Source: Natrinema sp. SYSU A 869 (lineage in GTDB: Archaea > Halobacteriota > Halobacteria > Halobacteriales > Natrialbaceae). From it: 64,000 bases of DNA. Made by a program: the position numbers and the translations under genes. Below are positions 1 through 64,000 of this stretch, piece after piece (positions within the stretch are counted from its first letter, which is position 1; each line of letters starts with the position of its first letter). The notes under the pieces are model-generated. The model was not told the DNA's origin and ran no database searches. It saw only the letters and a program-made list of their open reading frames with translations. The stretch is from contig NZ_CP082249.1 of NCBI RefSeq assembly GCF_019879105.1, forward strand, positions 2,170,001-2,234,000. The letters are read 5' to 3'.

Positions 1-131
1 AGTGGCGTTACAACCGCGAGCAGGGTGATATCGGCGTCGGGGAACGTCTCGAGGGCGTAGGCAAGTGCCTCGTCTTCCCGCGGTCGGCCGAGCGTAGGGA
101 CGAGGACGCGGTCGGGGTCGGAGTCGGCCAT
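1..131 (-). CDS. Universal stress protein (UspA family), N-terminal part, cut by window edge
   Basis: The 43 visible residues begin MADSDPDRVLVPTLGRP and continue with the first beta-alpha unit of the UspA fold, including the strand ending TLLAVVTP. The start is the ATG complementary to 129-131. UspA proteins bind nucleotides in the cytoplasm and are linked to stress survival; nothing here shows which subtype this is. The C-terminus, with the usual ATP-binding glycine motif, lies outside the window. Confidence 0.75.
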   Translation of the reverse strand, partial: MADSDPDRVLVPTLGRPREDEALAYALETFPDADITLLAVVTP

Positions 132-235
132 ACAGTGTTGTTCGGGAGCCGGTCCCATCGGTCTATCGCCGTCGGCCAATTACTCTCTCCGTTCTGTGAG
201 TAGAGCCGTTGATTCCCTCGAGTAGAAGCAAATCA

Positions 236-490
236 AAGCGTCCTGCTATCGTGGCAACGAGGGATCGCCACGCCCTCCCCAACCGATTTCTGCTCACGGG
301 CGCGTAGCGCCCGTTCGCATGGGTCTCGGAACCTTTGGTTCCGCGCTAACACTCACTCACGCCGTTCGTTCGCTTATCCACTGTCAGAGCAAGCTCTGAC
401 AAGCCTTTGCTCGCAGGCTCGCAAAGACCTCGCACGGCTTTGGGCCGCAGCTCACTGGCGTTCACCGCGTTCCAGCGCGCGCCACCGCAT
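236..490 (-). repeat. Dispersed hairpin-rich repeat, family 1, copy 1
   Basis: Read on the minus strand, the element starts TGCGGTGGCGCGCGCTGG and ends GCAGGACGCTT. Related copies lie at 8049-8260 and 44045-44334 on the plus strand. Copy 1 holds several short perfect hairpins: TGTCAGAG/CTCTGACA, GGAACC/GGTTCC, ACGGGCGC/GCGCCCGT and CTTTGC/GCAAAG. Blocks shared with the other copies are AGTGGATAAG, AATCGGYTGGG, GGGCGTGG and CCTCGTTGCCACG. No coding region can be supported between uspA and hel308, so this element fills most of that 535-base gap. Whether it is transcribed is unknown. Confidence 0.75.
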
Positions 491-632
491 GCCAGTTCAT
501 CAATACCGGGAGATGTGTAGTCCACCTGTATCGAACGCTCGAGCGCGCGCAGACCCTGACAGATCGCCACTGATCGAGCGGCGGGCGAGCGCAGCGTCGC
601 TCGAGGAGGAGATCCCAGGGCTCGCGAGACGA

Positions 633-642
633 TACTTTAAAC
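633..642 (+). promoter_or_regulatory. TATA box of hel308
   Basis: The sequence TACTTTAAAC is centred about 28 bp before the ATG at 667. That is the spacing expected if transcription starts at or just before the start codon (leaderless mRNA), the common haloarchaeal arrangement. Confidence 0.55.
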
Positions 643-666
643 CGCGGGACGCGCCAAGGGTGGATA

Positions 667-3047
667 ATGAATATCGAGGAGCTGTCGGGGCTCCCGGCCG
701 GTGCCCTCGACCACTTCCGGGGCGAGGGCATCGAGGAGCTCTACCCGCCCCAAGCCGAAGCGGTCGAGGCCGGCGCGACCGAGGGCGAGAACCTCGTGGC
801 CGCCGTCCCGACCGCGAGCGGGAAGACGATGATCGCTGCCCTCTCGATGCTGTCGGCGATCGAGCGCGGCGGAACGGCGCTGTACATCGTCCCCCTACGA
901 GCGCTCGCCAGCGAGAAAAAAGAGGAGTTCGAGGCCTACGAGCGGTTCGGCGTCACGGTCGGCGTGACGACCGGCAACTACGAGAGCACCAGCGACTGGC
1001 TCGCGACGAAGGACATCGTCGTCGCCACCAGCGAAAAGGTCGACTCGCTCGTCCGCAACGGGGCCGACTGGCTTTCCGATCTGACCTGCGTCGTCTCGGA
1101 CGAGGTCCACCTGATCGACGACCGGAACCGGGGCCCGACGCTCGAGGTAACCCTCGCCAAACTCCGGAAGCTCAACCCCCGCATGCAGGTCGTTGCGCTC
1201 TCGGCGACGGTCGGCAACGCAGACGAGATCGCCGACTGGCTCGACGCCGCGCTCGTGGATACCGACTGGCGGCCGATCGACCTCCAGATGGGGGTCCACT
1301 ACGGGAACGCACTGAATTTCGACGACGGCTCGACCAGAGAGGTGCCCGTTGAAGGGAGCGAAAAGCAGGAGGCCGCGCTCGTCCGCGACATTCTCCAGGA
1401 GGACGGCTCCTCGCTCGTGTTCGTCAACTCCCGGCGGAACGCCGAGGCCGCCGCGAGGCGGTTAGGCGGCGTCTCGAAGAACGAACTGACCGCCGAGGAG
1501 CAGTACGAGCTGGCCGAACTGGCCGACGAGATTCGGAACGACAGCGACACCGAAACGAGTAAAGACCTCGCTGAGGCCGTCGAGCATGGCTCGGCCTTCC
1601 ACCATGCCGGCCTCTCAAGTACCCAGCGCTCGATCGTCGAGGATGCCTTCCGTGACCGCCTTTTGAAAGTCATCTCGGCGACGCCGACGCTCGCGGCAGG
1701 GGTCAACACTCCGGCTCGACGGGTGATCGTCCGCGACTGGCGGCGCTTCGATCCGAGCGCCGGCGGCATGGCACCCTTAGACGTCCTCGAGGTCCATCAG
1801 ATGATGGGCCGAGCGGGCCGACCCGGGCTCGACCCCTACGGCGAGGCCGTGTTGCTCGCCAAGAGCCACGACGAGAGCGAGGAGCTGTTCGACCGCTATA
1901 TCTGGGCCGATCCCGAGCCGGTTCGCTCGAAATTGGCGGCCGAACCCGCCCTCCGGACCCACGTGCTCGCGACCATCGCCTCCGGCTTCGCTCGCACCCG
2001 CGACGGACTCCTCGAGTTCCTCGAGGCCACCCTCTACGCCAGCCAGTCGAGCGAGGCCGGTCGGCTCGAGACGGTGACCGACACGGTTCTGGAGTACCTC
2101 GAGTCGAACGATTTCATAGAGCGTCACACTGGTGAAAGCGACAGTGCTGACGAGGACGCCGACGGCGCGTTCACCTCCGCAGCCGACCTCGCCGAGGAGA
2201 GCGGCCGTGACGAGGAACTCGAGGCGACCAGCCTCGGTCACACCGTCTCGCGGCTCTATTGGATCCGATGAGCGCTGCGGAGATCGTCCACGGCCTTGAG
2301 GACGCCGACGAGCGCCCGACCGCACTGGGTCTCTACCAGCTCGTCTCACGGACGCCGGACATGTACGAGCTCTATCTGCGCTCCGGGGAGGACGAGAAAT
2401 TTGGCGAACTCTTCTACAAACGCGAGGCCGAACTATTGGGTAACGCCCCCAGCGAGTTCGAGGAGGAGCGCTTTGAGGACTGGCTCTCCTCACTCAAAAC
2501 GGGCAAACTGCTCGAGGACTGGGCGACGGAGACCGACGAGGAGCAGTTGACCGATCGGTACAAGATCGGACCGGGCGACCTCCGCGGGAAGGTCGACACC
2601 GCGGAGTGGCTGCTCGGGGCGGCCGAGTCGCTGGCCGCGGAGATCGACAGCGAGTGGACCGTCGCCGTCCGAGAAGCCCGCGCCCGCGTCGAACACGGCG
2701 TCGGCGATGAACTGCTCGAACTCGTCTCCGTCGGCGGTGTGGGCCGCAAGCGCGCCCGCCGACTCTACGACGCGGGAATCGAGGAGCCCGCCGACCTGCG
2801 GACTGCGGACAAGGGAGTGATCCTCGACGTGCTCAAAGGGGAGAAGACGGCAGCGAACATCCTCGAGAACGCGGGCCGCGAGGACCCCTCGATGGACGGT
2901 GTCGAGCCGAAATCGACGGGGTCGAGCGATGGGGATGGAAAAGCAACAGCGAACTCGAGCGACGACACAGACGGTGACGGGACGACAACAGAAGCGACAG
3001 AGACGGCGGACGCCGACGACAGTCAGGCGAGTCTGGGTGACTTCTGA
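667..3047 (+). pseudogene. hel308: ATP-dependent DNA helicase Hel308, interrupted by an apparent -1 frameshift
   Basis: Hel308 is a superfamily 2 3'-5' helicase acting at stalled replication forks. The first frame (667-2271, 534 residues) has Walker A PTASGKT (about 48-54), DEVH (145-148), motif III SAT (179-181) and [10 protein letters not shown] (from 378). It ends SRLYWIR. The second frame (2259-3047) starts with the codons for [13 protein letters not shown] and carries the winged-helix/ratchet and helix-hairpin-helix part ([16 protein letters not shown]), ending QASLGDF. One extra T at 2259-2260 would restore [12 protein letters not shown] and a protein of about 793 residues, the normal family length. 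The gene overlaps cgi121 by one base (TGATG), as expected for an intact operon, so a sequencing error is likely. Confidence 0.88.
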
Positions 3048-3553
3048 TGAAGGTTCTGAAATGCCGCCTCGAGATTGATGATTTGGACTCGTTCGTGGCC
3101 GACCTCGGTGAGGTCGGGGACCGCCACGACGTGACGATCCAGGCGTTCGATTCGCGGTACGTCGCCGACCGTCGCCACCTCGAGCGGGCCGTCGAGTTCA
3201 CCGATCGGGCGATCGACCGCGGCGAGAACGTTGCCCGAGACCGCGCCGTCGAGATCCTCCTGTACGCCGCCGGCCGGCGGCAGATCGACCGCGCGCTCGA
3301 AATGGGCGTCGGCGAGGGCGAGAACCGAGCAGTAGTGCTCGTCGACGGCGGGAGTGACGGCGATGAAGCGGCCGCGCTCGAGGCGGTCGAATCGCTGGGC
3401 GCATTCGTCGAACGGGAGCCGACGCTCGAAGCGCAGGACGCCGAGACGCTCTGTGAGTTCTTCGAGATTACCGACGCCGAGCGGGCGGCTACCGACGCGC
3501 CGCTATCGGCGCTGGTTCGCGAGCGGGTCGCGCTGCTCGAGGTCGAGAAGTAG
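3047..3553 (+). CDS. cgi121: KEOPS complex subunit Cgi121
   Basis: This 168-residue protein begins MKVLKCRLEI and matches the haloarchaeal Cgi121 type by overall sequence and by its position directly after hel308, a common haloarchaeal pairing. Cgi121 is a small accessory subunit of KEOPS, which with TsaB/TsaC-type enzymes makes the t6A modification next to the tRNA anticodon; Cgi121 helps bind tRNA. The start ATG shares its A with the hel308 stop (TGATG), so the two are probably translationally coupled. The other KEOPS genes are not in this window. Confidence 0.8.
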   Translation: MKVLKCRLEIDDLDSFVADLGEVGDRHDVTIQAFDSRYVADRRHLERAVEFTDRAIDRGENVARDRAVEILLYAAGRRQIDRALEMGVGEGENRAVVLVDGGSDGDEAAALEAVESLGAFVEREPTLEAQDAETLCEFFEITDAERAATDAPLSALVRERVALLEVEK

Positions 3554-3660
3554 CGGGTTCCGTGATCGTATTCAGGTCGCGCTGCTCGAGACCGTCGCTC
3601 CGGCGGCCTGTCACGAAGACCGACCCCGGTATTTTAATCGGGCCGTTCTAAACGGCATCC

Positions 3661-3668
3661 TTATATTT
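3661..3668 (+). promoter_or_regulatory. TATA box of the LEA14-like gene
   Basis: TTATATTT lies 26-33 bp ahead of the ATG at 3694 and is the most A+T-rich stretch in the gap after cgi121. The spacing fits a leaderless transcript. Confidence 0.55.
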
Positions 3669-3693
3669 CGATCCCATTCGTGGCCCTCTACAT

Positions 3694-4863
3694 ATGCGAA
3701 AGAAGGTAGCGCAGATTTTCCTCGTCTGCTGTGTCGGCATCGCTGCGACACTCGGCGGGCTCTTCGCCGTCGGTGTGATCGGGGTCCCCGACGCCGGCCT
3801 CGAGGACAACGCGTGGGGCGACGTTTCCGACGACAAGATCGAAGTCATCACCGCGGTCTGGATCGACAACCCTAATCCGGCGATCTCGCTCGGCGGGACG
3901 AGCGTCGAGTAGACGCTGGCGATGAACGACGTCGAACTTGCGACGGGATCAGCTGACGACGTGAGCGTCCCGGCGGGCAACACGACGACAGAGCTCCGAA
4001 CGGATCTGCGATACCAGCAGCTGCCGGCGTGGTGGGCCTCGCACGTTCGGAACGGCGAAGTGAGCAAGCTCGCGGTCGAGACGACCGCCAACGTCGACGT
4101 CGGCCCGCTCTCTGGCTCGCCGTCAGGAACCTACACGGACGAGAAGGCAACCGACCTCGAGATGATGATCGAGGGGACCCTCGCGGAGAGCGAGGGCGAA
4201 CACTCGCTCTCGCCGATCGGCGGGGAGTCAGATCCCGCGAGTCGGACGGTCGAGCCGACCGTCGAGGTTCGAGACACGAGTGCGGAGTGGGGGAACGTAA
4301 CGGAAAATCGGACCGAGCTCTTCCTCACGTTCGACGTGTACAACCCGAATGCCTACTCGCTACCGACCCCGGCCTTCACCGGTGAGATGGTATTCAACAA
4401 TGTGACCGTCGCTCACTGGGAGGCCAACGAGGTCGACGTTCGAAACGGGGCGTCCAACGCGACGATCCCACCGCAGGAAAGCCGGGAGATCACCTTCGTC
4501 GCCGAAATGGACAACGACGATGTCGCCACCTGGTTCGCGACGCACGCGGATAACGAGGAGGTCACCGACGCCGAGATGCGCGCCCAACTGGCGATGCAGA
4601 TTAACGGTGAGACGCGAACGATCCCCGACGACGAGGACGCGGTCCACTGCGAATACGAGCTGCGAACCGACATCTTCGTCGAGCAGGACGCGGGGATGGA
4701 ACGACGAGACTGTACGCTCGCCCCGTGGGCCGCGCCCGACGACGCGACCGTCGAGGACCGCAATGGGACGCTCGAGCGCACCGAAACCGAGCAGTGGGCG
4801 GACGACACGGATGCCGACACGAACGAGTCCGACGACGACCTGCTGCGAGCGCTTGCCGGCTGA
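3694..4863 (+). pseudogene. LEA14/WHy-domain membrane-anchored protein, broken by an in-frame amber codon
   Basis: The first 72 codons encode an N-terminal membrane anchor (IFLVCCVGIAATLGGLFAVG) and the start of a LEA14-like domain (WIDNPNPAISLGGTSVE). They end at TAG (3910-3912). Reading continues in the same frame as TLAMNDVELATGSADD for about 315 more residues, with a second LEA-like repeat (LFLTFDVYNPNAYSLPTPAF). Family members usually have a tyrosine at the stop (SVDYTLAMND), so TAC or TAT to TAG is the simplest explanation. WHy/LEA14 proteins are linked to desiccation and osmotic stress; the role in archaea is inferred. A strong promoter is kept, so the change is recent or a sequence error. 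Confidence 0.75.
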
Positions 4864-4909
4864 GCGGCGCGGAGCAGAAGAGAAGAACCGCGCGGATCGA
4901 TCCTGTGCC

Positions 4910-5704
4910 TCAGTCGTCCGCAGACCCCTCGAGACGACCCTCTCTCGCGTCTCGAAGCCCGTCGCAGATACCGCCCTGACTCGACATATTGACCTGGGCG
5001 AGCCGTCCTCGTCGATGAACAAGGTCGAACGAGTCGGCGTCGATCGGCTCGCCCTCTGGCGTTCGAAACAGGACGTCAGCCGGATCAGAGACGAGGTTCG
5101 TTTCGCGGGCTTTCTCGAGGTATCGTTCGATCGGCTCCGCCGGAACGCTGACGGCGAAGGAATGGTCACGGACGTAGACGGCGACGGTCTCAGGAGGCCC
5201 CCCGTCGGATTTGGAAGCGTCGTGCTCGAGGTCCCGCCGTCGGAGTCCGACGATTGCCTCGGCATCGAGACCCGCGTCCAGCAGCGTTTCGACCGCGTCG
5301 TACTGTCGGGCGACTCGAGCTTTGTCGTCGAGTTCCGCACGGACTGCGTCGACGTCGCCGTCGGCGTCCGGAAACGCGTCGGCGAAGGAGAGCCCCTCGT
5401 TCACGCCGCGATTGATCTCCGCCTCGTGCATATGCTCGTGGAGCGTGATGCGAGCGTTCTCGACGGCGGGTAGGGACTCGACCTCGTCACAGGCGTCGAC
5501 GGCCATCATCCAAGCGAAGGCCGGCGAGCACCACGCCGTCGGGAGCGTGAGGTCGACGCCGACGCGGCCGCCGTCGATCTCGATCCGATCGACGTAGTCG
5601 AGTTCGACGATCGAGCGATCGAGTTCCGGATCGGTGACTCGGTCCAATCGGTCACGGACGGCCGCCCGCGTGGGAGCGGAGCCGTCGGAAGGCAGCGTAC
5701 TCAT
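4910..5704 (-). CDS. DUF59/MIP18-family protein (iron-sulfur or metal-centre maturation)
   Basis: This 264-residue protein has an N-terminal DUF59 (MIP18/PaaD-like) domain: VRDRLDRVTDPELDRSIVELDYV, then strands ending TLPTAWCSPAFAW with the usual cysteine. A longer, less familiar C-terminal half follows. DUF59 proteins assist iron-sulfur or diiron centre assembly. Its ATG shares a base with the stop of the amidohydrolase (TGATG at 5706-5702), so the two form an operon. Actinobacterial propane monooxygenase clusters contain a DUF59 gene in the same company, suggesting a role in maturing such an oxygenase. That role is inference, since no oxygenase gene is visible here. Confidence 0.75.
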   Translation of the reverse strand: MSTLPSDGSAPTRAAVRDRLDRVTDPELDRSIVELDYVDRIEIDGGRVGVDLTLPTAWCSPAFAWMMAVDACDEVESLPAVENARITLHEHMHEAEINRGVNEGLSFADAFPDADGDVDAVRAELDDKARVARQYDAVETLLDAGLDAEAIVGLRRRDLEHDASKSDGGPPETVAVYVRDHSFAVSVPAEPIERYLEKARETNLVSDPADVLFRTPEGEPIDADSFDLVHRRGRLAQVNMSSQGGICDGLRDAREGRLEGSADD

Positions 5705-6768
5705 CAGTCGTCCGCCGGCGCGGGTTCCCCGCTGGCGTAGTGGTCCTCGAGGTCGAACTGTTGGCTGATCTCGTCGTTCTGGAAGGCCTGTCTCTTTTCC
5801 TCGATATCGATGTCGTAGAGGTCAGCGATGTTCTCTCCCATGACCTTCTGTTTCGTCTCGAGGTCCCACTCGACGCCGTACTCCATGCGGTCGTCCTGTG
5901 TAAGTTCGGCCTCGAGGACTTCCTCGACGAGCCAGTCGGGGTTCCAGATGGCGTAGTCCGAACCGAAGATGACCCGGTCCTCGCCGAGCCACCAGAGGAG
6001 TTCGGACATGATCTCTGAGAACTTTCCTGGCCGGTTCTGAGCGAACGGCGCGGCGACCGCGAGCCCGCCGTAGACGTTGTTCTCCTGGGCGGCGATCCAG
6101 CAGAAGTCGTCGAGGCGAGGGAGCCCGACGTGCTCAACGACGAAGTTGAGTTCCGGGAACGATGAGGCCGCGTCGTCGACGTCCGCCACATCGAAGGCGT
6201 CGCGGTTCAGTGGGCGGATCGTTGGCCCCTTATGTGCGTGAATGTTCTCGATGCCGAGTTCGGAGCACTTCTCGAGGAACTCGAAGGCCTCCTCGTCGTC
6301 GAGTCGCCAACCCTTCGAGTCGCCGCGCCACTCCGCGGTGTAGAGTTTGACGCCGGGAATCTCGTATTTCTCGTGGAGTTCCTCGAGGTACTCGAGACCC
6401 GGGTCCGCGTCACGCGGATCGAACGAGCCGTTGAGCACAAACCGTTCTGGGTACTCGGTCGCGAGTTCGGCGTTTTGCTCGGTCGTGTTGAATCCCTCTT
6501 CGTAAAAGTCGGTGAGATAGGTGGGCTGGAAGATTCCCATGTCGACAGCAGCATTCGAAAACAGGTCTTCAACCATCCGTTCGGCACCGTACTGCCGGTA
6601 TTCGGACATGTCCCATTGGCGCTCCTCGGGCGTAAACGTCGTGTGATAGTCGTAGAAGCACTGGATGAACTCCTCCCCGCCCTCATGTTTGATATTTTCC
6701 TCCGTGGCGTCCCACAGGTGCACGTGGCCGTCGATGACGAAGATTTCCTCTCCGTTATGCTGATACAT
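5704..6768 (-). CDS. Amidohydrolase-2 family metal-dependent hydrolase
   Basis: The start is placed at the ATG giving MYQHNGEEIFVIDGHVHLWD, ten codons inside a longer reading frame, because similarity begins there. The protein (354 residues) has the amidohydrolase-2 TIM-barrel signature: metal motif HVH near the N-terminus, HAHKGPT in the middle, VEHVGLPRLDDF, and a late aspartate in GSDYAIWNPDW. Substrates in this superfamily vary, so none is assigned. It is the first gene of a two-gene operon with the DUF59 protein and is divergent from the alcohol dehydrogenase. The same trio accompanies bacterial propane/soluble diiron monooxygenases. Confidence 0.82.
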   Translation of the reverse strand: MYQHNGEEIFVIDGHVHLWDATEENIKHEGGEEFIQCFYDYHTTFTPEERQWDMSEYRQYGAERMVEDLFSNAAVDMGIFQPTYLTDFYEEGFNTTEQNAELATEYPERFVLNGSFDPRDADPGLEYLEELHEKYEIPGVKLYTAEWRGDSKGWRLDDEEAFEFLEKCSELGIENIHAHKGPTIRPLNRDAFDVADVDDAASSFPELNFVVEHVGLPRLDDFCWIAAQENNVYGGLAVAAPFAQNRPGKFSEIMSELLWWLGEDRVIFGSDYAIWNPDWLVEEVLEAELTQDDRMEYGVEWDLETKQKVMGENIADLYDIDIEEKRQAFQNDEISQQFDLEDHYASGEPAPADD

Positions 6769-6955
6769 CGCACAGTGTATATCGATACCACACCACATTA
6801 CTCTTTTTCAGACATATCTGAATTCTACCTCTCGCATCATCTTCTCCGGTCAAAATTAGTGGTTCTTCGAACTAGTATCAAGAAATAAATATTCACGGTC
6901 GGCGATACGCGAGGGGAATGTTATCACGAATGGCGGTGAACTGTGACTCAGTACC

Positions 6956-7999
6956 ATGCAAGCAGCTAGACTCCACGAGTACACCGAGGAAATGAGCGAC
7001 GCACTCTCGATCGACGACGTCGACCGGCCGGCCCTCGAGCGGTCCGATCAGGTACTGGTCGAGGTCGAGGGGGCAGGATGGTGTCAGACTGACAACCACA
7101 TCATCGAGGGGATGTGGGCCGACTATGCGCCACAGGACCTGCCGATGACGCTGGGCCATGAGAACGCCGGGATCGTTGCCGAGACCGGCGAGGAGGTGAC
7201 GCTGGTCGAGGAGGGCGATCCGGTGATCTGCCATCCCGTCCAGACCTGTGGCATCTGTCGGCCCTGCAGACTCGGCGAGGACATGTACTGTGAGAACAGC
7301 GCGTTCAACGGCCTCACCATCGACGGCGGCTTCGCGGAGTACCTCCAGACCAACGAGCGCGCGGTGATCCCGTTGCCCGATGGCGTTGATCCGACTGAGA
7401 TCGCGCCCCACGCCGACGCGGGGATCACGGCCTACCATGCCGTCAAGAAAGCAGTCGACGAACTGAACCCCGGCGACACCACCGTTATCATCGGCGTCGG
7501 CGGGCTCGGCCACATCGGGCTCCAGTGCCTCGAGGCGATGAGCGCCGCCGACATCGTCGCCGTCGACATCAAAGACGAAGCGCTCGAGCTGGCCGAAGAG
7601 TTAGGCGCTCGCCACACCGTCAACTCCACAGAGGAGGACCTCCCCGACGTGATCGGAGACCTGACCGACGACGAGGGAGCCCAGCAGGTCGTCGACTTCG
7701 TTGGGGCCGACGAGACGACCGGATTGGCACCTGAAATCGTCGCCGCTGGCGGCGACCACCATATCGTCGGCTACGGCGGCCACGTCCACGAACCCAGTCA
7801 GGCGCTGGTCAACGGCGAGTTCTCGTTCCGCGGTACGTTGGTCGGCAAGTACGCCGAACTCCAGGAACTCGTCGCACTCGTCGACCGCGGCGATGTCGAA
7901 CTGCGCACCGAGCGCCACGACCTCGACGAGATCAACACGGTCGCCGAACGGCTCGAGCACAACGAAATCGAGGGCCGGGCGGTCGTCCTGCCGCCCTAA
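6956..7999 (+). CDS. Zinc-dependent NAD(P)+ alcohol dehydrogenase (MDR family)
   Basis: This 347-residue medium-chain dehydrogenase has all family hallmarks. Catalytic zinc ligands lie in AGWCQTDNH and GHENAG. The structural zinc cysteines are in CGICRPCRLGEDMYC, and the Rossmann motif is GVGGLGHIGLQ, followed by an acidic residue (VAVDIKD) that favours NAD+. It oxidises alcohols to aldehydes or ketones in the cytoplasm. Placed back-to-back with the amidohydrolase/DUF59 operon, it is a candidate 2-propanol dehydrogenase, by analogy with the dehydrogenase of actinobacterial propane monooxygenase clusters. An A+T-rich box (AAATAAATATTC, near 6882-6893) precedes it. Confidence 0.85.
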   Translation: MQAARLHEYTEEMSDALSIDDVDRPALERSDQVLVEVEGAGWCQTDNHIIEGMWADYAPQDLPMTLGHENAGIVAETGEEVTLVEEGDPVICHPVQTCGICRPCRLGEDMYCENSAFNGLTIDGGFAEYLQTNERAVIPLPDGVDPTEIAPHADAGITAYHAVKKAVDELNPGDTTVIIGVGGLGHIGLQCLEAMSAADIVAVDIKDEALELAEELGARHTVNSTEEDLPDVIGDLTDDEGAQQVVDFVGADETTGLAPEIVAAGGDHHIVGYGGHVHEPSQALVNGEFSFRGTLVGKYAELQELVALVDRGDVELRTERHDLDEINTVAERLEHNEIEGRAVVLPP

Positions 8000-8048
8000 C
8001 AACCGTCTGCTATCGCTCTTCGTCTCACTCCGGAACTGGCCAACCGCC

Positions 8049-8260
8049 GTGCGGTGGCGCGTGCTGAGCGTCAGTGAGTCATGCGAGGCCCGAACGGAGT
8101 GAGGGGTTCGGAAGTGAGCGGTGACCGTCGGGAACCGCGAGCCGATGACGAACTGTCGCTCGAACGCACGCGAGGGATAAGTGAGAAGTGAGCGAGCCTG
8201 CGAGTGAACGAATCGGCTGGGAGGGCGTGGAGTCCCTCGTTGCCACGGACGCAGGACGCT
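8049..8260 (+). repeat. Dispersed hairpin-rich repeat, family 1, copy 2
   Basis: This copy starts GTGCGGTGGCGCGTGCTG and ends GCAGGACGCT. It shares GAGCGGTGACCG, GCGAGCCGATG, AACGAATCGGCTGGG and GGGCGTGGAGTCCCTCGTTGCCACG with the copies at 236-490 and 44045-44334. It lacks the hairpin that precedes GGATAAG in the other two, so the sequence reads CGCGAGGGATAAG directly. It occupies most of the 389-base gap between the alcohol dehydrogenase and the flavin oxidoreductase; no gene is supported there. Confidence 0.75.
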
Positions 8261-8388
8261 CAGTTCACACGTCACCGTTACAATCCAACTCGAGATAGGT
8301 ATACGTCGTAGCATCCGTCTCGAGGGAGACGATCCCACCGACTCCGGACTGGCACTACCCTCTTGTACGGCCGCCTGATACGCCCTGC

Positions 8389-9764
8389 ATGGCCACCCTC
8401 GAGGAGCCCATCGATATCGGCGGCGTCACGATCCCCAACCGGCTCTACCGCGCGCCGCTGCTCGAGTGTGCGGGCAACGGCCCCGACGCGGTCGACACGC
8501 TGATCGACGACTTAGAGCCCGCCGCCGAATCGGGCGTCGGCCTCCTCTGTCAGGGCGCGACGATCGTCCGCGGCGAGGGTGGCTGTGCCGCCCCAGGGAT
8601 GACCCGGGTCCACGACCCCGACTTCGTCTCACGACTGTCACGACTCACCGACCGCATCCACGACCACGGGAGCCGGATCGTTGTCCAACTCGAGCACGGC
8701 GGGCTCCGAAGCATGGAGACCTGGCACGCCGAATACAGCGCGGAGCATCCGGACCTCGAGCAACTCGCCGTCTCGGAGCCGCCCTGGCAGTTGCGACTGC
8801 TCGATCGGCTAGGATTCCTCGAGTACGATCCGCACGTCCTCACGACGGCGGAGGTGTACGACCTCGCAGCCGATTTCGGTCGCACGGCGGCTCGGGCCGT
8901 CGAGGCGGGCTACGACGGGATCCACCTCGCCGGCGCGAACATGGGGATCGTCCAGCAGTTCCTGTCCCCGTTCTACAACCGGCGGACCGACGAGTTCGGC
9001 GGCTCGCCCGAGGCCCGTCTGAACTTTCTCGCGGTCGTCCACGACGAGATCCGCGAGCGGGCGGGCGACGTGCCCCTGCTGACCAAAGTCCCCGCCGAAA
9101 CGCCAGCGCCGCCCGCGCCGATCGTTCGTCGGAAGCTTTCACTCGAGGATGGGGTTGAGATCGCCCGCCGGCTGGAGGAGATCGGCTACGACGCGGTGGT
9201 CCCCGTCCAGACGTCGGTCGTCTGGGACATGAGCATCGTCCGCGGGGAGTACCCCGAGCGGGCGTGGGACAACGAGGCACTTCAGGATGAGTACGACGCG
9301 GCGTTCGGCGGCGCGACGCGCAGGCGACTCGTCGCCGCGGCGAACCGAATCCAGTCGCTGCAGTACGACTTCGAACCGGCATGGAACGAGGACTTCTGCC
9401 GCCGCGTGCGCGAGCAGGTGTCGATTCCCGTCCTCGGGGAGGGCGGGATCCGCGGGCGAGCGGAGATGGACCGGCTGCTCGATTCGAGGACGGAGAGTGG
9501 GGTTGGCGGCGATTCGAGCGACGCGGAGCCGGCCTGCGACATGGTCGGCATGGCCCGCCCTTCTACGCCGAACCGCGGTTAGGGGCGCGGCTGCTCGAGA
9601 CCGAATCGAGAGACGAAAATCCGCGCGCGCTCTGTGAGAGCTGCAACAACTGTACGGTGCCGCAGGTGACCGGTGCACCGGGGATCTGCCGGACGCCGGC
9701 CGTGCTTCGAAAGCGAGGCGAACTCGAGCGGGAGGGTGCCTACGGACGGCCCGAGAGCGAGTAA
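8389..9764 (+). pseudogene. NADH:flavin oxidoreductase (Old Yellow Enzyme family), apparent -1 frameshift near the end
   Basis: The main frame starts MATLEEPIDIGGVTIPNRLYRAPLLE and has the flavin-binding TIM barrel with LAGANMGIVQQFLSPFYNRR and GGSPEARLNF. It runs to DMVGMARPSTPNRG and stops at 9582. Adding one C to the CCC run at 9558-9560 restores MARPFYAEPRLGARLLE and joins the frame ending at 9764. That tail contains CESCNNCTVPQVTGAPGICR, typical of this family. The restored protein of about 458 residues would be an FMN enzyme reducing enones or similar substrates with NAD(P)H. A homopolymer error in the consensus is the likely cause. Confidence 0.82.
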
Positions 9765-9765
9765 T

Positions 9766-10509
9766 TTAGGCCGTGAGAGTGTTGCTCGTCAGTTCCGCGA
9801 GCGTCCCTTCGGTCGTGTAATCGGGGGCCTCGACCCTGAACCGGGAGTCTGTCGAGCCCGCGTAGTGGAGTTGTAGCGTGTACGAGCCGTCCTCGGCGAT
9901 CGGTGCGGCTTCGGCGCGCTCTGCATCGAGTTGTTCGAGCATGACCATCTCACCGGCGTAGGCAGCGTCGGACTGTCCCTGAATGTGGTAGGTCGCCCGA
10001 TCCTCCGAGACCTCAGAGCCCTCGAGCGGATAGCCGGAATTGATCCACGCCTGAAATCCGTCGTCGAGCGCGTATACCTCCTCGTAACCGTTGTCGATCA
10101 GCGATGCGGCACGCAGTCCGGAGAGGTGGTGGGGACAGCCACAGTAGGTGACGATGCGATCATCCGTGGACCAGTCTGCGATCGGATCGTCCGAACCGCC
10201 GTCCGGGGCAGGGCTCAGCGGTGCCCCGGCGATATGCGCGTTCTCGTACTGGTTTGATTTACGTGCATCAGCCACCCGTGCTTCCTGTCGCTGATACCAG
10301 TAGAAGACGTCCTCGATGGGAGCCAGTGGCACCTCGATACCGTCGTATGCTTTCGTCTGATAGGTACTCGTGTCGATCGACCGCTCTTCGGGTTCCGATT
10401 CCGGTTTCGGGCCGTATCCGTCACCCTGTCCGCCGTCACCGCTGAGGCACCCCGCGACGCTCGTCACGGCCGCCGTCGAGCCTACTGCGAGAAACTGCCG
10501 TCGGTTCAT
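9766..10509 (-). CDS. Rhodanese-domain lipoprotein exported by the Tat pathway
   Basis: This 247-residue protein begins MNRRQFLAVGSTAAVTSVAG with the twin-arginine motif RRQF and a lipobox VAGC at Cys21, so it should be exported folded and lipid-anchored outside the membrane. The middle (about 75-160) is a rhodanese domain: VADARKSNQYENAHIAGA, then TYCGCPHHLSGLRAA with the likely catalytic cysteine, and GFQAWINSGYPL. Rhodaneses transfer sulfane sulfur; the physiological donor is unknown. The C-terminal 80 residues form a beta-rich domain I cannot name. It converges on the flavin oxidoreductase with almost no spacing. Confidence 0.82.
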   Translation of the reverse strand: MNRRQFLAVGSTAAVTSVAGCLSGDGGQGDGYGPKPESEPEERSIDTSTYQTKAYDGIEVPLAPIEDVFYWYQRQEARVADARKSNQYENAHIAGAPLSPAPDGGSDDPIADWSTDDRIVTYCGCPHHLSGLRAASLIDNGYEEVYALDDGFQAWINSGYPLEGSEVSEDRATYHIQGQSDAAYAGEMVMLEQLDAERAEAAPIAEDGSYTLQLHYAGSTDSRFRVEAPDYTTEGTLAELTSNTLTA

Positions 10510-10567
10510 TGCCGCTAGCTATGCGCGTCATCCCAATATGGGTTCTGGTAATGGAGTATTCGCCACA

Positions 10568-10593
10568 GTGACCCCTTCGTTTCAACTGGAAAC
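10568..10593 (-). other. Isolated ORB-like element far from the origin
   Basis: On the minus strand this reads GTTTCCAGTTGAAACGAAGG followed by GGTCAC. It shares CCANYYGAAACGAAGGGGT with the ORB pair at 48141-48166 and 48483-48510. It lies in the intergenic space between the rhodanese gene and tRNA-Gln, about 38 kb from the origin. A binding role for Orc1 is inference. Confidence 0.5.
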
Positions 10594-10639
10594 CGAGGGA
10601 CAAGGTTGGTGAAGTGCTCGAGTCGAAACGGCAGAGAAG

Positions 10640-10712
10640 TAGTCCATGCTGGATTCGAACCAGCGTCCCGAGCCCCAGAAGCTCGGAGGATTGGCCACTA
10701 CCCTAATGGACT
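10640..10712 (-). tRNA. tRNA-Gln (anticodon CTG)
   Basis: On the minus strand the acceptor stem AGTCCAT pairs perfectly with ATGGACT, followed by discriminator A at 10640. The D-arm region is TAGGGTAGTGGCCAATCC. The anticodon stem CGAGC/GCTCG encloses TTCTGGG, giving anticodon CTG (Gln). The T-arm is CGCTGGTTCGAATCCAGC. It has no intron and encodes no CCA end. A divergent ORB-like element and a leftward HNH nuclease gene flank it. Confidence 0.92.
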
Positions 10713-10844
10713 TGACATGTGCTCGCCGGCTCCGATTGCCGACGACGTATCCCTTCGTAGTTGGTGTTCGTATTAGAGTGTTACGAACTCAGTCGCGAAT
10801 CAGAACGTCGGGGAACTCTGTATAGGCACCGACCCTGATGGAGA

Positions 10845-11630
10845 TTACGGCATCGGTGGGACGTAGTGTTCCGTTCGATGGCAGTTTGCACAGAGAACGC
10901 GACAGCGATTAATTTCGGTACGAATACGATCTTTCGGTTGCCCATTCGAGACGAGTTTTGCGACAGTTGCTTCCTTTTTATCACCGAAGTGATGGAAATC
11001 CAAACAGGCAGGATCTGACTCTTCACATCGATCACACCCTGCGTCACGCTTTAGATTGTGAGTCCATTGCCTGCGTTCTTGCTCCGGTTTGGAGTAATGA
11101 AGTACCCGGTGACAGTTAGCACACAAGACGTCACACTTCTCAATCTCTTCACGAAGTGTCTCTTTCCCGTAGCCGAAGGTCACCATTCGTCCAACTGCCA
11201 TTCGCTTCGTCGTTTCATCAGTGTGGTGAAAATCTAAACATGCAGCAGTATCGACACCACATTGTGAGCACCCTTGTTCGCGCTTTCGATCGTTAACCCA
11301 GGATCGAAGGTGAGAGCGGCGGTGTAACGTCCGTTCCGTGTTCCACTTAGTATTTCGATAGTGCCACCGCTGGTCGACGGAAAGCTCTTCCCAAGACGTA
11401 TCCTCGGGAAGCTCGACATCGTCCGGTTTCGGCCCAACTCGAGACCCTCTCGAGTACGCTGTTTCTAGTCCCGCCTCTGTTTTCGCGTCGTTCCAGCCCC
11501 CACACGTTCGAATGATCGTCGCAGAGGCGGGCGTCAGCCCCAGCTCCTCGTACTGTGCTTTCGTCGGCGACTCGCCCAGTCGCTCGGCGGCCTCTCGTAA
11601 CGCCTTGAGACAGTCGTCCTCCGTAGCCAC
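10845..11630 (-). CDS. HNH nuclease-like protein with N-terminal homing-endonuclease repeat and two tandem HNH/zinc units
   Basis: Residues 4-48 ([20 protein letters not shown] and [17 protein letters not shown]) match the homing-endonuclease-associated repeat, a DNA-binding helical motif. Two related zinc/HNH-type units follow. The first has CSQCG, CLDFHH and [12 protein letters not shown] (about 118-178), the second has [19 protein letters not shown] and [12 protein letters not shown]. Each keeps two CxxC-type pairs and the DFHH histidines, so both may bind metal; catalysis is not certain. A TATA box (TTTATATG near 11652-11659) fits a leaderless start. Its place beside tRNA-Gln suggests, but does not prove, arrival with a mobile element. 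Confidence 0.75.
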
Positions 11631-11738
11631 ACCGCCGTTCGCCGCGCGATCTCATATAAACACTCGGACGATGTAGCGACTACGGCCGCTCGAGTGCGAA
11701 CCGATACCCCTTTTCCGTTCTCTCGCGCACCCCTGAGT

Positions 11739-12329
11739 ATGTACGTCGGACGATTCGTCGTTGTCGGCCCCGAAGTCGGAGCATACCGCGTCTCCTCGCG
11801 ATCATTCCCGAACCGGGAGATCACCGCTCGAGACGAGGCACTCACCGTCGGTCCCACCGACGATGCCCCGGCAACAGACAACCCCTACGTCTCCTATAAC
11901 TGCCTGCGGGTCGTCGAGACGCCGACGGGCGAGACGGCCGCCTTCGGTAACGGCTCGCACGTCGATCCGATCGCGGAGAAACTCGAACTCGGCTATCCGG
12001 CCCGCGACGCACTGGCGGAGAGTCTGCTGGCGCTTGACTACGAGAAAGATGACTACGACACGCCCCGGATCGCGGCGACGATCGGTGGGGACGGCGAGGC
12101 CCTGATCGGCACGGTGCGCAAGGACGCCCTGCTCGTCGAGACCGTCGACGAGCCGACACTGGTCGCGACCTACGAGAAGAATTCCCCCGAATCGATCGAC
12201 CTCGAGGCGGGGAGTGCCGAGGCGGCCGCGAGCGAGGTCTATGACCTCGAGTTCGAGCACGCGGTCTGTGCGGCCGGTGTGGCTCGAACCGAAGACGGGT
12301 TCGAGACGGCGATCGAGAACGGCGACTGA
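11739..12329 (+). CDS. purO: IMP cyclohydrolase, archaeal PurO type
   Basis: This 196-residue protein begins [20 protein letters not shown] and continues with SRSFPNREI and [11 protein letters not shown], the pattern of archaeal PurO. PurO closes the ring of FAICAR to give IMP, the last step of de novo purine synthesis in archaea that lack the bacterial PurH cyclohydrolase domain. The start is the ATG at 11739; an upstream in-frame ATG at 11694 would add 15 residues that do not resemble the family. It is transcribed alone, and a MITE-like repeat starts 23 bp after the stop. Confidence 0.88.
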
Positions 12330-12352
12330 TCGAGACAGGGCCGGTATTTTAG

Positions 12353-12438
12353 CTATAGTGACAACTGAAACAAGTTACACATCGATCATACAGTCGTCGT
12401 GCGATCGGGTGTGCAGTGACTTTCAGTAGCTACTATAG
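12353..12438. repeat. 86-bp MITE-like element, copy A
   Basis: The left end CTATAGTGACAACTGAAAC and the complement of the right end CTATAGTAGCTACTGAAAG form an imperfect terminal inverted repeat. The right half GTCGTGCGATCGGGTGTGCA is shared with copies at 38216-38301 and 55120-55246. It carries no coding sequence. It lies in the 225-base gap between purO and the DUF2182 gene, where nothing else is supported. Confidence 0.7.
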
Positions 12439-12554
12439 ATGTGTTGCTCGATAGGCGGACGCACCGGTCGGAACGGATTTTATCAGTTGCAGATAACCGT
12501 CACCGAGTCATGCTGAGTGCGACGCGGGTAGTCACCGACCGCGACGGGATGGTT

Positions 12555-13346
12555 CTACGGGATGGTGATCACGATGAGAGCGATTCCGGTAGCGCCAGCG
12601 AGTATGCCGACTGCGTATGCCAGTCGCTCGCCCCATGCAACTGTCCGTTCGAGCGAGAGCACGACCGCGATCAGCGCCATCCACACGATATTCATTGAGC
12701 CCACGACCACCACGAACGCGAACAGGGCCCAACAGCACCCGATGCAGAAGACGCTGAATTGCCAACTCATTCGCACGGCACCACGAATCCCTCGTTGGTG
12801 GTGTCCCATGAGGAAACCGAGCGGAGATCGGCAGTACCGAAGGCACCGGTACTTGTAGGGGGAGAGCTGATACACCGCCAGCAGCAAGAGTGCACTGCCC
12901 ACTAAAAGGCCGCCGTGCTCGTGCGCGATGATGGTAATCGGAACCACGACGTTGACGACAAGTGGAATGACCCCCGTTAGCATCCACATCAGCGCATATG
13001 TCCCCATGAACGCCGCTACCCGCGCCCATCTTCCCGCTTTCGTCGTCCCCTCGAGTGTCCCGTAGTACAGCCGGAAGAGAGGTACTGACGACGGGTACAT
13101 CATCGCGATCATCATTACACCCCACATGAATAGATAGAGACCGACACCGGTGAGACCGTTCGAAAGCGCCATCGTCTCCGGTGCTCCGGGGTCGGACAGC
13201 TGCGATCCGTGTGCCGATTCCGGCATCGGGAACCAGCGCCCGATGATCGCCGCCCACGCGAGCAGTGCGATCACGTATGTGACAAGCGCGACAGCTGGAA
13301 TACGTCGGCGAGTGAATCGCTTCCGGAACGATTCACGTGTCCGCAT
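12555..13346 (-). CDS. DUF2182 multi-pass membrane protein
   Basis: This 263-residue protein has about six membrane segments (for example VALVTYVIALLAWAAIIG and LLVGSALLLLAVYQLSP). It has the DUF2182 pattern: MWGVMMIAMMYPSSVPL after the second segment, SPYKYRCLRYCRSPLGFLM, and CIGCCWALF. The methionine- and cysteine-rich motifs suggest metal binding. DUF2182 genes are often next to DUF1326 genes, as here, and the family has been called a predicted metal-binding membrane protein; no tested function is known to me. It lies 30 bp downstream of the DUF1326 gene and is probably cotranscribed with it. Confidence 0.82.
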   Translation of the reverse strand: MRTRESFRKRFTRRRIPAVALVTYVIALLAWAAIIGRWFPMPESAHGSQLSDPGAPETMALSNGLTGVGLYLFMWGVMMIAMMYPSSVPLFRLYYGTLEGTTKAGRWARVAAFMGTYALMWMLTGVIPLVVNVVVPITIIAHEHGGLLVGSALLLLAVYQLSPYKYRCLRYCRSPLGFLMGHHQRGIRGAVRMSWQFSVFCIGCCWALFAFVVVVGSMNIVWMALIAVVLSLERTVAWGERLAYAVGILAGATGIALIVITIP

Positions 13347-13376
13347 GGAAAAATGACGGTTTTATAAATGTATTCG

Positions 13377-13976
13377 TTAGGCGTTCGCCAGCTCGAAGTC
13401 ACCGAAGTACGAATTGTTCTCCGAGACGTCCCACGAGAACTCGTCGTTGTAGGTGACAGTGGCTGTCGTTGACTTTCCGGTCTGCATCTCCCGACTCTTC
13501 GTGAGCGGATGGGGAGAGATGGTACCGAGGTCCTCATTGAAGCCCCTCTTCCCGACAACCGTCATGGAGACGACGTCTCCCATCTCCACGGAGAAGTCCG
13601 CACCGTTCCGGTCGAACGTGACGGGCACGGTTGCGGCCTCGACGGTTTCGACGTGAGTGTCGGCGACGGGAGCGAAGATACCCCCGGCTCGTCCGAAATA
13701 AATGTCTTCGAGTGCGGCCCGCTGGTCGTCGTCGGCCGCCTCGTCGATGAGGAGCACGACATTCCACCCAGTATCGGGAGCGAACATGACACCCGCTTCA
13801 GTGGAGATGAGCATACCGACGGACAAATCGCTCAGGTCGATGTCCCCGTACCGCCCATCCCGTATATGCCACGCTAGCGACACCGTACAGACGTCGTCAT
13901 CGGGGGGTTCCAGCCAGATGCACTGGCACGTGACGTCGCAGTTGCAGGCTTCGACGTAGTCCCCTCGAGTTGCCAT
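13377..13976 (-). CDS. DUF1326 domain protein, cysteine-rich N-terminus
   Basis: This 199-residue soluble protein starts MATRGDYVEACNCDVTCQCI. The CNCDVTCQC cluster (residues 11-19) is the DUF1326 signature and a plausible thiol metal site. The rest is predicted beta-rich (WNVVLLIDEAADDDQRAALE, TVPVTFDRNG). It is the first gene of a two-gene operon with the DUF2182 membrane protein, which suggests a joint task in metal handling or repair; that is inference. A TATA-like GATTTATTG lies at about 14027-14035, and a short inverted repeat ACCAC-CGT-GTGGT (13996-14008) sits between it and the start codon as a possible operator. Confidence 0.8.
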   Translation of the reverse strand: MATRGDYVEACNCDVTCQCIWLEPPDDDVCTVSLAWHIRDGRYGDIDLSDLSVGMLISTEAGVMFAPDTGWNVVLLIDEAADDDQRAALEDIYFGRAGGIFAPVADTHVETVEAATVPVTFDRNGADFSVEMGDVVSMTVVGKRGFNEDLGTISPHPLTKSREMQTGKSTTATVTYNDEFSWDVSENNSYFGDFELANA

Positions 13977-14238
13977 TGTTCGGCCATTTCGAAACCACCG
14001 TGTGGTGTGCCAACATGTAACGCAATAAATCTTTTAGGCGGAACGAGTAGTATGTCCACTCTTTTGCTGGAATTGTTCTCTGTATTTAGCAATCCATATT
14101 TAGCAGACAAGGAACATATCGGTAACTGGCGCAGTACATCGTTGTCCAGTAGTGAACGTCCGCTGGCTCTCCCGATAGTACCGTTGAAGCAGTTGCCGCC
14201 GGATAACCTACAAACCTCTCGGGCTGTTATCCCCGAGC

Positions 14239-14907
14239 ATGAAGGTCGGACTCATCTCGGACGTCCACAGCAACCGGGTCGCCCTCGAGGCCGTCCTCGA
14301 GGACATGCCGCCAGCCGACGAGATCCTCTGTGCGGGCGACGTCGCCGGCTACAACCCCTGGCCCGGCGACTGCGTCGACGAGTTGCGAACGCGGGACGTG
14401 CCGACGGTGATGGGAAACCACGACGCCGCCGTCGTCGGGGACACCCCTTTCCGGTTCAACGGGATGGCCAAAGCAGGCGTCGAATACGCCAAACGGCAGC
14501 TCTCGGATGCGCAACTCGAGTGGCTCGCCGGCCTCCCGGTGGAACGGCTCGAGTGCGACGGCCGCGTCAAGCTAGTCCACGGGCATCCGGACGATCCCGA
14601 CCGATACACCCGGTACACGTATCCCGAGGAGTTCTCGCCGCGGCTGCTGGGCAACGAGGACGTACTGGTACTCGGCCACACCCACGATCAGGGCGTGCGG
14701 CAGTTCGCAGAGGGCATCGTCGTCAACCCCGGAAGCGTCGGCCAGCCACGCGATGGTGATCCGCGGGCGGGCTATGCGGTCCTCGATCTCGACGCACTGA
14801 CGGTCGACACCCACCGTGTCGAATACGATATCGACGCCGTCCAAGACGCAGTCGAGGACGCGAGACTCCCGAAACGCATCGGCACGCGGCTCGCTCGCGG
14901 GAAGTGA
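14239..14907 (+). CDS. YfcE/MJ0936-type metallophosphoesterase
   Basis: This 222-residue protein has the calcineurin-like phosphoesterase motifs in order: SDVH (7-10), the aspartate in CAGDVAGY (34), GNHD (59-62), VHGHPDD and GHTHDQ, followed by NPGSVGQPRDGDP. These residues bind two metal ions, and relatives hydrolyse phosphodiesters such as bis-p-nitrophenyl phosphate; the natural substrate is unknown. No transmembrane segment is visible. Its start codon follows a G+C-poor stretch without an obvious TATA consensus. It is probably transcribed alone. Confidence 0.82.
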   Translation: MKVGLISDVHSNRVALEAVLEDMPPADEILCAGDVAGYNPWPGDCVDELRTRDVPTVMGNHDAAVVGDTPFRFNGMAKAGVEYAKRQLSDAQLEWLAGLPVERLECDGRVKLVHGHPDDPDRYTRYTYPEEFSPRLLGNEDVLVLGHTHDQGVRQFAEGIVVNPGSVGQPRDGDPRAGYAVLDLDALTVDTHRVEYDIDAVQDAVEDARLPKRIGTRLARGK

Positions 14908-15105
14908 CGTCGACGCCGGAAACGAATCTTTTTACACTCACCCCACTGCTACGTTCGGACATGGTATCCACCGGCTCCACCGCGTGTACCGTCCGGAACT
15001 ATATTCGGCACGCCGTGGATCGGTGTTGTCGCTCGGCGACTCGTCCGTCGACTCGAGGCCAGCGTCGCTCCGCGACCGTTCACGCGAGGATCACGACGGA
15101 GAGCG

Positions 15106-15621
15106 ATGTTCAGACGCGTGCGTGAGGACGTTCGGGCAATGTGCGAGCGTGACCCCGCCGCGACGGGGTGGCTCGAGGTCCTGCTGTGCTATCCGGGCCT
15201 CCACGCGGTCTGGGCACATCGGCTCGCCCACCGCTGCTGGTCCCGCGGAGCCGGCTGTCGCCTGCTCGCGCGGCTGTTTTCCCACCTCGTCCGCTGGCTG
15301 ACCGGCGTCGAGATCCATCCAGCCGCCGAGATCGGCCGCCGCGTGACGATCGATCACGGAATGGGCGTTGTCATCGGCGAGACGGCCGAAATCAGCGACG
15401 ACGTACATATGTACCATGGCGTCACGCTCGGCGGCGATACGAACGAACCGGTCAAGCGCCATCCGACGGTCGAGGAGGGCGCACAACTCGGCGCGAACGC
15501 CACGCTGCTGGGCGACATCACGATCGGCGAGGACGCGGCCGTCGGTGCCGGCTCGGTCGTCACGAGCGACGTCGAACCCGGCGCGACCGTTGTCGGCGTT
15601 CCCGCAGAGCGAGTCGACTGA
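15106..15621 (+). CDS. cysE: Serine O-acetyltransferase (short CysE/EpsC type)
   Basis: This 171-residue protein has an N-terminal helical part ([20 protein letters not shown]) and a left-handed beta-helix of hexapeptide repeats from about residue 70 ([20 protein letters not shown], then [20 protein letters not shown]). The histidine and aspartate in IDHGMG are the usual catalytic pair. It makes O-acetylserine from serine and acetyl-CoA for cysteine synthesis. The 198 bases before it contain only a short arginine-rich reading frame (14961-15125), which I do not support as a gene. Confidence 0.88.
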
Positions 15622-15733
15622 TCAGTTGACGTCGAGGGACTGCAAGTACGCTTCGGGCTAATACGAGGGATACGCCGCCTACCTTATCGCTGAAGCCGCC
15701 ATCGGTACTAAGGGCATTTCCAAATCCTCGAGC

Positions 15734-16639
15734 ATGGGTACGCTGGTCGATGACGTCGGAAAGAACCTCGACTCCGCCCGTGGTCTGGGGAAGATCGATG
15801 CGCCGGGTACGCGGGCCGGAAAGATCACACATCGGGTCGTCGCCAACGGTTGTAACCCAGACGTGGACGCGCCGACTGTCCAGCGATACCTCCGCGACGA
15901 TCACGGAATCGAAACCGCCGGTGGACTCGACCATGCGCTTACGCAACTCGACGGAATACGCCACGCCGACGAACTCTCCTCGAGCGAGCAGGCGGCGCTG
16001 GCGGCCCGGCTCTCGCGGAGTTCCGACTCGAGTGCGGTGCGGGCGTTCGTCGATGATCTCGATAGTCCTGAGGATGTGCGGCATTTGCTGGACGAAGATA
16101 CTGCGGCGGTCGATCGGATGGCAAAGTTTTACGCGCATCGTGGCGCAAACTCTGGTCAATATAGGAACATTGACCCTGATCTAAGCTCCAACGACATACT
16201 CCAAGTCGGCGAAAAAGCGGATATTCACGGAACAAACCTAATCGTGAAAAGAGATGGGGAGCTGAGATGGATAGAACAGGGAAATAGCGACTTTGGTTGG
16301 AGACATATCGAACAACGGCATATCCAAGGGGTTGGAAAAGATGCAGTTTCTGAGGATGGAGTCACAAGCTTCTGGCCAATCGGTCAACGGATTGAGACTC
16401 GTTCACTTCCAAATAAAATGAATCCGAATGAAATTAACGATCTGATCTACAAGACAATTAAAGATGGGGAGACTTCAGGCGGAAGAGCGATTGGAAAGAC
16501 CGAATATATGCTTCGGCCAGTTCCTCAAGAAGGAATTAAACGGATGCGTGTTGTCATTCGACGCGATGGATCGGTAGAAACAGCGTTTCCTGAAGCTGGA
16601 AATGATATTGCAAAATGGAACGATGGATGGGTAAAATGA
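15734..16639 (+). CDS. Candidate polymorphic toxin with a BECR-like (barnase/EndoU-type) C-terminal RNase domain
   Basis: The 301-residue protein has two parts. Residues 1-140 are typical acidic haloarchaeal sequence in high-G+C DNA. From about 16140 the DNA becomes A+T-rich, and the protein changes to GELRWIEQGNSDFGWRHIEQ, FWPIGQR, TEYMLRPVPQEGIKRMRVVI and SVETAFPEAG. A histidine motif of the HIxxRH kind followed by a terminal strand ending TAFP resembles BECR-fold ribonuclease toxins, such as phage/PBECR and EndoU-like tips. The next gene overlaps it by four bases (ATGA), the arrangement of toxin and immunity genes. There is no signal peptide or large secretion domain. The toxin call is inferred from motif and context. 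Confidence 0.6.
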   Translation: MGTLVDDVGKNLDSARGLGKIDAPGTRAGKITHRVVANGCNPDVDAPTVQRYLRDDHGIETAGGLDHALTQLDGIRHADELSSSEQAALAARLSRSSDSSAVRAFVDDLDSPEDVRHLLDEDTAAVDRMAKFYAHRGANSGQYRNIDPDLSSNDILQVGEKADIHGTNLIVKRDGELRWIEQGNSDFGWRHIEQRHIQGVGKDAVSEDGVTSFWPIGQRIETRSLPNKMNPNEINDLIYKTIKDGETSGGRAIGKTEYMLRPVPQEGIKRMRVVIRRDGSVETAFPEAGNDIAKWNDGWVK

Positions 16640-17169
16640 CTAGTAGAGACAAACTGTGGATCGATTTTCGGGACGACAGTGCGTTTCGAGAATCCCTAAT
16701 AAACGGTAATCCTGATCCGATCGGTGGTATCCGGATCAGCACTGGTGACGAGTATCTCGTGGGTGGCAAAAACGAATACTTGCCAACATGGGTCACAGAT
16801 TTTGTAATCAGATTAGTTGATAGCGGAATCGATGTTCTCGATGGGGAACAGAGAACAATCGTGAACCATAATGGACCATCGTATTTGGTTATCAAACCCT
16901 CTGATGAGGAGGAAGTAGAAGTGTCCCATCGGCTAATCTGGGAAGCAGTCGAAGATCCAGACGAGTATCCAGAATTGATAGAGACAACAATCACAACGTC
17001 CGATACATTCGTTTCTGCTGTCGATCAGGTTGGTCAGCGGCTGCTTGCATATATACTCGAGCACAATCCGCAGCTAACGGATTCGGAGACAGTTTCAGAT
17101 TTGCAAAAAGTACTTGAGCTCCTAGAGGGTCGGAAACAATCAGCAAACATTGAGGAGACAGAGGAATAA
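16636..17169 (+). CDS. Putative immunity protein for the upstream toxin
   Basis: This 177-residue soluble acidic protein (MTSRDKLWIDFRDDSAFRES) has no recognisable domain. Its ATG overlaps the stop of the candidate toxin (ATGA at 16636-16639), and it shares the low G+C content of the toxin tip, so both were probably gained together. Its C-terminal third is predicted helical (DQVGQRLLAYILEHNPQL). An immunity role rests on position, overlap and matched base composition only. The in-frame ATG at 16615 lies inside the toxin gene and is less likely as start. Confidence 0.55.
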   Translation: MTSRDKLWIDFRDDSAFRESLINGNPDPIGGIRISTGDEYLVGGKNEYLPTWVTDFVIRLVDSGIDVLDGEQRTIVNHNGPSYLVIKPSDEEEVEVSHRLIWEAVEDPDEYPELIETTITTSDTFVSAVDQVGQRLLAYILEHNPQLTDSETVSDLQKVLELLEGRKQSANIEETEE

Positions 17170-17197
17170 TACACTTCGATCTAAGCACGATCTGTAG

Positions 17198-17341
17198 AAT
17201 GAAGCGGAATTACTGAGTCCGGGGTCACTGGGTCCGATTTCATCGCCTCGGCCCGGAGGCAATCAACTACAAATAGAGGCAGACGGAATTCGTCTCCGAG
17301 CAACAGACGGAACAAAAGAAACGATCACGCTCGAATCATGA
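17198..17341 (+). pseudogene. Remnant of a second toxin tip (C-terminus only, no start codon)
   Basis: An open frame after TAG at 17195-17197 encodes NEAELLSPGSLGPISSPRPG and then GGNQLQIEADGIRLRATDGT and ETITLES before TGA at 17339-17341. It looks like the end of a protein but has no ATG or GTG start. Its stop overlaps the ATG of the next small gene (ATGA), exactly as in the preceding toxin/immunity pair. I read it as a displaced, truncated toxin C-terminus. The identification is tentative. Confidence 0.35.
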
Positions 17342-17755
17342 CCAGCAAGAACCACGATCACGTGGCTGTTTCCACCGATAGCGGGGTCAATTGGGACTTT
17401 ATTATCCCATCAGACGCAGCTACGTGTTCCGAACAGTTGACCGAAATGACGACGCTCGGTACGCAGTCGTTCGACTCGTTCGGGGATTTTCTATCGCCGA
17501 TCGAACTCACGTACCAGATCCAGACGTATTCAGAGGGACAAAATCTGCCATATGGTAGTGACGCTGCCGAACCCAATAAAACGGTTGTACGAAACGTGCG
17601 TGAAGACCGTGGACTGACGGTCGAGGATTTCGTAGCATCGACCTGCATAGATCACCCGGGAGACCGGCTAATTCTCCGGATACATAACTGACGGCTACGA
17701 GTATCAATTTGATCCGAAGACGGGAGAACTACTAACCTCTATCTGGCAGAAGTGA
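17338..17755 (+). CDS. Small hypothetical protein, possible orphan immunity protein, perhaps frameshifted at its end
   Basis: The frame from 17338 encodes 117 residues (MTSKNHDHVAVSTDSGVNWD to LILRIHN) and stops at 17691. If the T at 17689 is extra, reading continues as RIHNDGYEYQFDPKTGELLT and SIWQK to TGA at 17753-17755, a more natural protein end. No family is recognised. Its ATGA overlap with a toxin-like remnant and its place after a toxin/immunity pair suggest an orphan immunity gene. If there is no frameshift, the gene is 17338-17691. Confidence 0.4.
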
Positions 17756-17832
17756 CCCCACACCGCCGACCTATCGACTCACCAGAGAACACTGTCAACG
17801 GACTAGTACAGCCTCGACGGCCGGCCGTACCT

Positions 17833-19226
17833 TCACACCAGCGGTTCGACCAGTTCCCGCCCCGCCTCGAGCAACTTCACAACCCGCTCGTCGTCCGCTG
17901 CCTCCGCGTAGACCCGCAACACGGGCTCGGTTCCGCTCGGTCGAACCAGCAGCCACGAGCCGTCGGCCAGCAGCAGCTTGAACCCGTCGGCGGTGTTGAT
18001 GTCCTCGACCGCCGTTCCGGCGACGGTGTCGGGGATCACGTCCTCGAGGTCCGCGAGCACCCGCGATTTCTCGCTGTCGGGGCAGTCGACGCTGATCTTG
18101 TCCTGGACGACGGTGCCGTGTTCGTCGAGCAGTCGATCGACCCGCTCGTCGAGCGGTTCCGCGGCGTGCATCAGGGCCGCGAGCAGCGCCATCAGGACGC
18201 CGTCTTTCTCTCGGACGTGGCCCCGGACGGTGAAGCCGCCCGACTCCTCGCCGCCGACCAGCGCGTCGCCCTCGGCCATCGCCTCGGCGACCCACTTGAA
18301 GCCGACCGGAACCTCGTGGACGGTCTCGCCGTGGGCCTCGGCAACCCGGTCGATCAGATACGTTGTGGAGACGGTCCGAACCGCCGCACCCGATGCGTCC
18401 TCGAGCAGGAAGTCGTACAGCGCGGCGAAAAACAGGTTCTCGTCGAGGTAGCCCCGGTCAGGTGTCACGACGGCGAGTCGGTCGGCATCGCCGTCGTTTG
18501 CGATCCCCAGATCGACGTCGCTCTCGTCGTCCGTGACCGTCTCGATCAGGGTCTCGAGGTTCTCGGCGGCGGGTTCGGGCGAGCCGCCGCCGAACTCGGG
18601 GTCCCGCTCGCAACGATAGCGCTCGAGGGTGGCACCGGCACGCTCGAGCAGGGCGTCGGTCGTGTCGCGACCGCTGCCGTGCATGGCGTCGTAGGCGACG
18701 CTGAGTTCGGAAAGGTCTGTGTTGCCGGTGATCGACTCGGCCAGTTCGAGGGCGGCGTCGGCATGCGAGTCGGCGAAATCGACTTCGCGAGCGGTCCCGT
18801 GCTCGCTCTCGGGAAGCGGGTCGGGTTCGGCGAGCCGATCTGCGATGGCGTCGGTGACGGCCGGCAGGGCCGGCGCGCCGTCCTCGGGGATGAACTTCAC
18901 GCCGTTGTACTCCGGCGGGTTGTGGGAGGCAGTGATCACGAGCCCGCCCGCGAGATCTCGGTCGGCAATCGCGTAGGCGACCAGCGGCGTCGGCCGGTCC
19001 CGATCGGAGAGCAACACGTCGATGCCGTTCGAACACAGCACTCGCGCCAGTTCCTCGGCGAACCCGCGCGAACTCTCGCGGGCGTCGTACCCCACCGCGA
19101 CCGGCCCCTCGAGTCCTTCGTCCACAAGATACGTCGCGACCGCCTGCCCCACCATCCGAACGCGGGGGCCGTAAATTCCTCAAGCGTCGCCCGCCAGCCG
19201 TCGGTACCGAAGCTGATCGTCTCCAT
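17833..19226 (-). pseudogene. Phosphoglucomutase/phosphomannomutase (alpha-D-phosphohexomutase family), apparent -1 frameshift near the N-terminus
   Basis: The protein starts METISFGTDGWRATLEEFTA at 19226. One missing base in the G-run at 19164-19168 (C-run on the coding strand) shifts the frame. Restoring it gives TAPRVRMVGQAVATYLVDEG and the long frame that otherwise appears to start at 19155. Motifs are the catalytic serine loop TASHNPPEYNGVK, metal loop DGDADRLAVV, sugar-binding GGEESGGFT and phosphate-binding RPSGTEPVLRVY. The enzyme interconverts hexose 1- and 6-phosphates through a phosphoserine, feeding nucleotide-sugar and S-layer glycan synthesis. All catalytic motifs are intact, so a consensus error is likely. 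Confidence 0.85.
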
Positions 19227-19364
19227 ACATGGTGGTCATCGCCGGCCGCGAAAAAAGCGACGCTGGTCGACGGCAGACGAAGGGGCGGCGACGCGAGGGG
19301 GCCGCCGATGCAATGTACCTTGCGCGAGCAATGGCGTTTTCCGAATCGGCCGCGTAGTGCGGGT

Positions 19365-19958
19365 ATGACACCCGCTCCCACCGTCGTCGCCGTCAGTGGC
19401 AGCCTCCGCGAGGCGAGCTACACGCGGACGGCGCTGCGGTACGTCCTCCAAGCGGCCGACGAGGCCGGTGCCGAGACGACGCTGCTCGACCTCCGCGAGT
19501 ACGACCTCCCTGTGTACGATCCCGACGCCGGCGATCAGGGCGACGCCGAGACCGTGACGCGTCTCGTTCGCGAGGCCGACGCCGTCGTCCTCGGGACGCC
19601 GGTCTATCACGGCTCGTACTCAGGTGCGCTCAAAAACTTCCACGACTACTGCGGTTTTGACGAATACGAAGAGACGACCGTCGGCCTGCTGGCGACCGCC
19701 GGCGGCGGGAGCTACGGTTCGACGCTCGATCACCTGCGAATCACCGTTCGCGGCGTCCACGGCTGGGTGCTCCCCCATCAGGTCGGGCTCCGAAATGCGT
19801 CCGAGAAGTTCGAAGCCGATCCCGACGCGATCGACGGCCGTCGGTTCCGCGATCCTGCCCTCCAAGAGCGCGTCGAGAAGCTCGGCCGGATGATCACCGA
19901 GTACGCGTTCATCGACCCCAGCGTCACGTCGTCGCGATCCGCGGCGGCCGATGACTGA
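19365..19958 (+). CDS. NADPH-dependent FMN reductase family flavoprotein
   Basis: This 197-residue flavodoxin-like protein begins MTPAPTVVAVSGSLREASYT, with the FMN phosphate loop SGSLREASYT and later GTPVYHGSYSGALKNFHDY. These are typical of NADPH:FMN, azo- and chromate-reducing enzymes. Substrates cannot be told apart from sequence. The start is set at 19365; the earlier in-frame ATG at 19308 would add 19 residues unlike the family. It is divergent from the phosphohexomutase and the two share a 138-bp promoter region. Confidence 0.82.
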   Translation: MTPAPTVVAVSGSLREASYTRTALRYVLQAADEAGAETTLLDLREYDLPVYDPDAGDQGDAETVTRLVREADAVVLGTPVYHGSYSGALKNFHDYCGFDEYEETTVGLLATAGGGSYGSTLDHLRITVRGVHGWVLPHQVGLRNASEKFEADPDAIDGRRFRDPALQERVEKLGRMITEYAFIDPSVTSSRSAAADD

Positions 19959-19999
19959 GTCGCCTCGAGTCAACCGTCGGCGCTCGCGGCCACCGCGGC

Positions 20000-20956
20000 T
20001 CAGGCGTCGACGTCAGTGAGACGCTGTTCGAAGAGCCGTTCGCCCGTCTCCTCGCAGGTGACGGCGACGACCTCGTGGGAGGTACAGCAGGATTCGACGA
20101 CCTCCTCGCCCATCTGAACGTCGCCGCCGGACGGACACGTCTCGAGGAACATCCGGAGCCCGTTGAGTACCTCGCCTTTCGTCTCGGGGTCGAAGGCATC
20201 CCAGTCGTCGACCCACGCCTCGAGGGCGCGGCTGGCGGCGACGTCCGCGATCAGTGCGGCTCGAGAGGGCCAGCGACCGGCTCCGCCGGCGCGGGACAGC
20301 AGGGCGCGACCCTCACCCTGTGTCTCGAGTTCGAACTCGTCGGGATCGGCCTCGAACCCGAAGGCGTCGACGGCCGCTGCGACGTCGACGCCTGACTCGG
20401 AGAGCGGGTCGATCTCGTCGAACCAGGCGGCCTCGAACGCATCGGTGAGACAGAGATCGTCCCGATCCGCGCAGGGCTCGAGGACGTCGTGCTCGAGGAA
20501 GAAGGCCTCGAGGTCGACGGCCGCGGGCTCGTCGCCGGTGGCGGTCGACTCGTCGCCGGCGCTCTCGTCGTCGGCGTCGGTTGCAGCGACGGCATCGCTC
20601 TCGACGGTATCGGCCTCGTCGAAGGTGGTCTCGTGACCGGACGCCGGGCGGTCGGTCGAGTCAACAGCACCGAGCCCGCTCGCTATCGCCTGGTCGGGTT
20701 CCTTGCCGAACCAGCGGAGGATTTCGGGCGGGAGATATCGCTTGGTCAGCGTCGGCGTGCCGGGGACGAGATACCCCCGGAGATAGATCAGCGCGATCGA
20801 TACCCCCACGGCGAGCACGCCGCCGAGGCGGGACTTCCGCGCGATGACGGAGCCGACCACCGCCGCGATGAGGAGGTTCAACACGGTACAGGGCTCACAC
20901 CGGTTCTCACCGGTGTATTTGGGTTGCTTCAGATCGTCAACGACGTCGAGTTGCAT
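20000..20956 (-). CDS. Haloarchaeal membrane-anchored hypothetical protein
   Basis: The 318-residue form starting MQLDVVDDLKQPKYTGENRC is preferred over a start ten codons upstream, because an A+T-rich box near 20988-20995 then has normal spacing. It has an N-terminal CEPC pair, two membrane segments (VLNLLIAAVVGSVIARK and GVLAVGVSIALIYLRGYLV), a long acidic low-complexity linker, and a C-terminal soluble domain with DDLCLTDAFEAAWF and ESCCTSHEVVAVTCEETGE. The paired cysteines could bind metal. I do not recognise a function. Confidence 0.6.
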   Translation of the reverse strand: MQLDVVDDLKQPKYTGENRCEPCTVLNLLIAAVVGSVIARKSRLGGVLAVGVSIALIYLRGYLVPGTPTLTKRYLPPEILRWFGKEPDQAIASGLGAVDSTDRPASGHETTFDEADTVESDAVAATDADDESAGDESTATGDEPAAVDLEAFFLEHDVLEPCADRDDLCLTDAFEAAWFDEIDPLSESGVDVAAAVDAFGFEADPDEFELETQGEGRALLSRAGGAGRWPSRAALIADVAASRALEAWVDDWDAFDPETKGEVLNGLRMFLETCPSGGDVQMGEEVVESCCTSHEVVAVTCEETGERLFEQRLTDVDA

Positions 20957-21057
20957 CTCAGGCCTACTGTCACACTCAATATGCATCTATTTTTCGAATA
21001 ACAGTAACGGGATAATAGTAGACAGGGTGGGTGAAAGTTTATCGCACAACCGAGCTC

Positions 21058-21306
21058 TCATTCGAGCCCGACGAGTCGCTCCTTCTCGGTGCGACGCAGT
21101 TGCTTGATCTCGTACTCGCGGGACATGGCAGCTGATTTCGAGTCGAACGCCTCGTGATAGCGGAGTTCGACCGGCGTTCGTCCGCGCGTGTACTTCGCCC
21201 CCTCGCCGGCGTCGTGTTCGGCGACGCGTCGCTCGAGGTCGGTCGTGTAGCCGGTGTACAGCGAGCCGTCGGCACACTCGAGGACGTAGACGACGTGATC
21301 GGCCAT
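21058..21306 (-). CDS. GIY-YIG domain nuclease-like protein (YhbQ/UPF0213 type)
   Basis: This 82-residue protein is a lone GIY-YIG domain. [20 protein letters not shown] gives the V-Y-V...Y-T-G core, followed by the conserved arginine in LERRVAEH and a glutamate in SREYEIKQL. These single-domain proteins resemble UvrC/SLX1 catalytic domains and may cut DNA structures; the biological role is not settled. It is probably transcribed alone. Confidence 0.8.
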
Positions 21307-21384
21307 CGCTCGTGGCCAGGTGTGGGAGCGTAAAAAGCGTCTCGTCGTGGGGGCGCGTGGTTGTCGGCCCGTGTCGGTCCGATG

Positions 21385-21534
21385 TCAGGTGCCGCGAGCG
21401 CGCTCTTTCGCGGCTTCAGCGATTCCGGCGTTGGCTGAACAGCTGATACACGCGTGGATCTCACCGTGTTCGTCGGCGAAGACGCGTGCGAACCGTTCGG
21501 AGACGTGCGCACCGCAGTGGTCACACTTGGGCAT
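21385..21534 (-). CDS. Small zinc-finger protein (49 residues)
   Basis: The frame encodes MPKCDHCGAHVSERFARVFA, then DEHGEIHACISCSANAGIAE and ends KERARGT. Two CxxC pairs, CDHC and CISC, form a treble-clef or ribbon zinc site typical of the many haloarchaeal mini zinc-finger proteins. A TATA-like CTATTTATCC lies upstream at about 21578-21587. The function is unknown; nucleic-acid or protein binding is possible. Confidence 0.75.
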   Translation of the reverse strand: MPKCDHCGAHVSERFARVFADEHGEIHACISCSANAGIAEAAKERARGT

Positions 21535-21653
21535 TGGTCACACCGGCCGAAGCCGGTACTACAATCTACTGGGCGAAAGGATAAATAGCCTTCTCCATAC
21601 ACTGTTTGGCTTTCCGGTTGTGGAAAGTATTTTTCCGAAAAGGCGCATGACCG

Positions 21654-22412
21654 TCAGTCTCGAGCGGCGTCGATCGCACGCCCGATCAACGTCGCCTGTC
21701 CCCCGGCGACGAACCCTGCATCGACGTTGACGACCGACAGGACGGTACAGGACTGGAGCATTCCGGCCAGTGCCGCCTCGCCATCGCCGCCGTGCCCGTA
21801 GCCGCTCGAGACTGGGACGCCGATGACCGGCGTGTCGACGAGGCCCGCGACGACAGTCGGCAGGGCACCCTCGCGGCCGGCGACGACGATCAATACGTCA
21901 GCCTCGCGGAGGCGGTCGAGCTGATCGAGGGTTCGGTCCAGCGCCGCGACACCGATGTCGTCGACCCGATCGACCGTCGCACCCGCGTCTAGACAGACGG
22001 CCGCCGCTTCGTCGGCGACCGGTCCGTCGACAGTCCCACCGGTGGCGATACCCACCGTCGCGTCGAGCGACGGCTGCTCGTATTCTGCCGTCGTCACGCG
22101 GACCGTCGTACTCCAGCGGTCGATCACGGCGTCGGGAGCCGTCGCCTCGAGATGGGTCTCGAGCGCCACGAACTGCGAGTCGGAGACGCGGGTCAGTAGT
22201 GCTCGCCCCGTCGTCTCGAGAGCGGTTTCGGCGAGTGCGACGACCTGTTCGGCCGACTTCCCCGCTGCGAGAATCGCTTCCGGAATCCCACGACGCTGGT
22301 CGCGGACCGCATCGAACCGGCCCGCTTCACCGGTCACATACCCCCTAAGTTCGGCTTCGGCCTGCACCGGCGACAGCGAGCCGTCAGCGACGGCCTCGAG
22401 GAGTTCGCGCAT
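21654..22412 (-). CDS. larB: Nickel-pincer cofactor biosynthesis protein LarB
   Basis: The 252-residue protein starts MRELLEAVADGSLSPVQAEA and has an AIR-carboxylase-like (PurE-like) C-terminal half with IATGGTVDGPVADEAA, VAGREGALPTVVAGLVDTPV and GVPVSSGYGHGGDGEAALAG. LarB carboxylates nicotinic acid adenine dinucleotide and hydrolyses it, the first step to the pincer cofactor of lactate racemase and relatives. larC, larE and larA are not in the window. An ATG three codons upstream (22421) is also possible. The 286-base gap to the divergent histone-fold gene contains no supported gene. Confidence 0.85.
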   Translation of the reverse strand: MRELLEAVADGSLSPVQAEAELRGYVTGEAGRFDAVRDQRRGIPEAILAAGKSAEQVVALAETALETTGRALLTRVSDSQFVALETHLEATAPDAVIDRWSTTVRVTTAEYEQPSLDATVGIATGGTVDGPVADEAAAVCLDAGATVDRVDDIGVAALDRTLDQLDRLREADVLIVVAGREGALPTVVAGLVDTPVIGVPVSSGYGHGGDGEAALAGMLQSCTVLSVVNVDAGFVAGGQATLIGRAIDAARD

Positions 22413-22665
22413 ACAGATCATCGACGACCGAGACACTCGAATCCGTCGACCCGGTTCGGCGGATGTGAGACGGATCCTCAGTGATTCGGTATCGCTGAAC
22501 GTGCGCGCGAGCCCCGGAGGACCGCGCGCGAGCCGAATGCCGGGCTTTGAAAGCCACGAAATTCCGGATGGGCACTCATCAAACATATATTTTCCGGTGG
22601 TCCTAGTCATCGAAACGGGCGAATGAACCGCTGCAACCCCCGTATTTCCACGACCAACCAAAACC

Positions 22666-22675
22666 GTTATATGAG
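22666..22675 (+). promoter_or_regulatory. TATA box of the histone-fold gene
   Basis: GTTATATGAG is centred about 28 bp ahead of the ATG at 22699, giving a predicted leaderless transcript. Confidence 0.55.
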
Positions 22676-22698
22676 GTAACGCGAAACGAGTAGATCGT

Positions 22699-22866
22699 AT
22701 GGCAGATCTTATCGTCAAAGCAGCCGTCAAGGAAGCGCTCGATGACAAAAACGTCGCCTCGGACTTCTACGACGCGCTCGACAAGGAAGTCGACGAGCTC
22801 CTCGAAGACGCCGCCCGACGTGCAGAGGCTAACGACCGGAAGACGGTCCAGCCCCGCGACCTATAA
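22699..22866 (+). CDS. DUF1931 histone-fold mini-protein
   Basis: This 55-residue protein reads MADLIVKAAVKEALDDKNVA through DEVDELLEDAARRAEANDRKTV to QPRDL. The pattern of short helices and the ending RAEANDRKTVQPRDL match the DUF1931 group of archaeal histone-like proteins; the last motif recalls the third helix and terminal loop of histones. It is acidic rather than basic, so strong DNA wrapping is unlikely. It is transcribed alone from a clear promoter and followed by a T6 terminator. Confidence 0.85.
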   Translation: MADLIVKAAVKEALDDKNVASDFYDALDKEVDELLEDAARRAEANDRKTVQPRDL

Positions 22867-22883
22867 GGGACGATCGTTCGCGA

Positions 22884-22889
22884 TTTTTT
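22884..22889 (+). terminator. Poly-T terminator of the histone-fold gene
   Basis: Six T residues follow the gene by 17 bp in otherwise G+C-rich DNA, the usual form of an archaeal intrinsic terminator. Confidence 0.5.
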
Positions 22890-23048
22890 CGGACGCTACG
22901 GTGATCAGCGGCGCGTCTAGCTAGCTGTGGCGACCCGGTGTCGACCCTTGGTAGCGACGCGGCTCTCGCTTGCTACCTGCCGGCAGCCCGCTGACCGGCT
23001 GATTGCCGGCTCGAGTTTTTGCCCCTCGCCGTGGGAGGAGTGGGACAC

Positions 23049-23516
23049 ATGTTGCGCAAGCTCCTGATCGGCTTCGGGATCGTCGAGATACTCAAACCGG
23101 AGCCGATCATCGGACTGTGCGAACGGATCGGGCTGCGAAACCCCGGCGAGACCGAGCGGCGGCCGTTGGCGCTGACAGGTGCCCGGCTCGAGGGACTCGT
23201 CTTCGGGTGGCTGCTCGTCCGCGGCCGACAGGGATCGACCCTCATCTCCGCGCTGCTCGGCCTCGCCGGCCTGACGCTCGTCCTCATTCCCCAGCCGATC
23301 ATCGAACTCAGCCAGCACTTGGTCTACGTCGACACCGACAGGCTCGAGTTACAGCCGTGGGTGGTGCCCGCAGCACGGCTGCTGGGCGTGCTCTACCTGA
23401 CCGTGACGCTGCTCTCGCGGAGTGCGGGCGACGAGTCGGCGGGCGGCAGGAAAGCGGCCGAGAGCACGGACGACTCGGGGCAGTCGTCGAGCCGACTCCA
23501 GCTCCGTTCGCGGTGA
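23049..23516 (+). CDS. Small membrane protein, first of a tandem paralogous pair
   Basis: The 155-residue form starts MLRKLLIGFGIVEILKPEPI. It has a predicted membrane segment LISALLGLAGLTLVLIPQPI and a second in VVPAARLLGVLYLTVTLL, then a polar tail. Motifs EILKPEPIIGLCERIGLRNP, LEGLVFGWLLVR and LQPWVVPAARLLGVLYL recur at matching places in the next gene (ELLAPRRVIRFGERLAFANP, LEGIAFVWLVSR, VKRWVVPLTRLLGAVYL). The two therefore arose by duplication. The function is unknown. Confidence 0.65.
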   Translation: MLRKLLIGFGIVEILKPEPIIGLCERIGLRNPGETERRPLALTGARLEGLVFGWLLVRGRQGSTLISALLGLAGLTLVLIPQPIIELSQHLVYVDTDRLELQPWVVPAARLLGVLYLTVTLLSRSAGDESAGGRKAAESTDDSGQSSSRLQLRSR

Positions 23517-23527
23517 CGAGCCCCAAG

Positions 23528-23971
23528 ATGCGACGAGTGCTGGTGGTCGGCATCGGATTGCTCGAGCTACTCGCCCCGAGACGGGTCATCCGGTTCGGTG
23601 AGCGGCTTGCGTTCGCGAACCCCGACGCCGGACGGCTTCGATCCTGGACGGTCCCGATCGCTCGACTCGAGGGAATCGCGTTCGTCTGGCTGGTCAGTCG
23701 TAAAGCGGGCCCACCGGCCGGCAGTAAGACCGTCCTCGCGACCGCCGGATTCGTTCTGGCGCTGGTCCCGCGGACAGTCGTCGAGACGGCCTGTCACCTG
23801 GCATACGAGAACGCAGACGAACTCGAGGTGAAACGGTGGGTAGTCCCACTGACCCGCCTGCTGGGGGCGGTCTACCTGATCGCCGGACTGTTCGCGACGC
23901 CGGTCGATGCGCCGACGGACTCGGAGGCGGCCCGACGCGACGGAGCGGAGGAGACTGGCCGGGCGCAATAG
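23528..23971 (+). CDS. Small membrane protein, second of a tandem paralogous pair
   Basis: The 147-residue protein starts MRRVLVVGIGLLELLAPRRV and shares the motif order of its upstream paralogue. A GTG at 23513 in the same frame overlaps the stop of the first gene (GTGA) and may be the true, translationally coupled start, adding five residues. The pair looks like a two-gene operon for a heteromeric membrane complex; that is inference. Confidence 0.62.
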   Translation: MRRVLVVGIGLLELLAPRRVIRFGERLAFANPDAGRLRSWTVPIARLEGIAFVWLVSRKAGPPAGSKTVLATAGFVLALVPRTVVETACHLAYENADELEVKRWVVPLTRLLGAVYLIAGLFATPVDAPTDSEAARRDGAEETGRAQ

Positions 23972-23992
23972 AGAGCAGGACGTGCAGGCGGC

Positions 23993-24700
23993 TCAGTACC
24001 GGCGGACATCGATGCCGTCATCGGTGCCGACGTAGGTCGCGTCGGCTACCCCGACGAACAGGCCGTGTTCCACCACGCCCGGAATTGTAGAGAGCCGCGT
24101 CGCCAGCCCGTCAGGGTCATCGATCGGCCCGAACTCACAGTCGAGCACTAGATTGCCGTTGTCGGTCACGACCGGCCCGTCCTTTCGCTCGGCGTCTCTG
24201 AGCGTCGGCTCGCCGCCCAGTTCCGCGATCCGATCCGCCACGACGGTATGTGCGTCGGGGAGCACTGCCACTGGAACCGAGCGCTCGAGTCGGTCGGTCA
24301 GCTTCGAGGGGTCGGTAACGACGACGAAGCGATCCGCCGCCGTATCGACGAGTTTCTCGCGTGCGTGGGCCGCGCCGCCGCCCTTGATGAGTGCGCCGTG
24401 AGAAGGGGCGTCCGGATCGTCGACGACCTGATCGGCACCGTCGATCGCGAGATCGACGCTGTCGACGGCGTCGAGATCGGTCAGAGGAATCCCGACCTCG
24501 AGTGCTAACTGGCGGGACTGAAACGAGGTCGGAATCCCGCGGACCTCGTGGCCGTCATCAATAACCCGGCCGATCGCCCGGATCGCGTGAGCGGTCGTCG
24601 ACCCGGTGCCGAGTCCGACGACGAATCCATCCTCGACGTCCTCGGCCGCGCGTTCACCGGCGCGGCGCTTCGCTGCGGTGGAGCCGCCCTCCGTCTTCAT
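23993..24700 (-). CDS. rpiA: Ribose-5-phosphate isomerase A
   Basis: This 235-residue protein has the RpiA motifs VGLGTGSTTAHA (28-39), DLAIDGADQV (catalytic aspartates), LIKGGGAAHAREKLV and NGNLVLDCEFG. It interconverts ribose 5-phosphate and ribulose 5-phosphate. In haloarchaea this supplies ribose for nucleotides, since the oxidative and non-oxidative pentose phosphate branches differ from bacteria. The gene is leftward and separate from its neighbours. Confidence 0.92.
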   Translation of the reverse strand: MKTEGGSTAAKRRAGERAAEDVEDGFVVGLGTGSTTAHAIRAIGRVIDDGHEVRGIPTSFQSRQLALEVGIPLTDLDAVDSVDLAIDGADQVVDDPDAPSHGALIKGGGAAHAREKLVDTAADRFVVVTDPSKLTDRLERSVPVAVLPDAHTVVADRIAELGGEPTLRDAERKDGPVVTDNGNLVLDCEFGPIDDPDGLATRLSTIPGVVEHGLFVGVADATYVGTDDGIDVRRY

Positions 24701-24750
24701 GGTTCGTCAAGCGAGCGGCGGCGGGAAAAACGTTACATCTTGTGGCGCGA

Positions 24751-25587
24751 TCAGAGGTCGACGTTTTTGAACCGCCAGCGACCGATCGAGAGCGGGACGA
24801 GCGCCCAGATGGCGAGGATGACGGGCCCGAACCACGGCTTGGCGACGAACGGCAGGTCCGCCACGTCGGAGCTCATCGTCGACTGCGTCTGGCCGAGAAC
24901 GACCTCGATCGTGGAGCCGTAGGCGTTGTCCGGCGGCAAGGAACTGTAGACGAAATACCAGTCGGGGATCGATTCGACGGCGAGAGAATCTGTGGTCACA
25001 AAGAGTAGGGCCTGTCCGATGATTCCCCAGACGATCCAGAAGAAGATAATCAGGCCGAATGCACCGATCGCCGCTCTGGTCGTTGAGCGCGTCATCGAGG
25101 AGAGACCGACGCCGATACAGACGTAGACGAACCCGAACAGGATCGTTACCAGGGTAAAGGCGATGTAGTGGCCGATCGAGACCGAACCGACGAACGCGAT
25201 GAGGCCCAACAGGCCGACAGCAAAACCGACAAGGATCGAAACGGCCACAACGCCCGTCCGGCCGAGTACCTTGCCAAGGACGACGTCCTGACGGCTGTGA
25301 GGCAGTCCGAGCAGGAACTTCAGACTCCCGCTCTCTCGCTCGCCGGCGATCGCGCCATAGCCGACGACCAGCGCGATAACGGGCACGAGAAAGCTCGCGG
25401 GGGCTTGAAGCGCGAAGATCAGATCAATCGTCGACCCCGCGCCGCCATCCTCGAACAGCTCCGATATCCACGACGCGAGGGCCGCGCCGCCGACGGTAAA
25501 CAGGGCGAACACCACGGTTAGCCCGATCAGCACGCGCGAACGAATGGCATCCCGGAAGTCCTTCTTCGCGACGGTGATCGCACTCAT
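24751..25587 (-). CDS. ABC-2 type transporter permease (NosY-like)
   Basis: This 278-residue protein has about six membrane segments (VLIGLTVVFALFTVGGAALA, SFLVPVIALVVGYGAI, GLLGLIAFVG and others). It carries the family motif IAGERESGSLKFLLGLPHSR after the second segment. Its ATG overlaps the stop of the ATPase gene by four bases (25584-25587). With the ATPase it forms an ABC-2 exporter or membrane-complex assembly system of the NosFY sort; the substrate is unknown. Confidence 0.85.
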   Translation of the reverse strand: MSAITVAKKDFRDAIRSRVLIGLTVVFALFTVGGAALASWISELFEDGGAGSTIDLIFALQAPASFLVPVIALVVGYGAIAGERESGSLKFLLGLPHSRQDVVLGKVLGRTGVVAVSILVGFAVGLLGLIAFVGSVSIGHYIAFTLVTILFGFVYVCIGVGLSSMTRSTTRAAIGAFGLIIFFWIVWGIIGQALLFVTTDSLAVESIPDWYFVYSSLPPDNAYGSTIEVVLGQTQSTMSSDVADLPFVAKPWFGPVILAIWALVPLSIGRWRFKNVDL

Positions 25588-26522
25588 TGTATCACCCCCG
25601 TACTGCCGGCCGAGTCCGAGGTGTAGGCCACGAACAGGTCCTCGAGCGAGGATTCGTCGGTTTTGAAGTCCTCGACGGACGCGTCGTGGTCCTCGATCCG
25701 CCGCAGCACGGCCGTCTTCGCGCGGTCCTCGCAGGCGACGACGAGGGTCCTGCCCTCTGGCGTCACTGACGAGACGCCGTCGACCGATTCGATCGCCTCG
25801 AGCGCGGCCGAGGAGTTGTCGGGGATGTGATCGAGCGTTATGCGGAGCCGGGTCTGGGTGGGCATGGAGTCGCGGAGGCCGTCGACGGTGTCCTCCGCGA
25901 TCAGGTGGCCGTCACGTAGAATGCCGACTCGATCACAGACCGCCTCAACTTGGCCGAGAACGTGCGAGGAGAAGAAGATCGTCGCGCCGCGTGCCTTCTC
26001 CTCGCGGATGATTTCCCGCATCTCACGGGCCCCGTTGGGATCGAGCCCTGTCGACGGTTCGTCGAGGATCAGCAGATCGGGCTTGCCGACCAGCGCCGTC
26101 GCGAGCATGAGCCGCTGGGCCATCCCCTTCGAGTAGCCGCCGGCTTTCTTCTCGGCGGCGTCACTGATCCCGACCCGCTCGAGGAGATCGTCGGGATCGT
26201 CGTCGGCCTCCTTCGACTCGATCGCGAACTCGACGTGCTGACGACCGGTCAGGCGGTCATACAGTTCGGCACCTTCCGGAAGGATGCCGGTCCGATTGCG
26301 GATCTCGATGCTGTCCGACCGGGCGTCCAGATCGAAGACGCGGACTTCGCCTCGGGACGGTCGGATGAAATCGAGCACGAGGTTGATCGTCGTGGACTTG
26401 CCTGCGCCGTTGGGGCCAAGGAAGCCGTATATTTCCCCGCTCTCGACCGTGAGGTCCAGTCCGTCGAGTGCCAGTTCGTTGCCATACCGCTTCGTCACGT
26501 TAGAGATAGTGATGGCTACCAT
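25584..26522 (-). CDS. ABC transporter ATP-binding protein (ABC-2/NosF-like)
   Basis: This 312-residue ATPase has Walker A FLGPNGAGKSTTIN (about 35-48), a degenerate signature GGYSKGMAQRL, Walker B LLILDEPSTGLDPNGAREM, and the switch histidine in IFFSSHVLGQVEAVCDRV. It is the first gene of a two-gene operon with the permease. A clear TATA box (ATATTTATAT on the minus strand, 26551-26560) lies about 30 bp before the start. The C-terminal 90 residues form the accessory domain usual in ABC-2 ATPases. Confidence 0.88.
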   Translation of the reverse strand: MVAITISNVTKRYGNELALDGLDLTVESGEIYGFLGPNGAGKSTTINLVLDFIRPSRGEVRVFDLDARSDSIEIRNRTGILPEGAELYDRLTGRQHVEFAIESKEADDDPDDLLERVGISDAAEKKAGGYSKGMAQRLMLATALVGKPDLLILDEPSTGLDPNGAREMREIIREEKARGATIFFSSHVLGQVEAVCDRVGILRDGHLIAEDTVDGLRDSMPTQTRLRITLDHIPDNSSAALEAIESVDGVSSVTPEGRTLVVACEDRAKTAVLRRIEDHDASVEDFKTDESSLEDLFVAYTSDSAGSTGVIQ

Positions 26523-26550
26523 GTTAATTATCTAAGTGTTTACGGTTAGC

Positions 26551-26560
26551 ATATAAATAT
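26551..26560 (-). promoter_or_regulatory. TATA box of the NosFY-like ABC operon
   Basis: ATATTTATAT on the minus strand lies 29-38 bp ahead of the ATG at 26522, in a strongly A+T-rich gap. The remaining gap (26561-26770) holds no supported gene. Confidence 0.6.
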
Positions 26561-26770
26561 CTTGTTTGGGAGACAGTCACGGGAAACGGTCGACGCAGTC
26601 AGCAATTCGTCGACAGTACCCCGGTCGATCGTCGAACATCGATAGCGACGTTTCCGTGCGTCTACCGCCGTTTCTTCGTTTCTCCGTCGAGATTTCTTGA
26701 ATATCACTGATAGAATTCGTTCGAAAGTAATATAATACCTGTTCGTGAAACATCACTTGTGAACGGAAAT

Positions 26771-26869
26771 ATGAGCGAACTCACATCGCAACCCATCGAT
26801 CGAAGCGATACTGATCGACACCGACGGTCCAGCGTTCGATCGAGTGGCGACTCGAGTGAGGTAGTGTAA
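26771..26869 (+). CDS. 32-residue upstream peptide, coupled to the next gene
   Basis: The ATG at 26771 lies about 38 bp after a TATA-like TAATATAATA (26729-26738) and encodes MSELTSQPIDRSDTDRHRRS then SVRSSGDSSEVV. Its TAA overlaps the ATG of the membrane protein gene (TAATG at 26867-26871). The peptide is hydrophilic and matches no family. It may be a leader peptide or simply a means of ribosome delivery; it could also be chance. Confidence 0.4.
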   Translation: MSELTSQPIDRSDTDRHRRSSVRSSGDSSEVV

Positions 26870-27180
26870 TGCTGCAACTCGCCCTCCTTCCGCTGCAGGC
26901 CGGCGGCGACACGGCCGGGGTCGACTCCACGACGTTCCTCATCGGGATGGTGATCGGGTTCATCATCGGACTGGTGATCGCTGCCGGTGCCGGCTACTGG
27001 GTGTACAAGGACGCCTCGAAACGCGAGAACAACGAACTCCTGTGGGGACTCGGCGTCGCAGCATCGCTGTTCCTCTTGTTCCCGATCGGAATCATCATCC
27101 TGATCGCGTATATCATCATTCGCGGCGACGAGACGGCAGCGGAACCGATGCAGGAGGGAACCGCCGGCGGCGACTGGTAG
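26869..27180 (+). CDS. Small two-segment membrane protein
   Basis: This 103-residue protein has a short N-terminal stretch, a first membrane segment (FLIGMVIGFIIGLVIAAGAG), a loop YWVYKDASKRENNELLWGLG, and a second segment (FLLFPIGIIILIAYIIIRG). The loop motif YKDASKR...LWGL is common in small haloarchaeal membrane proteins of unknown role. It overlaps a possible upstream peptide by TAATG. A T7 run at about 27270-27276 may end its transcript or serve the next promoter. Confidence 0.7.
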   Translation: MLQLALLPLQAGGDTAGVDSTTFLIGMVIGFIIGLVIAAGAGYWVYKDASKRENNELLWGLGVAASLFLLFPIGIIILIAYIIIRGDETAAEPMQEGTAGGDW

Positions 27181-27300
27181 CCGCCGATCGGATCGACGCC
27201 GATCCGGCCGCGACGAGGGCCGGACGGCTTCGAGCCCGTTTCACTCGCGGACCACACTGTTGCGCCGAACTTTTTTTGAACCGTCCGTGGACGACCACTC

Positions 27301-28107
27301 ATGGCACGGGAGACGGCGGTATCTCTTTCGAACGTCCGCAAAACCTATCGGATCGGCGAACTCGTCCACGCGCTCGACGGCGTCTCCCTCGCGGTACCGC
27401 GGGGATCCTACACCGCGATCATGGGACCGAGTGGCTCCGGCAAGTCAACCTTGATGAACCTCGTCGGTTGTCTGGACACGCCGACGGCGGGCGAGGTCGT
27501 CGTCGGCGGTCGGACGGTCGGCGACCTCGGGGACCGCGAACGGACCCGGCTCCGGGGGACGGAGGTCGGGTTCGTTTTCCAGACCTTTAACCTGATGCCG
27601 CGGCTGAAGGCCCTCGAGAACGTAGCCCTGCCGCAGTTGTTCCAGGGTATCGGTCGGACAGAGCGCCGCGAGCGGGCCCGGGATCTGCTCGAGCGGGTCG
27701 GCCTCGCCGACCGCACGGATCACCTGCCGAACGAGCTGTCGGGCGGCCAGCGCCAACGGGTGGCGCTCGCGCGGGCGCTGGTCAACGATCCCGCGATCGT
27801 GCTAGCCGACGAGCCGTCGGGGAATCTCGATACTGACACTGAGGCTGACATTCTGGACCTCTTTGACGAGTTTCACGCGGCCGGGACGACTATGCTCGTC
27901 GTGACTCACGAGCGCCACGTCGCTGAACGCGCCGACCGAATTGTCCACCTGCTCGACGGGAAGATTGAGCGGATCGAGGAACTCGACGGCGACGGTGGCA
28001 GTGGGTCGACAGTGGGATCGACACGGGAGACGGATACAACACCGAATGCAGATTCGGCATCAAAGGAGGAGTCACCGTCGGGACGTCGGGAGGCCGATCC
28101 CGAATGA
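27301..28107 (+). CDS. MacB/LolD-type ABC transporter ATP-binding protein
   Basis: This 268-residue ATPase starts MARETAVSLSNVRKTYRIGE. It has Walker A GPSGSGKST (about 41-49), Q-loop FVFQTFNLMPRLKALENV, signature LSGGQRQRVALARAL, Walker B IVLADEPSGNLD and switch histidine VTHERHV. The LSGGQRQR and ADEPSGNLD forms are typical of the MacB/LolD/FtsE class that drives mechanotransmission rather than direct transport. A disordered acidic tail of about 45 residues follows. It overlaps its permease by four bases (ATGA). Confidence 0.9.
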   Translation: MARETAVSLSNVRKTYRIGELVHALDGVSLAVPRGSYTAIMGPSGSGKSTLMNLVGCLDTPTAGEVVVGGRTVGDLGDRERTRLRGTEVGFVFQTFNLMPRLKALENVALPQLFQGIGRTERRERARDLLERVGLADRTDHLPNELSGGQRQRVALARALVNDPAIVLADEPSGNLDTDTEADILDLFDEFHAAGTTMLVVTHERHVAERADRIVHLLDGKIERIEELDGDGGSGSTVGSTRETDTTPNADSASKEESPSGRREADPE

Positions 28108-29432
28108 ACCCCCTCGAGAGCCTGCGCCTCTCCTGGCGTTCCATTCGCGGTCATAAGCTCCGGTCGGCGCTGACGACGCTGGGGATCGTGATCGGAATCG
28201 CAGCAGTGATCGCGTTCGTCACGCTGGGTGCCAGTCTGCAAGCGGGGATCATCGGCGACATCAGCCCGGACGACCAGCGCAACGTCTACGGCTGGGCCGC
28301 CAACCCCGATACCGAGGGCGGCCCGTTAGCGGGTGCCCAGCCCGTCTTCACGCCGGACGATCTCGAGGCGGTTGAGAACCTTGAGGACGTCGAGGCGGCC
28401 TACGGCTACGCGACGATTCAGACGCAGGCGATTTCGAATGGGAACGAGACGGTCGCACAGGGGAACGGACTGATCGCTTCGGGGCCGTCGTACATCCGCG
28501 AGGACAGGCTGGCTGAGGGGAGACAGTTCGAGATGGGCGAACGCGAGGCAGTGGTAAACCCGGCGGCGGCGAACCAGTTCGAGGAGAACGTCACCGTCGG
28601 CGACGAACTCGCGGTGACGATCCTCGGCGGCGAGCGCACGACCCTCGAGGTGGTCGGCATCACCGACACCAGCGAGGGACAGAGCCCGTTCGAAGGCTTC
28701 GAATCCTCGCCGCGGGTCTACGTGCCGACGGATCCCTACTACGCGGAGCAAGCGGCCGGGTTGGGAATCGGTGGTGGTACCGAGAGCGGTGGCGAGAACG
28801 GTACCGAGAGCGGTGGCGAGAGCGGCGGTGGAAACGGAAACGATGGCGGCGGTGACGCTCGCTTCCTGGCGATCATCATCGAAGCCGAATCGACCGACCA
28901 GTCCGATATCGATGCCGCCCGCGAGAGCGCGACCGCCTACCTCGAGAGCAACCAGTCCGACGCGAGCGACCTGCTGGACGACAATCTCGAGGTCACGTTC
29001 CAGACGAGCACGGAACTGCTCCAGCAGCTCCAGGACGTGCTGGATCTCCTTCGGAACTTCATCGTGGGCATCGCGGCCATTTCCCTGCTGGTCGGCTCGA
29101 TCGGCATCGCGAACATCATGCTCGTCAGCGTCACCGAGCGGACCCGCGAGATCGGCATCATGAAAGCCGTCGGCGCGCAGAACCGCGACGTGCTCAGCCT
29201 CTTCCTGACCGAGGCGGTGATCCTCGGCGTCATCGGCGCGATCCTGGGAACGGGGCTGGGACTCCTCGGCGGCTATCTCGGTGCACAATACGTCGACCTG
29301 CCGCTGGTCTACCCCTTCGAGTATGTCGCGCTCGCGATCGGCGTCGGAATTCTCGTCGGGATCCTCGCCGGGCTGTATCCGGCCTGGCGGGCCGCGCGAA
29401 CGGATCCGATCGACGCGCTCAGATACGAGTGA
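28104..29432 (+). CDS. MacB/FtsX-type ABC transporter permease
   Basis: This 442-residue protein has the MacB layout: an N-terminal cytoplasmic stretch and first membrane segment (HKLRSALTTLGIVIGIAAVI), a large extracellular MacB_PCD-like domain, and three C-terminal membrane segments with GIMKAVGAQNRDVLSLFLTE and ending YPAWRAARTDPIDALRYE. A glycine/serine/glutamate-rich repetitive stretch (coding DNA about 28764-28856) interrupts the outer domain. With the ATPase it likely moves hydrophobic or peptide substrates, or works on the cell surface. The substrate is not known. Confidence 0.9.
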   Translation: MNPLESLRLSWRSIRGHKLRSALTTLGIVIGIAAVIAFVTLGASLQAGIIGDISPDDQRNVYGWAANPDTEGGPLAGAQPVFTPDDLEAVENLEDVEAAYGYATIQTQAISNGNETVAQGNGLIASGPSYIREDRLAEGRQFEMGEREAVVNPAAANQFEENVTVGDELAVTILGGERTTLEVVGITDTSEGQSPFEGFESSPRVYVPTDPYYAEQAAGLGIGGGTESGGENGTESGGESGGGNGNDGGGDARFLAIIIEAESTDQSDIDAARESATAYLESNQSDASDLLDDNLEVTFQTSTELLQQLQDVLDLLRNFIVGIAAISLLVGSIGIANIMLVSVTERTREIGIMKAVGAQNRDVLSLFLTEAVILGVIGAILGTGLGLLGGYLGAQYVDLPLVYPFEYVALAIGVGILVGILAGLYPAWRAARTDPIDALRYE

Positions 29433-29471
29433 CTCGACCGCCGGATCGGCCGGTGTCGTTCGCAGTCGCGA

Positions 29472-30073
29472 TCAGTGATCAGACTCGCGATCTCGGTCCC
29501 GATCCGAGTAGCGATCCCCCTCGAGCCCGTCCGACGGGGATCGATCCGACTGACCGTCACGGTCTCGGCTCGGCATCGTATCGGTATCATGGTCTCGAGT
29601 CGACATTGAATCGACGTCGCGATCCCGGGATGATGTCACGTCGGCGGTGCGCGACGGGCGATCCGCCGCCGTCGAGAATCCGATCGTCTCCCGCGTCTGT
29701 CGTTGTTTGTCGGGATATTCGTGGGCGAGGGAGGACCCTAAATAGCCGCCGAGCGCCGACAGCCCGACGGTGTAGACGAGAACGAGCAAGAGAGCACCGG
29801 CGATGAAAATCGAGAGGAAAGCGATGCCACCGCCTGGGACGCCGCCGATGAGCCCCAGTCCGAGGAAGCCGAAGATGAGGAGCCCGCCGGCCGCGATCGG
29901 GAGGAACGTAATGAGCCCGGCGATCGTGCCCGCGATCGTCCCCGTCCGTTCGTCGGGCCCCTCGAGAAAGCCCGCGACGGCTCCCCGAGAACGGGTGAAC
30001 CGGGGATAAACGAGAGGGCGACGCCGATGACGGCGCCGATGACCGCGTTGATGAGCGTTCGGGTCCGGACCAT
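29472..30073 (-). pseudogene. DUF5518-type small membrane protein, apparent -1 frameshift
   Basis: The gene starts MVRTRTLINAVIGAVIGVAL and continues SFIPGSPVLG. One more G in the run at 29983-29986 restores GGAVAGFLEGPDERTGTIAG and the downstream frame, which has three further membrane segments (LITFLPIAAGGLLIFGFLGL, FLSIFIAGALLLVLVYTVGL and nearby). It then has a charged tail of Asp/Arg/Ser repeats ending at 29472. The glycine-rich membrane core with GAVAGFLEG is typical of haloarchaeal DUF5518 proteins, whose function is unknown. Confidence 0.65.
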
Positions 30074-30160
30074 ACTTGACGAACGGCGTGCGAGGTGAAA
30101 AGTGTCGGTGGTTCGTGGTGTCTGACTGCGCGCCGTTTCGCGGGAGAGACACCAGCGCGG

Positions 30161-31281
30161 TCAGTCATCGGCGGTCTGCGAACTCGACTCCTCGAAGGTC
30201 GTCTCCGTGTCGGCGGCCCCGTTCGATGGGTCCTCGGGGTCCGCCTCGACGAGTTCACTAAACGAGGCATCGCCGTTGACCTCGTCGGCGAGCAGGTCGA
30301 CGGCTTCGACGAAGACCGCGACGATCAGCGGGCCGACGACGACGCCGATCGGGCCGAGCGTGAAGAGCCCGCCGGTAAAGCCGACGAAGTAGAGGCTACC
30401 GGGCAGGCCGGCCGACCGGCGGGAGAGCCGCGGTCGGACGGCGATATCGGGGAGCCAGGCCACGAGGACGAGTCCGAGGACGCCGATCAGGGCCGCCGCG
30501 ACGAGGTCCCCGGCGGCGACGTGATAGAGCGAGATCGGAGCGATGAGCATGCTCGGTCCGATAATGGGGACGAACTGCAGGACGGCGGCGACGATCGAAA
30601 GCGTCAGCGCGGCCTCGTAGCCGAGAATCCGGAACAGCGGGTACGCGATGGCGAGCGTCGCGATCGAGGTCGCGACCTGCAAGACGTAGATCGCATACAA
30701 CGTCTCACGGGCCCGCTGGGCGAGCGCGTAGACGATGTCCCGATACCCGTGTGGAATCGGTGCGACGGCAGCCCGGCCCGCTTCCTCGCCCTTGAGCAGG
30801 AGGCCGAACATGAGGACGATAAACAATGCGAACTTGATCGCGAGCACCGGCAGCGCCAGCGCGAACGAGGTCGCGGCATCGCTGAGATAGCCGACCGCGA
30901 GCGCCTGTACTTCCCCGGCTTCGACGGTGTACGTCGCCTCGAGCACCGTCATGGAGAGCTCCCGCGGAAGGCCCTCGACGGCGTCGAGCACCTGCTCGAT
31001 ACGGAAGTAAAGCGCGACGATGATGGGAATGAAGACCGCGAGCGCGGTCACGAAGCCGATGACGGTCGCGGCGAGTGCACCGTCCACTCGGAGAGGCCGC
31101 GCCTGACGAGCCAGCCCTGAACGGGCATGAGGACGTAGGCGACGGTGAGCGCGAAGAGGATCGTTTCGAGAACCTCGAGCAGGATGCCGGCCGTGAGAAC
31201 GCCGAGCGCGACGACGATCCCCGCGAGGACGTATCGTCGCCGTCCATTCGAACTCGCCGTTCTACTCGAGGGCCCTGTCAC
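30161..31281 (-). pseudogene. AI-2E family transporter (PerM-like permease), apparent -1 frameshift
   Basis: The predicted leaderless GTG start at 31281 follows a TATA-like TTTATT (about 31304-31309) and gives VTGPSSRTASSNGRRRYVLA. The first membrane segments end VRRGLSE, and one missing G near 31087 shifts the frame to VDGALAATVIGFVTALAVFI. The remaining 300 residues have the family core: TVLEATYTVEAGEVQALAVG, FVPIIGPSMLIAPISLYHVA and FTLGPIGVVVGPLIVAVFVE. These multi-pass proteins export signalling molecules or ions in some bacteria; the substrate here is unknown. Confidence 0.78.
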
Positions 31282-31389
31282 AGCGGTGAGTCTTACCTGG
31301 GGAATAAAGCCTTTCGGCTCTGACAGCAGTGCTGGAACGAAACGACGCCGATCAAGAGTCTTAAGATCACCCAGTGCAACCACCGGGTA

Positions 31390-32514
31390 ATGAAACGACG
31401 GACGTTCGTCGGCGCGGTCGGTGGGAGCGCGGTCGCTGGCGTCGCTGGTTGTTTGACTCAAGAGGGGGACAACGGCCAGGGCAATGGGACTAACGAGAAC
31501 GATCCCGAACCGGAGAACCCCGACCTCAAGGGCGAGCTTCGGGTCGCGACGTACGAATCGATGGTCGACGGCGAGAATCCGGCCGGTCCGTGGCTCAAGG
31601 AGCAATTCGAAGCGGAGTACCCTGACGCCGAGCTGACATGGACCGTTCCGAACAACGCGATCAAGGACTACATCGATCGCAAACAGCAAAACGCCGAGAT
31701 CGATGCCGACATCTATCTCGGAGCGAACATCGACGACCTCGTCCGAATCGACGACACCCTCGACGACGGCGGCCTCCTCCGAGCGCTCAACGTCGACCGG
31801 ATCGACAACGCCGAACGGATCCGCGACGGGCTCGACATGGGAGATCCCCACGGGCGCGTCCTCGCCTACGATACGGGCTACATCTGTCTCGTCTACGACG
31901 AAACCGTCGTCGACGAACCCGAGACGCTCGAGGACCTGACCGAACCGGCCTACGAAGACGCGCTGCTCGCCCAGAGCGCCCAGAGTTCGGATCCAGGGCA
32001 GGCATTCCTGTTATGGACGATCGACGCCTCCGGCGAGGACGGGTATCTCGACTACTGGCGCTCCCTCGACGACAACGGGGTTCGCACGCTCAAGGACTGG
32101 AGCGAATCCTATTCCGGGGCGTACATGAACGGAGAACGGCCAATGGTCGTCTCCTATTCGACCGATCAGGTGTTCGCCAACCAGTACGACTACGATATGA
32201 GCCGTCACCAGATCGCGTTCCCGAACGATCAGGGCTACGCGAACCCCGAGGGAATGGGAATCTTCGAGAAAGCGTCCGAACTCGATCTCGCCTATGAGTT
32301 CCTCGATTTCGCCCTCTCGAGTGAGGCCCAGGCCGTCATCGCCCAGCGCAACGTCCAGTTCCCGGCCGTCGATTCGGAGTACGTTGACCTCGACGAGGAG
32401 TTCGACCAGTACGCACACGTTCCGCCGGAGGCGGTGACGATCGGCTACGACGACCTTCGGGGCAACCTCGACGGCTGGGTTGAGGACTGGGCGCGCGAGT
32501 TCGCCAGCCAGTAG
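31390..32514 (+). CDS. Thiamine-type ABC transporter substrate-binding lipoprotein
   Basis: This 374-residue protein starts MKRRTFVGAVGGSAVAGVAG with a Tat-like twin arginine and lipobox VAGC, so it is anchored outside the membrane. The mature part begins LKGELRVATYESMVDGENPA and contains YDTGYICLVYDETVVDEPET and PMVVSYSTDQVFANQYDYDM. These match the ThiB/TbpA group of extracellular binding proteins. It is followed by a fused permease and an ATPase in one operon. No thiamine riboswitch is seen upstream. Iron(III)-binding homologues have the same fold, so the substrate is likely but not certain. Confidence 0.8.
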   Translation: MKRRTFVGAVGGSAVAGVAGCLTQEGDNGQGNGTNENDPEPENPDLKGELRVATYESMVDGENPAGPWLKEQFEAEYPDAELTWTVPNNAIKDYIDRKQQNAEIDADIYLGANIDDLVRIDDTLDDGGLLRALNVDRIDNAERIRDGLDMGDPHGRVLAYDTGYICLVYDETVVDEPETLEDLTEPAYEDALLAQSAQSSDPGQAFLLWTIDASGEDGYLDYWRSLDDNGVRTLKDWSESYSGAYMNGERPMVVSYSTDQVFANQYDYDMSRHQIAFPNDQGYANPEGMGIFEKASELDLAYEFLDFALSSEAQAVIAQRNVQFPAVDSEYVDLDEEFDQYAHVPPEAVTIGYDDLRGNLDGWVEDWAREFASQ

Positions 32515-32518
32515 GCCC

Positions 32519-34432
32519 GTGTCTCGACCGGAATGGGCCGAGCAGGGAGCCGGCCTTCGACAGCGATCCGCCACCGCTCGCCGCTGGCTCGAGCGCCACG
32601 CGCTCGCTCTGACAGCGCTGGCGACGGCCGTCGTCCTCGCCGTCATGCTCTACCTGCCGGTCGGCATCGTCTTCGTCAACGCCGTGGTCGACGACGGCGT
32701 AGCGACGCTCGCGTTCTTTCGCGAGGCCCTCACCGATCCGTTCTATTTCGGTGTCCTCGCGGACGTCTTCGCGGAGCCGCTGGCGGTTCGGAGCCACCTC
32801 GAGTCGTTCATCGGCTGGCTCACAGCGATCTCGATTTCGGTATCACTCGAGTACCCGATCCCCGGCATTGCGCTGCCGATCCCATGGTTGGGCCTCGAGA
32901 TGCCGGCGATTCGCAAGGGGCTGTTCGGCTTTACGGCCTACCAGGCCGCGCTGTCGACGTTCGCGAGCGTCGTGCTGGGGCTGCCCGCGGCGTACGTGCT
33001 CGCGAACTACGAGTTCCGGGGCCGGCGAACGCTACGCTCGCTGACGATCCTCCCCTTCGTACTGCCGGGGATCATGGTCGCCGTGGGCTTCTACGCAATG
33101 TTCGGTCGGACTGGGACGCTCAACCAGTTACTCGGAATCGCCGGACTGGGACCGTTCCCGTTCATCGAGTGGAACCCGCTCGCGATCGTGATCGTCGCTC
33201 ACGCGTTCTACAACGCGCCGCTGGTCGCTCGCGTCACCGTCGCCGCTTGGGAGTCCGTCGACGCCCGGAGCGTCGAAACCGCGCGCAGTCTCGGGGCGAG
33301 CCCCCGTCGCGCATTTCGCGATGTGGTCGTCCCGCAGCTCATGCCGGCTGTCCTAACCGGCGCGTTGCTGACCTTCATCTTCACGTTCATGACGTTCCCC
33401 ATCGTGCTCGCGCTGGGCGGGCTCCAGCTCGCGACCGTTGAGGTCTGGATCTACGATCGCGTCCGCCAGCTTGCCTACGCCGAGGCCGCGACGCTCGCCA
33501 TCCTCGAGACGTTCCTCTCGCTCGCCCTGACCTACGCCTACCTCCGGTACGAGTCCGCCCAGTCCGGGCTGGCTCGATCGGCCACCGCGCCGTCCCGAAA
33601 ACCGCTCTTTCCCGACCTCCGGACGGCGCTGTCACCGCGCCGGCTGGCGATCATCGGCTACGGACTCATCACCGTCGTCGTCTTCGTCGGTCCGATGGCG
33701 AGTCTCGTCGTCGGGAGCGTAACGGACGGGAGCGGATTGACGACGCGCCACTACGCGTTCTTACTCGAGCGCCAGCTCGAGGGGGCATCGTATCAGACCC
33801 TGCCGTGGATCGCGATTCGAAACTCGCTACTGTTCGGCGTCGCGACGCTGGCCGTCGCTGTCCCGATGGGCGTGATCGTCTCGGTTGTGACGGTCCGAGC
33901 CGGTCGCGGCGGGACAATCGTCGACACGCTGGCGATGCTCCCGCTGGCGGTCAGTGGCGTCGTGTTCGGGATCGGCTTGCTGCAGGGGCTCGTCTTCGGG
34001 ATTTCGCTACCCGGCGGCTGGCGGTTCCAGGTGACCGGCGCGGTCGCAATCGTCGCCGCCCACGCTGTCGCGGCCTACCCCTTCGTCACGCGCAACGTCT
34101 CCCCGTTGCTCGCGAATCTCGATCCGGCGATGGTCGAGTCCGCTCGAGCGCTCGGGGCCTCCCGGTACCGCGCGCTCCGGGACGTGGAACTACCGCTCGT
34201 GGCCAGCGGTATCGTCGCCGGAGCCGCTTTTGCCTTCGCCATCTCGATCGGCGAGTTCTCTTCGACGGTGATTTTGGCCAGCGGAAGCCAGACGTACACC
34301 ATGCCCGTCGCCGTCGAGCGCTATCTCGGCCGTCGCTCCGGGCCCGCGATCGCCATGGGAACCGTACTATTGGTCGTCACGGCCGCGAGTTTCGTCGTCG
34401 TCGACCGCGTCGGCGGGAGGTTCGAGCGATGA
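32519..34432 (+). CDS. Thiamine-type ABC transporter permease, fused double unit
   Basis: The 637-residue protein contains two BinP-type permease units. Each has an EAA loop: ESVDARSVETARSLGASPRR in the first and DPAMVESARALGASRYRALR in the second. About twelve membrane segments are visible. The fused layout is that of ThiP and FbpB. The GTG at 32519, five bases after the preceding stop, is chosen as the start; a TTG at 32480 would overlap the binding protein by 35 bases. Its stop overlaps the ATPase start (ATGA). Confidence 0.83.
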   Translation: MSRPEWAEQGAGLRQRSATARRWLERHALALTALATAVVLAVMLYLPVGIVFVNAVVDDGVATLAFFREALTDPFYFGVLADVFAEPLAVRSHLESFIGWLTAISISVSLEYPIPGIALPIPWLGLEMPAIRKGLFGFTAYQAALSTFASVVLGLPAAYVLANYEFRGRRTLRSLTILPFVLPGIMVAVGFYAMFGRTGTLNQLLGIAGLGPFPFIEWNPLAIVIVAHAFYNAPLVARVTVAAWESVDARSVETARSLGASPRRAFRDVVVPQLMPAVLTGALLTFIFTFMTFPIVLALGGLQLATVEVWIYDRVRQLAYAEAATLAILETFLSLALTYAYLRYESAQSGLARSATAPSRKPLFPDLRTALSPRRLAIIGYGLITVVVFVGPMASLVVGSVTDGSGLTTRHYAFLLERQLEGASYQTLPWIAIRNSLLFGVATLAVAVPMGVIVSVVTVRAGRGGTIVDTLAMLPLAVSGVVFGIGLLQGLVFGISLPGGWRFQVTGAVAIVAAHAVAAYPFVTRNVSPLLANLDPAMVESARALGASRYRALRDVELPLVASGIVAGAAFAFAISIGEFSSTVILASGSQTYTMPVAVERYLGRRSGPAIAMGTVLLVVTAASFVVVDRVGGRFER

Positions 34433-35493
34433 CCGAACTGTGTCTTGAGGACGTCTCGAAAGTCTACGGTGCGGACGAAACCGGGACCGTCGCGCTCGAG
34501 AGCGTCGATCTCACCGTGCGCGACGGGGAGTTCTTCACCCTGGTCGGCCCCTCCGGCTGCGGGAAGACAACCACCTTGCGAGCGATCGCCGGGTTCGAGG
34601 AGCCAACCGAGGGTGACGTCCGCTTCGACGGCCGAAAGATGACCGGCGTACCGCCCGAACGGCGGGATGTCGGCGTCGTCTTCCAGAGCTACGCGCTGTT
34701 TCCCCACATGAGCGTCGCCGAAAACGTCGGCTATGGCCTCCAGTTTCGAGAACCACCCGACGGAGGGACGGTCGACGAACGCGTCGCAGAATTGCTCGAA
34801 CTAGTCGATCTCGAGGGGATGGGTGACCGCGATCCGGAACAGTTGTCGGGTGGCCAGCGACAGCGGGTAGCGCTGGCTCGCGCACTCGCGCCGGCTCCGG
34901 ACCTGCTCTTGCTCGATGAGCCGATGAGCGCGCTCGACGCGCAGCTTCGGGAGTCGCTGCGTCGACAGGTCAAGCGAATTCAGTCAGAACTCGAGATCAC
35001 GACCGTCTACGTCACCCACGATCAGGCGGAGGCGCTGGCGATCTCGGATCGGCTCGCGGTCATGAACGGGGGACAGGTCGAACAGGTCGGCCGGCCACAG
35101 AAGATCTATCGCGAGCCCGCGACGCGGTTCGTCGCGGAGTTCGTCGGGGACAACAACGTCTTCGACGGTGAGGTTCGCAGCCGCGAGGGCGACTACGCGA
35201 CGGTCGCGGTCGACGGTGAGACGTTCACGCTGGCGCTCCCCGACGGAAGCGATCGAGTCAGCTTCTGCGTGCGACCGGGCGCGCTCTCGCAATCGGTCGC
35301 GGACGAGCGATCGGCCGCTGAAAACCGGCTAACGGTGACCGTCGAGACCAGCGAATTCCTCGGCGAGACCGTCCGCATCAACGGCCGGTGGAACGACAGC
35401 AGAATCGTCCTCCGCCTGCCGAACGTTCCCGAGAGCGATGAACTGACGGTCGGGTTCGCGCCCGACGACGCACACATCGTCGCCCAGGAGTGA
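34429..35493 (+). CDS. Thiamine/iron-type ABC transporter ATP-binding protein
   Basis: This 354-residue ATPase starts MTELCLEDVSKVYGADETGT. It has Walker A GPSGCGKTTTLRAIAG, Q-loop VFQSYALFPHMSVAENVGYG, signature LSGGQRQRVALARAL, Walker B LLLLDEPMSALDAQLRE and switch YVTHDQAEALAISDRL. A C-terminal TOBE-type regulatory domain begins near residue 240 (FVGDNNVFDGEVRSREGDYA). It completes the importer with the two genes before it. The length and TOBE domain resemble the CUT1/FbpC/PotA class. Confidence 0.88.
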   Translation: MTELCLEDVSKVYGADETGTVALESVDLTVRDGEFFTLVGPSGCGKTTTLRAIAGFEEPTEGDVRFDGRKMTGVPPERRDVGVVFQSYALFPHMSVAENVGYGLQFREPPDGGTVDERVAELLELVDLEGMGDRDPEQLSGGQRQRVALARALAPAPDLLLLDEPMSALDAQLRESLRRQVKRIQSELEITTVYVTHDQAEALAISDRLAVMNGGQVEQVGRPQKIYREPATRFVAEFVGDNNVFDGEVRSREGDYATVAVDGETFTLALPDGSDRVSFCVRPGALSQSVADERSAAENRLTVTVETSEFLGETVRINGRWNDSRIVLRLPNVPESDELTVGFAPDDAHIVAQE

Positions 35494-35568
35494 GATATCG
35501 CCGGTCATCTCGAGAGGCCCGGAACCTGCAAGTGGCCTTCTTTCACCGCCAGTGTGATAATAGCTGTC

Positions 35569-35880
35569 ATGAGAGTTACTCGGCAGCTCCGGATCGATGT
35601 CGAACGCAGGGAGCTAGCGGCCGGGACAACGATTACCGTTCGCGTCCGCGACAATCGACGGCAAGCCATCGAGGGAGCCATCGTTACGACCGAAGCGAAA
35701 TCGGCTCGGACGGACGAGCGTGGCCTGTGTCGACTGCGGTTCGATTCGCCCGGATTCTGGAAGCTCACGGCGGCAAAATCCCCGAGCGAGCGCGTTGCGT
35801 ACAAGCCAGCGTCGGCGCTCGTTCGAGTCGTCCCGAACGCGGCCGCGCTCCGTCCGTATCGCCCCATGAGATCGCGATAG
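35569..35880 (+). CDS. Small Ig-like/carboxypeptidase-regulatory-like domain protein
   Basis: The 103-residue form starts MRVTRQLRIDVERRELAAGT. The pattern GTTITVRVRDNRRQAIEGAI, then ATVTTEA-like strands, TDERGLCRLRF and FDSPGFWKLTAAKS, is that of a carboxypeptidase-regulatory-like or big-1 beta-sandwich. No signal peptide is visible, so a cytoplasmic role is possible. The function is unknown. It follows the importer operon after 75 bases and may have its own promoter. Confidence 0.6.
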   Translation: MRVTRQLRIDVERRELAAGTTITVRVRDNRRQAIEGAIVTTEAKSARTDERGLCRLRFDSPGFWKLTAAKSPSERVAYKPASALVRVVPNAAALRPYRPMRSR

Positions 35881-35968
35881 CGCCACGTTGACGGATGGGG
35901 TCACTCTCGAGGCTATGGGAGTGATCGCCTACCACAGCGTTATCCCGCCTGCTCCCATCTCTAATAGC

Positions 35969-36160
35969 ATGGCAGACTCCAAAGACAGTCGAGACAAGCA
36001 GGCCGACGACGCGGAGGAGCGCCAACGAGAACGAGAGGTTTCGGAGGCGCTCGAGCGAGATGATGAGGACGAACCGCCGCTCGACGAGGAGACGAGTGAG
36101 GCAGAATCCGACTCTGACGGGGACGATCGGGACGAAGAGAGCCCGAAAACGGAGGAGTAG
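35969..36160 (+). CDS. Small acidic hypothetical protein
   Basis: This 63-residue protein begins MADSKDSRDKQADDAEERQR and is almost entirely charged, with the tail SDGDDRDEESPKTEE. It is probably disordered. No family is recognised. It converges closely on the SLC13 permease gene, ending six bases before that gene's stop. Confidence 0.5.
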   Translation: MADSKDSRDKQADDAEERQREREVSEALERDDEDEPPLDEETSEAESDSDGDDRDEESPKTEE

Positions 36161-36166
36161 GAGTCG

Positions 36167-38116
36167 TTACGTAACGCCCCAGAAGAACGCGATGCCGAAG
36201 ACGGTCACGACGGAGAGCAGCAACTGGAGCGGTGCGCCGACCCGGACGAAGTCCATGAACTTGTAGCCGCCGGGGCCGTAGACGAATAGGTTCGTCTGGT
36301 AGCCGACGGGCGTCAGGAACGCGGTCGAGGCCGCGAACGTCACCGCGAGCACGAACGCGAAGGGGTTCGCGTTGATCTGCGCCGCGGTCTCGACGGCCAC
36401 TGGGAGCATCAACACGACGCTCGCGTTGTTCGAAATCACGCCCGTGATGAGCCCTGTCGCGAGATAGAACACCCACAATACGCCGATGATGGGGAGATAG
36501 GCACCGGTCGAGGCGACGAGTGAGCCCAGCAGATCCGCCCCGCCAGTCTGCTCTAAGGCGATTCCCAGCGGGATGATGCCGGCGAGCAAGAAGATCACGT
36601 CCCACTCGACGGCGTCATAGATCTCCGTCGGCTTGAGGACGCCCGTCGCGACCATCGCGACGACGCCAGCGAGCGCAGTCACGAGAATCGGTAGGGAGAG
36701 CGCGGACATTGCTTCGAACGCGCCAACGCCCGTCATACCGGCGAGGGCGGAGCCGACCGCCCCCCACGGCACGGCGACGAAGCCGACGACACCCGCCATG
36801 ATCGCCGCCGCGTGGGGAATCTTCTCGGTCCGGTAGTCCGGCTCCTCGGGCTCGTGTGCGACGATGAAGTCGTCGTTCTGCGAGAGCCGGTCGATGCTGT
36901 CCGGAGCCGCCTGGACCAACAGCGTGTCACCGACGCGGATTCGGCGCTCGTCCATGTGATCGCGGACCGTCTCCCCGCGGCTGCGGAACGCCAGCACGGT
37001 CGCGTCGTAGCGCTGGCGAAAGGTCGAGCTCTCGAGCGATTCGCCGACGAGAAAGGAGCCCCGTGGGACGACGACCTCGACCAGCGTTCGGTCGGGTACC
37101 TCGTCGGGCTCTAAGTCCTCGACCGTCTGCGGGTTGCCCGCGAGCGTGAGCGTTCCTCGATCGACGAATTGCTGGACGGTGTCGCGATCGGCGCGCAGCC
37201 GCAGCAGGTCTCCCTCTCGAATCGTTTTCTGACTGATCGGTTCGATGAACTCCTCGTCGTCGCGGACGACCTGGAGGATGTCGGCGTCGAACTCGACGTG
37301 GTCGATGGCCTCGGCGACGGTCGCGCCGACGATCGGCGAGTCTTCGTTAACGACGGCTTCGGTCAGATACTCCTCGATCGCGTACTCCTGGACGTAGTCC
37401 TCGTCGACGGGGACACGCTCGGGCAGCAGTCGGTGGCCGATGGTCATGAGATAGAGGCTGCCGACGAGGAGGACGATGATTCCAAGCTTGGTGAACTCGA
37501 ACATCGAGAACGGCTGGCCGAGCAGGCGCGCGGAGACGTCGCTCGCGAGGATGTTCGTCGAGGTGCCGATGAGCGTGAGCATCCCGCCGAACATCGAAGC
37601 GTAGGACAGCGGGATCAGGAGCTTCGACGGGGAGGTCTTCCCCTTGTGGGCGATGTCCGAGATGACGGGAACGAGGATGGCGACGACCGGCGTGTTGTTG
37701 ATAAAGCCGGAGATCGGACCGCTGACACCGATCGTCGCGAGCAGCTGTTTGTCGAGGTCGTCGCCGGCGAACGCGGACATCTTGCGACCGATGATCTGAA
37801 CGACTCCCGTCTGGCTGATCCCCGAACTGAGAATCAGCATTGCCAGCACAGTGATCGTCGCCGAATTGGAGAAGCCGGATGTCCCCTCCGCAGTCGATAT
37901 TTCGGTGAAGTTCGCCACGCCGTCGGCACCCAACACCATCAACAACACCATAATCAAGATGGCAGTGACGTCGATGGGCAGCAGTTCGGTGATGAAAAGC
38001 ACCAGCGCAATGGCGATGATTCCGAACACGACCAGCATCTGCGGAGTCACGGCAAGGCTACCGGAGTCGGCGGCCAGCGGCGTAGCCCCAATGTCTGAGA
38101 GGAAACATCCAGACAC
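36167..38116 (-). CDS. SLC13 family anion permease with two central TrkA-C domains
   Basis: This 649-residue protein has N- and C-terminal membrane halves, with signature NNTPVVAILVPVISDIAHKG in the first and GVISNNASVVLMLPVAVETA in the second. Between them (about 220-400) are two soluble TrkA-C-like domains (SPIVGATVAEAIDHVEFDAD and RTLVEVVVPRGSFLVGESLE). This is the bacterial and archaeal YfbS/CysP-like branch, which probably imports sulfate or related divalent anions with sodium. The GTG at 38116 gives MSGCFLSDIGATPLAADSGS; a later ATG (38038) is possible. Coupling to cysE elsewhere in the window is not shown. Confidence 0.85.
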   Translation of the reverse strand: MSGCFLSDIGATPLAADSGSLAVTPQMLVVFGIIAIALVLFITELLPIDVTAILIMVLLMVLGADGVANFTEISTAEGTSGFSNSATITVLAMLILSSGISQTGVVQIIGRKMSAFAGDDLDKQLLATIGVSGPISGFINNTPVVAILVPVISDIAHKGKTSPSKLLIPLSYASMFGGMLTLIGTSTNILASDVSARLLGQPFSMFEFTKLGIIVLLVGSLYLMTIGHRLLPERVPVDEDYVQEYAIEEYLTEAVVNEDSPIVGATVAEAIDHVEFDADILQVVRDDEEFIEPISQKTIREGDLLRLRADRDTVQQFVDRGTLTLAGNPQTVEDLEPDEVPDRTLVEVVVPRGSFLVGESLESSTFRQRYDATVLAFRSRGETVRDHMDERRIRVGDTLLVQAAPDSIDRLSQNDDFIVAHEPEEPDYRTEKIPHAAAIMAGVVGFVAVPWGAVGSALAGMTGVGAFEAMSALSLPILVTALAGVVAMVATGVLKPTEIYDAVEWDVIFLLAGIIPLGIALEQTGGADLLGSLVASTGAYLPIIGVLWVFYLATGLITGVISNNASVVLMLPVAVETAAQINANPFAFVLAVTFAASTAFLTPVGYQTNLFVYGPGGYKFMDFVRVGAPLQLLLSVVTVFGIAFFWGVT

Positions 38117-38215
38117 AGTTAACAGTACGAATATTCGGACCGTCCCGCTTGAAGGCCCCGGTTCGATACGAGTCCGCGACCCAGCACAGCGCCGCGTCGC
38201 CGATCGGCCGTCGAG

Positions 38216-38301
38216 CTATCGTAGCCACTAAAACGAGTGATACGCTGATTGCACAGCTGTCATGCGAGCAGGTGTGCAGTGACTGTCAGTGGCTACTATA
38301 G
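38216..38301. repeat. 86-bp MITE-like element, copy B
   Basis: The left end CTATCGTAGCCACTAAAAC and the complement of the right end CTATAGTAGCCACTGACAG form an imperfect terminal inverted repeat. The length equals copy A exactly. It lies between the start of the SLC13 gene and the end of the XPD-like helicase gene, where no other feature is seen. Confidence 0.7.
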
Positions 38302-38337
38302 CGGCCACTGCCGACGACTAAGGAAGACGGTCGGCTG

Positions 38338-40728
38338 CTACTCCGAGGACAGCCGGGATCCGAACCGCTCGAGACCGACATCGAGCATGTCGGGACTGAC
38401 GGGTTGGAACTCGCCGTCATCGGGCAGGTATGATCTGACCGAGTCCCAACTATCGCGGGCGTAGCGCTCGTCGAGCAGGACCCGAACGCCGACGTCCTCG
38501 GGACTGCGGATGACACGGCCGATTGCCTGCCGGGCCTTCCGGACTGCGGGAATGGTCAGCGCGTAGGTGAATCCGTCACCGAACTCGTCGTCGTAGGCCC
38601 GGCGCACGGCCTTCGTTCGGGGGCTCGAAGTGTTGACGATCGGAACGCCACAGACGACGGCCGCGGCGAGGCGATCGCCGCTGTAGTCGACGCCCTCGGT
38701 CAGCGTACCCCGAAGACTCGTAACGAGCACCTTCCCCTCGCCCGCGAAGAACTCGTCTTTGAGCGACTGGGTCGTCTCGTCGTCGCTCGCGGCGTCGAGC
38801 AGGACTGGCTTGTCGACCCGGTCCTCGAGCTGCCCGGCGACCCACTCGGCTTCGGCGTAACTGGGCATCCCGACGAGGACGTTACCGGAGAGGCAAGCGA
38901 CTTTCGCGATGGCGTTGGTGTAGGACCGCCGCGTCGGATTGTCTGCTCCCGGGCTGCCGCGATTATCGTAGGTGTACTTCGGTGCGGCGACGGCGAAACT
39001 CTCCCGGTTCTCCGCGGGGAAGTGGAGCCCGTACCGGCGCTCGACGACTGGTCGGTCTTCCTCGCGCGCGAGGTACTGGAGTCCCGTCACCTCGGTGAAC
39101 GCCTCCATCGGCTCGAGCGTCGCGCTCATCAGAATCCCGCCGCCGAAGTTGCCGAGCCGGTCGCCGATGGCGTCACTGGGGACACAGTTGTGCAGGGACA
39201 GCCGGGCGTTGTATGCCCGTCGCCACGAGTCCGCGGGTTCGGTATCGTCCCAGGTGCGCTCGAGTTCGATCTCCCGGAAGTAGTCGGTGTGGCCGCGGCG
39301 GTACCACTCGCCGAGGACGCGGCCGACGGCGGGCGCGGCGCGGGTCCGATCCTCGTCCTCTGCTTCGTTCAGTACTCGCTCGACAATCGCACCGACGGCT
39401 TCGGCGCGGACCCAGTCAGCATCGCCGTAGCCCGCCTCGCTCGCCCACTCACTGAGTTCGTCCTCGGCGGGCTCGCCCGGATTGCGGAGCGGGATCTCCT
39501 CATCATGGAGATCGTTCAGGTTCGACTGCCAGCCGCGATAGTTCCGGTCGAGATGGGCCGTGACCCGGCGATCGAGTTCCTCTCGGAGGTCCCGGACGAA
39601 CTCGAGGGTCCGATTGAGTTCCTCGTAGGAGATGTCGCTGTCCGCGAGTTCCCCGCGGACGAGGTCGGCATCGGCGGTCTTGGAACCGCCCTCGGCCTGC
39701 CGGCCCTCGCGCTCGAACTTGATCGGCTGGACGACCCGAGAGAGTTCGGTTTCGGCGTCCCGGAGCGTGGAGTCAGCGACGCCCTCGCTGACCAGATCGC
39801 GAACGCGTGGCTCGAGCATGTGGGCCTCGTCGCAGACGACGAACGTTGACTCGTCGAGTAGCGCGCCGGTGAAGGAGCCGACCGTCTGGGGGTCGAAGGC
39901 GTGGTAGTAGTTTCCCATCACGACCTCGACCTCGCCGAGGGCGGCCCCCATTACGGAGTGGGGACAGGTGCCGTGTTTCACCGAGCGGGCGACCAGTTCT
40001 TCTGGCGTGACCATTCCGGCGTCGGTAAAGTCGTAGGGAACCGCTTCCGCGGCCGATCCGTCCTCCTCGTCGTCCGGCAGGTCCTCTAAGTACTGCGCGT
40101 AGAACGGACAGTACTCGGTCTCGGCCCCCACGGGACCGCCATCGCCGTACTCGGGGAGATCAGGCGGATAGGGCGTCGGTTCGCCTGCAGTCCCGAGAAA
40201 CGTATTCTTCGACTGGCTGCCGCTGTCGGCCAGCCCGATCTGCTGGCTTCGGGCGCGGGCGGCCAGGTTTTTGGCCGTCGCGTCGCCGCCCTCACCGGTG
40301 AGGTCGCGAGTGCGATCCCGCAAGGTCTCGCACCGATCGTAGACGTTGCCGTCGTCAATCCCCGCCGCGTTCTCGCGGTTATACGGACAGACATCGGCCT
40401 TCCCGACGAGTGTGAGCCCCGAAATCGGGTCCCAGTCGGTCGGCAGGTTCTCGTTGATCGTCTCGAGGTCGGCCTCGAACTGGCGCAGTTGCTGTTTGAC
40501 GCTCGTGAGCACGAGCACGCGGTCGTAGTCGGTGTCCGGATCGCGCACAAGGTCGATCCCCGCGGTGAGCGCAATCATCGTCTTTCCGGTGCCACAGGCC
40601 CCTTCGATGACGGTATACCCGCCTTCCTGCCCGGTGTCGATGGCTGTCTCGATACCGTCGACTTGCGGCTCGTAGGGCTGGGTGTGGCCGAACACCGTCC
40701 GCCAATTCGTCATTCTCTCCGTACTCAT
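38338..40728 (-). CDS. XPD/Rad3-like ATP-dependent DNA helicase with Fe-S cysteines
   Basis: The 796-residue form starts MSTERMTNWRTVFGHTQPYE. It has Walker A GACGTGKT (43-50), DEAH (300-303), and four spaced cysteines (about 114, 133, 207, 255; in ADVCPYN, YDRCETL, EYCPFY and GTCPHSV) at the place of the XPD iron-sulfur cluster. The C-terminal motor half has GVDYSGDRLAAAVVCGVPIV and the motif VI region AIGRVIRSPEDVGVRVLLDE. XPD-like helicases unwind 5'-3' in repair or transcription-linked processes. An upstream ATG at 40806 is possible but unlike the family. Confidence 0.85.
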   Translation of the reverse strand: MSTERMTNWRTVFGHTQPYEPQVDGIETAIDTGQEGGYTVIEGACGTGKTMIALTAGIDLVRDPDTDYDRVLVLTSVKQQLRQFEADLETINENLPTDWDPISGLTLVGKADVCPYNRENAAGIDDGNVYDRCETLRDRTRDLTGEGGDATAKNLAARARSQQIGLADSGSQSKNTFLGTAGEPTPYPPDLPEYGDGGPVGAETEYCPFYAQYLEDLPDDEEDGSAAEAVPYDFTDAGMVTPEELVARSVKHGTCPHSVMGAALGEVEVVMGNYYHAFDPQTVGSFTGALLDESTFVVCDEAHMLEPRVRDLVSEGVADSTLRDAETELSRVVQPIKFEREGRQAEGGSKTADADLVRGELADSDISYEELNRTLEFVRDLREELDRRVTAHLDRNYRGWQSNLNDLHDEEIPLRNPGEPAEDELSEWASEAGYGDADWVRAEAVGAIVERVLNEAEDEDRTRAAPAVGRVLGEWYRRGHTDYFREIELERTWDDTEPADSWRRAYNARLSLHNCVPSDAIGDRLGNFGGGILMSATLEPMEAFTEVTGLQYLAREEDRPVVERRYGLHFPAENRESFAVAAPKYTYDNRGSPGADNPTRRSYTNAIAKVACLSGNVLVGMPSYAEAEWVAGQLEDRVDKPVLLDAASDDETTQSLKDEFFAGEGKVLVTSLRGTLTEGVDYSGDRLAAAVVCGVPIVNTSSPRTKAVRRAYDDEFGDGFTYALTIPAVRKARQAIGRVIRSPEDVGVRVLLDERYARDSWDSVRSYLPDDGEFQPVSPDMLDVGLERFGSRLSSE

Positions 40729-40992
40729 CGTCGGTCGTCCATAGCGTTGACGGACTGGATTGGCCGCGTCATGTGGGATAAATGTCGGGAACGGTTGCGG
40801 GACCAATCGAGTGACTCGAGCCGAAGTGCGCTTACAGAAACTATATTTTTCTACACAGTCTGGTTTACTGATTACTGTTCCCAGACAGTCCGGTTCAGTG
40901 TGGATAGCAATCCGTGTTCGTGCATTCGGATCGTCGTCTACCCGGTTGCTGCCAGCGTGACCCTTTAATTACCCGAGTCCCTACAGTCGCGT

Positions 40993-41229
40993 GTGAAGGT
41001 CCCCCAATCTCTGAAAGACGTCGACCGAGATGCAGTCGTCCGCACGTTCGAATACGACGACAGCAGCGTTATTGCGGTTGATTTCGGCACTTCGGCCGCT
41101 GACATTTCGGTCGATGTCGTCGGCTCGACTGCGATCATCCTCGCGGACAGCGAGCAGTTCGAGTTCGAACTGCCGCCCGAGGCGAGCGACGTCTCCGCGC
41201 GCCACGGCGTGCTCACGATCAAAGAGTAG
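40993..41229 (+). CDS. DUF7127-like small haloarchaeal protein
   Basis: The GTG at 40993 follows a TATA-like CTTTAATTA (40962-40970) by 23 bases, fitting a leaderless start. The 78 residues begin MKVPQSLKDVDRDAVVRTFE and end SDVSARHGVLTIKE. The last motif resembles the end of an HSP20/alpha-crystallin-like beta sandwich (GVLTI). The function is unknown; a small chaperone-like fold is possible. Confidence 0.68.
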   Translation: MKVPQSLKDVDRDAVVRTFEYDDSSVIAVDFGTSAADISVDVVGSTAIILADSEQFEFELPPEASDVSARHGVLTIKE

Positions 41230-41391
41230 CGCCGGACTCGAAGCAGCAACCGCGGCGACGAACGATCGGACCGGTTCAACCCCTGTTTTGGCGGTTTCGA
41301 GTGCGTTTACGACGCGGGTGAGACCGGTCCGGACCGGTCGGAGACTGACCGGAAGCGCAACGCCTTCCCCGGTCCGCCGACTACTCCGGCT

Positions 41392-41967
41392 ATGAGCGAT
41401 TCCATCGACGTCGAGCGCTGGCGCGACGAACTCGAGTCGAAACGCGCCGAGAAAGACGAGTTCTTCGCCGACCATCCCCAGTCACCGATCCCGCCCGAGG
41501 AACGGGACGACTTCGAGGGACTCGACTATTTCGAACCGGACCCGACCTACCGCGTGACTGCGACCGCGGCGGTCCACGACGACCCCGAGGTCGTCCTGAT
41601 GGACACCACCGCGGGCCAGGAGATGCGCTATCTCCGCGTCGTAACCCTTGAGTTCGAACTCAACCGTGAGGACGAGGACCTGCAGGACGGGACGTTCGAA
41701 CTCGCGGCCTACAAACAGGAGAGCCCGAACGAGCAGCCGCTGTTCGTGCCGTTCCGTGACAAGACGACAGGCCAGCAGACCTACCAAGGCGGTCGGTACA
41801 TGGAACTCGAGCCGGATCGAGATCTCGAGGACGGCGACGAACTCGTCGTGGACTTCAACCTCGCGTACTCGCCGTTCTGTGCCTACAGCGAGACCTTCGA
41901 CTGTCCGCTACCCCCGGAAGAGAACTGGCTCGAGGTGACGATTCCGGCCGGTGAGCGCTACGAATAG
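41392..41967 (+). CDS. DUF1684 domain protein
   Basis: This 191-residue protein begins MSDSIDVERWRDELESKRAE with EFFADHPQSPIPPEERDDFE. It has the DUF1684 core: LVPFRDKT-type motif (LFVPFRDKTTGQQTYQGGRY), YMELEPDRDLEDGDELVVDF and AYSPFCAYSETFDCPLPPEE ending NWLEVTIPAGER. These motifs are strongly conserved in bacteria and archaea, but no reaction is established. The CAYSETFDCPLPPxEN loop with two cysteines is the likely active or binding site. Confidence 0.85.
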   Translation: MSDSIDVERWRDELESKRAEKDEFFADHPQSPIPPEERDDFEGLDYFEPDPTYRVTATAAVHDDPEVVLMDTTAGQEMRYLRVVTLEFELNREDEDLQDGTFELAAYKQESPNEQPLFVPFRDKTTGQQTYQGGRYMELEPDRDLEDGDELVVDFNLAYSPFCAYSETFDCPLPPEENWLEVTIPAGERYE

Positions 41968-42176
41968 TCGGCCTCTCACATTTTCCGACGCAGTCAGTAT
42001 ATACCATAGAGTAGTCGCGTCCGTTGAAGCGATTAGGAGAGAAAGCGTGACTATCCTGATGATCGTACTTACACTTGAGTCGATACGATAGTCGAGCGAC
42101 AATCGGTCACCGATGAAAGAGGTGTGTTTCGACTCGAGATGTCGGCGGTCTGACGGCCTGTATCCCAGATATTTCG

Positions 42177-42203
42177 ATCTCGAGTGGAAACCAGGGGGTT
42201 TTC
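42177..42203 (+). other. ORB-like element (weaker)
   Basis: CTCGAGTGGAAACCAGGGGG and the following T-rich bases resemble the GAAAC-plus-G-run pattern of the origin ORBs. It lies in the 295-base gap between the DUF1684 gene and the methyltransferase, where no gene is supported. It is an imperfect match and may be chance. Confidence 0.3.
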
Positions 42204-42262
42204 GCTGACAGGTTGCTATCAGTGGATGACTACGGAGGAGAGGGTGAACGAATAGGGGAAAG

Positions 42263-42943
42263 TCAGGGAGCGACGCCGACGGTGAGCAGCGTCCCGAACT
42301 CGCGGTAGCGTTCGACCATGTTCTCGCGAGTGTCCCAGTCTTCCGTGGGGAACTCGGCCGCGTCGGGAATCGTGATCTCGCGATCGGGAATGGTGTCTTG
42401 CTCGGCGACGGCGAGTCCCGCGTCGCGGAAGGCCTCGCGGTACTGCTCGCGGTCCCAACGGGTCATCTCGATAGCGATGAACTCCTGCCACTCGTGGGAG
42501 TGGACGTTTTCCTCGTAGTAGTTCACCGCACAGTAGAAGGTGCCACCGGGACGGAGGACGCGGGCGACCTCCTCGAGCGTGTGATGGGGATCTGCCGCGT
42601 AATAGAAGGCTTCCATACTCCAGATGTGGTCGATCGAGTCATCGGCGAAAGGGAGGGCGTCGAAGTCACCGACGAGATAGCCGACGGCCGGGTCATCGGT
42701 GTACCCCGCTGCGTTGCGTGCCATTTCGGGCGAGCCGTCGAGTCCGTAGACCCGGCCGGCACCCTTGGTATCGCGGAGCGCGCGTCCGGCGTAGCCGCTC
42801 CCACAGCCGAGATCGAGGACGGTGTCGCCGGCTTCGATCGGTATCCGTGCGAGCGCATGCTTTGCAGTGTGCCAGTGGCGCTCCTCCATCCCCTTGTCCC
42901 GACCGCTCGCCGCCCAATCGTCGAACTCCTCGCGAACGCTCAT
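42263..42943 (-). CDS. Class I SAM-dependent methyltransferase
   Basis: The 226-residue form starts MSVREEFDDWAASGRDKGME. It has SAM motif I VLDLGCGSGYAGRAL (about 43-57), an acidic residue at the end of strand 2 (VYGLDGSPEM), motif IV-like HIWSMEAFYYAADPHHTLEE, and EVARVLRPGGTFYCAVNYYE. A TATA-like GTTTAGG (about 42968-42974) fits a leaderless start. The acceptor is unknown; the shape is of small-molecule UbiE/Coq5-like enzymes. A start at 43048 would add 35 residues unlike the family. Confidence 0.8.
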   Translation of the reverse strand: MSVREEFDDWAASGRDKGMEERHWHTAKHALARIPIEAGDTVLDLGCGSGYAGRALRDTKGAGRVYGLDGSPEMARNAAGYTDDPAVGYLVGDFDALPFADDSIDHIWSMEAFYYAADPHHTLEEVARVLRPGGTFYCAVNYYEENVHSHEWQEFIAIEMTRWDREQYREAFRDAGLAVAEQDTIPDREITIPDAAEFPTEDWDTRENMVERYREFGTLLTVGVAP

Positions 42944-43058
42944 ATGCGCAAGTTTGGGTGCCGTGGGCCTAAACGCGTTCGCATCGGCAGAGGAACGGGC
43001 TGTCCCATAAACGACTCCCCCTACCGTTCTCACTGCGATGAAAACCACCGATAGATTC

Positions 43059-43074
43059 TTTAGGCTGGCCTAAA
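43059..43074. promoter_or_regulatory. DtxR/IdeR-like palindrome
   Basis: TTTAGGC-TG-GCCTAAA is a perfect inverted repeat with 7-bp arms, the form of operators bound by DtxR/IdeR-type metal regulators. It lies about 115 bp upstream of the methyltransferase and 190 bp upstream of the 43263 gene, so its target is unclear. Confidence 0.45.
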
Positions 43075-43102
43075 ACATAGGAAGTGAAGGGTCGTCGGTG
43101 AC

Positions 43103-43128
43103 CGAAATCCGTGGGCATCCGGATTTCG
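43103..43128. other. Strong inverted repeat (9-bp arms) in an intergenic region
   Basis: CGAAATCCG and CGGATTTCG are perfect 9-bp arms separated by eight bases. They fall in the 319-base gap 42944-43262, where no gene is supported. It could be a terminator-like or regulatory hairpin, or part of an old insertion. Confidence 0.45.
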
Positions 43129-43262
43129 TTTCGACGCTCGGTGAGTTGCACTGTCCCAAACCTCGCCAGTTTTTCAGGCCCTTCCTCCGTTTCCGACGCT
43201 GACTCCCCGACGAGAGATACATCCGCACGCTTAAGGGCGTTCCCAAAGTTGTTCACGCCACT

Positions 43263-43841
43263 ATGGAGTATACGCTTGAGATAGACGGGACGCCGGAGAC
43301 GGTACCGGGCGGAACCGGTGTACTCCTCTTGCATCCGAGCACCGGCGAAACCGACCGCATCGACACCGATTTCCTTAAAACCGACACCGATAACTTCCTC
43401 GTCATCTCCACGCGAACCACCGCTCGCGAAGTTAGACAGAAACTCGAGCACTACGACGTCGACGAGGAGTGTGCTGAGATTCTGGATACGCTAAGCATCG
43501 AACGCGGCTACTCGCGGCGCTCTTCGGATACCGTCCACTACGTCGCCGCCCCCGACGATGTCGATGGCATCGTCGATCACATCGACGGCTTCCTCGACGA
43601 CCACGACGGCAAACTCCGCATCAGCTTCGACTCCGTAACCGAGCTCGCTTACTACGCTGGCGACGACCAGGCCCTCGAGGCGGTCAAACGAATCCTCGAA
43701 CTGCTCGAGGACCACGACGCAGTTGGTCTCTTCCACCTCTCGGAGGAGCCCCACGACGAGGCGCTCGTCGAAGAGTTCCGCGGGCTATTTGATGGGATCA
43801 TCGACCTCGACGAGGACGGCAGCGTCGACGCCGAGTTCTGA
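43263..43841 (+). CDS. Haloarchaeal DUF7090/HTR-like protein
   Basis: The 192-residue protein begins MEYTLEIDGTPETVPGGTGV. It has a RecA-like strand pattern without a Walker motif (LLLHPSTGETDRIDTDFL, NFLVISTRTTAREVRQKLEH, RISFDSVTELAYYAGDDQAL, AVGLFHLSEEPHDEALVEEF). It looks like the inactive KaiC/HTR-like proteins common in haloarchaea. A TATA-like CGCTTAAGG lies near 43231-43239. The function is unknown. Confidence 0.65.
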   Translation: MEYTLEIDGTPETVPGGTGVLLLHPSTGETDRIDTDFLKTDTDNFLVISTRTTAREVRQKLEHYDVDEECAEILDTLSIERGYSRRSSDTVHYVAAPDDVDGIVDHIDGFLDDHDGKLRISFDSVTELAYYAGDDQALEAVKRILELLEDHDAVGLFHLSEEPHDEALVEEFRGLFDGIIDLDEDGSVDAEF

Positions 43842-43947
43842 GCGGCAGCCAGCAGCACGATTTTCGGTTTTGCCACGGAGAACGCTAGGGGATATTCTAC
43901 AGAGCACCGCTAACGGGAACTACCGACAGTAGCGCGTGCTGATCGAC

Positions 43948-44043
43948 CGATGCGATGGCGCGTGCTGATCGACCGTATGCGGTGGCGCATGCTACCGATG
44001 CGATGGAACGTGCTGATCGACCGTATGCGGTGGCGCATGCTAC
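43948..44043 (+). repeat. 48-bp tandem repeat (two full units plus partial units)
   Basis: Two 48-bp units, CGATGCGATGGCGCGTGCTG... and CGATGCGATGGAACGTGCTG..., run 43948-43995 and 43996-44043. A third partial unit from 44044 leads into the dispersed repeat copy 3, and a fragment precedes at 43932-43947. Each unit contains two versions of the family 1 head (TGCGRTGGCGCRTGCT). The stretch 43842-44501 holds only these repeats. Confidence 0.75.
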
Positions 44044-44044
44044 C

Positions 44045-44334
44045 GATGCGATGGAACGTGCTGATCGACAGTGAGCCACAAGGAGGCACGAACGAAGTGA
44101 AGGCCGACGGAAACGAGCGGTGACCGCAGGGAACTGCGAGCCGATGGCGAACTATCGTTCGAACACACGCGAGGTCTTCGCGAACTCGGTGAGCGAAGGT
44201 TTGGAAGGCGCAAAGCGTCTTCCAGTGGATAAGTGAGCGCCGAGAGGGGTGAACAACGTGACCCCCTCGAGTAGCGAACGAATCGGCTGGGTAGACGTGG
44301 AAATCCCCCAGTGACAGCCCGAGCAGGACGCTTA
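44045..44334 (+). repeat. Dispersed hairpin-rich repeat, family 1, copy 3
   Basis: It ends GAGCAGGACGCTT like copy 1. It shares GAGCGGTGACCGCAGGGAAC, TGCGAGCCGATGGCGAACT, AACGAATCGGCTGGG and AGTGGATAAG with other copies. The stem before AGTGGATAAG is GGAAGGCGC-AAA-GCGTCTTCC, a different sequence from the TGTCAGAG/CTCTGACA stem of copy 1 at the same place. No reading frame is supported. Confidence 0.75.
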
Positions 44335-44501
44335 CCGTTTTTCTTCATGCAATCTACGACGCACGAACACCGAGTCAAGTGACGGAGATTCGAGGCCACT
44401 GAAATTCAAAGTCACGGCGACTCGAGCCAAAGTCACTCGTGTCGTCCCGAACACTGTCACGGGACTACGTAACGCCAGCCGAAACAATGGGGCGACGTCG
44501 C

Positions 44502-45284
44502 TTAGTCCTCGAGGGAATCGAACGTTTTCTCGGCCCACTGGATCGCATACTCCGGCCCGTGATCCAGATACGCCTCGGTATCGAGCGCGGCGAAGGGAGC
44601 AGGCAGTTCAATCGCGTGTTTGATCGCGGCACATGCCAGTTCCGTCGCATCAGCGAAATCGGTCTCACCGCGTGCGACCGCACGCGGGAGCCCGGCGACG
44701 CGGTCCTCGAGTCGTGTCCCGGCGTCCTGCCAAGCGTCGGCGAGTTCCGGATGATCGTCGTGCCAGTCAGCGAAGACGTCACGGGTCTGCAGGCCGACCC
44801 AGCCGTCGTACAGCGCTGCAGCGACCTGATAGGTGTCGTTCGGATCGAGCGCGACCGCCTGATCGAGGTCGGGATACGTCTCCTCGAAGAAGCCAATGAA
44901 GTGCTCGGGCACCTCGAGGTCAACCTGAACGAGCGCCTCGGCGATCAAGAAGTCGACGAACGCCTCTGGCGAGCCCTCGACACGCGGCTTGACGAGAACG
45001 ATCGGCGGTTCGGTCTGGCGAGTCCAGACGACGCTGCCATCGCCGGGCATCCCGATGGTGAGATCCGAACTCACGTAGCGGGCAAGCAAAGCCGGCGCAT
45101 CCTCCGGTAGCCAGGCTGTGGGATAGCTTGCGGGCTCGAGCGCATCGACGATCAAGCCGAGGTCCTCGGCGACCGCTGGATTCAGCGTCTCGAAGTCGCG
45201 TTCGCAGTCGAGGACCTGCACGTGGGATGCGTGGGCCTCGTGGACAGCCTCGACTCGATCCGAGAGTGTACGAGCCTCGAACAT
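44502..45284 (-). CDS. Haloarchaeal hypothetical protein (DUF7089-like)
   Basis: This 260-residue acidic, mostly helical soluble protein begins MFEARTLSDRVEAVHEAHAS and has ARYVSSDLTIGMPGDGSVVW and DPNDTYQVAAALYDGWVGLQ. No catalytic motif is recognised. Its ATG overlaps the stop of a 29-residue membrane peptide gene (TGATG), so the pair is probably translated together. The function is unknown. Confidence 0.65.
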   Translation of the reverse strand: MFEARTLSDRVEAVHEAHASHVQVLDCERDFETLNPAVAEDLGLIVDALEPASYPTAWLPEDAPALLARYVSSDLTIGMPGDGSVVWTRQTEPPIVLVKPRVEGSPEAFVDFLIAEALVQVDLEVPEHFIGFFEETYPDLDQAVALDPNDTYQVAAALYDGWVGLQTRDVFADWHDDHPELADAWQDAGTRLEDRVAGLPRAVARGETDFADATELACAAIKHAIELPAPFAALDTEAYLDHGPEYAIQWAEKTFDSLED

Positions 45285-45373
45285 CAGGCGAACGCGTTCT
45301 GGAAGACGAGCAGGATCGACAGCAGCGCCGATGCGGCGACCGTGGCAAGAACGACCTTGGTGGCAGTGCTCAT
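45284..45373 (-). CDS. 29-residue membrane peptide coupled to the DUF7089-like gene
   Basis: The frame reads MSTATKVVLATVAASALLSI then LLVFQNAFA, a single membrane segment. A TATA-like GATTTAAGC (about 45398-45406) fits a leaderless start, and the stop overlaps the next start (TGATG at 45286-45282). Promoter, coupling and hydrophobic content support a real micro-gene. Its role is unknown. Confidence 0.62.
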   Translation of the reverse strand: MSTATKVVLATVAASALLSILLVFQNAFA

Positions 45374-45463
45374 GTCCGTAGCGTCGTATCCGCGTCGCTT
45401 AAATCCATCTGTCTCCATTCGTGTTCTCTCCGTCACCGGTTCGATTTCCGTCTGTCAACGTCC

Positions 45464-45509
45464 GTTTCAATCGTCCGTCAGCGCCGGTTTCAGTCGTCCG
45501 TCAGCGCCG
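45464..45509 (+). repeat. 23-bp tandem repeat (two units)
   Basis: Two adjacent 23-bp units, each GTTTCARTCGTCCGTCAGCG plus CCG, lie in the 405-base gap 45374-45778. A partial third unit follows. No gene is supported in the gap, and there are too few units and no spacers for CRISPR. Confidence 0.65.
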
Positions 45510-45778
45510 GTTTCCGTTCACGTTCTCGCGACCGTCTCGGCTCCGTCCCTTCGCACCTGAAGGACACCGTAGCCACGCCCAGAATAGGAGGCACCGACGA
45601 CCTGAACGATCGGAACGCAGACGACCGTCTTCATCACAGTATGCATTTCAATACAACCGACGATTTCGTATGGAACACGGACCAGATAGTGGGAGGCGTC
45701 ATTCCTCGAGAACCGGCAGGCTGCAGTCGAAACAACGCTGTGCTGGGAGGCGGAAAGTGAGATATCGACGGACGAACC

Positions 45779-46777
45779 TCAGTCGTCGTCCTCGTCGTCG
45801 TCGTGCCACGAATCCGGCACGTCAATGACGTACCGCCCGTCTTCCTGCAGGGAGATTATGTATTCGTCCCGGTTGTAGAGCTCCATCAGGTTGAGTTCGT
45901 ACTGTCCCGGCCGGACGATCTTGATGCTCTCGAACTGGTCATTGAGCTCCGCCCGGAGCTCCTCGATCGACGGGCGCTGCCCGCTCGGTTCGCTGACGAC
46001 GCGACCGTGTTCCGGGGGCTGGTCATCGGCATCGGGGCCGACCCCAGCCCCAGTCTCTAATCCGGTCCCGGTTTTGGCTTCGCTCTGCGGACCGACGACA
46101 CCGCCCGCGTCGCTGTCAGGTCCCGATCCGTCTCCATCCGGATTTCCGGAGTGAGGCGGGAGATCGTCCGAGGGAACGACTTCGCTGCGGGCGTCGGCCT
46201 GTGCCGAATTCTCGTCGTCCGCCATCGTCGCAGTCGGGCCGCTCGATTGTCGGTCCGACAGGTCCTGAGATGGAGCCCGCTCGTCGGAGCCCGTCTCAGT
46301 TGACGACTCGGCAGCCGCCTCGGCCGGCGATCCGGACCGATCCTCGGGCCGTCGCGCCGTCTCGGGCCACTCTTCGAACTCACCGTCCGACGGCGAGCTC
46401 GAATCACTACTGTCGGAGTCATCGCTCGAGGGCCAGGAGCCGTCCGACCCCGTAGCTGCCGTCGATCCGTTCGGCTCCGACTGCTCGGCGGACTCCGCAT
46501 CCGGTTCGTCGGCGGACCCAGCGGATACCCAGCCGCGAACGGTTTCCGCGGCGCGTGTCGCGACGCTGTCCGATTCGGGCGACTGAGCGTCCGCGGAAGC
46601 ACTCGCAGCATCGACCGACCCCGAACCGTCGGCATCAGTTCCACCGGACGATTGGGCTGTGGCCGTCGTGGTCGGCGCAAACTGAAACTTGTTCCCGCCG
46701 CAGTCTGGACACCCCGACAGCATCTCCTTGGAGCCGTCGGCGAACGTCCGGCCGCAGTTCGTACACTGGTGTGGCAT
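45779..46777 (-). CDS. oapC: Origin-associated zinc-ribbon protein OapC
   Basis: This 332-residue protein starts MPHQCTNCGRTFADGSKEML with a zinc ribbon made by CTNC and CPDC. A long acidic, serine-rich disordered stretch (about 40-270) follows, then a compact C-terminal domain (RPSIEELRAELNDQFESIKI, YELNLMELYNRDEYIISLQE, DGRYVIDVPDSWHDDDE). This layout and the oapA-oapB-oapC order next to orc1 match the origin-associated protein set described in haloarchaea. Its ATG overlaps the restored stop of oapB (TAATG). Its exact role at the origin is not established by sequence. Confidence 0.8.
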   Translation of the reverse strand: MPHQCTNCGRTFADGSKEMLSGCPDCGGNKFQFAPTTTATAQSSGGTDADGSGSVDAASASADAQSPESDSVATRAAETVRGWVSAGSADEPDAESAEQSEPNGSTAATGSDGSWPSSDDSDSSDSSSPSDGEFEEWPETARRPEDRSGSPAEAAAESSTETGSDERAPSQDLSDRQSSGPTATMADDENSAQADARSEVVPSDDLPPHSGNPDGDGSGPDSDAGGVVGPQSEAKTGTGLETGAGVGPDADDQPPEHGRVVSEPSGQRPSIEELRAELNDQFESIKIVRPGQYELNLMELYNRDEYIISLQEDGRYVIDVPDSWHDDDEDDD

Positions 46778-47186
46778 TAGTTACGGGACACGAGCGCGCT
46801 GATGAGCGTTTCGTCCTTGTGGAGCGTCTCGATCTGGTTTGCCGGTCCGATTACCGTCAGCTTTGCTTCTGTCTCGTCACCCCCATGATACGACCGAGCA
46901 GCGACGAGTCGCGGGTCTCGGACTTGGGATAGGTCTCAATCTCGATCCCATTGAACTCGTCGGGGCTGATCTCGGCCATCGTCACCTCGATGAGTCGGCT
47001 CTCCTCGTCGGGCGTCAGCCCCTCCTCCAGGATGACGATGTTGCCGTCGTGGACGCCGTCCAAGATCATCCTGATCTTCTCCATCGTCGCCATACCGTCC
47101 ATGCGCTCGCCGCTGATCAGATCGATCTGTACACCGTCGGGTGCGTCCGAATCGTCAGCGTTAGTTGCTTTTGGCATCGTAATCAC
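46777..47186 (-). pseudogene. oapB: Origin-associated DUF2073 protein OapB, apparent -1 frameshift near the end
   Basis: The first frame (start 47186) encodes MITMPKATNADDSDAPDGVQ, IDLISGERMDGMATMEKIRM and GLTPDEESRLIEVTMAEISP, then ends early at MGVTRQKQS. One more base near 46869 restores TRQEAKLTVIGPANQIETLH and KDETLISALVSRN. The stop at 46777-46779 then overlaps the oapC start (TAATG). That exact coupling makes an intact gene in nature likely. DUF2073 proteins are archaeal, and the start overlaps oapA by four bases. Molecular function is unknown. Confidence 0.8.
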
Positions 47187-47821
47187 CCGAAGTATTCGGC
47201 GATGTTGTCGTACACTTCGTCCATGTTGTCGCCCTCCTTTGCGGACAGCGGAACGGTCTTGTGCTGTGGGAAGGCGTCCTCGATCCGCTTGACGCTTGAT
47301 TCCTCGAGGTCGGTCTTGTTCGCGAAGATCAGAACGGGAAGATCGCGAGACTCGACGATACCGATCAGCATCGTGTTGACCTGCGTGATCGGATCCTCTG
47401 CGCTATCCAGAACGTAGATGACGCCGTCGACATCCTCTCGCAGCCAGTGCATCGCTTCGGCGACGCCCTCGGTAGCTTCACGGGAGCGGCGAATGGCGTC
47501 ATCTTCGTCCATTTCGTCGGTGAACTCTTCGTAGTCGACCTTCGTCGTCACACCCGGTGTGTCGACGATGTCGATGGTCACCGTCTTGCCGTCCCGTTCG
47601 ATCTCGACATTTTCTTTTCTGCGTGCGCGACGTGTCTCGTGCGGGACGTGACTCTCCGCCCCGACCGCGTCACCAGTCCAGTCACGCGCGATACGGTTCG
47701 CGAGCGTCGTCTTGCCAGCATTCGGCGGACCGTAAATACCGATTCGTTTGGGCTCCTGTTCCGAAAACAGGCGGTCCGTAGCCCGGGAAATACTATCTTT
47801 GAGTTCTGTGAACAGTCCCAT
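47183..47821 (-). CDS. oapA: Origin-associated Era/Der-like GTPase OapA
   Basis: The 212-residue form starts MGLFTELKDSISRATDRLFS. It has G1 GPPNAGKTTLANRIA, a G2 threonine region, G3 DTPGVTT, G4 NKTDL and the G5-like SAKEG. The Era/EngB-like GTPase is the first gene of oapABC, pointing away from the origin. A TATA-like CTTAAGTG lies about 55 bp upstream. An upstream ATG at 47878 would add 19 unusual residues and is rejected. GTP-dependent control of initiation is a hypothesis only. Confidence 0.85.
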   Translation of the reverse strand: MGLFTELKDSISRATDRLFSEQEPKRIGIYGPPNAGKTTLANRIARDWTGDAVGAESHVPHETRRARRKENVEIERDGKTVTIDIVDTPGVTTKVDYEEFTDEMDEDDAIRRSREATEGVAEAMHWLREDVDGVIYVLDSAEDPITQVNTMLIGIVESRDLPVLIFANKTDLEESSVKRIEDAFPQHKTVPLSAKEGDNMDEVYDNIAEYFG

Positions 47822-48140
47822 CTGTAGAGGCCTCCAGCACCGCGGGGTGCATCTGCGCGTACTACAAACTGAACTCACTTAAGCCTACGTCAGACGTGTA
47901 GACAATTCGATGAAATTGAGTTAGTGCGAGCCGAGATTGTAATCGAGACCGATACGCGTTTGCAACGAATACTGAGGGAAAACCCGGCCGAAAGAGCAAT
48001 TGTGAGTCCGGGTCAGACGAATAGGGAGAGCTGAGCACAATGGGCAACGTGAACTGTAACCAGTGATACTTGTTTGTATCCAATGGTATGATAATATATA
48101 CCATATGGACACATGAGGGACAAATCGAGAGGTCTGGAGA

Positions 48141-48166
48141 CCCCCACCCCTTCGTTTCGAGTGGAG
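48141..48166 (-). other. Origin recognition box (ORB 1)
   Basis: On the minus strand it reads CTCCACTCGAAACGAAGGGG followed by TGGGGG. Compared with ORB 2 it differs at only a few places. The G-run points away from the A+T-rich segment. Orc1/Cdc6 binding is known for such boxes and inferred here. Confidence 0.8.
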
Positions 48167-48291
48167 ATTGTCGAGGGCACGGGTGGGAACACGAACTGGC
48201 GGACCGATGTCGGGAGGAAGTTTGCCCCGTATTTCGACTCGAGACGGTTCTCAGGCCAACTGTGAGGCTGAATTCGTCGATAGAGACGTTT

Positions 48292-48419
48292 CTAGTAACT
48301 CAGAAGGCTATCTAGCAAGATAGACGTCTCCAAGTGATGATTCTAGCAGGAACTAGTAAATACAATCTCAGCTCTAGTAAGACTAGCTGTTTTGCTAGTG
48401 CTACGGTTACTGTTTCTAG
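48292..48419. other. A+T-rich, CTAG-dense segment, candidate duplex unwinding element
   Basis: Eight CTAG tetranucleotides occur in 128 bases (48292, 48312, 48343, 48353, 48374, 48383, 48395, 48416), mostly as TTCTAG or CTAGYA. The segment is much richer in A+T than flanking genes and lies between the inverted ORBs, where unwinding is expected. Confidence 0.65.
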
Positions 48420-48482
48420 TCTACCCAAATAAATCTTCCCGTGATAAATTGCTGTCGAACCCCCCACCCACCCTTTTGACTC

Positions 48483-48510
48483 GTTCCACCCGAAACGAAG
48501 GGGTGGGGGG
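48483..48510 (+). other. Origin recognition box (ORB 2)
   Basis: GTTCCACCCGAAACGAAGGG followed by GTGGGGGG. It is inverted relative to ORB 1 with the G-run pointing outwards. A separate C-rich stretch just upstream (GAACCCCCCACCCACCC) may be part of a second, overlapping G-string. Confidence 0.8.
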
Positions 48511-49104
48511 ATTCGACGATCCGTCAGATGGTATCCCATACCACATTTCCATAATCAATCCTCGAGCCGGTCTTCTCATCGTCTCGGAACTGAGACGACA
48601 CGCGTCCCGATGACCCATCCCGGTCACGCATCACGGAGACACCATGGAGAGACGTAATATCACGGAAATACGTAGGGGAGATTCGTCCCTATTTATTCAA
48701 TTTTCCAATCTATTACCATGTCCCCGCAAAACCATCAGAAAGACGTCAGTAATAGAACGGGACGAACTCGAGACTACGTCATGAGATACTGTTTTGTCAG
48801 CCTATCGTTATCTTTCGATTGAGCATCTCAATCGTTCATCCCGCGATAGCCGATCATCAGATGTCACGGTCTCTTTGCTGGTATAACACTCGCTGACAAT
48901 CTACTACTATGTTACTAACTAGTATTGTTTTGTGCAACGCGTGGACCCAATCGATACTAGTCTACGCTACGACGCTGCAACTACCCCATTAGTTCGAGTG
49001 TCGGCTTTTTCTCGAGCGGATCCAATCAGCTGACAACGATTCACCGGGAGAAAGAGAGAGTAGAACCCGATCGTGAGAAGACAATTGGCTCCACACTGAA
49101 CGCC

Positions 49105-49130
49105 GTTTCCGTTCTAAAACGAGGGGGAAG
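49105..49130 (+). other. Weak ORB-like motif
   Basis: GTTTCCGTTCTAAAACGAGG and GGGAAG keep the AAACGA plus G-run core but a poor dyad half. It lies midway between ORB 2 and the orc1 promoter. Confidence 0.35.
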
Positions 49131-49257
49131 GGAAGGCTTTATTACCGTGGTTTTCCTCTGTTTCGTTTGCATCAACTGGACCCGAATCGGGTATCTGGAA
49201 TGGTGGATCCCTCCACGGAGGCGATCACACCGCTATATTCCCGCTCCCTGGTTCGGC

Positions 49258-49283
49258 GTTCCACTCGAAATAAGGGGGTGCTG
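49258..49283 (+). promoter_or_regulatory. ORB at the orc1 promoter
   Basis: GTTCCACTCGAAATAAGGGG followed by GTGCTG lies just downstream of a TATA-like GCTATATTCC (49232-49241) and ends eight bases before the orc1 ATG. It covers the predicted transcription start, so Orc1 binding could repress its own gene. That feedback is inference. Confidence 0.65.
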
Positions 49284-49291
49284 TACGACGG

Positions 49292-51076
49292 ATGTCAGAC
49301 GATAACTCAGAGATCACTGGTTCGGACGAGGTCGATGGAACGAGCGGATTCTCGACGAACTTCGAGAACGCCGATCTCGGCGACGAAGAGTCGAATCAGG
49401 GACTGTTCGACGACCTGCTCAGCGGCGAACCGATCTTCGAGAACAAGGAAGTCCTCCGCCCGTCCTATACGCCACACGAACTCCCCCACCGGAGCGATCA
49501 GATCAACAAGATGGCGACGATCCTCGTCGCTGCGCTCCGCGGTGAAACGCCGTCAAACATTCTCATCTACGGGAAAACCGGGACCGGCAAGACTGCGAGC
49601 GCCAAGTTCGTCAGTAAGGAACTCGAGAGCACCTCCCAGAAGTACTCCGTTCCGTGTGACGTCGAGTACATCAACTGTGAGGTCACTGATACCCAGTACC
49701 GCGTACTCGCACAACTCGCGAACAAGTTCATCGAGAAGAACAAAGCACGGATCGACGACCGCGTCGCGGAACTCGAGTCGCTGCTGGACGATCTCGACGA
49801 GTACGACGCCGACGCGGCGCGTCGCAGTACCGACGTAATCGAGTCCAGTACTGAAGCGGACGACCAAACGGCGTCGGACCCCTTCGATTTCGCCTCGAGC
49901 GAGGAGACGGAGCCGGACACAGATATTTCGACTGGAACCGATACCGGTGCTATGTCGGGCGGTTCTCCACTCGAAGAAGGGGGGTCTTCTGGCGGGCCAG
50001 CGGATTCCGCCGACCCATCGCCGTCCGCCGAGGAGACTGGACTGGCGGACGTTAACGGCACCGATCACGACGATGCGACGACCGATCCGACTGCGCCCCC
50101 ACCGGACCATCCTCTCGAGTCGACGGCGTTCGAGACCCGTGCCGAGGTCGACGACCGAATCACCGAACTCGAGGACGACAAGGACTCGTTCGAAGAGGTA
50201 CCAATGACCGGGTGGCCGACGGATCGGGTCTACAGCGTCTTCTTCGACGCCGTCGATTACGACGAGCGTGTCGTCGTCATCATGTTGGACGAGATCGACA
50301 AACTCGTCGAGAAGAGCGGCGACGACACGCTCTATAACCTCTCGCGGATGAACTCCGAGCTGGAGAACTCGCGGGTGTCAATCATCGGTATTTCGAACGA
50401 TCTGAAGTTCACCGATTTCCTCGATCCGCGGGTCAAGTCCTCGCTGGGTGAAGAGGAAATCGTCTTCCCGCCCTACGACGCGAATCAGCTGCGGGACATC
50501 CTCAAACACCGCTCGGAGGTTGCGTTCAAGGGCAACGCGCTCTCCGATGACGTGATCCCGTTGTGTGCGGCCTTCGCCGCACAGGAACACGGCGACGCGC
50601 GACGTGCGCTGGATCTCCTGCGGACCGCAGGCGAACTGGCCGAACGGTCCCAGGCCGAAACGATCGTCGAGGAACACGTGCGTCAGGCCCAGGACAAAAT
50701 TGAACTCGATCGCGTCGTCGAGGTCGTCCGCACACTGCCTACCCAGAGCAAACTCGTCCTCTTCGCGATCATCCTCCTCGAGAAAAACGGCGTCCACAGC
50801 ATCAACACGGGCGAGGTGTTCAACATCTACAAGCGCCTCTGCGAGGAGATCGACGCGGACGTGCTGACCCAGCGGCGCGTGACCGATCTGATCAGCGAAC
50901 TCGATATGCTCGGGATCGTCAACGCCGTCGTCGTCTCGAAGGGACGGTACGGCCGGACCAAGGAAATCAGCCTTTCCGTTCCACTCGAAGAGACGGAAGC
51001 GGTCTTACTGAGCGACTCCAGACTGAGCGACATCGACGACGTCCAGCCGTTCGTCCAGGCGCGGTTCGAGAACTGA
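49292..51076 (+). CDS. orc1: Orc1/Cdc6 replication initiator
   Basis: This 594-residue AAA+ protein has Walker A GKTGTGKT (94-101), Walker B VVVIMLDEIDKL (about 327-338), sensor 1 IIGISNDL and sensor 2 GDARRALDLL. A C-terminal winged helix (about 500-590, TQRRVTDLISELDMLGIVNA) follows. Between Walker A and B is an acidic low-complexity insert (about 165-290), longer than in most archaeal Orc1 proteins but known in haloarchaea. It binds ORBs and loads MCM. It is divergent from oapABC across the origin. The insert's DNA carries an ORB-like motif (49963-49990). Confidence 0.92.
   Translation: MSDDNSEITGSDEVDGTSGFSTNFENADLGDEESNQGLFDDLLSGEPIFENKEVLRPSYTPHELPHRSDQINKMATILVAALRGETPSNILIYGKTGTGKTASAKFVSKELESTSQKYSVPCDVEYINCEVTDTQYRVLAQLANKFIEKNKARIDDRVAELESLLDDLDEYDADAARRSTDVIESSTEADDQTASDPFDFASSEETEPDTDISTGTDTGAMSGGSPLEEGGSSGGPADSADPSPSAEETGLADVNGTDHDDATTDPTAPPPDHPLESTAFETRAEVDDRITELEDDKDSFEEVPMTGWPTDRVYSVFFDAVDYDERVVVIMLDEIDKLVEKSGDDTLYNLSRMNSELENSRVSIIGISNDLKFTDFLDPRVKSSLGEEEIVFPPYDANQLRDILKHRSEVAFKGNALSDDVIPLCAAFAAQEHGDARRALDLLRTAGELAERSQAETIVEEHVRQAQDKIELDRVVEVVRTLPTQSKLVLFAIILLEKNGVHSINTGEVFNIYKRLCEEIDADVLTQRRVTDLISELDMLGIVNAVVVSKGRYGRTKEISLSVPLEETEAVLLSDSRLSDIDDVQPFVQARFEN
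49963..49990 (+). other. ORB-like motif inside the orc1 coding region
   Basis: CTCCACTCGAAGAAGGGGGG, followed by TCTTCT, lies in the low-complexity insert of orc1. A short dyad half TTTCGACTGGAAC precedes it at 49926-49938 in opposite orientation. A closely similar pair lies in the DP1 gene. Confidence 0.5.
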
Positions 51077-51204
51077 CCGGCGGCTCACGTCCGCTCCTTC
51101 GACTTCTCTGCGTTTTGGCTGCACACACCTCAGCCTCGCTTTTCGGAACGATTCGTCGGGACCGTTCGTCCGATTCGGCTTGTCGGCTTCCCAGCGTCGC
51201 GTTC

Positions 51205-51229
51205 GGACCCCCTTGTTTCGACTCGAGTC
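51205..51229 (-). other. ORB-like element downstream of orc1
   Basis: On the minus strand it reads GACTCGAGTCGAAACAAGGG with further G residues. It lies in the 252-base gap between orc1 and the first signal peptidase gene, where no gene is supported. It keeps the GAAACAAGGGGG core. Confidence 0.6.
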
Positions 51230-51328
51230 CGCTTGCAGATCGCGAAAGAGCTACGAGATGCGAACACTCTGCGTCTCGAGTCGCGACGGATATCCGAGGA
51301 GAGAGGAATGCAGCGGTTGATTCAGGAT

Positions 51329-52294
51329 TCAGTTTCGATACCGGCCAATCGCGACCGTGGCCCCGGCTCCGGCACTGGCGATACCGACGATGCCGGCGAG
51401 CTCACCGTCCAGTCCGGGACCAGCGGTGTCTGGACCGGCGGGCGTCGGTGTCGTTGCCGGTGTCGGTCCCTGCAGCGACGCGCTCGAGGGTGACGTCGGA
51501 GCGAGCATCCCGCCGAGGATCTTGTCGAATGTCAGGCGCACGTGGCCGAGCCACGGGATCCGGAACATGGCTTTGCCCGTGACCCACTCGGGTTTGACGA
51601 TGTCGCTAATGCCGTTTCCGTACTGATCGTATCCGCCGTTGGCGTCTCCCTTCGTAACGAACCCGGCGTGCTCTGCGGGACAGGTCGCGACCTCGTTGCA
51701 GGTCGCGTCGCCGACGATTTCCTCGCTGGCTTTGGTATCGACCCAGTGTTCACCTTCTTCGACCCAGAAGTGGGCGCGATGGATCACCGGTGTTTCCGCT
51801 GGATTGCCGTTTGGTCGGTAGATTATCACGTCGCCGGGATTGCCGAACTTCTCGTAGCTGCTCTCCTGGCCGTTCTCGAGAGTGACGACACCGGTTCCGG
51901 CGACGGCGTTGTCACCGGCGAATCGGCCCTCGTCTGCGACGAAGATCAGATCTCCTTTGTGCATGTTCGGTTCCATGCTGCCGCTCTCGACGGCGACGAG
52001 TGGGGGCCAGATACCGCTGACGCCGAACAGGAGGAGGCCAACGACGGCGACGATGGCGACGCTACTCAGGATATCCCGCGCCACCATGACGGTCTCGTCG
52101 TCGGTTCTGAGGAACCAGCGGAGGACCCCGTCGTCGTCGATCGTCACGCCGTCGGCGTCGGAATCGGGGGCGTCCCGGGATGGTGTCTCGGATGCAGGCG
52201 GCGTTCGTGAACTGCCGGCGCTTCGATCCTGCGTACGATCGTCGTCGCCGGAATCGTCCGGGGGTTTCCCGGCGCTAGAACCGCTCATCGTCAC
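51329..52294 (-). CDS. Signal peptidase I, archaeal type, copy 1
   Basis: This 321-residue protein has a disordered acidic N-terminus, a membrane segment (ILSSVAIVAVVGLLLFGVSG), the catalytic serine in VAVESGSMEPNMHKGD, the catalytic histidine in TPVIHRAHFWVEEGEHW, and aspartate in TKGDANGGYDQYG. Ser-His-Asp chemistry is typical of archaeal type I peptidases, which remove signal peptides outside the membrane. A C-terminal segment (LAGIVGIASAGAGATVAIG) forms a second anchor. The next gene upstream is a paralogue. Confidence 0.9.
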   Translation of the reverse strand: MTMSGSSAGKPPDDSGDDDRTQDRSAGSSRTPPASETPSRDAPDSDADGVTIDDDGVLRWFLRTDDETVMVARDILSSVAIVAVVGLLLFGVSGIWPPLVAVESGSMEPNMHKGDLIFVADEGRFAGDNAVAGTGVVTLENGQESSYEKFGNPGDVIIYRPNGNPAETPVIHRAHFWVEEGEHWVDTKASEEIVGDATCNEVATCPAEHAGFVTKGDANGGYDQYGNGISDIVKPEWVTGKAMFRIPWLGHVRLTFDKILGGMLAPTSPSSASLQGPTPATTPTPAGPDTAGPGLDGELAGIVGIASAGAGATVAIGRYRN

Positions 52295-52355
52295 TCATTT
52301 TGCCGGGCCGCGCAATCAACTTTCTGTTCGCTGGGGAGCGTTCTCTCCGATCGTC

Positions 52356-53303
52356 TCACGGGCCGCGTTCCCCGGCGGCCATTCCGAACAGCACGAGCGC
52401 GATTACGCCTGTCGCGACGAAGGTAACTGTCGGTCCCACCCCAGTCGCTGCGCCCGCCGAACCGACCGCCAGTCGAACCCCTCCGACCATCGGAGCCCGA
52501 ATCATCGCTTTCCCGGTAACCCAGTTGGGGCTGACGATCGTCGTGTCCGCCCCCGAACGCGGCAGTTGGTCGTAGCCGGAATTGGCGTCGCCTTTCGTGA
52601 CGAATCCGTCGTGGGGTGCCGGGCAGGTGACAATATCGTTGCAGGTCGCGCCATTCAGCGAACCGGGATCGGCTTTGGTCTCGACCCATCGTTCGCCTTT
52701 TTCGACCCAGAAGTGGGCCCGATGAATCGTCGGCGTCTTCGTCGGATCGCCGTTCGGCACGAAGACGATGACGTCGCCGGAACTGGCGAATTTCTCGTGG
52801 CCGCTTGCTCGCCCGCTTTCGAGGGTGGCGATGCCGGTTTCGGCGACGGCATTCTCGCCGGCGAACCGATCGTCATCGACGACGAAGACGAGGTCCCCCT
52901 CCCGGATGTTCGGCTCCATGCTACCGCTCTCGACGGCGACGAACGGCGGCCACGTCCCGCTGACGCCGAATAGGAGGAGTCCGACGACTGTGATGACTCC
53001 GAGACACATCACGGTATCTCGACACGCAGTGACTCGCCAGTCGTCGGTCTCGAGCAGCCAGCGGCCGACGCCGTCCTCGATCGCCGGCTCACCGTCGTTG
53101 CGGGTTGCGCGCTTGTGATCGTCACCGCTCACTCGGTCTCGCGTTCCGGGGTTAGATGCCCGGTCGTCACGTTCGGGCACGCGGTCACGCGATTCGGGCG
53201 CGCGGCTCCCGGGTTCGTCTCGCCGAGACGGCTCCGGCCCCGAGCGTTCGTCGCGGGTTCCAGATCGGTTGTCGTCCTGCTCGCCGCCGTCAGGACCGTC
53301 CAT
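52356..53303 (-). CDS. Signal peptidase I, archaeal type, copy 2
   Basis: This 315-residue paralogue has the same order: acidic charged N-terminus, membrane segment (GVITVVGLLLFGVSGTWPP), VAVESGSMEPNIREGDLVFV, PTIHRAHFWVEKGERWVETK and TKGDANSGYDQ, and a C-terminal anchor. The active residues are all present. It lies 62 bases upstream of copy 1 in the same direction, so a tandem duplication is evident. The N-terminal region is rich in Arg-Asp-Glu and differs between copies, which may tune substrates. Confidence 0.9.
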   Translation of the reverse strand: MDGPDGGEQDDNRSGTRDERSGPEPSRRDEPGSRAPESRDRVPERDDRASNPGTRDRVSGDDHKRATRNDGEPAIEDGVGRWLLETDDWRVTACRDTVMCLGVITVVGLLLFGVSGTWPPFVAVESGSMEPNIREGDLVFVVDDDRFAGENAVAETGIATLESGRASGHEKFASSGDVIVFVPNGDPTKTPTIHRAHFWVEKGERWVETKADPGSLNGATCNDIVTCPAPHDGFVTKGDANSGYDQLPRSGADTTIVSPNWVTGKAMIRAPMVGGVRLAVGSAGAATGVGPTVTFVATGVIALVLFGMAAGERGP

Positions 53304-53460
53304 TGGGGATCGGTTTCTCCGTCCTCGGTATCAACTTTCCGGCGCACCTTGAGTTTGTGACAGGGAGTTCGCGATCCCTGTCGATTCCACCACCGTGGAA
53401 CCGCCCGTCGCGAACGGGGGATCCGCTACCCTTTTGCCCTCGCTCACGAATGCGAGAGGT

Positions 53461-55041
53461 GTGCCACTCGAGGCCTCCGCTCGGATCGTCGGCGAACTCA
53501 CGAGCCGCGGGTACAACGCTGAACGCGAGGCGGTGACGCGGCTCGCCGCGGCCGAGGACCCGACTGCGGCGCTCGAGCGCGTCCTCGAGAAAATTTCCGA
53601 CGACACGCTGGTCGTCCGTACCGAACACGTGGAGACGGCTTTACCGATGGCCGATACGGGTTCGACGGGGGCCGGGACTGTCCCTGTCGCTGCCACTGGG
53701 GACGAGCCCTCGCCGGCCGACTCAACCTCCTCTGTTTCGACTGGAGCCGAGATGTCACAGGAAGGCAAACCGGCTGGCCGATCTCCAGTTGAAGCGGGGG
53801 GGTCTTCATCAGCCGACCGGTCCGCTGATCCCGCCCAGCGATCGCTCGAGATCGTCGGGGATATGACGGGCCAGAGTACGGGGACGGGCGAGTACAGCGA
53901 TTTCGTCTCCGTCTTCCGCGATCGGCTCGATCGACTGGGAGCGAAACTGCGGAGCCGGATCAATCACCGCCCGGCGACGGCTATCCAAGACATGCCGGGC
54001 GGCAGCGAGGTGGCGATGGTCGGACTGGTCAACGATATCCGATCGACCGCCAGTGGTCACTGGCTGATCGAACTCGAGGACGCGACTGGAACCTTCCCCT
54101 GGCTGGTGATGAAAGACAGGGACTATGCCGACCTGGTCGAGGAACTGCTCTGCGACGAGGTGCTGGCGATGGAGGGGACGCTGGCGGACGATTCGGGGAT
54201 CGCATTCGTCGATTCGATGCATTTTCCGGACGTTCCCCGCACCCACGAGCCGTCAACGGCGGATCGCCACGTGCAGGCGGCGCTGATCAGCGACGTCCAC
54301 GTCGGCAGTCAGGAGTTCATGGCCGACGCGTGGAACGCCTTCGCCGACTGGCTGCACACCCCGGAGGCCCAACACGTCGAGTACCTGCTGCTCGCGGGCG
54401 ACATGGTCGAAGGCGTCGGCGTCTACCCCGATCAGGACGATGAACTCGACATCGTCGACATCTACGAGCAGTACGAGGCGTTCAGCGAGCACCTGAAGAA
54501 GATCCCCGGAGACATCGAGATCGTCATGATTCCGGGGAACCACGACGCGGTCCGCCTCGCCGAGCCCCAGCCCGGATTCGACGAGGAACTCCGGGAGATC
54601 ATGTCCGCACATGACCCACAGATCGTGAGCAACCCGTCGATGGTGACTCTCGAGGGTGTCTCCGTCCTGATGTATCACGGCGTCTCACTGGACGAGGTCA
54701 TCGCGGAACTCCCCGAGGCGAAGGCCAATTACGACGATCCCCACAAGGCGATGTACCACCTTCTCAAGAAGCGCCACGTCGCGCCGCAGTTCGGCGGCCA
54801 TACTCGACTGGCTCCCGAGGAGAAGGACTACCTCATCATCGACGAGGTGCCTGACATCTTCCATACCGGTCACGTCCACAAGCTCGGCTTCGGCAAGTAC
54901 CACGACGTGCTCGCGATCAACTCCGGCTGCTGGCAGGCCCAGACGGACTTCCAAAAGAGCGTCAACATCGATCCCGACGCCGGTTTCGCCCCCATCGTCG
55001 ATCTGGATACGCTCGATGTAACGGTCCAGAAGTTCAGTTGA
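53461..55041 (+). CDS. polB: DNA polymerase D small subunit DP1 (3'-5' exonuclease)
   Basis: The GTG start at 53461 gives MPLEASARIVGELTSRGYNA (526 residues). A TATA-like CTACCCTTTT (53429-53438) fits a leaderless start there; an upstream in-frame GTG at 53395 would add 22 residues. After an acidic linker come an OB-fold (VAMVGLVNDIRSTASGHWLI) and the calcineurin-like nuclease: LISDVHVGSQEF, LLLAGDMVEGVGVYP, VMIPGNHDAVR, FGGHTRLAPEE and FHTGHVHKLGFGKYH. DP1 proofreads and supports the catalytic DP2. DP1 near orc1 is common in archaea. Its linker carries ORB-like DNA. Confidence 0.9.
   Translation: MPLEASARIVGELTSRGYNAEREAVTRLAAAEDPTAALERVLEKISDDTLVVRTEHVETALPMADTGSTGAGTVPVAATGDEPSPADSTSSVSTGAEMSQEGKPAGRSPVEAGGSSSADRSADPAQRSLEIVGDMTGQSTGTGEYSDFVSVFRDRLDRLGAKLRSRINHRPATAIQDMPGGSEVAMVGLVNDIRSTASGHWLIELEDATGTFPWLVMKDRDYADLVEELLCDEVLAMEGTLADDSGIAFVDSMHFPDVPRTHEPSTADRHVQAALISDVHVGSQEFMADAWNAFADWLHTPEAQHVEYLLLAGDMVEGVGVYPDQDDELDIVDIYEQYEAFSEHLKKIPGDIEIVMIPGNHDAVRLAEPQPGFDEELREIMSAHDPQIVSNPSMVTLEGVSVLMYHGVSLDEVIAELPEAKANYDDPHKAMYHLLKKRHVAPQFGGHTRLAPEEKDYLIIDEVPDIFHTGHVHKLGFGKYHDVLAINSGCWQAQTDFQKSVNIDPDAGFAPIVDLDTLDVTVQKFS
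53727..53746 (-). other. ORB-like motif in the DP1 gene (minus orientation)
   Basis: On the minus strand it reads CTCCAGTCGAAACAGAGGAG. It lies in the low-complexity linker and pairs, in inverted orientation, with the motif at 53782-53809. Confidence 0.4.
53782..53809 (+). other. ORB-like motif in the DP1 gene (plus orientation)
   Basis: TCTCCAGTTGAAGCGGGGGG followed by GTCTTCAT. It resembles the orc1 insert motif at 49963-49990, including the unusual G-run and TCTTC tail, and encodes a similar peptide (SPVEAGGSS versus SPLEEGGSS). Confidence 0.5.
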
Positions 55042-55119
55042 ACGCCGCATCGATCGCTGACAGCGCTACTGCCAGTGACCGCGGTCGCGTCGGCGATCGA
55101 TGACCGGGATGGTTCTCTC

Positions 55120-55246
55120 CTCTAGTACCAACTGAAACGATTTACACGCCGATCGCATAGTCCGCGGTTCTCGCTCACGTAGCTCGCTCCGAACCGCGCT
55201 ACCGTCGTGCGATCGGATGTGCAGTGACTTTCAGTGACTACTATAA
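55120..55246. repeat. MITE-like element, copy C, with a 41-bp hairpin insert
   Basis: The ends CTCTAGTACCAACTGAAAC and GACTTTCAGTGACTACTATA match the 86-bp family. The extra 41 bp lie in the middle and contain the inverted arms CGCGGTTC and GAACCGCG. The right half GTCGTGCGATCGGATGTGCA equals copy A with one change. It lies in the 227-base gap between DP1 and the acyl-CoA synthetase gene. Confidence 0.68.
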
Positions 55247-55268
55247 CCAACAGGTGTGACGGCGGTCG

Positions 55269-56951
55269 TTACGATGCCTCACCGTCCGCCGCGGCGTCGT
55301 CTTGGAGTTCTGTCCGTCGAATTTTCCCGGTGACCGTTTTCGGGAGTTCCTCCCGGAACTCGATCTCGCGTGGGTACTCGTGGGCCGAGAGTTCGTCTCG
55401 CACGTGATCGCTGATCTCTTCCTCGAGCCCCTCGGACGGCGTTACCCCCTCGCTAGGGACGATATAGGCCTTCACGATGTTGCCTCGCTCCCGGTGGGGT
55501 TTTGGGACGACGGCGGCCTCGGCGACGGCCTCGTGTTCGCCCAGCGAACTCTCGACCTCGAAGGGACCGATCCGATAGCCCGAGGAGAGGATGACGTCGT
55601 CGGCGCGGCCCTCGAACCAGAAGTAGCTGTCCTCGTCCATGTGAGCCAGATCGCCCGAGAGATACCATTCACCTTCGGGACCGTCGACGAAGCAGTCCGC
55701 GGTCTGCTCGGGTTTCTCCCAGTATTCGGCGAAGAAGCAGGGGTAATCCCCGCGCTGGGCGATCTCCCCCGTCTCGCCGGGCTCGAGCACCTCGCCGGTC
55801 TCGGGGTCGACGACGGCGGCTTCGATCCCGGGAAGTGGCTTGCCCATCGAACCCGGTCGAACCGCCATCGTCGGGTAGTTGTTGATGATCATGTTCCCCG
55901 TCTCCGTCTGGCCGTAGGTATCGTGGACGGTGACGCCGAGTGTCTCCTCGCCCCACTCGACGACGCCAGCCGAGAGCGGTTCGCCGATCGAGAGGGCGTG
56001 GCGTAGGTCCAAGGAGACGTCATCGAGGACGTCCTCGTGTTCCCGGAGCATGCGGTAGGCCGTCGGCACGGAGAACAGGACGGTGATCGGATAGGTATCG
56101 AGGAGGTCGGCCCACGCCTCGGGGTCGAACTCGCCCTCATAGGTGAACAGCGCGGTTCCCCAGAACCAGGCACCGAGCGTGTTGATCGGTCCGGTCAGCC
56201 AGCCCAGATCTGCCGTCGACCAGTACAGATCGCCCTTCTGAAGGTCGACGGCGTACTTCTGGGTGGCCGCGACGCCAAGGACCCACCGGTGTTTGTGCAG
56301 GACACCCTTCGCCGGTCCGGTCGTCCCGCTGGTGTAGTACAGCAGTGCATCGTCCTCACCGCCAGTATCGGCCGACTCGTACTCACGACTCGCGGTCGCC
56401 ATTTCGCTGCGGTAGCTGACGTCGCCGCGCTGGATTCCGGTTCCGTCGTCGCTGACGACAATGACGTGTTCGACGGAGGGCGCGTCCTCGAGCGCGTCGG
56501 TGACAGTGTTGCGATTCGAAGCGGTGGTGATGATTGCCTTCGCGTCGCAGTCGGAGAGCCGATACGAGATGCCGTCGGGACCGAACCGTTCGTTGATGCC
56601 GCCGAAGACAGCGCCGCGCTTGAGCGTCCCGATCAGTGCGACGTAGTGTTCGGGGATCCGCGGCATGTACGAGAAGACGCGGTCACCCTGCTCGATGCTG
56701 AGGTCCTCGAGGACGTTCGCGAACCGATTCGTCGCTTCGGCGAGTTCCCAGAAGGTCGTTGTGGTCAGTTCGCCGTCCTTGCTCACCTGATAGAGCGCAA
56801 CTTTTTCCTTGTTCTTGGCGTGGCGGTCGCAGACCTCGTGGGCGATGTTCAGTTCCGCTGGCGCGTCCCAGCCGGCTGCCTCGTCGATGTCCTCCCACTT
56901 GAAGCCGTCCCGTTCCTGTTCGTAGTCGGGCATATTGTGGCTTGATACCAT
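55269..56951 (-). CDS. Acyl-CoA synthetase (AMP-forming, acetate/medium-chain type)
   Basis: This 560-residue ANL-family enzyme has the P-loop [21 protein letters not shown]5 motif [11 protein letters not shown]7 motif [20 protein letters not shown], the hinge region [16 protein letters not shown] and the catalytic lysine in [14 protein letters not shown]. It forms acyl-adenylate and then acyl-CoA. The overall form resembles acetate or medium-chain ligases; chain length cannot be fixed. The start may also be the ATG at 56933 ([10 protein letters not shown]). The divergently placed TetR gene follows on the same strand upstream. Confidence 0.88.
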
Positions 56952-57042
56952 ACCTCGGAACCCATCGCTTTCGGCAATAATTGCTACGGATGGTTACGGG
57001 CTCAAGAGGGACGATAAAAATTGACTGCAGTGTGGGCTCCCG

Positions 57043-57669
57043 TTATCGTCTATCCTCGTCGTCGACGACCAGCCGCATCCGGACGTATTCGGTGAGTTCG
57101 CGGCGCACGGCGTCAATCGGCTCGTCGTTCCCCGTCGTCACGCACTGTGACTGTGCCCCATCAATCGTCGCCGTAATGAACGCGGCCGTTCGCTCCGGAT
57201 CGACCTCCCGAAAGACGCCCTGCTCGATCCCGTCGCGGACGACATTGGCGATGTGCTCGCGAAAGAACGCGTCGGTGTCCGCGAACTGCTTGCGATAGGC
57301 CTTATCGTACGGTGCCTGCCCGCGGAGCGCGGTCATCGCGCCGATGAAGGCCGCGTGTTCGTCGTCACTCGAGTCCGTCAGGGGATGGTCGACGAGCGTC
57401 AGTAACTGGTCGCGGGCGTCCTCGAAGTCGTCGTCGGTTGGCACGTCCGCCTTGAATCGCTCGAGGAGAAACTCGAGAAAGGCGACGAGCAAGTCGTCCT
57501 TGCCGTCGTAGTGCTGGTAGATGAGCGACTTGCTCTTGGGAAACTCGTCGCCGATGCGCTGGATCGTCAGTTCCGAGTAGCCGTGTTTCTGGAGCGCGTC
57601 GTAAGTCGCCCGCATCATCTCGGCGTGCGTGTCGTCCGATGAGGACTCGAAGGGGCCGGGTCCGTCCAT
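57043..57669 (-). CDS. TetR/AcrR family regulator of the adjacent ABC exporter
   Basis: This 208-residue protein starts MDGPGPFESSSDDTHAEMMR. The N-terminal HTH is ATYDALQKHGYSELTIQRIG followed by FPKSKSLIYQHYDGKDDLLV, the TetR pattern. The C-terminal ligand domain is helical and unassigned. It is divergent from the ABC-2 exporter, and an 18-bp perfect palindrome sits two bases upstream of its start codon. Autoregulation and control of the exporter are therefore likely. Confidence 0.88.
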   Translation of the reverse strand: MDGPGPFESSSDDTHAEMMRATYDALQKHGYSELTIQRIGDEFPKSKSLIYQHYDGKDDLLVAFLEFLLERFKADVPTDDDFEDARDQLLTLVDHPLTDSSDDEHAAFIGAMTALRGQAPYDKAYRKQFADTDAFFREHIANVVRDGIEQGVFREVDPERTAAFITATIDGAQSQCVTTGNDEPIDAVRRELTEYVRMRLVVDDEDRR

Positions 57670-57670
57670 A

Positions 57671-57688
57671 TGAATGAATATTCATTCA
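57671..57688. promoter_or_regulatory. TetR operator, perfect 18-bp palindrome
   Basis: TGAATGAATATTCATTCA is perfectly palindromic. It lies between the divergent TetR and ABC exporter genes and abuts the exporter TATA-like GCTATATGCC (57692-57701). Bound repressor would block both promoters. Confidence 0.8.
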
Positions 57689-57723
57689 CAAGCTATATGC
57701 CTTCCCACTTCGTCCGACCAAGT

Positions 57724-58752
57724 GTGAGCGAGATGAACGCAATCGACGCCCGACACGTCGAACTGACGTACGCGGATGGGACGGAGGCCGTCACCGACCT
57801 CGTGCTCGAGATACCCGAGGGCGAGTTCTTCGGCTTTCTCGGCGCGAACGGTGCTGGGAAGACGACGACGATCAAGATTCTCGCGACGCTGCTGAAACCG
57901 ACTGGTGGCACGGTCACGGTCAACGGCTACGATGTCGAGGCAGAGCCGCGCGAGGTCCGCGAGTCGATCGGCTACATGGCCCAAGAGACGAGCGTCGACC
58001 CCGAACTCACGGCCCGCGAGAACATCCGCTTCGCCTGCGAGGCCTACGGCGTTCCGGCCGCCGACCGCGCCGAGCGGATCGCCGACCTGCTCGAGCTCGT
58101 CGATTTGGTTGACGTCGCGGACAAACAGGCCAAGGACTTCTCCGGTGGGATGCAAAAGCGCCTCGACGCCGCGACCGCGCTGGTCCACGAACCGCCGATC
58201 GTCTTCCTCGACGAGCCGACCACCGGGCTCGACCCGAAGGCCCGTAACCGGCTCTGGGACTACTTCGAGCGCATCAACGACCGCGGGACGACGGTCTTCC
58301 TGACGACTCAGTACTTGGAGGAGGCCGACCAGCTCTGCGACCGGATCGGCGTCATTCGAAACGGCTCGATCGTCGCCTCCGGCTCGCCTGCCGAACTCAA
58401 GGATCGGGTCGGCGGTGCCGTCCTCGAGGTCGAAATCGCCGACCCCGACGCAGAGACCAGACAGCGGGCCAGACGAGTCGCCCTCGAGGCGGATCTATTC
58501 GACGAGACGTCGATCGAGGTCACCGATGAGGGGCTCAGCGTACGGTCGACGGCGGCCCGCCAGCGCGGTCCGGAACTGCTCGTCGCGCTGAAGGAGGCCG
58601 ATGTGCCCGTCACCGGGTTCAACGTCCGCGATCCGACGCTCGACGACGTCTTCCTCGCGATCACTGGTGAGGGACTCGATGAGGAGGAGACGGTGACCGA
58701 CCCAGCGTCCGGGACGGGCGACTCGGATACGACCGCGGAGGTGGGACGATGA
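57724..58752 (+). CDS. ABC transporter ATP-binding protein (DrrA-type exporter)
   Basis: The GTG at 57724 (VSEMNAIDARHVELTYADGT) or the ATG at 57733 is the likely start, about 25-30 bp after the TATA box; a longer frame from 57670 would overlap the operator. The protein (about 342 residues) has Walker A GANGAGKTTTIKILATLLKP, signature FSGGMQKRLDAATALVHEPP, Walker B VFLDEPTTGLDPKARN and the switch residue in FLTTQYLEEADQL. A DUF4162-like C-terminal domain follows. This is the DrrA/daunorubicin-resistance type that exports drugs or lipids. It overlaps the permease by four bases (ATGA). Confidence 0.88.
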   Translation: MSEMNAIDARHVELTYADGTEAVTDLVLEIPEGEFFGFLGANGAGKTTTIKILATLLKPTGGTVTVNGYDVEAEPREVRESIGYMAQETSVDPELTARENIRFACEAYGVPAADRAERIADLLELVDLVDVADKQAKDFSGGMQKRLDAATALVHEPPIVFLDEPTTGLDPKARNRLWDYFERINDRGTTVFLTTQYLEEADQLCDRIGVIRNGSIVASGSPAELKDRVGGAVLEVEIADPDAETRQRARRVALEADLFDETSIEVTDEGLSVRSTAARQRGPELLVALKEADVPVTGFNVRDPTLDDVFLAITGEGLDEEETVTDPASGTGDSDTTAEVGR

Positions 58753-59666
58753 GCGCTGACGCCGAGACCGAAACCGGGACCGACACGGGGATCGGACGAA
58801 CGACCGCGGGCAATAGCTTCGTCGGAGACACGTGGATCAACCTGAAACGGTGGCTGATAAAGACCACTCGCAACCCGTTCGTGATGACCGTCTCGCTGCT
58901 GAACCCGATCATCTTTCTCGTCCTTTTCACGGAGGTGTTCGGCCAGATCACGTCGGGTGCGGTCAGCCAGAGCCTCGGTACGGAGGCGAGCTACGTGACC
59001 TTCCTGGTGCCAGCGATCGTGATCCAGACGGCATTGATCGCCGCGACGACCTCCGGGATCGGCCTCGTCGAGGACATCGAGAACGGGATGTTCGAGAAGG
59101 TCCTCGTCTCCCCGATGCACCGCGGGGCGATCTTTCTCGGGAAGTCACTCTCCGAGGTCATCCGCATTGTCGTCCAGATCACGATCATCCTCGTGCTCGG
59201 TTACATCCTCCTCTACCTAGATACGGGCGCGTCGATCGACGAGTACGTGGCCACGGGAGTGCTCGGCGCGTTCGGAATCGTCGCCGTCGCCATCGTGTTC
59301 TCGATCTGGTTCACCGCGCTCTCGAACGTCGTGGCACTGATCACCCGCGACCAAGAGTCGACCATCATTGCGGTCAACCTGCTGCAGTTCCCGCTGCTCT
59401 TCCTCTCAAGTGCCTTCCTCCCGATCGAAGTGCTCCCGGGGTGGGTCCAGACCGTCGCCGCGCTCAACCCGATCACCTACGGCGTCGACGCCGCCCGCGC
59501 CCTGATGTTCGGCCAGGACGTCATGACGGTGCTCGAGGTGTCGGCCTTCGGCGGCATGTGGAACACGCTCGTCCCTGCGCTGGTGGTGCTGGCGACGCTC
59601 GACATCGTTTTGGGGGCCGTCGCTGTGTATTTCCTCAACAGCGCCTCGAGTTCGGACGTGCAGTAA
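58749..59666 (+). CDS. ABC-2 type transporter permease (DrrB-type exporter)
   Basis: This 305-residue protein has about six membrane segments (VTFLVPAIVIQTALIAATTS, GVLGAFGIVAVAIVFSIWFT and others). It has the ABC-2 motifs ENGMFEKVLVSPMHRGAIFL and LSSAFLPIEVLPGWVQTVAA, then LNPITYGVDAARALMFG. With the ATPase it forms a complete exporter controlled by the divergent TetR protein. The substrate is probably a hydrophobic compound sensed by that regulator; this is inference. Confidence 0.88.
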   Translation: MSADAETETGTDTGIGRTTAGNSFVGDTWINLKRWLIKTTRNPFVMTVSLLNPIIFLVLFTEVFGQITSGAVSQSLGTEASYVTFLVPAIVIQTALIAATTSGIGLVEDIENGMFEKVLVSPMHRGAIFLGKSLSEVIRIVVQITIILVLGYILLYLDTGASIDEYVATGVLGAFGIVAVAIVFSIWFTALSNVVALITRDQESTIIAVNLLQFPLLFLSSAFLPIEVLPGWVQTVAALNPITYGVDAARALMFGQDVMTVLEVSAFGGMWNTLVPALVVLATLDIVLGAVAVYFLNSASSSDVQ

Positions 59667-59732
59667 GTGTCGAATCGGCGCGATACCGCTCTCACCGTCA
59701 TACGCAATCGAATGGCGACGTTGCGTTCGCGT

Positions 59733-60167
59733 TCACTCCTCGGTATTGCGTGCGAACCGGTAATCGAACGCCTCCCACAGTGTCCAGATTCGGACGTCGT
59801 ACTCCGTCTCGTAGTGATCGACGACGTCTCGACCGAATCCTCTCTCTTCACCGCGCACTTTTCCGAGGTAGTCGACCTCCTCACCGTGTTTTCGATATCC
59901 CCAGGCAGCCCCGCTATCTGTCGTATCGTTCATCTGTGTGAGGACGACGAGCGTTGCACCGGGTATCGACCGAAGCAGGGCCGGGAGAAATGTTTCGTGT
60001 TCTCTGTCGTACGTCGATTCGATGTGGGCATAGATTCCGCCTCCGGGGTCCGTTTCCGTACCGTAGAGCGCCAGTATCGCGTTTGGATACCTATCCGGCC
60101 AGTTCGAACGGACCAAGTCTTCGGATAGGTCCCGTCCAAATATCGAGAGAACCGACTGCATTCCCAT
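59733..60167 (-). CDS. Hypothetical protein, 144 residues
   Basis: The ATG at 60167 (MGMQSVLSIFGRDLSEDLVR) lies about 27 bp after a TATA-like AAATATTATAG (about 60190-60200 on the minus strand), so it is preferred to a GTG at 60236. The protein contains SNWPDRYPNAILALYGTETD, PGATLVVLTQMNDTTDSGAA and VRIWTLWEAFDYRFARNTEE. I do not recognise a family. Base composition here is more A+T-rich than around it. The next 241 bases (60168-60408) show no other gene. Confidence 0.5.
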   Translation of the reverse strand: MGMQSVLSIFGRDLSEDLVRSNWPDRYPNAILALYGTETDPGGGIYAHIESTYDREHETFLPALLRSIPGATLVVLTQMNDTTDSGAAWGYRKHGEEVDYLGKVRGEERGFGRDVVDHYETEYDVRIWTLWEAFDYRFARNTEE

Positions 60168-60408
60168 ATCCTGTTTTCTGGCGCGGTTTTCTATAATATT
60201 TCCGACGAGAGCGTCCTCCACCGCTGTATTCGGCACGCAGTTCTCGTCAGGGACTGGAGCGGTTGTGACCCTCGTACGGACTGTGTACCGAACGCGGAAA
60301 CGGACTCAAGGCGACGCCCGATACCGGCACGACGACCGACGAGACGGCGCTCAAGTCACGTCGGCTGACGCGACTGTGATTCCGGTCGCCGTCGATCAGA
60401 GCTCGAGT

Positions 60409-60852
60409 TTAGGGCTCGAGTCGAAACCGAACCGTCGGAGAGCCGTTGAACCGCGGGCCGCGGCCGCGTCGTTCGAAGCCGAGATCCTCGGCGGCCGTCT
60501 CGATGGAATCGGCATTCTGTGCCGACAGCACTTCGACGGCCATCGACTCGCGCTCAGCGAATCGGACGGGTTCGGCCAGTAGCCGTTTGCACGCCTCGCA
60601 CGTTCCGTCGAGTTGGGTGACGTGGACGGTATCCTCGCGCGCATCGAAGCTAATGAATCCGAGCAGGTCCTCCGGATCGGAGCCACTGTACTGCGAGTCC
60701 GCCACGTCCGCGTTCGGATCATTGCTCCCATCCTCGGCGACGCGTACCGTTCGGTCGTGGACGAGATTGCGCATCACGTCCGTTGGAGAGTCGGCAATCG
60801 ACGCGAGCGCGTCGGCGTCGGCCTCGAGTGCGTCCCGTACGTTCATCGACAT
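60409..60852 (-). CDS. GNAT-like small haloarchaeal protein
   Basis: This 147-residue protein starts MSMNVRDALEADADALASIA, which is the first strand-helix unit of a GNAT acetyltransferase, and ends GFERRGRGPRFNGSPTVRFR. The middle (DLLGFISFDAREDTVHVTQL and GTCEACKRLLAEPVRFAERE) has a conserved CEAC pair. The usual acetyl-CoA loop (Q/RxxGxG/A) is not obvious, so it may be a non-catalytic relative. It stands alone on the minus strand. Confidence 0.6.
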   Translation of the reverse strand: MSMNVRDALEADADALASIADSPTDVMRNLVHDRTVRVAEDGSNDPNADVADSQYSGSDPEDLLGFISFDAREDTVHVTQLDGTCEACKRLLAEPVRFAERESMAVEVLSAQNADSIETAAEDLGFERRGRGPRFNGSPTVRFRLEP

Positions 60853-61065
60853 ATGGTAATGCGGTGCACGACAATAAATCCCTGTCGCGACTTGGCTTCC
60901 GAGCGGTCCGACACCCAGCGACTCGCCGCGCGCTCGAGGCGGATTCGCTCCCGCTGGGCGAACTGGTAAAAATGCAGACGATGGGACACAGTTATCTGCC
61001 CGCTCTGGTTACGGACCGAATATGAGTCACACTACCGTAACGCACGCGGCCCGTGAGGTGTCGGT

Positions 61066-62244
61066 ATGCGCGTCGTAGCCAAGTTCGGCGGGACGAGTCT
61101 CGGAAGCGGGGATCGGATCAACCGCGCCGCAGATTCGATTGCTGCGGCCGTCGAGGACGGCCACGAGATCGCCGTTGTCGCCAGCGCGATGGGATCGACC
61201 ACGGACGAACTGCTCGACGAGATCTCCTTCGAGACCGACGAGGCCGACCGCGCTCAGATCGTCAGCATGGGCGAGCGGACGTCGGTCCGCATGCTCAAGG
61301 CCGCACTGTCGGCTCGCGGCCTCGACTCGCTCTTCCTCGAGCCGGGCAGCGATCGATGGCCCGTCGTTACCGACGAGTACGGCGAGGTCAACGTCGAGGA
61401 GACCCAGAAACGCGCCAAAGAGGTCGCCGCGGATCTGGACGGCACGGTTCCGGTCATCACCGGCTTCCTCGCAGAGGGGCCGGACGGTTCGATCACGACG
61501 CTGGGTCGGGGCGGCAGCGACACCACGGCGGTCATGATGGGCAAGTACATGGACGCCGACGAGGTCGTCATCGTCACCGACGTCGAGGGCGTCATGACTG
61601 GCGACCCACACGTCGTCGAAGGGGCCCGCAACGTCGGCGAGATTTCGGTCGATGAACTCCGGAACCTCTCCTTCCGCGGGGCAGAGGTCGTCGCCCCCTC
61701 CGCGCTGTCGTACAAGGACGGGAACCTCGACGTTCGCGTCGTTCACTACCAGCACGGCGACCTCCTGTCGGGCGGGACGAGCATCGAAGGCGAGTTTAAG
61801 AACCTCGTCGACCTGCGCGAGCGGCCGCTGGCCTGCCTCACCGTCGCCGGCCGCGCGATCCGCAATCAGCCGGGCATCTTCAACCATCTCTCGGAATCCC
61901 TCGCCGAGAGCGACGTCAATATCGACGCCGTCGCGAGCGGGATGGACACCATCACGTTCTACATCGACGAGGAAGAGGCCGAACGCGCCGAGAACATCCT
62001 CCACCGCGAGGTCATCGCCCGCGACGAACTCTCGAGTGTCACTGTCGACTCACCGACCGCCGTCATCCGCGTGACCGGCGGCGAACTCCCCAACCAGCCG
62101 GGGATTATCAGCGAAATCGTCAACCCACTCGCCGAGTCCCGGATTCACCTCCAAGACATCATCACCAGCGCGACCAGCGTCGCCCTCTTCGTCAACTGGG
62201 ACGACCGCGAGGAGACCCTCGAGTTGACCCAGGACCTGTTCTAG
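61066..62244 (+). CDS. Aspartate kinase
   Basis: This 392-residue enzyme has the N-terminal kinase motif VVAKFGGTSLGSGDRINRAA, SMGERTSVRMLKAALSARGL, the nucleotide region VITGFLAEGPDGSITTLGRG and GDPHVVEGARNVGEIS. Two C-terminal ACT domains (ACLTVAGRAIRNQPGIFNHL and AVIRVTGGELPNQPGIISEI) sense amino-acid effectors. It phosphorylates aspartate for lysine, threonine, methionine and isoleucine synthesis. It is transcribed alone; the start is the ATG at 61066. I see no leader peptide in the 213 bases before it. Confidence 0.92.
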   Translation: MRVVAKFGGTSLGSGDRINRAADSIAAAVEDGHEIAVVASAMGSTTDELLDEISFETDEADRAQIVSMGERTSVRMLKAALSARGLDSLFLEPGSDRWPVVTDEYGEVNVEETQKRAKEVAADLDGTVPVITGFLAEGPDGSITTLGRGGSDTTAVMMGKYMDADEVVIVTDVEGVMTGDPHVVEGARNVGEISVDELRNLSFRGAEVVAPSALSYKDGNLDVRVVHYQHGDLLSGGTSIEGEFKNLVDLRERPLACLTVAGRAIRNQPGIFNHLSESLAESDVNIDAVASGMDTITFYIDEEEAERAENILHREVIARDELSSVTVDSPTAVIRVTGGELPNQPGIISEIVNPLAESRIHLQDIITSATSVALFVNWDDREETLELTQDLF

Positions 62245-62422
62245 CTCGAGCGCCCCGTTCGATTCGTTTCGAGGATGCGCGGTAATCGATCCGTTTCGAT
62301 CCGCCGAACTCGAACCGATCCCGATGGTAAGAGGCTGCTATTTCATAGTCACCGAAGTATTGAGTGGGTAATACAGCGGTAATGACATCGTAACGAAGGG
62401 GATGACCGGTGCAGACGGGAGT

Positions 62423-63028
62423 ATGAGCACCGATCCGACAGCGACGGAGGTCTTCGAGGAGGTCGAGGCCGATCCGGACGCGATCCTCGCGGCGTTCGGC
62501 GTGGACTCCCCCGCCGACCTCGTCGACGCCGGTGGCGACCACGATCCGATGCCGGACGACGACACCGTTGACACGACGGCGACCGAACTGTTCGCCGACC
62601 TTGCGGACGTCGAGACGGCGGACGCGACCTCCATGGGCGCCGATTCCGACGAGACGTGCCAACCCGACGAGGCCGATGGCAGCGCCGCGACGCACGCGGA
62701 CCTCGAGTTCGAATTTATCGGTGATTCGGACGTGATTGTCCGGGACGACGGCGACGTGATCGACGCCACGGCGGCGGAACTCGGTGCACTCACCGCGACC
62801 GACCCGACCGATCCCGTCTCCACTGAGTCGACTAACCCCGGCGACCCCGATGGCGACGTCGAACCCGCTGCGTCTCCCGATACCAGCTCGACCAATGGTG
62901 CCGCCTCGTCCGGTACGCTCACCATTCGCGAGAGCAACACCGACGATCTGGAACTCGTCGGTCCCGAGCCGACGCCGACGCGGATTACCGACGATACCTT
63001 CGGCAGTGACGGAATCGACGCTCACTGA
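62423..63028 (+). CDS. Acidic haloarchaeal hypothetical protein
   Basis: The 201-residue form starts MSTDPTATEVFEEVEADPDA, seven codons inside a longer frame. It has an internal repeat of the pattern ATEVFEEV and ATELFADLADVE, then a mostly disordered Asp/Thr/Pro stretch, and ends TRITDDTFGSDGIDAH. The repeated AAE/TEL motif may be a short interaction element. It matches no family I can name. It lies between aspartate kinase and a tryptophanase-like gene without obvious link. Confidence 0.6.
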   Translation: MSTDPTATEVFEEVEADPDAILAAFGVDSPADLVDAGGDHDPMPDDDTVDTTATELFADLADVETADATSMGADSDETCQPDEADGSAATHADLEFEFIGDSDVIVRDDGDVIDATAAELGALTATDPTDPVSTESTNPGDPDGDVEPAASPDTSSTNGAASSGTLTIRESNTDDLELVGPEPTPTRITDDTFGSDGIDAH

Positions 63029-63200
63029 GTCAGTGGACGCGATCGGATCCGACTGTACTGCTGCACCGTCGATCACGTCCGCGACGAGCCCGCCGATTCC
63101 GTCCATCGATGCGCCGATCCGTCCGGAGAGGGGCGTCTCGAGCCATCGACGGTCAGAAGCCGTCAACTAGACTGAACACGCGGCGCGGCGTCGAGCCAGT

Positions 63201-64000
63201 ATGGTCGCCTACAAATCGAAAGTAGTCGAGCGAATTCGCCTCCCCTCGAGAGAGCAGCGAGCACAAGCACTGGAAGAGGCCGGGTACAACGTGTTTAATC
63301 TCGATGCAGACGATGTCTTCATCGACCTCTTGACGGACAGCGGGACGGGCGCGATGAGCGACGACCAGTGGGCCGCGCTGCTTCAGGGGGATGAGGCGTA
63401 CGCCGGCTCGTCGAGCTTCGACCGCCTCGAGTCCGCGGTCGCGGACGTGATGGGGTTCGAACACGTGGTGCCGGCCCATCAGGGCCGCGGCGCTGAGAAC
63501 GTTCTCTACGGCACCTTGCTCTCCGAGGGCGATGTCGCGCTCAACAACACCCATTTCGATACGACGCGAGCGCACGTCTCGAATCAGGGTGCCGATCCGG
63601 TCGACTGTCCCGTGTCGGGCGCTCACGACCCAGAGACGACCGAGCCATTCAAGGGCGATTTTTCGCTCGAGCAGGCCCGTGCGGTCGTCGACGAAGTTGG
63701 GGCGGAGCGCGTCCCGCTGGTGATCCTGACGATCACGAACAACTCGACGGCGGGCCAGCCGGTCAGCGTCGAGAACACCCGTCGCGTTCGGGCGTTCGCC
63801 GACGAGATCGACGCCACGTTCGTGATCGATGCCTGTCGGTTCGCGGAGAACGCCTCCTTCGTGACCCGGCGCGAAGACGAGTTCGCGGACGCGACGGTCG
63901 CCGAGGTGGCACGCGAGCAGCTCGGCTACGCCGACGCGCTCGTCATGAGCGGCAAGAAAGACGGGTTAGCGAACGTCGGCGGCTTCGTCGCGACCGACGA
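63201..64000 (+). CDS. tnaA: Tryptophanase (tyrosine phenol-lyase family), cut by window edge
   Basis: The 266 visible residues start MVAYKSKVVERIRLPSREQR and continue ALEEAGYNVFNLDADDVFID, TDSGTGAMSDDQWAALLQGD, PAHQGRGAENVLYG, TITNNSTAGQPVSVENTRRV and DACRFAENASF. The PLP lysine region MSGKKDGLANVGGF is just inside the window. The enzyme cleaves tryptophan to indole, pyruvate and ammonia. Tyrosine phenol-lyase is the alternative in the family and the window cannot separate them. No leader peptide or Rho-like attenuator of the bacterial kind is visible upstream. Confidence 0.85.
   Translation, partial: MVAYKSKVVERIRLPSREQRAQALEEAGYNVFNLDADDVFIDLLTDSGTGAMSDDQWAALLQGDEAYAGSSSFDRLESAVADVMGFEHVVPAHQGRGAENVLYGTLLSEGDVALNNTHFDTTRAHVSNQGADPVDCPVSGAHDPETTEPFKGDFSLEQARAVVDEVGAERVPLVILTITNNSTAGQPVSVENTRRVRAFADEIDATFVIDACRFAENASFVTRREDEFADATVAEVAREQLGYADALVMSGKKDGLANVGGFVATD

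Follow-up and report, generated by a model that had tools for sequence, protein, structure and literature searches.

A conserved array of CTAG sites in the predicted oriC1 of Natrinema sp. SYSU A 869 as a candidate methylation-sensitive control element

The window analyzed here is the whole stretch of 64,000 nucleotides (G000:C3:2170001-2234000) from the main contig of the 5.67-Mb genome of Natrinema sp. SYSU A 869; its small GTPase gene is 97 to 99% identical to those of several Natrinema species, which places the window in the Natrinema group. Judged from its sequence, the intergenic region of ~1.5 kb between this GTPase gene and orc1/cdc6 is oriC1, with the small GTPase gene followed by inverted ORBs with G-strings and then by orc1/cdc6. 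The adjoining orc1/cdc6 is of the conserved class (NF001625, 652 bits against a cutoff of 501 in a profile search), and the inverted G-string ORBs flank an A+T-rich segment (61% A+T at 48280-48435). The GTPase gene, which probably corresponds to the neighbor called oapA at haloarchaeal oriC1, was present in 253 of 253 genomes of the order. ORBs and G-strings are defined as in earlier work (PMC3528665, PMC3936714). Sequences of oriC1 were collected from 80 named relatives and ~100 further genomes, and the conservation counts refer to an alignment of 49 Natrialbaceae origins. The features are as follows.

47183..47821, minus strand: oapA-like small GTPase gene, oriC1 neighbor (ORF; small_GTP domain TIGR00231)
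48141..48165, minus strand: left ORB with G-string CCCCCACCCCTTCGTTTCGAGTGGA (sequence; conserved in the alignment of relatives)
48292..48298, plus strand: S1, CTAGTAA (CTAG in 41/49 Natrialbaceae; YAA in 41/41 intact copies)
48312..48318, plus strand: CTAG within a 20-bp segment present in part of the family only (14/49 genomes)
48343..48349, plus strand: S2 (CTAG in 44/49)
48353..48359, plus strand: S3, CTAGTAA (42/49; YAA in 41/42 intact copies)
48374..48380, plus strand: S4, CTAGTAA (18/49 in the same column, 28/49 shifted by one base)
48383..48386, plus strand: CTAG nearly private to the Natrinema sp. SYSU A 869 lineage (2/49)
48392..48398, minus strand: S5, inverted (TTGCTAG, which is CTAGCAA on the minus strand; 42/49)
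48404..48433, plus strand: conserved non-CTAG block CGGTTACTGTTTC...ATAAA adjoining the array (column information up to 2.0 bits)
48416..48419, plus strand: CTAG mostly of Natrinema (10/49 genomes)
48484..48510, plus strand: right ORB with G-string TTCCACCCGAAACGAAGGGGTGGGGGG (sequence; comparison of relatives)
48919..48960, plus strand: two further CTAG outside the ORB-to-ORB segment (not in the conserved array)
49292..51076, plus strand: orc1/cdc6 initiator gene (ORC1-type DNA replication protein; NF001625, TIGR02928)

The encoded Orc1 protein has 594 amino acids, and a long acidic insertion at approximately residues 150 to 295 splits its TIGR02928 match. Downstream of orc1, two adjacent and similar signal-peptidase-like ORFs (51329-52294 and 52356-53303 of the window, minus strand) apparently represent a tandem duplication. 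In most genomes of one Halorubrum-type genus of Haloferacaceae (L162-L175, L203, L212), the GTPase gene lies ~9 to 13 kb from oriC1/orc1 and is not adjacent to it.

CTAG is found at positions 48292, 48312, 48343, 48353, 48374, 48383, 48395, 48416, 48919, and 48957. The initial annotation, made from the sequence of this region, had described eight CTAG within 128 bases and two more nearby, and had called the tetranucleotide usually rare in haloarchaeal genomes. All ten had been placed correctly, eight of them at 48292-48419 in the A+T-rich oriC1 core between the inverted ORBs, and CTAG is depleted in the window, since 35 copies were observed against a shuffle expectation of 100.7; the rate was 0.49/kb in an 800-kb sample spread evenly over this chromosome and divided into 150-bp windows. 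Within the 156-bp segment at 48280-48435, eight CTAG were found where dinucleotide shuffles of the segment itself gave 2.6 (P = 0.0006). A search of the whole genome for CTAG triplets with gaps of ≤30 bp returned nine places, of which oriC1 was the largest and densest. A similar density in other A+T-rich regions, named by the initial annotation as evidence against a special feature, was looked for and was absent from the 800-kb sample, in which no 150-bp window held more than three CTAG. A+T-richness was rejected as the cause of the cluster: A+T-rich windows of the sample stayed at or below that maximum, and TTAA and TATA were depleted. As had also been proposed, several sites have the form CTAGYA on one strand or the other (six within the cluster of eight, and eight over the full set of ten).

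Comparison with relatives demonstrated that the layout is ordered as well as dense. Among the 49 Natrialbaceae, CTAG was kept at S1, S2, S3, S4, and S5 in 41, 44, 42, 46, and 42 genomes, respectively. The distance from S2 to S3 was 10 bp in 42 of 42 cases; that from S1 to S2 was 31 bp, or 51 bp where the 20-bp segment bearing one more CTAG is present; and S3 and S5 were ~42 bp apart, with S4 moving by one base between them. Mean column information was 1.53 bits at CTAG and 1.28 bits at the YAA extension, against 0.65 bits elsewhere. Five positions kept in 41 to 46 of 49 genomes, a fixed spacing, and a near-invariant CTAGYAA at two sites argue that the oriC1 CTAG cluster is under selection. Saliphagus was considered as an arrayless member of the family and rejected, its oriC1 having sites 21, 20, and 49 bp apart. 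The additional CTAG at 48919 and 48957, which had been reported with the cluster, are present but were rejected as members of the array; in BLASTN searches against all collected relatives' loci, the stretch that holds them matched only Natrinema sp. SYSU A 869. The block at 48404-48433 was conserved in Natrialbaceae to the same degree as the CTAG sites, and similar TRTTGTTT and ATAAA motifs recur in other families about as far from the right ORB.

In the ORB-to-ORB segments of both Natrialbaceae and Haloarculaceae-type groups, CTAG exceeded its shuffle expectation more than any other tetranucleotide did. Segments of 48 Natrialbaceae held 302 copies against 95.6 expected from shuffles, and those of 22 Haloarculaceae-type origins held 126 against 33.9; the mean count per segment was 6.3 in Natrialbaceae (2.1 expected) and 6.1 in Haloarculaceae (1.6 expected). 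Several other methylase-bearing families had two to four per segment, with 0.5 to 1.5 expected. The Haloarculaceae thus have counts like those of Natrialbaceae at different positions, as would be expected if CTAG itself is selected. In Natrialbaceae, the array spacings of 20, 31, 10, 21, and 21 bp give a period peak at 10.25 to 10.5 bp. Helical phasing was absent from 42 origins outside the family (P = 0.77) and was therefore rejected as a general property. CTAGYA accounted for 74% of Natrialbaceae array sites, compared to 20% of genomic CTAG on the Natrinema sp. SYSU A 869 chromosome and at most 26% in each other family with >20 sites; this background-like frequency led us to reject the idea that CTAGYAA marks haloarchaeal origins in general. 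Because phasing and CTAGYA excess were confined to Natrialbaceae, the sequence comparisons identify CTAG density as the shared property and the order and YAA extension as a trait of that family. Many methylase-bearing families have a single CTAG 35 to 62 bp (~46 bp) before the right ORB (e.g., L013, L016, and L215-L236); it was seen in 9 of 9 members of one family (f8), in 1 of 21 methylase-lacking Haloferacaceae, and not in the Natrinema sp. SYSU A 869 lineage.

Two more groups of four CTAG lie by orc genes of Natrinema sp. SYSU A 869, at C3:546368 and C1:87752, and these also adjoin ORB-like repeats; at C3:546368, the orc gene stands beside a dihydropteroate-synthase-like gene, as read from its ORF. 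At this second origin, which is not homologous to oriC1, 28 of 30 Natrialbaceae upstream regions, that of Natrinema sp. SYSU A 869 among them, had 3 to 11 CTAG per 150 bp. The sites are mostly 4 to 6 bp apart, forming a cluster tighter than that of oriC1 in Natrialbaceae, with no fixed layout and with a sequence that varies by genome. The tightest runs by the second orc gene (L093:3260-3295 and the L328-L356 upstream regions) reached 11 CTAG in 150 bp. The second origin is the strongest sign that selection may keep CTAG itself rather than one fixed array. Outside Natrialbaceae, the comparison by methylase content drew on few orthologues of this origin.

The enzyme that would act on these sites is predicted to be encoded elsewhere on the main contig.

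G000:C3:432589-433641: N4/N6 DNA methylase, Pfam PF01555, with TSPPYPMIEMWD motif (profile search)

This is the one convincing PF01555 methylase of the genome, the sole other PF01555 match being partial; it has an SPPY motif, and its nearest profile families are N4/N6 methylases. It probably belongs to the orphan m4C CTAG methylase family. Of the 50 genomes in the Natrialbaceae set, 46 had a strong homologue and the other four were small metagenome bins; across the order, 232 of 253 genomes had a homologue. Readable absences were all in Haloferacaceae, in agreement with the published patchy distribution of HVO_0794 relatives (PMC6471742). The predicted CTAG specificity draws on this family distribution and on Natrinema methylomes, since 97.0% of CTAG in N. 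versiforme and 98.7% in N. pallidum are modified as m4C (PMC6696651). As in the clusters described by Blow et al., the motif is overrepresented at the origin and retained at orthologous sites, and the genome carries a homologue of the family methylase.

Within Haloferacaceae, segments from 18 genera with the methylase had a mean of 1.6 CTAG and those from 6 genera without it had 0.27 (P = 0.005), with small incomplete metagenome bins (L043, L044, L048, L054, L060, L062, and L071) left out of the comparison. This trend is weak evidence, because the losses are few and related and the Halorubrum-type genus is low in both classes; in addition, lineage and methylase are confounded, because the methylase-lacking genera all belong to one family. 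Within the Halorubrum-type genus, origin CTAG did not differ in the expected direction between genomes with and without the methylase, and four of four methylase-bearing genomes had no CTAG in the segment. Methylase-bearing members of another genus (g46) had zero or one and those of Halorussus zero to two. The methylase is therefore not sufficient for a cluster.

The initial annotation had offered three readings of the cluster: a binding site array, methylation-based control, and a feature of strand opening. The second fits best, and we give about even weight to the proposal that the cluster is a conserved methylation-sensitive control element of oriC1 firing. A high density of CTAG at origins persists in several families and at two origin types that are unrelated, and it falls where the enzyme is lacking; the methylase family is present in the genome. 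The array would place sites for the orphan m4C CTAG methylase in the DNA between the inverted ORBs where the duplex unwinds. Once the fork has passed, the sites would be hemimethylated until the methylase acts, and the hemimethylated state may alter how a factor, or Orc1/MCM, binds to this unwinding segment. Altered binding would then set when the origin can fire again, as in the Dam/SeqA system. In Natrialbaceae, the sites have become an ordered, directional CTAGYAA array as well, which would imply that a sequence-specific reader binds at a site overlapping the methylated bases. For this proposal, the selected sites and the methylase gene come from sequence and m4C from Natrinema relatives, and we infer the effect on replication. 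A more specific form of it, in which an m4C hemimethylation timer operates at several unrelated origins and a dedicated reader binds CTAGYAA in helical phase at Natrialbaceae oriC1, as an independent counterpart of Dam/SeqA, is put forward as a speculative and rather unlikely possibility. Other observations also count against methylation-sensitive control. The near-invariant YAA extension goes beyond what a CTAG methylase would require, and we know of no hemimethylation-reading protein in archaea. Loss of HVO_0794 from H. volcanii causes no growth defect (PMC5867850), although this species survives and replicates even when its origins are absent.

The YAA extension, which fits a sequence-specific reader, would also fit a methylation-independent array. 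In such an array, a nucleoid or origin factor would read CTAGYAA elements aligned along the same side of the helix, so as to shape the origin or open it, and the overlap with the methylase target would be incidental. The nearly complete retention of YAA at S1 and S3, the excess of CTAGYA over the genomic share, the ~10.3-bp spacing, and the inverted S5 all favor a binding array inside Natrialbaceae, and a nucleoid protein that binds an origin element in Sulfolobales offers a precedent (PMC12141716). However, such an array is not a general feature: both the extension and the phasing are lacking in other families, and the second origin is CTAG dense without either; moreover, the phasing within Natrialbaceae is a single observation, having descended from one ancestral layout. 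We regard this explanation as possible, if somewhat doubtful.

That the CTAGs control transcription, as a promoter or operator of orc1, oapA, or a small RNA, and not replication itself, is improbable. In Haloferax strain SVX82, the 75 bp that precede transcription starts are enriched in CTAG regardless of its methylation (PMC11001535), and ATAAA motifs stand beside the array; the array lies between the ORBs, however, at ~870 bp from the start of orc1 and ~470 bp from that of oapA, and the second-origin cluster is also near ORB-like repeats. We think it quite improbable that the flexible TpA steps of CTAG serve DNA mechanics by aiding melting or kinking of the unwinding segment. The position of the cluster in an A+T-rich segment between ORBs would suit that role, but other TpA palindromes are depleted in ORB-to-ORB segments (TTAA at 0.18, TATA at 0.74, and GTAC at 0.39 of shuffle expectation), and CTAG is almost missing from the comparable unwinding segments of Haloferacaceae that lack the methylase. 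Strand opening by composition is accordingly disfavored, since TTAA and TATA are depleted rather than enriched. Relaxed avoidance of CTAG in noncoding A+T-rich DNA, with no function, is highly improbable: CTAG was somewhat commoner in sampled 150-bp windows of ≥60% A+T (mean of 0.46, against 0.06 otherwise), but the maximum elsewhere in the sample and the family-wide positional conservation contradict it.

CTAG clustering at haloarchaeal origins is already known: Blow et al. (2016) described such clusters upstream of orc1/cdc6, together with a conserved orphan m4C methylase, and suggested that they act in replication (PMC4752239, Fig. 6D). The available part of that report agrees with our results in motif, methylase family, location, and the presence of clusters at several origins per genome. 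It treats motif density over 50 kb; relative to that part, the base-level layout, CTAGYAA, helical spacing, and second-origin architecture are described only here, and the tracking of clusters with methylase that it describes is here only a trend with exceptions. Ouellette et al. (2018) doubted a role in H. volcanii, where only oriC2 is CTAG enriched and the deletion strain grows normally (PMC5867850), and Fullmer et al. (2019) did not settle what the methylase does (PMC6471742). In a limited literature search, we found neither the ordered array of CTAGYAA, nor its confinement to a single family, nor the densely packed CTAG of the second origin reported before.

In the literature examined, the function of the orphan CTAG methylase, which is nearly universal in haloarchaea, is an open question, and the sole deletion study used H. 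volcanii, which is origin independent and CTAG enriched only at oriC2. Natrialbaceae and Haloarcula are the right hosts, because their origins carry dense, conserved arrays, and the conserved layout names the exact bases to alter for testing methylation control of chromosome copying. If oriC1 does work in the proposed way, it would be, to our knowledge, the first archaeal chromosome origin found to be gated by methylation.

The oriC of E. coli contains a cluster of GATC, the Dam methylase target, and involves SeqA. In both systems, the target of an orphan methylase is overrepresented at the origin and a hemimethylation timer is plausible; the modification is m6A there and m4C here, CTAG is rare genome-wide, and we know of no SeqA counterpart for the CTAG system. 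The G-rich inverted repeat enhancer of Haloarcula hispanica (PMC3936714) is likewise a cis element between ORBs, in the same origin type, that tunes efficiency, but its sequence is different and CTAG is unmentioned in the main text of that report. The Sulfolobales ucm element and its UBP protein (PMC12141716), although from another archaeal phylum, share with the predicted oriC1 array a non-ORB origin motif and a nucleoid-associated protein as reader, which is a candidate only in the case described here.

Follow-up and report, generated by a model that had tools for sequence, protein, structure and literature searches.

A conserved ORB between the predicted promoter and the start codon of haloarchaeal orc1 genes

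A single ORB lies directly ahead of the orc1 initiator gene of Natrinema sp. SYSU A 869, to the right of the ORB pair of oriC1. Does this box belong to the origin or to the control of orc1? The window (the whole 64,000-nt stretch of DNA analyzed here) encodes orc1 at 49292-51076 on the + strand. The 594-aa product is an Orc1/Cdc6 initiator with matches to Cdc6_C (5.5e-32) and Cdc6_lid (2.3e-30). A preliminary description of the window placed an ORB over the orc1 transcription start, with initiation near 49265 directed by a TATA-like box, and suggested that bound Orc1 could repress its own transcription.

The ORB ahead of orc1

Pattern matching located the start-proximal ORB TTCCACTCGAAATAAGGGGG at 49259-49278 (+), 1 mismatch away from the search pattern TTCCANNNGAAAYNAAGGGG and lacking the extended G-string. 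At up to 3 mismatches, TTCCANNNGAAAYNAAGGGG has 9 sites in the window and an average of 0.34 in shuffled windows. The looser pattern TTCCANNNGAAAYNANGGGG returned six sites with at most 1 mismatch in the 5.67-Mb genome, this ORB among them. The ORB dyad TTCCANNNGAAA is present at 49259-49278.

The orc1 gene was found in 288 of the 293 genomes of the order, and the ORB was scored in 114 haloarchaeal loci: 44 from named records, the window's own and 69 from other genomes of the order (29 among the matches listed and 40 picked by hand, about one per genus). Another 30 genomes were chosen by family, for a total of 99 genomes of the order besides the window's own. Loci from named records and from the order's genomes can be the same species, and a 44%-identity paralogue (L098) was excluded from all haloarchaeal counts. 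An ORB with at most 4 mismatches starts 24-50 nt before an in-frame ATG in 109 of the 114 loci, a count that required the same strand as orc1, and the distance to the ATG is 33-34 nt in 64 of these 109. Four of the five misses (L034, L045, L050 and L143) do carry an ORB, placed 93-97 nt past the promoter block (see below), and were lost to the start-codon requirement; the fifth, L055, has no ORB. The claimed ORB ahead of orc1 is borne out by the single mismatch to TTCCANNNGAAAYNAAGGGG and by this count, which makes the window's ORB the local case of a widespread haloarchaeal feature.

Base frequencies were calculated from 59 nonredundant loci. Dyad positions 1-4 and 8-11 have frequencies of 0.98-1.00, position 0 is T or C, and at least 97% of the loci have G at each of positions 16-19, the G-string after the dyad. 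The dyad and G-string identify the box as an archaeal ORB, with Orc1 as its predicted ligand.

Two ORBs form the inverted pair of oriC1, the left at 48147-48166 (-) and the right at 48484-48503 (+), the latter followed by the extended G-string TGGGGGG. The start ORB is outside this pair, 775 bp further right. It keeps the dyad and GGGG of the origin ORBs and is looser at positions 12-15 (59 loci). G is not preferred at positions 21-23 of the start ORB (59 loci), compared with 0.87-0.96 G in the origin ORBs (53 right, 53 left), and the window's start ORB reads TGCTGT where an origin ORB has the extended G-string. The minimal oriC1 of Har. hispanica is reported as the AT-rich region between two inverted ORBs (PMC3936714).

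Other features surround these elements. The oriC1 arms (48141-48187 and 48463-48509) are a 47-nt inverted repeat, 77% complementary and 275 bp apart, that contains the ORB pair and G-rich extensions. The opposite side of oriC1 (45779-47878, -) carries genes for OapC, OapB and an MMR_HSR1-type GTPase. A perfect ORB, TTCCAGTTGAAACGAAGGGG, lies far from oriC1 at 10572-10591 (-), between a rhodanese-domain gene (9766-10509, -) and tRNA-Gln (10639-10712, -). All six genomic ORBs with at most 1 mismatch fall within 2097363-2219278 of the window's contig, inside the 122 kb upstream of orc1.

The predicted orc1 promoter and the spacer to the ORB

Anchoring the loci on the ORB revealed a much stronger element upstream, a TATA box followed by the near-invariant stretch TTCCTCTGGTTCNNNTGCATCAACTGGAC, which extends to 49181 in the window. 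The TATA box of this promoter, P1, is TTTATTA at 49138-49144 (+) and TTTAATA in many relatives. Column information defines a block at 49151-49181 (+) with the consensus TNTTCCTCTGGTTCNNNTGCATCAACTGGAC. Information reaches 1.5-2.0 bits in columns 0-2, 6-7, 10-12 and 15-19 of the block, as measured in 59 nonredundant loci kept from 107 usable loci of the 109 (L056 and L129 were dropped). The T-G at 49168-49169 is almost invariant, and the pattern TTCNNNTGCATCAACTGGAC (49162-49181) has a single exact match in the genome. At least six of the seven P1 TATA positions are A/T in 54/59 nonredundant loci, 16/16 genomes of the genus and 120/126 loci of the widest set.

Archaeal TATA centers lie about 26 bp ahead of the start site. 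The P1 TATA is centered at 49141, which predicts a start at about 49165-49169 (+), within the conserved columns of the block, and a 5' leader of about 123 nt (49169-49291, +) with the ORB near +91 to +110. P1 is a predicted core promoter, in which a conserved start region follows a conserved TATA by about 26 bp; the exact start is a prediction from these parts. Leaderless transcripts are reported to make up 72% of the protein-coding ones in Haloferax volcanii (PMC4983044), which makes a long conserved leader more an exception than the norm.

The distance from block to ORB is nearly fixed. Its median is 97 bp with an interquartile range of 96-98 bp and a range of 87-107 bp (n = 107); L028, among the long spacings, was anchored 9 nt early and has a true spacing of 97. 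By comparison, the start ORB lies 205-1202 bp from the right origin ORB (n = 50). The widest set gave 143 usable loci of 144 (L215 was lost), and 127 of these have a block score of at least 13/17. Scores in random sequence are mostly 10-11, and 13 was reached in 7 of 300 trials of 1040 positions. An ORB with at most 4 mismatches follows the block by 87-107 bp in 123 of the 127 loci, by 95-99 bp in 115, and was not found at that threshold in L200, L203, L206 and L207. Sixteen loci have a block score below 13. Five of them (L028, L048, L053, L096 and L208) still show an ORB at 87-98 bp, and two (L120 and L126) are probably orientation errors of the script, with ORBs that appear in the 114-locus count; both loci also stayed among the 107 usable ones, and their genomes match the combined pattern given below. 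Neither element is clear in nine of the 143 loci (L055, L056, L202 and L209-L214), mostly from the deepest families sampled. The combined pattern TCAACTGGA-N62-92-TCCANNNGAAA has matches in 178 of 293 genomes of the order and one match when reversed; a few of the matches listed sit away from orc1.

Spacings of 87-94 bp do exist (family f12 and a few others), so a strict face-to-face geometry of block and ORB is not required, and strict helical phasing of the two is unsupported given the spacings of 91-94 bp. The ORB was also considered as the TATA/BRE of a leaderless transcript and rejected because its distance to the ATG varies over 24-50 nt while the promoter block stays in place. Third positions in the block looked coding-like, which brought up a small protein (the VFLWFVCINWT frame); an in-frame TAG lies 15 nt before the block in several genomes (such as L156, L158, L159, L162 and L166), no conserved start codon was seen in the loci read by eye, and this candidate was dropped. 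An inverted repeat upstream of the ORB, visible by eye in single genomes, does not exceed shuffles.

The spacer between block and ORB (49182-49258, +) is 77 bp in the window, and in the class profile it has nearly fixed length and little sequence conservation. Mean pairwise identity is 0.30 in the spacer and 0.26 in DNA further upstream, compared to 0.84 in the block and 0.78 in the ORB. The class-wide A/T profile has peaks near columns 36, 45, 55, 66 and 76 (about 49198, 49207, 49217, 49228 and 49238). Periodicity was measured in the 55 of 59 nonredundant loci with spacings of 95-99. The period-10 A/T power is 0.574, and shuffles have a mean of 0.004 and a maximum of 0.03. Phase coherence is R = 0.87, and 55/55 loci fall within a quarter turn. 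Powers of 0.000-0.046 came from seven control regions: coding DNA, the two flanks of the right origin ORB and four strips further upstream. The highest belongs to a strip at -90 to -40 before the block with a slight 10-bp signal (null maximum 0.032). The nonredundant loci share ancestry and shuffles ignore kinship, and two subsets and 21 further loci served as safeguards. The 18 loci sorted as the window's family and the other 37 have phases of 4.9 and 5.5; this sorting was done by hand from family and record labels, and at least L030 may belong in the other subset. The 21 further loci, drawn from 24 (L186-L209) after three were dropped for a weak block, have a power of 0.350 against a null of 0.011 and a phase of 5.2.

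Periodicity is uneven at the level of single loci. Ranked against the flanking DNA of the same locus, the spacer reaches the top 5% in 35/55 loci, and the window's copy is weakly periodic (power 0.38, top 16% of the window). AA, TT, AT and TA each make up 8-12% of dinucleotides at the peaks but fall to about 1% in the troughs, and AA/TT are not favored. Letters are nearly free within the A/T or G/C class, with an entropy of 0.926 of 1 where about 0.97 is expected for the sample size. Phased A/T with free letters suggests DNA that is contacted on one face each turn, as in wrapped or bent DNA or a periodic array. Across the set of loci, the spacer has the sequence character of protein-wrapped DNA (weak in the window's copy alone), and wrapping is the predicted state. 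According to PMC10128011, four model halophile genomes have no such A/T periodicity overall.

ORBs and orc1 promoters outside the haloarchaea

Thirty-five non-haloarchaeal loci (L058-L092) were screened. In 13 of them, all from Methanosarcina-type methanogens, ANME-2, Methanothrix or Methanocellales, a TATA-like box upstream of orc1 is preceded at 33-35 bp by a + strand ORB. An ORB with a G-string was not found in range in 17, and the other 5 have a different arrangement or were read differently by the script. These 13 loci suggest that the tie between ORB and orc1 promoter could predate the haloarchaea, the ORB being on the opposite side of the TATA. In L065-L068 and L070 the TATA is followed by block-like sequence (13-15 of 17), and the ORB is 49 bp before the place corresponding to the block in 9 of 16 non-haloarchaeal loci listed. 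A sixth high block score, in L062, is away from the gene, and the remaining loci score 10-12, no better than random. These similarities suggest that the haloarchaeal and methanogen blocks could be homologous.

Close to the expected start, some methanogen and ANME-2 loci have a TTCCATTGCATCAATTGGAA-like block whose sequence resembles the ORB dyad with a widened gap. In the window, an ORB-like sequence with 4 mismatches at 49107-49126 lies 31 bp before the P1 TATA, near the place of the methanogen ORB, and three genus relatives (L102-L104) have a similar site, one at 2 mismatches. An ancestral ORB upstream of the haloarchaeal TATA was considered and set aside: such a site (at most 4 mismatches) occurs in 4 of 107 loci, all of one genus, compared to 5 in a double-width control strip.

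Proposed control of orc1 and its alternatives

The elements of the orc1 module, their conservation, their spacing and the phasing are observed across these loci. With about even confidence, we read the ORB at 49259-49278 as a cis-regulatory site of orc1, probably for autoregulation through a bent or wrapped promoter-ORB complex. The suggestion that the ORB is tied to orc1 control and not to the origin gains support from three features. The promoter distance is near-fixed while the origin distance varies several-fold, the extended G-string of origin ORBs is missing, and the ORB precedes the orc1 TATA by 33-35 bp in the 13 methanogen-type loci. In the proposed mechanism, orc1 would be transcribed from P1 with the ORB inside the transcribed leader, about 91-110 bp downstream of the start. 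The near-fixed length of the spacer and its 10-bp A/T phasing point to bent or wrapped DNA from the start-spanning block to the ORB, a shape that a histone, another nucleoid protein or Orc1 itself could impose. ORB-bound Orc1 and a factor bound to the block would then act as a single complex. Negative feedback is the most likely outcome: when Orc1 is plentiful, the ORB would fill and the promoter would be closed or the polymerase stopped. This scheme predicts where transcription starts, that Orc1 occupies the ORB, that the DNA is bent or wrapped and that the effect is negative.

A more specific form of this mechanism is proposed tentatively. The block and the ORB about 97 bp downstream may be the two ends of one wrapped, nucleosome-like regulatory segment, in which Orc1 closes the wrap and turns orc1 off. 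Length and A/T phase would be under selection with the sequence mostly free, and the segment would descend from a Methanosarcina-type arrangement with the ORB before the TATA. If true, archaea would have their own counterpart of dnaA autoregulation, one that operates through DNA architecture instead of start occlusion.

Some results weigh against autoregulation. Mutation of ORB2 or ORB3 of oriC1 in S. islandicus is reported to leave Orc1-1 at the wild-type level (PMC12141716), which counts against it by analogy, although those boxes are origin ORBs. The orthologue orc7 is described as deletable in Halobacterium NRC-1 (PMC1906834); this dispensability and the lineages without an ORB also argue against an autoregulatory site.

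It is possible, though unlikely, that the leader forms a positioned nucleosome-like particle (of the HpyA/HstA type or from another protein) that sets orc1 expression by itself, with the ORB as a mere border and no regulatory role for Orc1. Histones prefer 10-bp A/T phasing, HpyA-bound regions are reported to have a 10.4-bp periodicity (PMC10128011), and the Natrinema genome contains a tandem histone gene, a 165-aa open frame with two histone folds. The same source describes an 11-bp, not a 10-bp, periodicity for HstA-bound Haloferax loci (PMC10128011). A border role leaves unexplained the near-fixed distance to an ORB with intact dyad and G-string and the methanogen tie of the ORB to the orc1 TATA.

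An autoregulatory ORB is also preferred over a third oriC1 element that adds Orc1/MCM loading capacity and is unrelated to orc1 transcription, a role that we consider decidedly unlikely. The dyad and core G-string match the origin ORBs, origin and gene adjoin, and the start ORB has the same strand as the right origin ORB in the counted loci, a strand that the count required. Against this role, the start ORB has no extended G-string, and G-string mutation in either oriC1 ORB is reported to abolish function of the minimal Har. hispanica oriC1 (PMC3936714). The distance to the origin is also free, whereas the distance to the promoter is constrained.

The preliminary description had Orc1 block initiation directly by occupying a start inside the ORB, and this now appears quite improbable. 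The letters of the proposed TATA-like box, GCTATATTCC at 49232-49241 (+), are present with the spacing that such a start requires, and A/T content at this place is raised class-wide (0.65 compared to 0.43; 67 nonredundant loci kept from the 109). The promoter role gained no support. A 7-mer with at least 6 A/T occurs at this place in 5/59 nonredundant loci, little above control windows (18/531), and in 6/16 genomes of the genus, and a TATA-like core is found there in 4/59 loci compared to 57/59 at P1, about 95 bp upstream. The box coincides with the fifth and last A/T patch of the spacer profile, so its A/T excess is one of several in the 10-bp series and it is read as a phased patch, not a promoter. 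A start near 49265 is probably wrong and was rejected as the leading model on conservation (54/59 and 16/16 for the P1 box); P1 would place the start about 90 bp upstream of the ORB.

Action of the element in the mRNA, either by ribosome binding through the G-string close to the ATG or by a regulatory RNA fold of the leader, is very improbable. Transcription would put the ORB 24-50 nt ahead of the ATG in the mRNA, and its GGGGT could presumably pair with the 16S rRNA 3' end. The two halves of the ORB, dyad and G-string, are however equally invariant, and a structured leader was rejected since 59 leaders have no consensus fold (RNAalifold energy -0.5), the mean MFE z of -0.72 against base shuffles is weak (below -2 in 19% of leaders), and an Rfam search of 47800-49500 gave one match, far below the gathering score.

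The closest likeness to an autoregulatory ORB is the set of DnaA boxes in bacterial dnaA promoters, named as a bacterial autoregulatory mechanism in PMC3936714. In both cases an initiator-type box lies in the region that controls the initiator gene itself, beside the origin, with the effect on orc1 expression a prediction from sequence. The differences are an archaeal Orc1/ORB pair, a TATA-type promoter and a near-fixed phased spacer, and the haloarchaeal box is about 91 bp downstream of the predicted start while the methanogen box is upstream of the TATA. The ORB cluster oriC2D, downstream of cdc6E in Haloarcula hispanica, is another case of ORBs outside an origin core, proposed to limit initiation through initiator titration (PMC3936714). 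It consists of eleven ORBs after another cdc6 gene, in contrast to a single ORB in the orc1 leader that is locked to the promoter. The haloarchaeal oriC1 pair shares the dyad, core G-string and initiator family (PMC3528665, PMC3936714); its ORBs, one on either side of an AT-rich element, have the halophile G-string extension that the single start ORB lacks. HpyA-bound regions of Halobacterium resemble the spacer in having local helical A/T phasing with none genome-wide (PMC10128011). That periodicity comes from pooled ChIP peaks, whereas the spacer is one orthologous leader with its phase locked from promoter to ORB across many genera.

The orc1 module bears on how archaea limit initiator supply. 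Control of the dnaA type has been published in haloarchaea for oriC2 titration (PMC3936714), which also appears, next to an ATP-ADP switch of Cdc6, in a review of archaeal origins (PMC4010727), and PMC3936714 also proposes that linkage of cdc6 and origin times cdc6 transcription. A search by titles and abstract openings, with few subscription journals covered, found no paper on an archaeal Orc1 that controls its own gene. For genetically tractable haloarchaea (Haloferax, Haloarcula), the conserved module supplies precise targets for mutation. The phased spacer is an apparent case of DNA shape conserved without sequence, in a group described as having no overall periodicity (four model genomes; PMC10128011), and through it the histones or further nucleoid proteins of haloarchaea could be connected to one defined site.

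Other orc genes were screened for ORBs of their own. The paralogues L002, L016 and L017 of the same genome have upstream repeat copies within 60 nt of the presumed start, with 0-2 mismatches in 18 nt compared to 4-6 in shuffles, perhaps the same design for other initiators. The repeats are suggestive, but start codons and origin limits are unsure, and these candidates were not retained. The orc1 open frames are 500-850 aa among the matches listed, and Orc1 of the window has a long acidic insert within the AAA+ domain (49800-50200).
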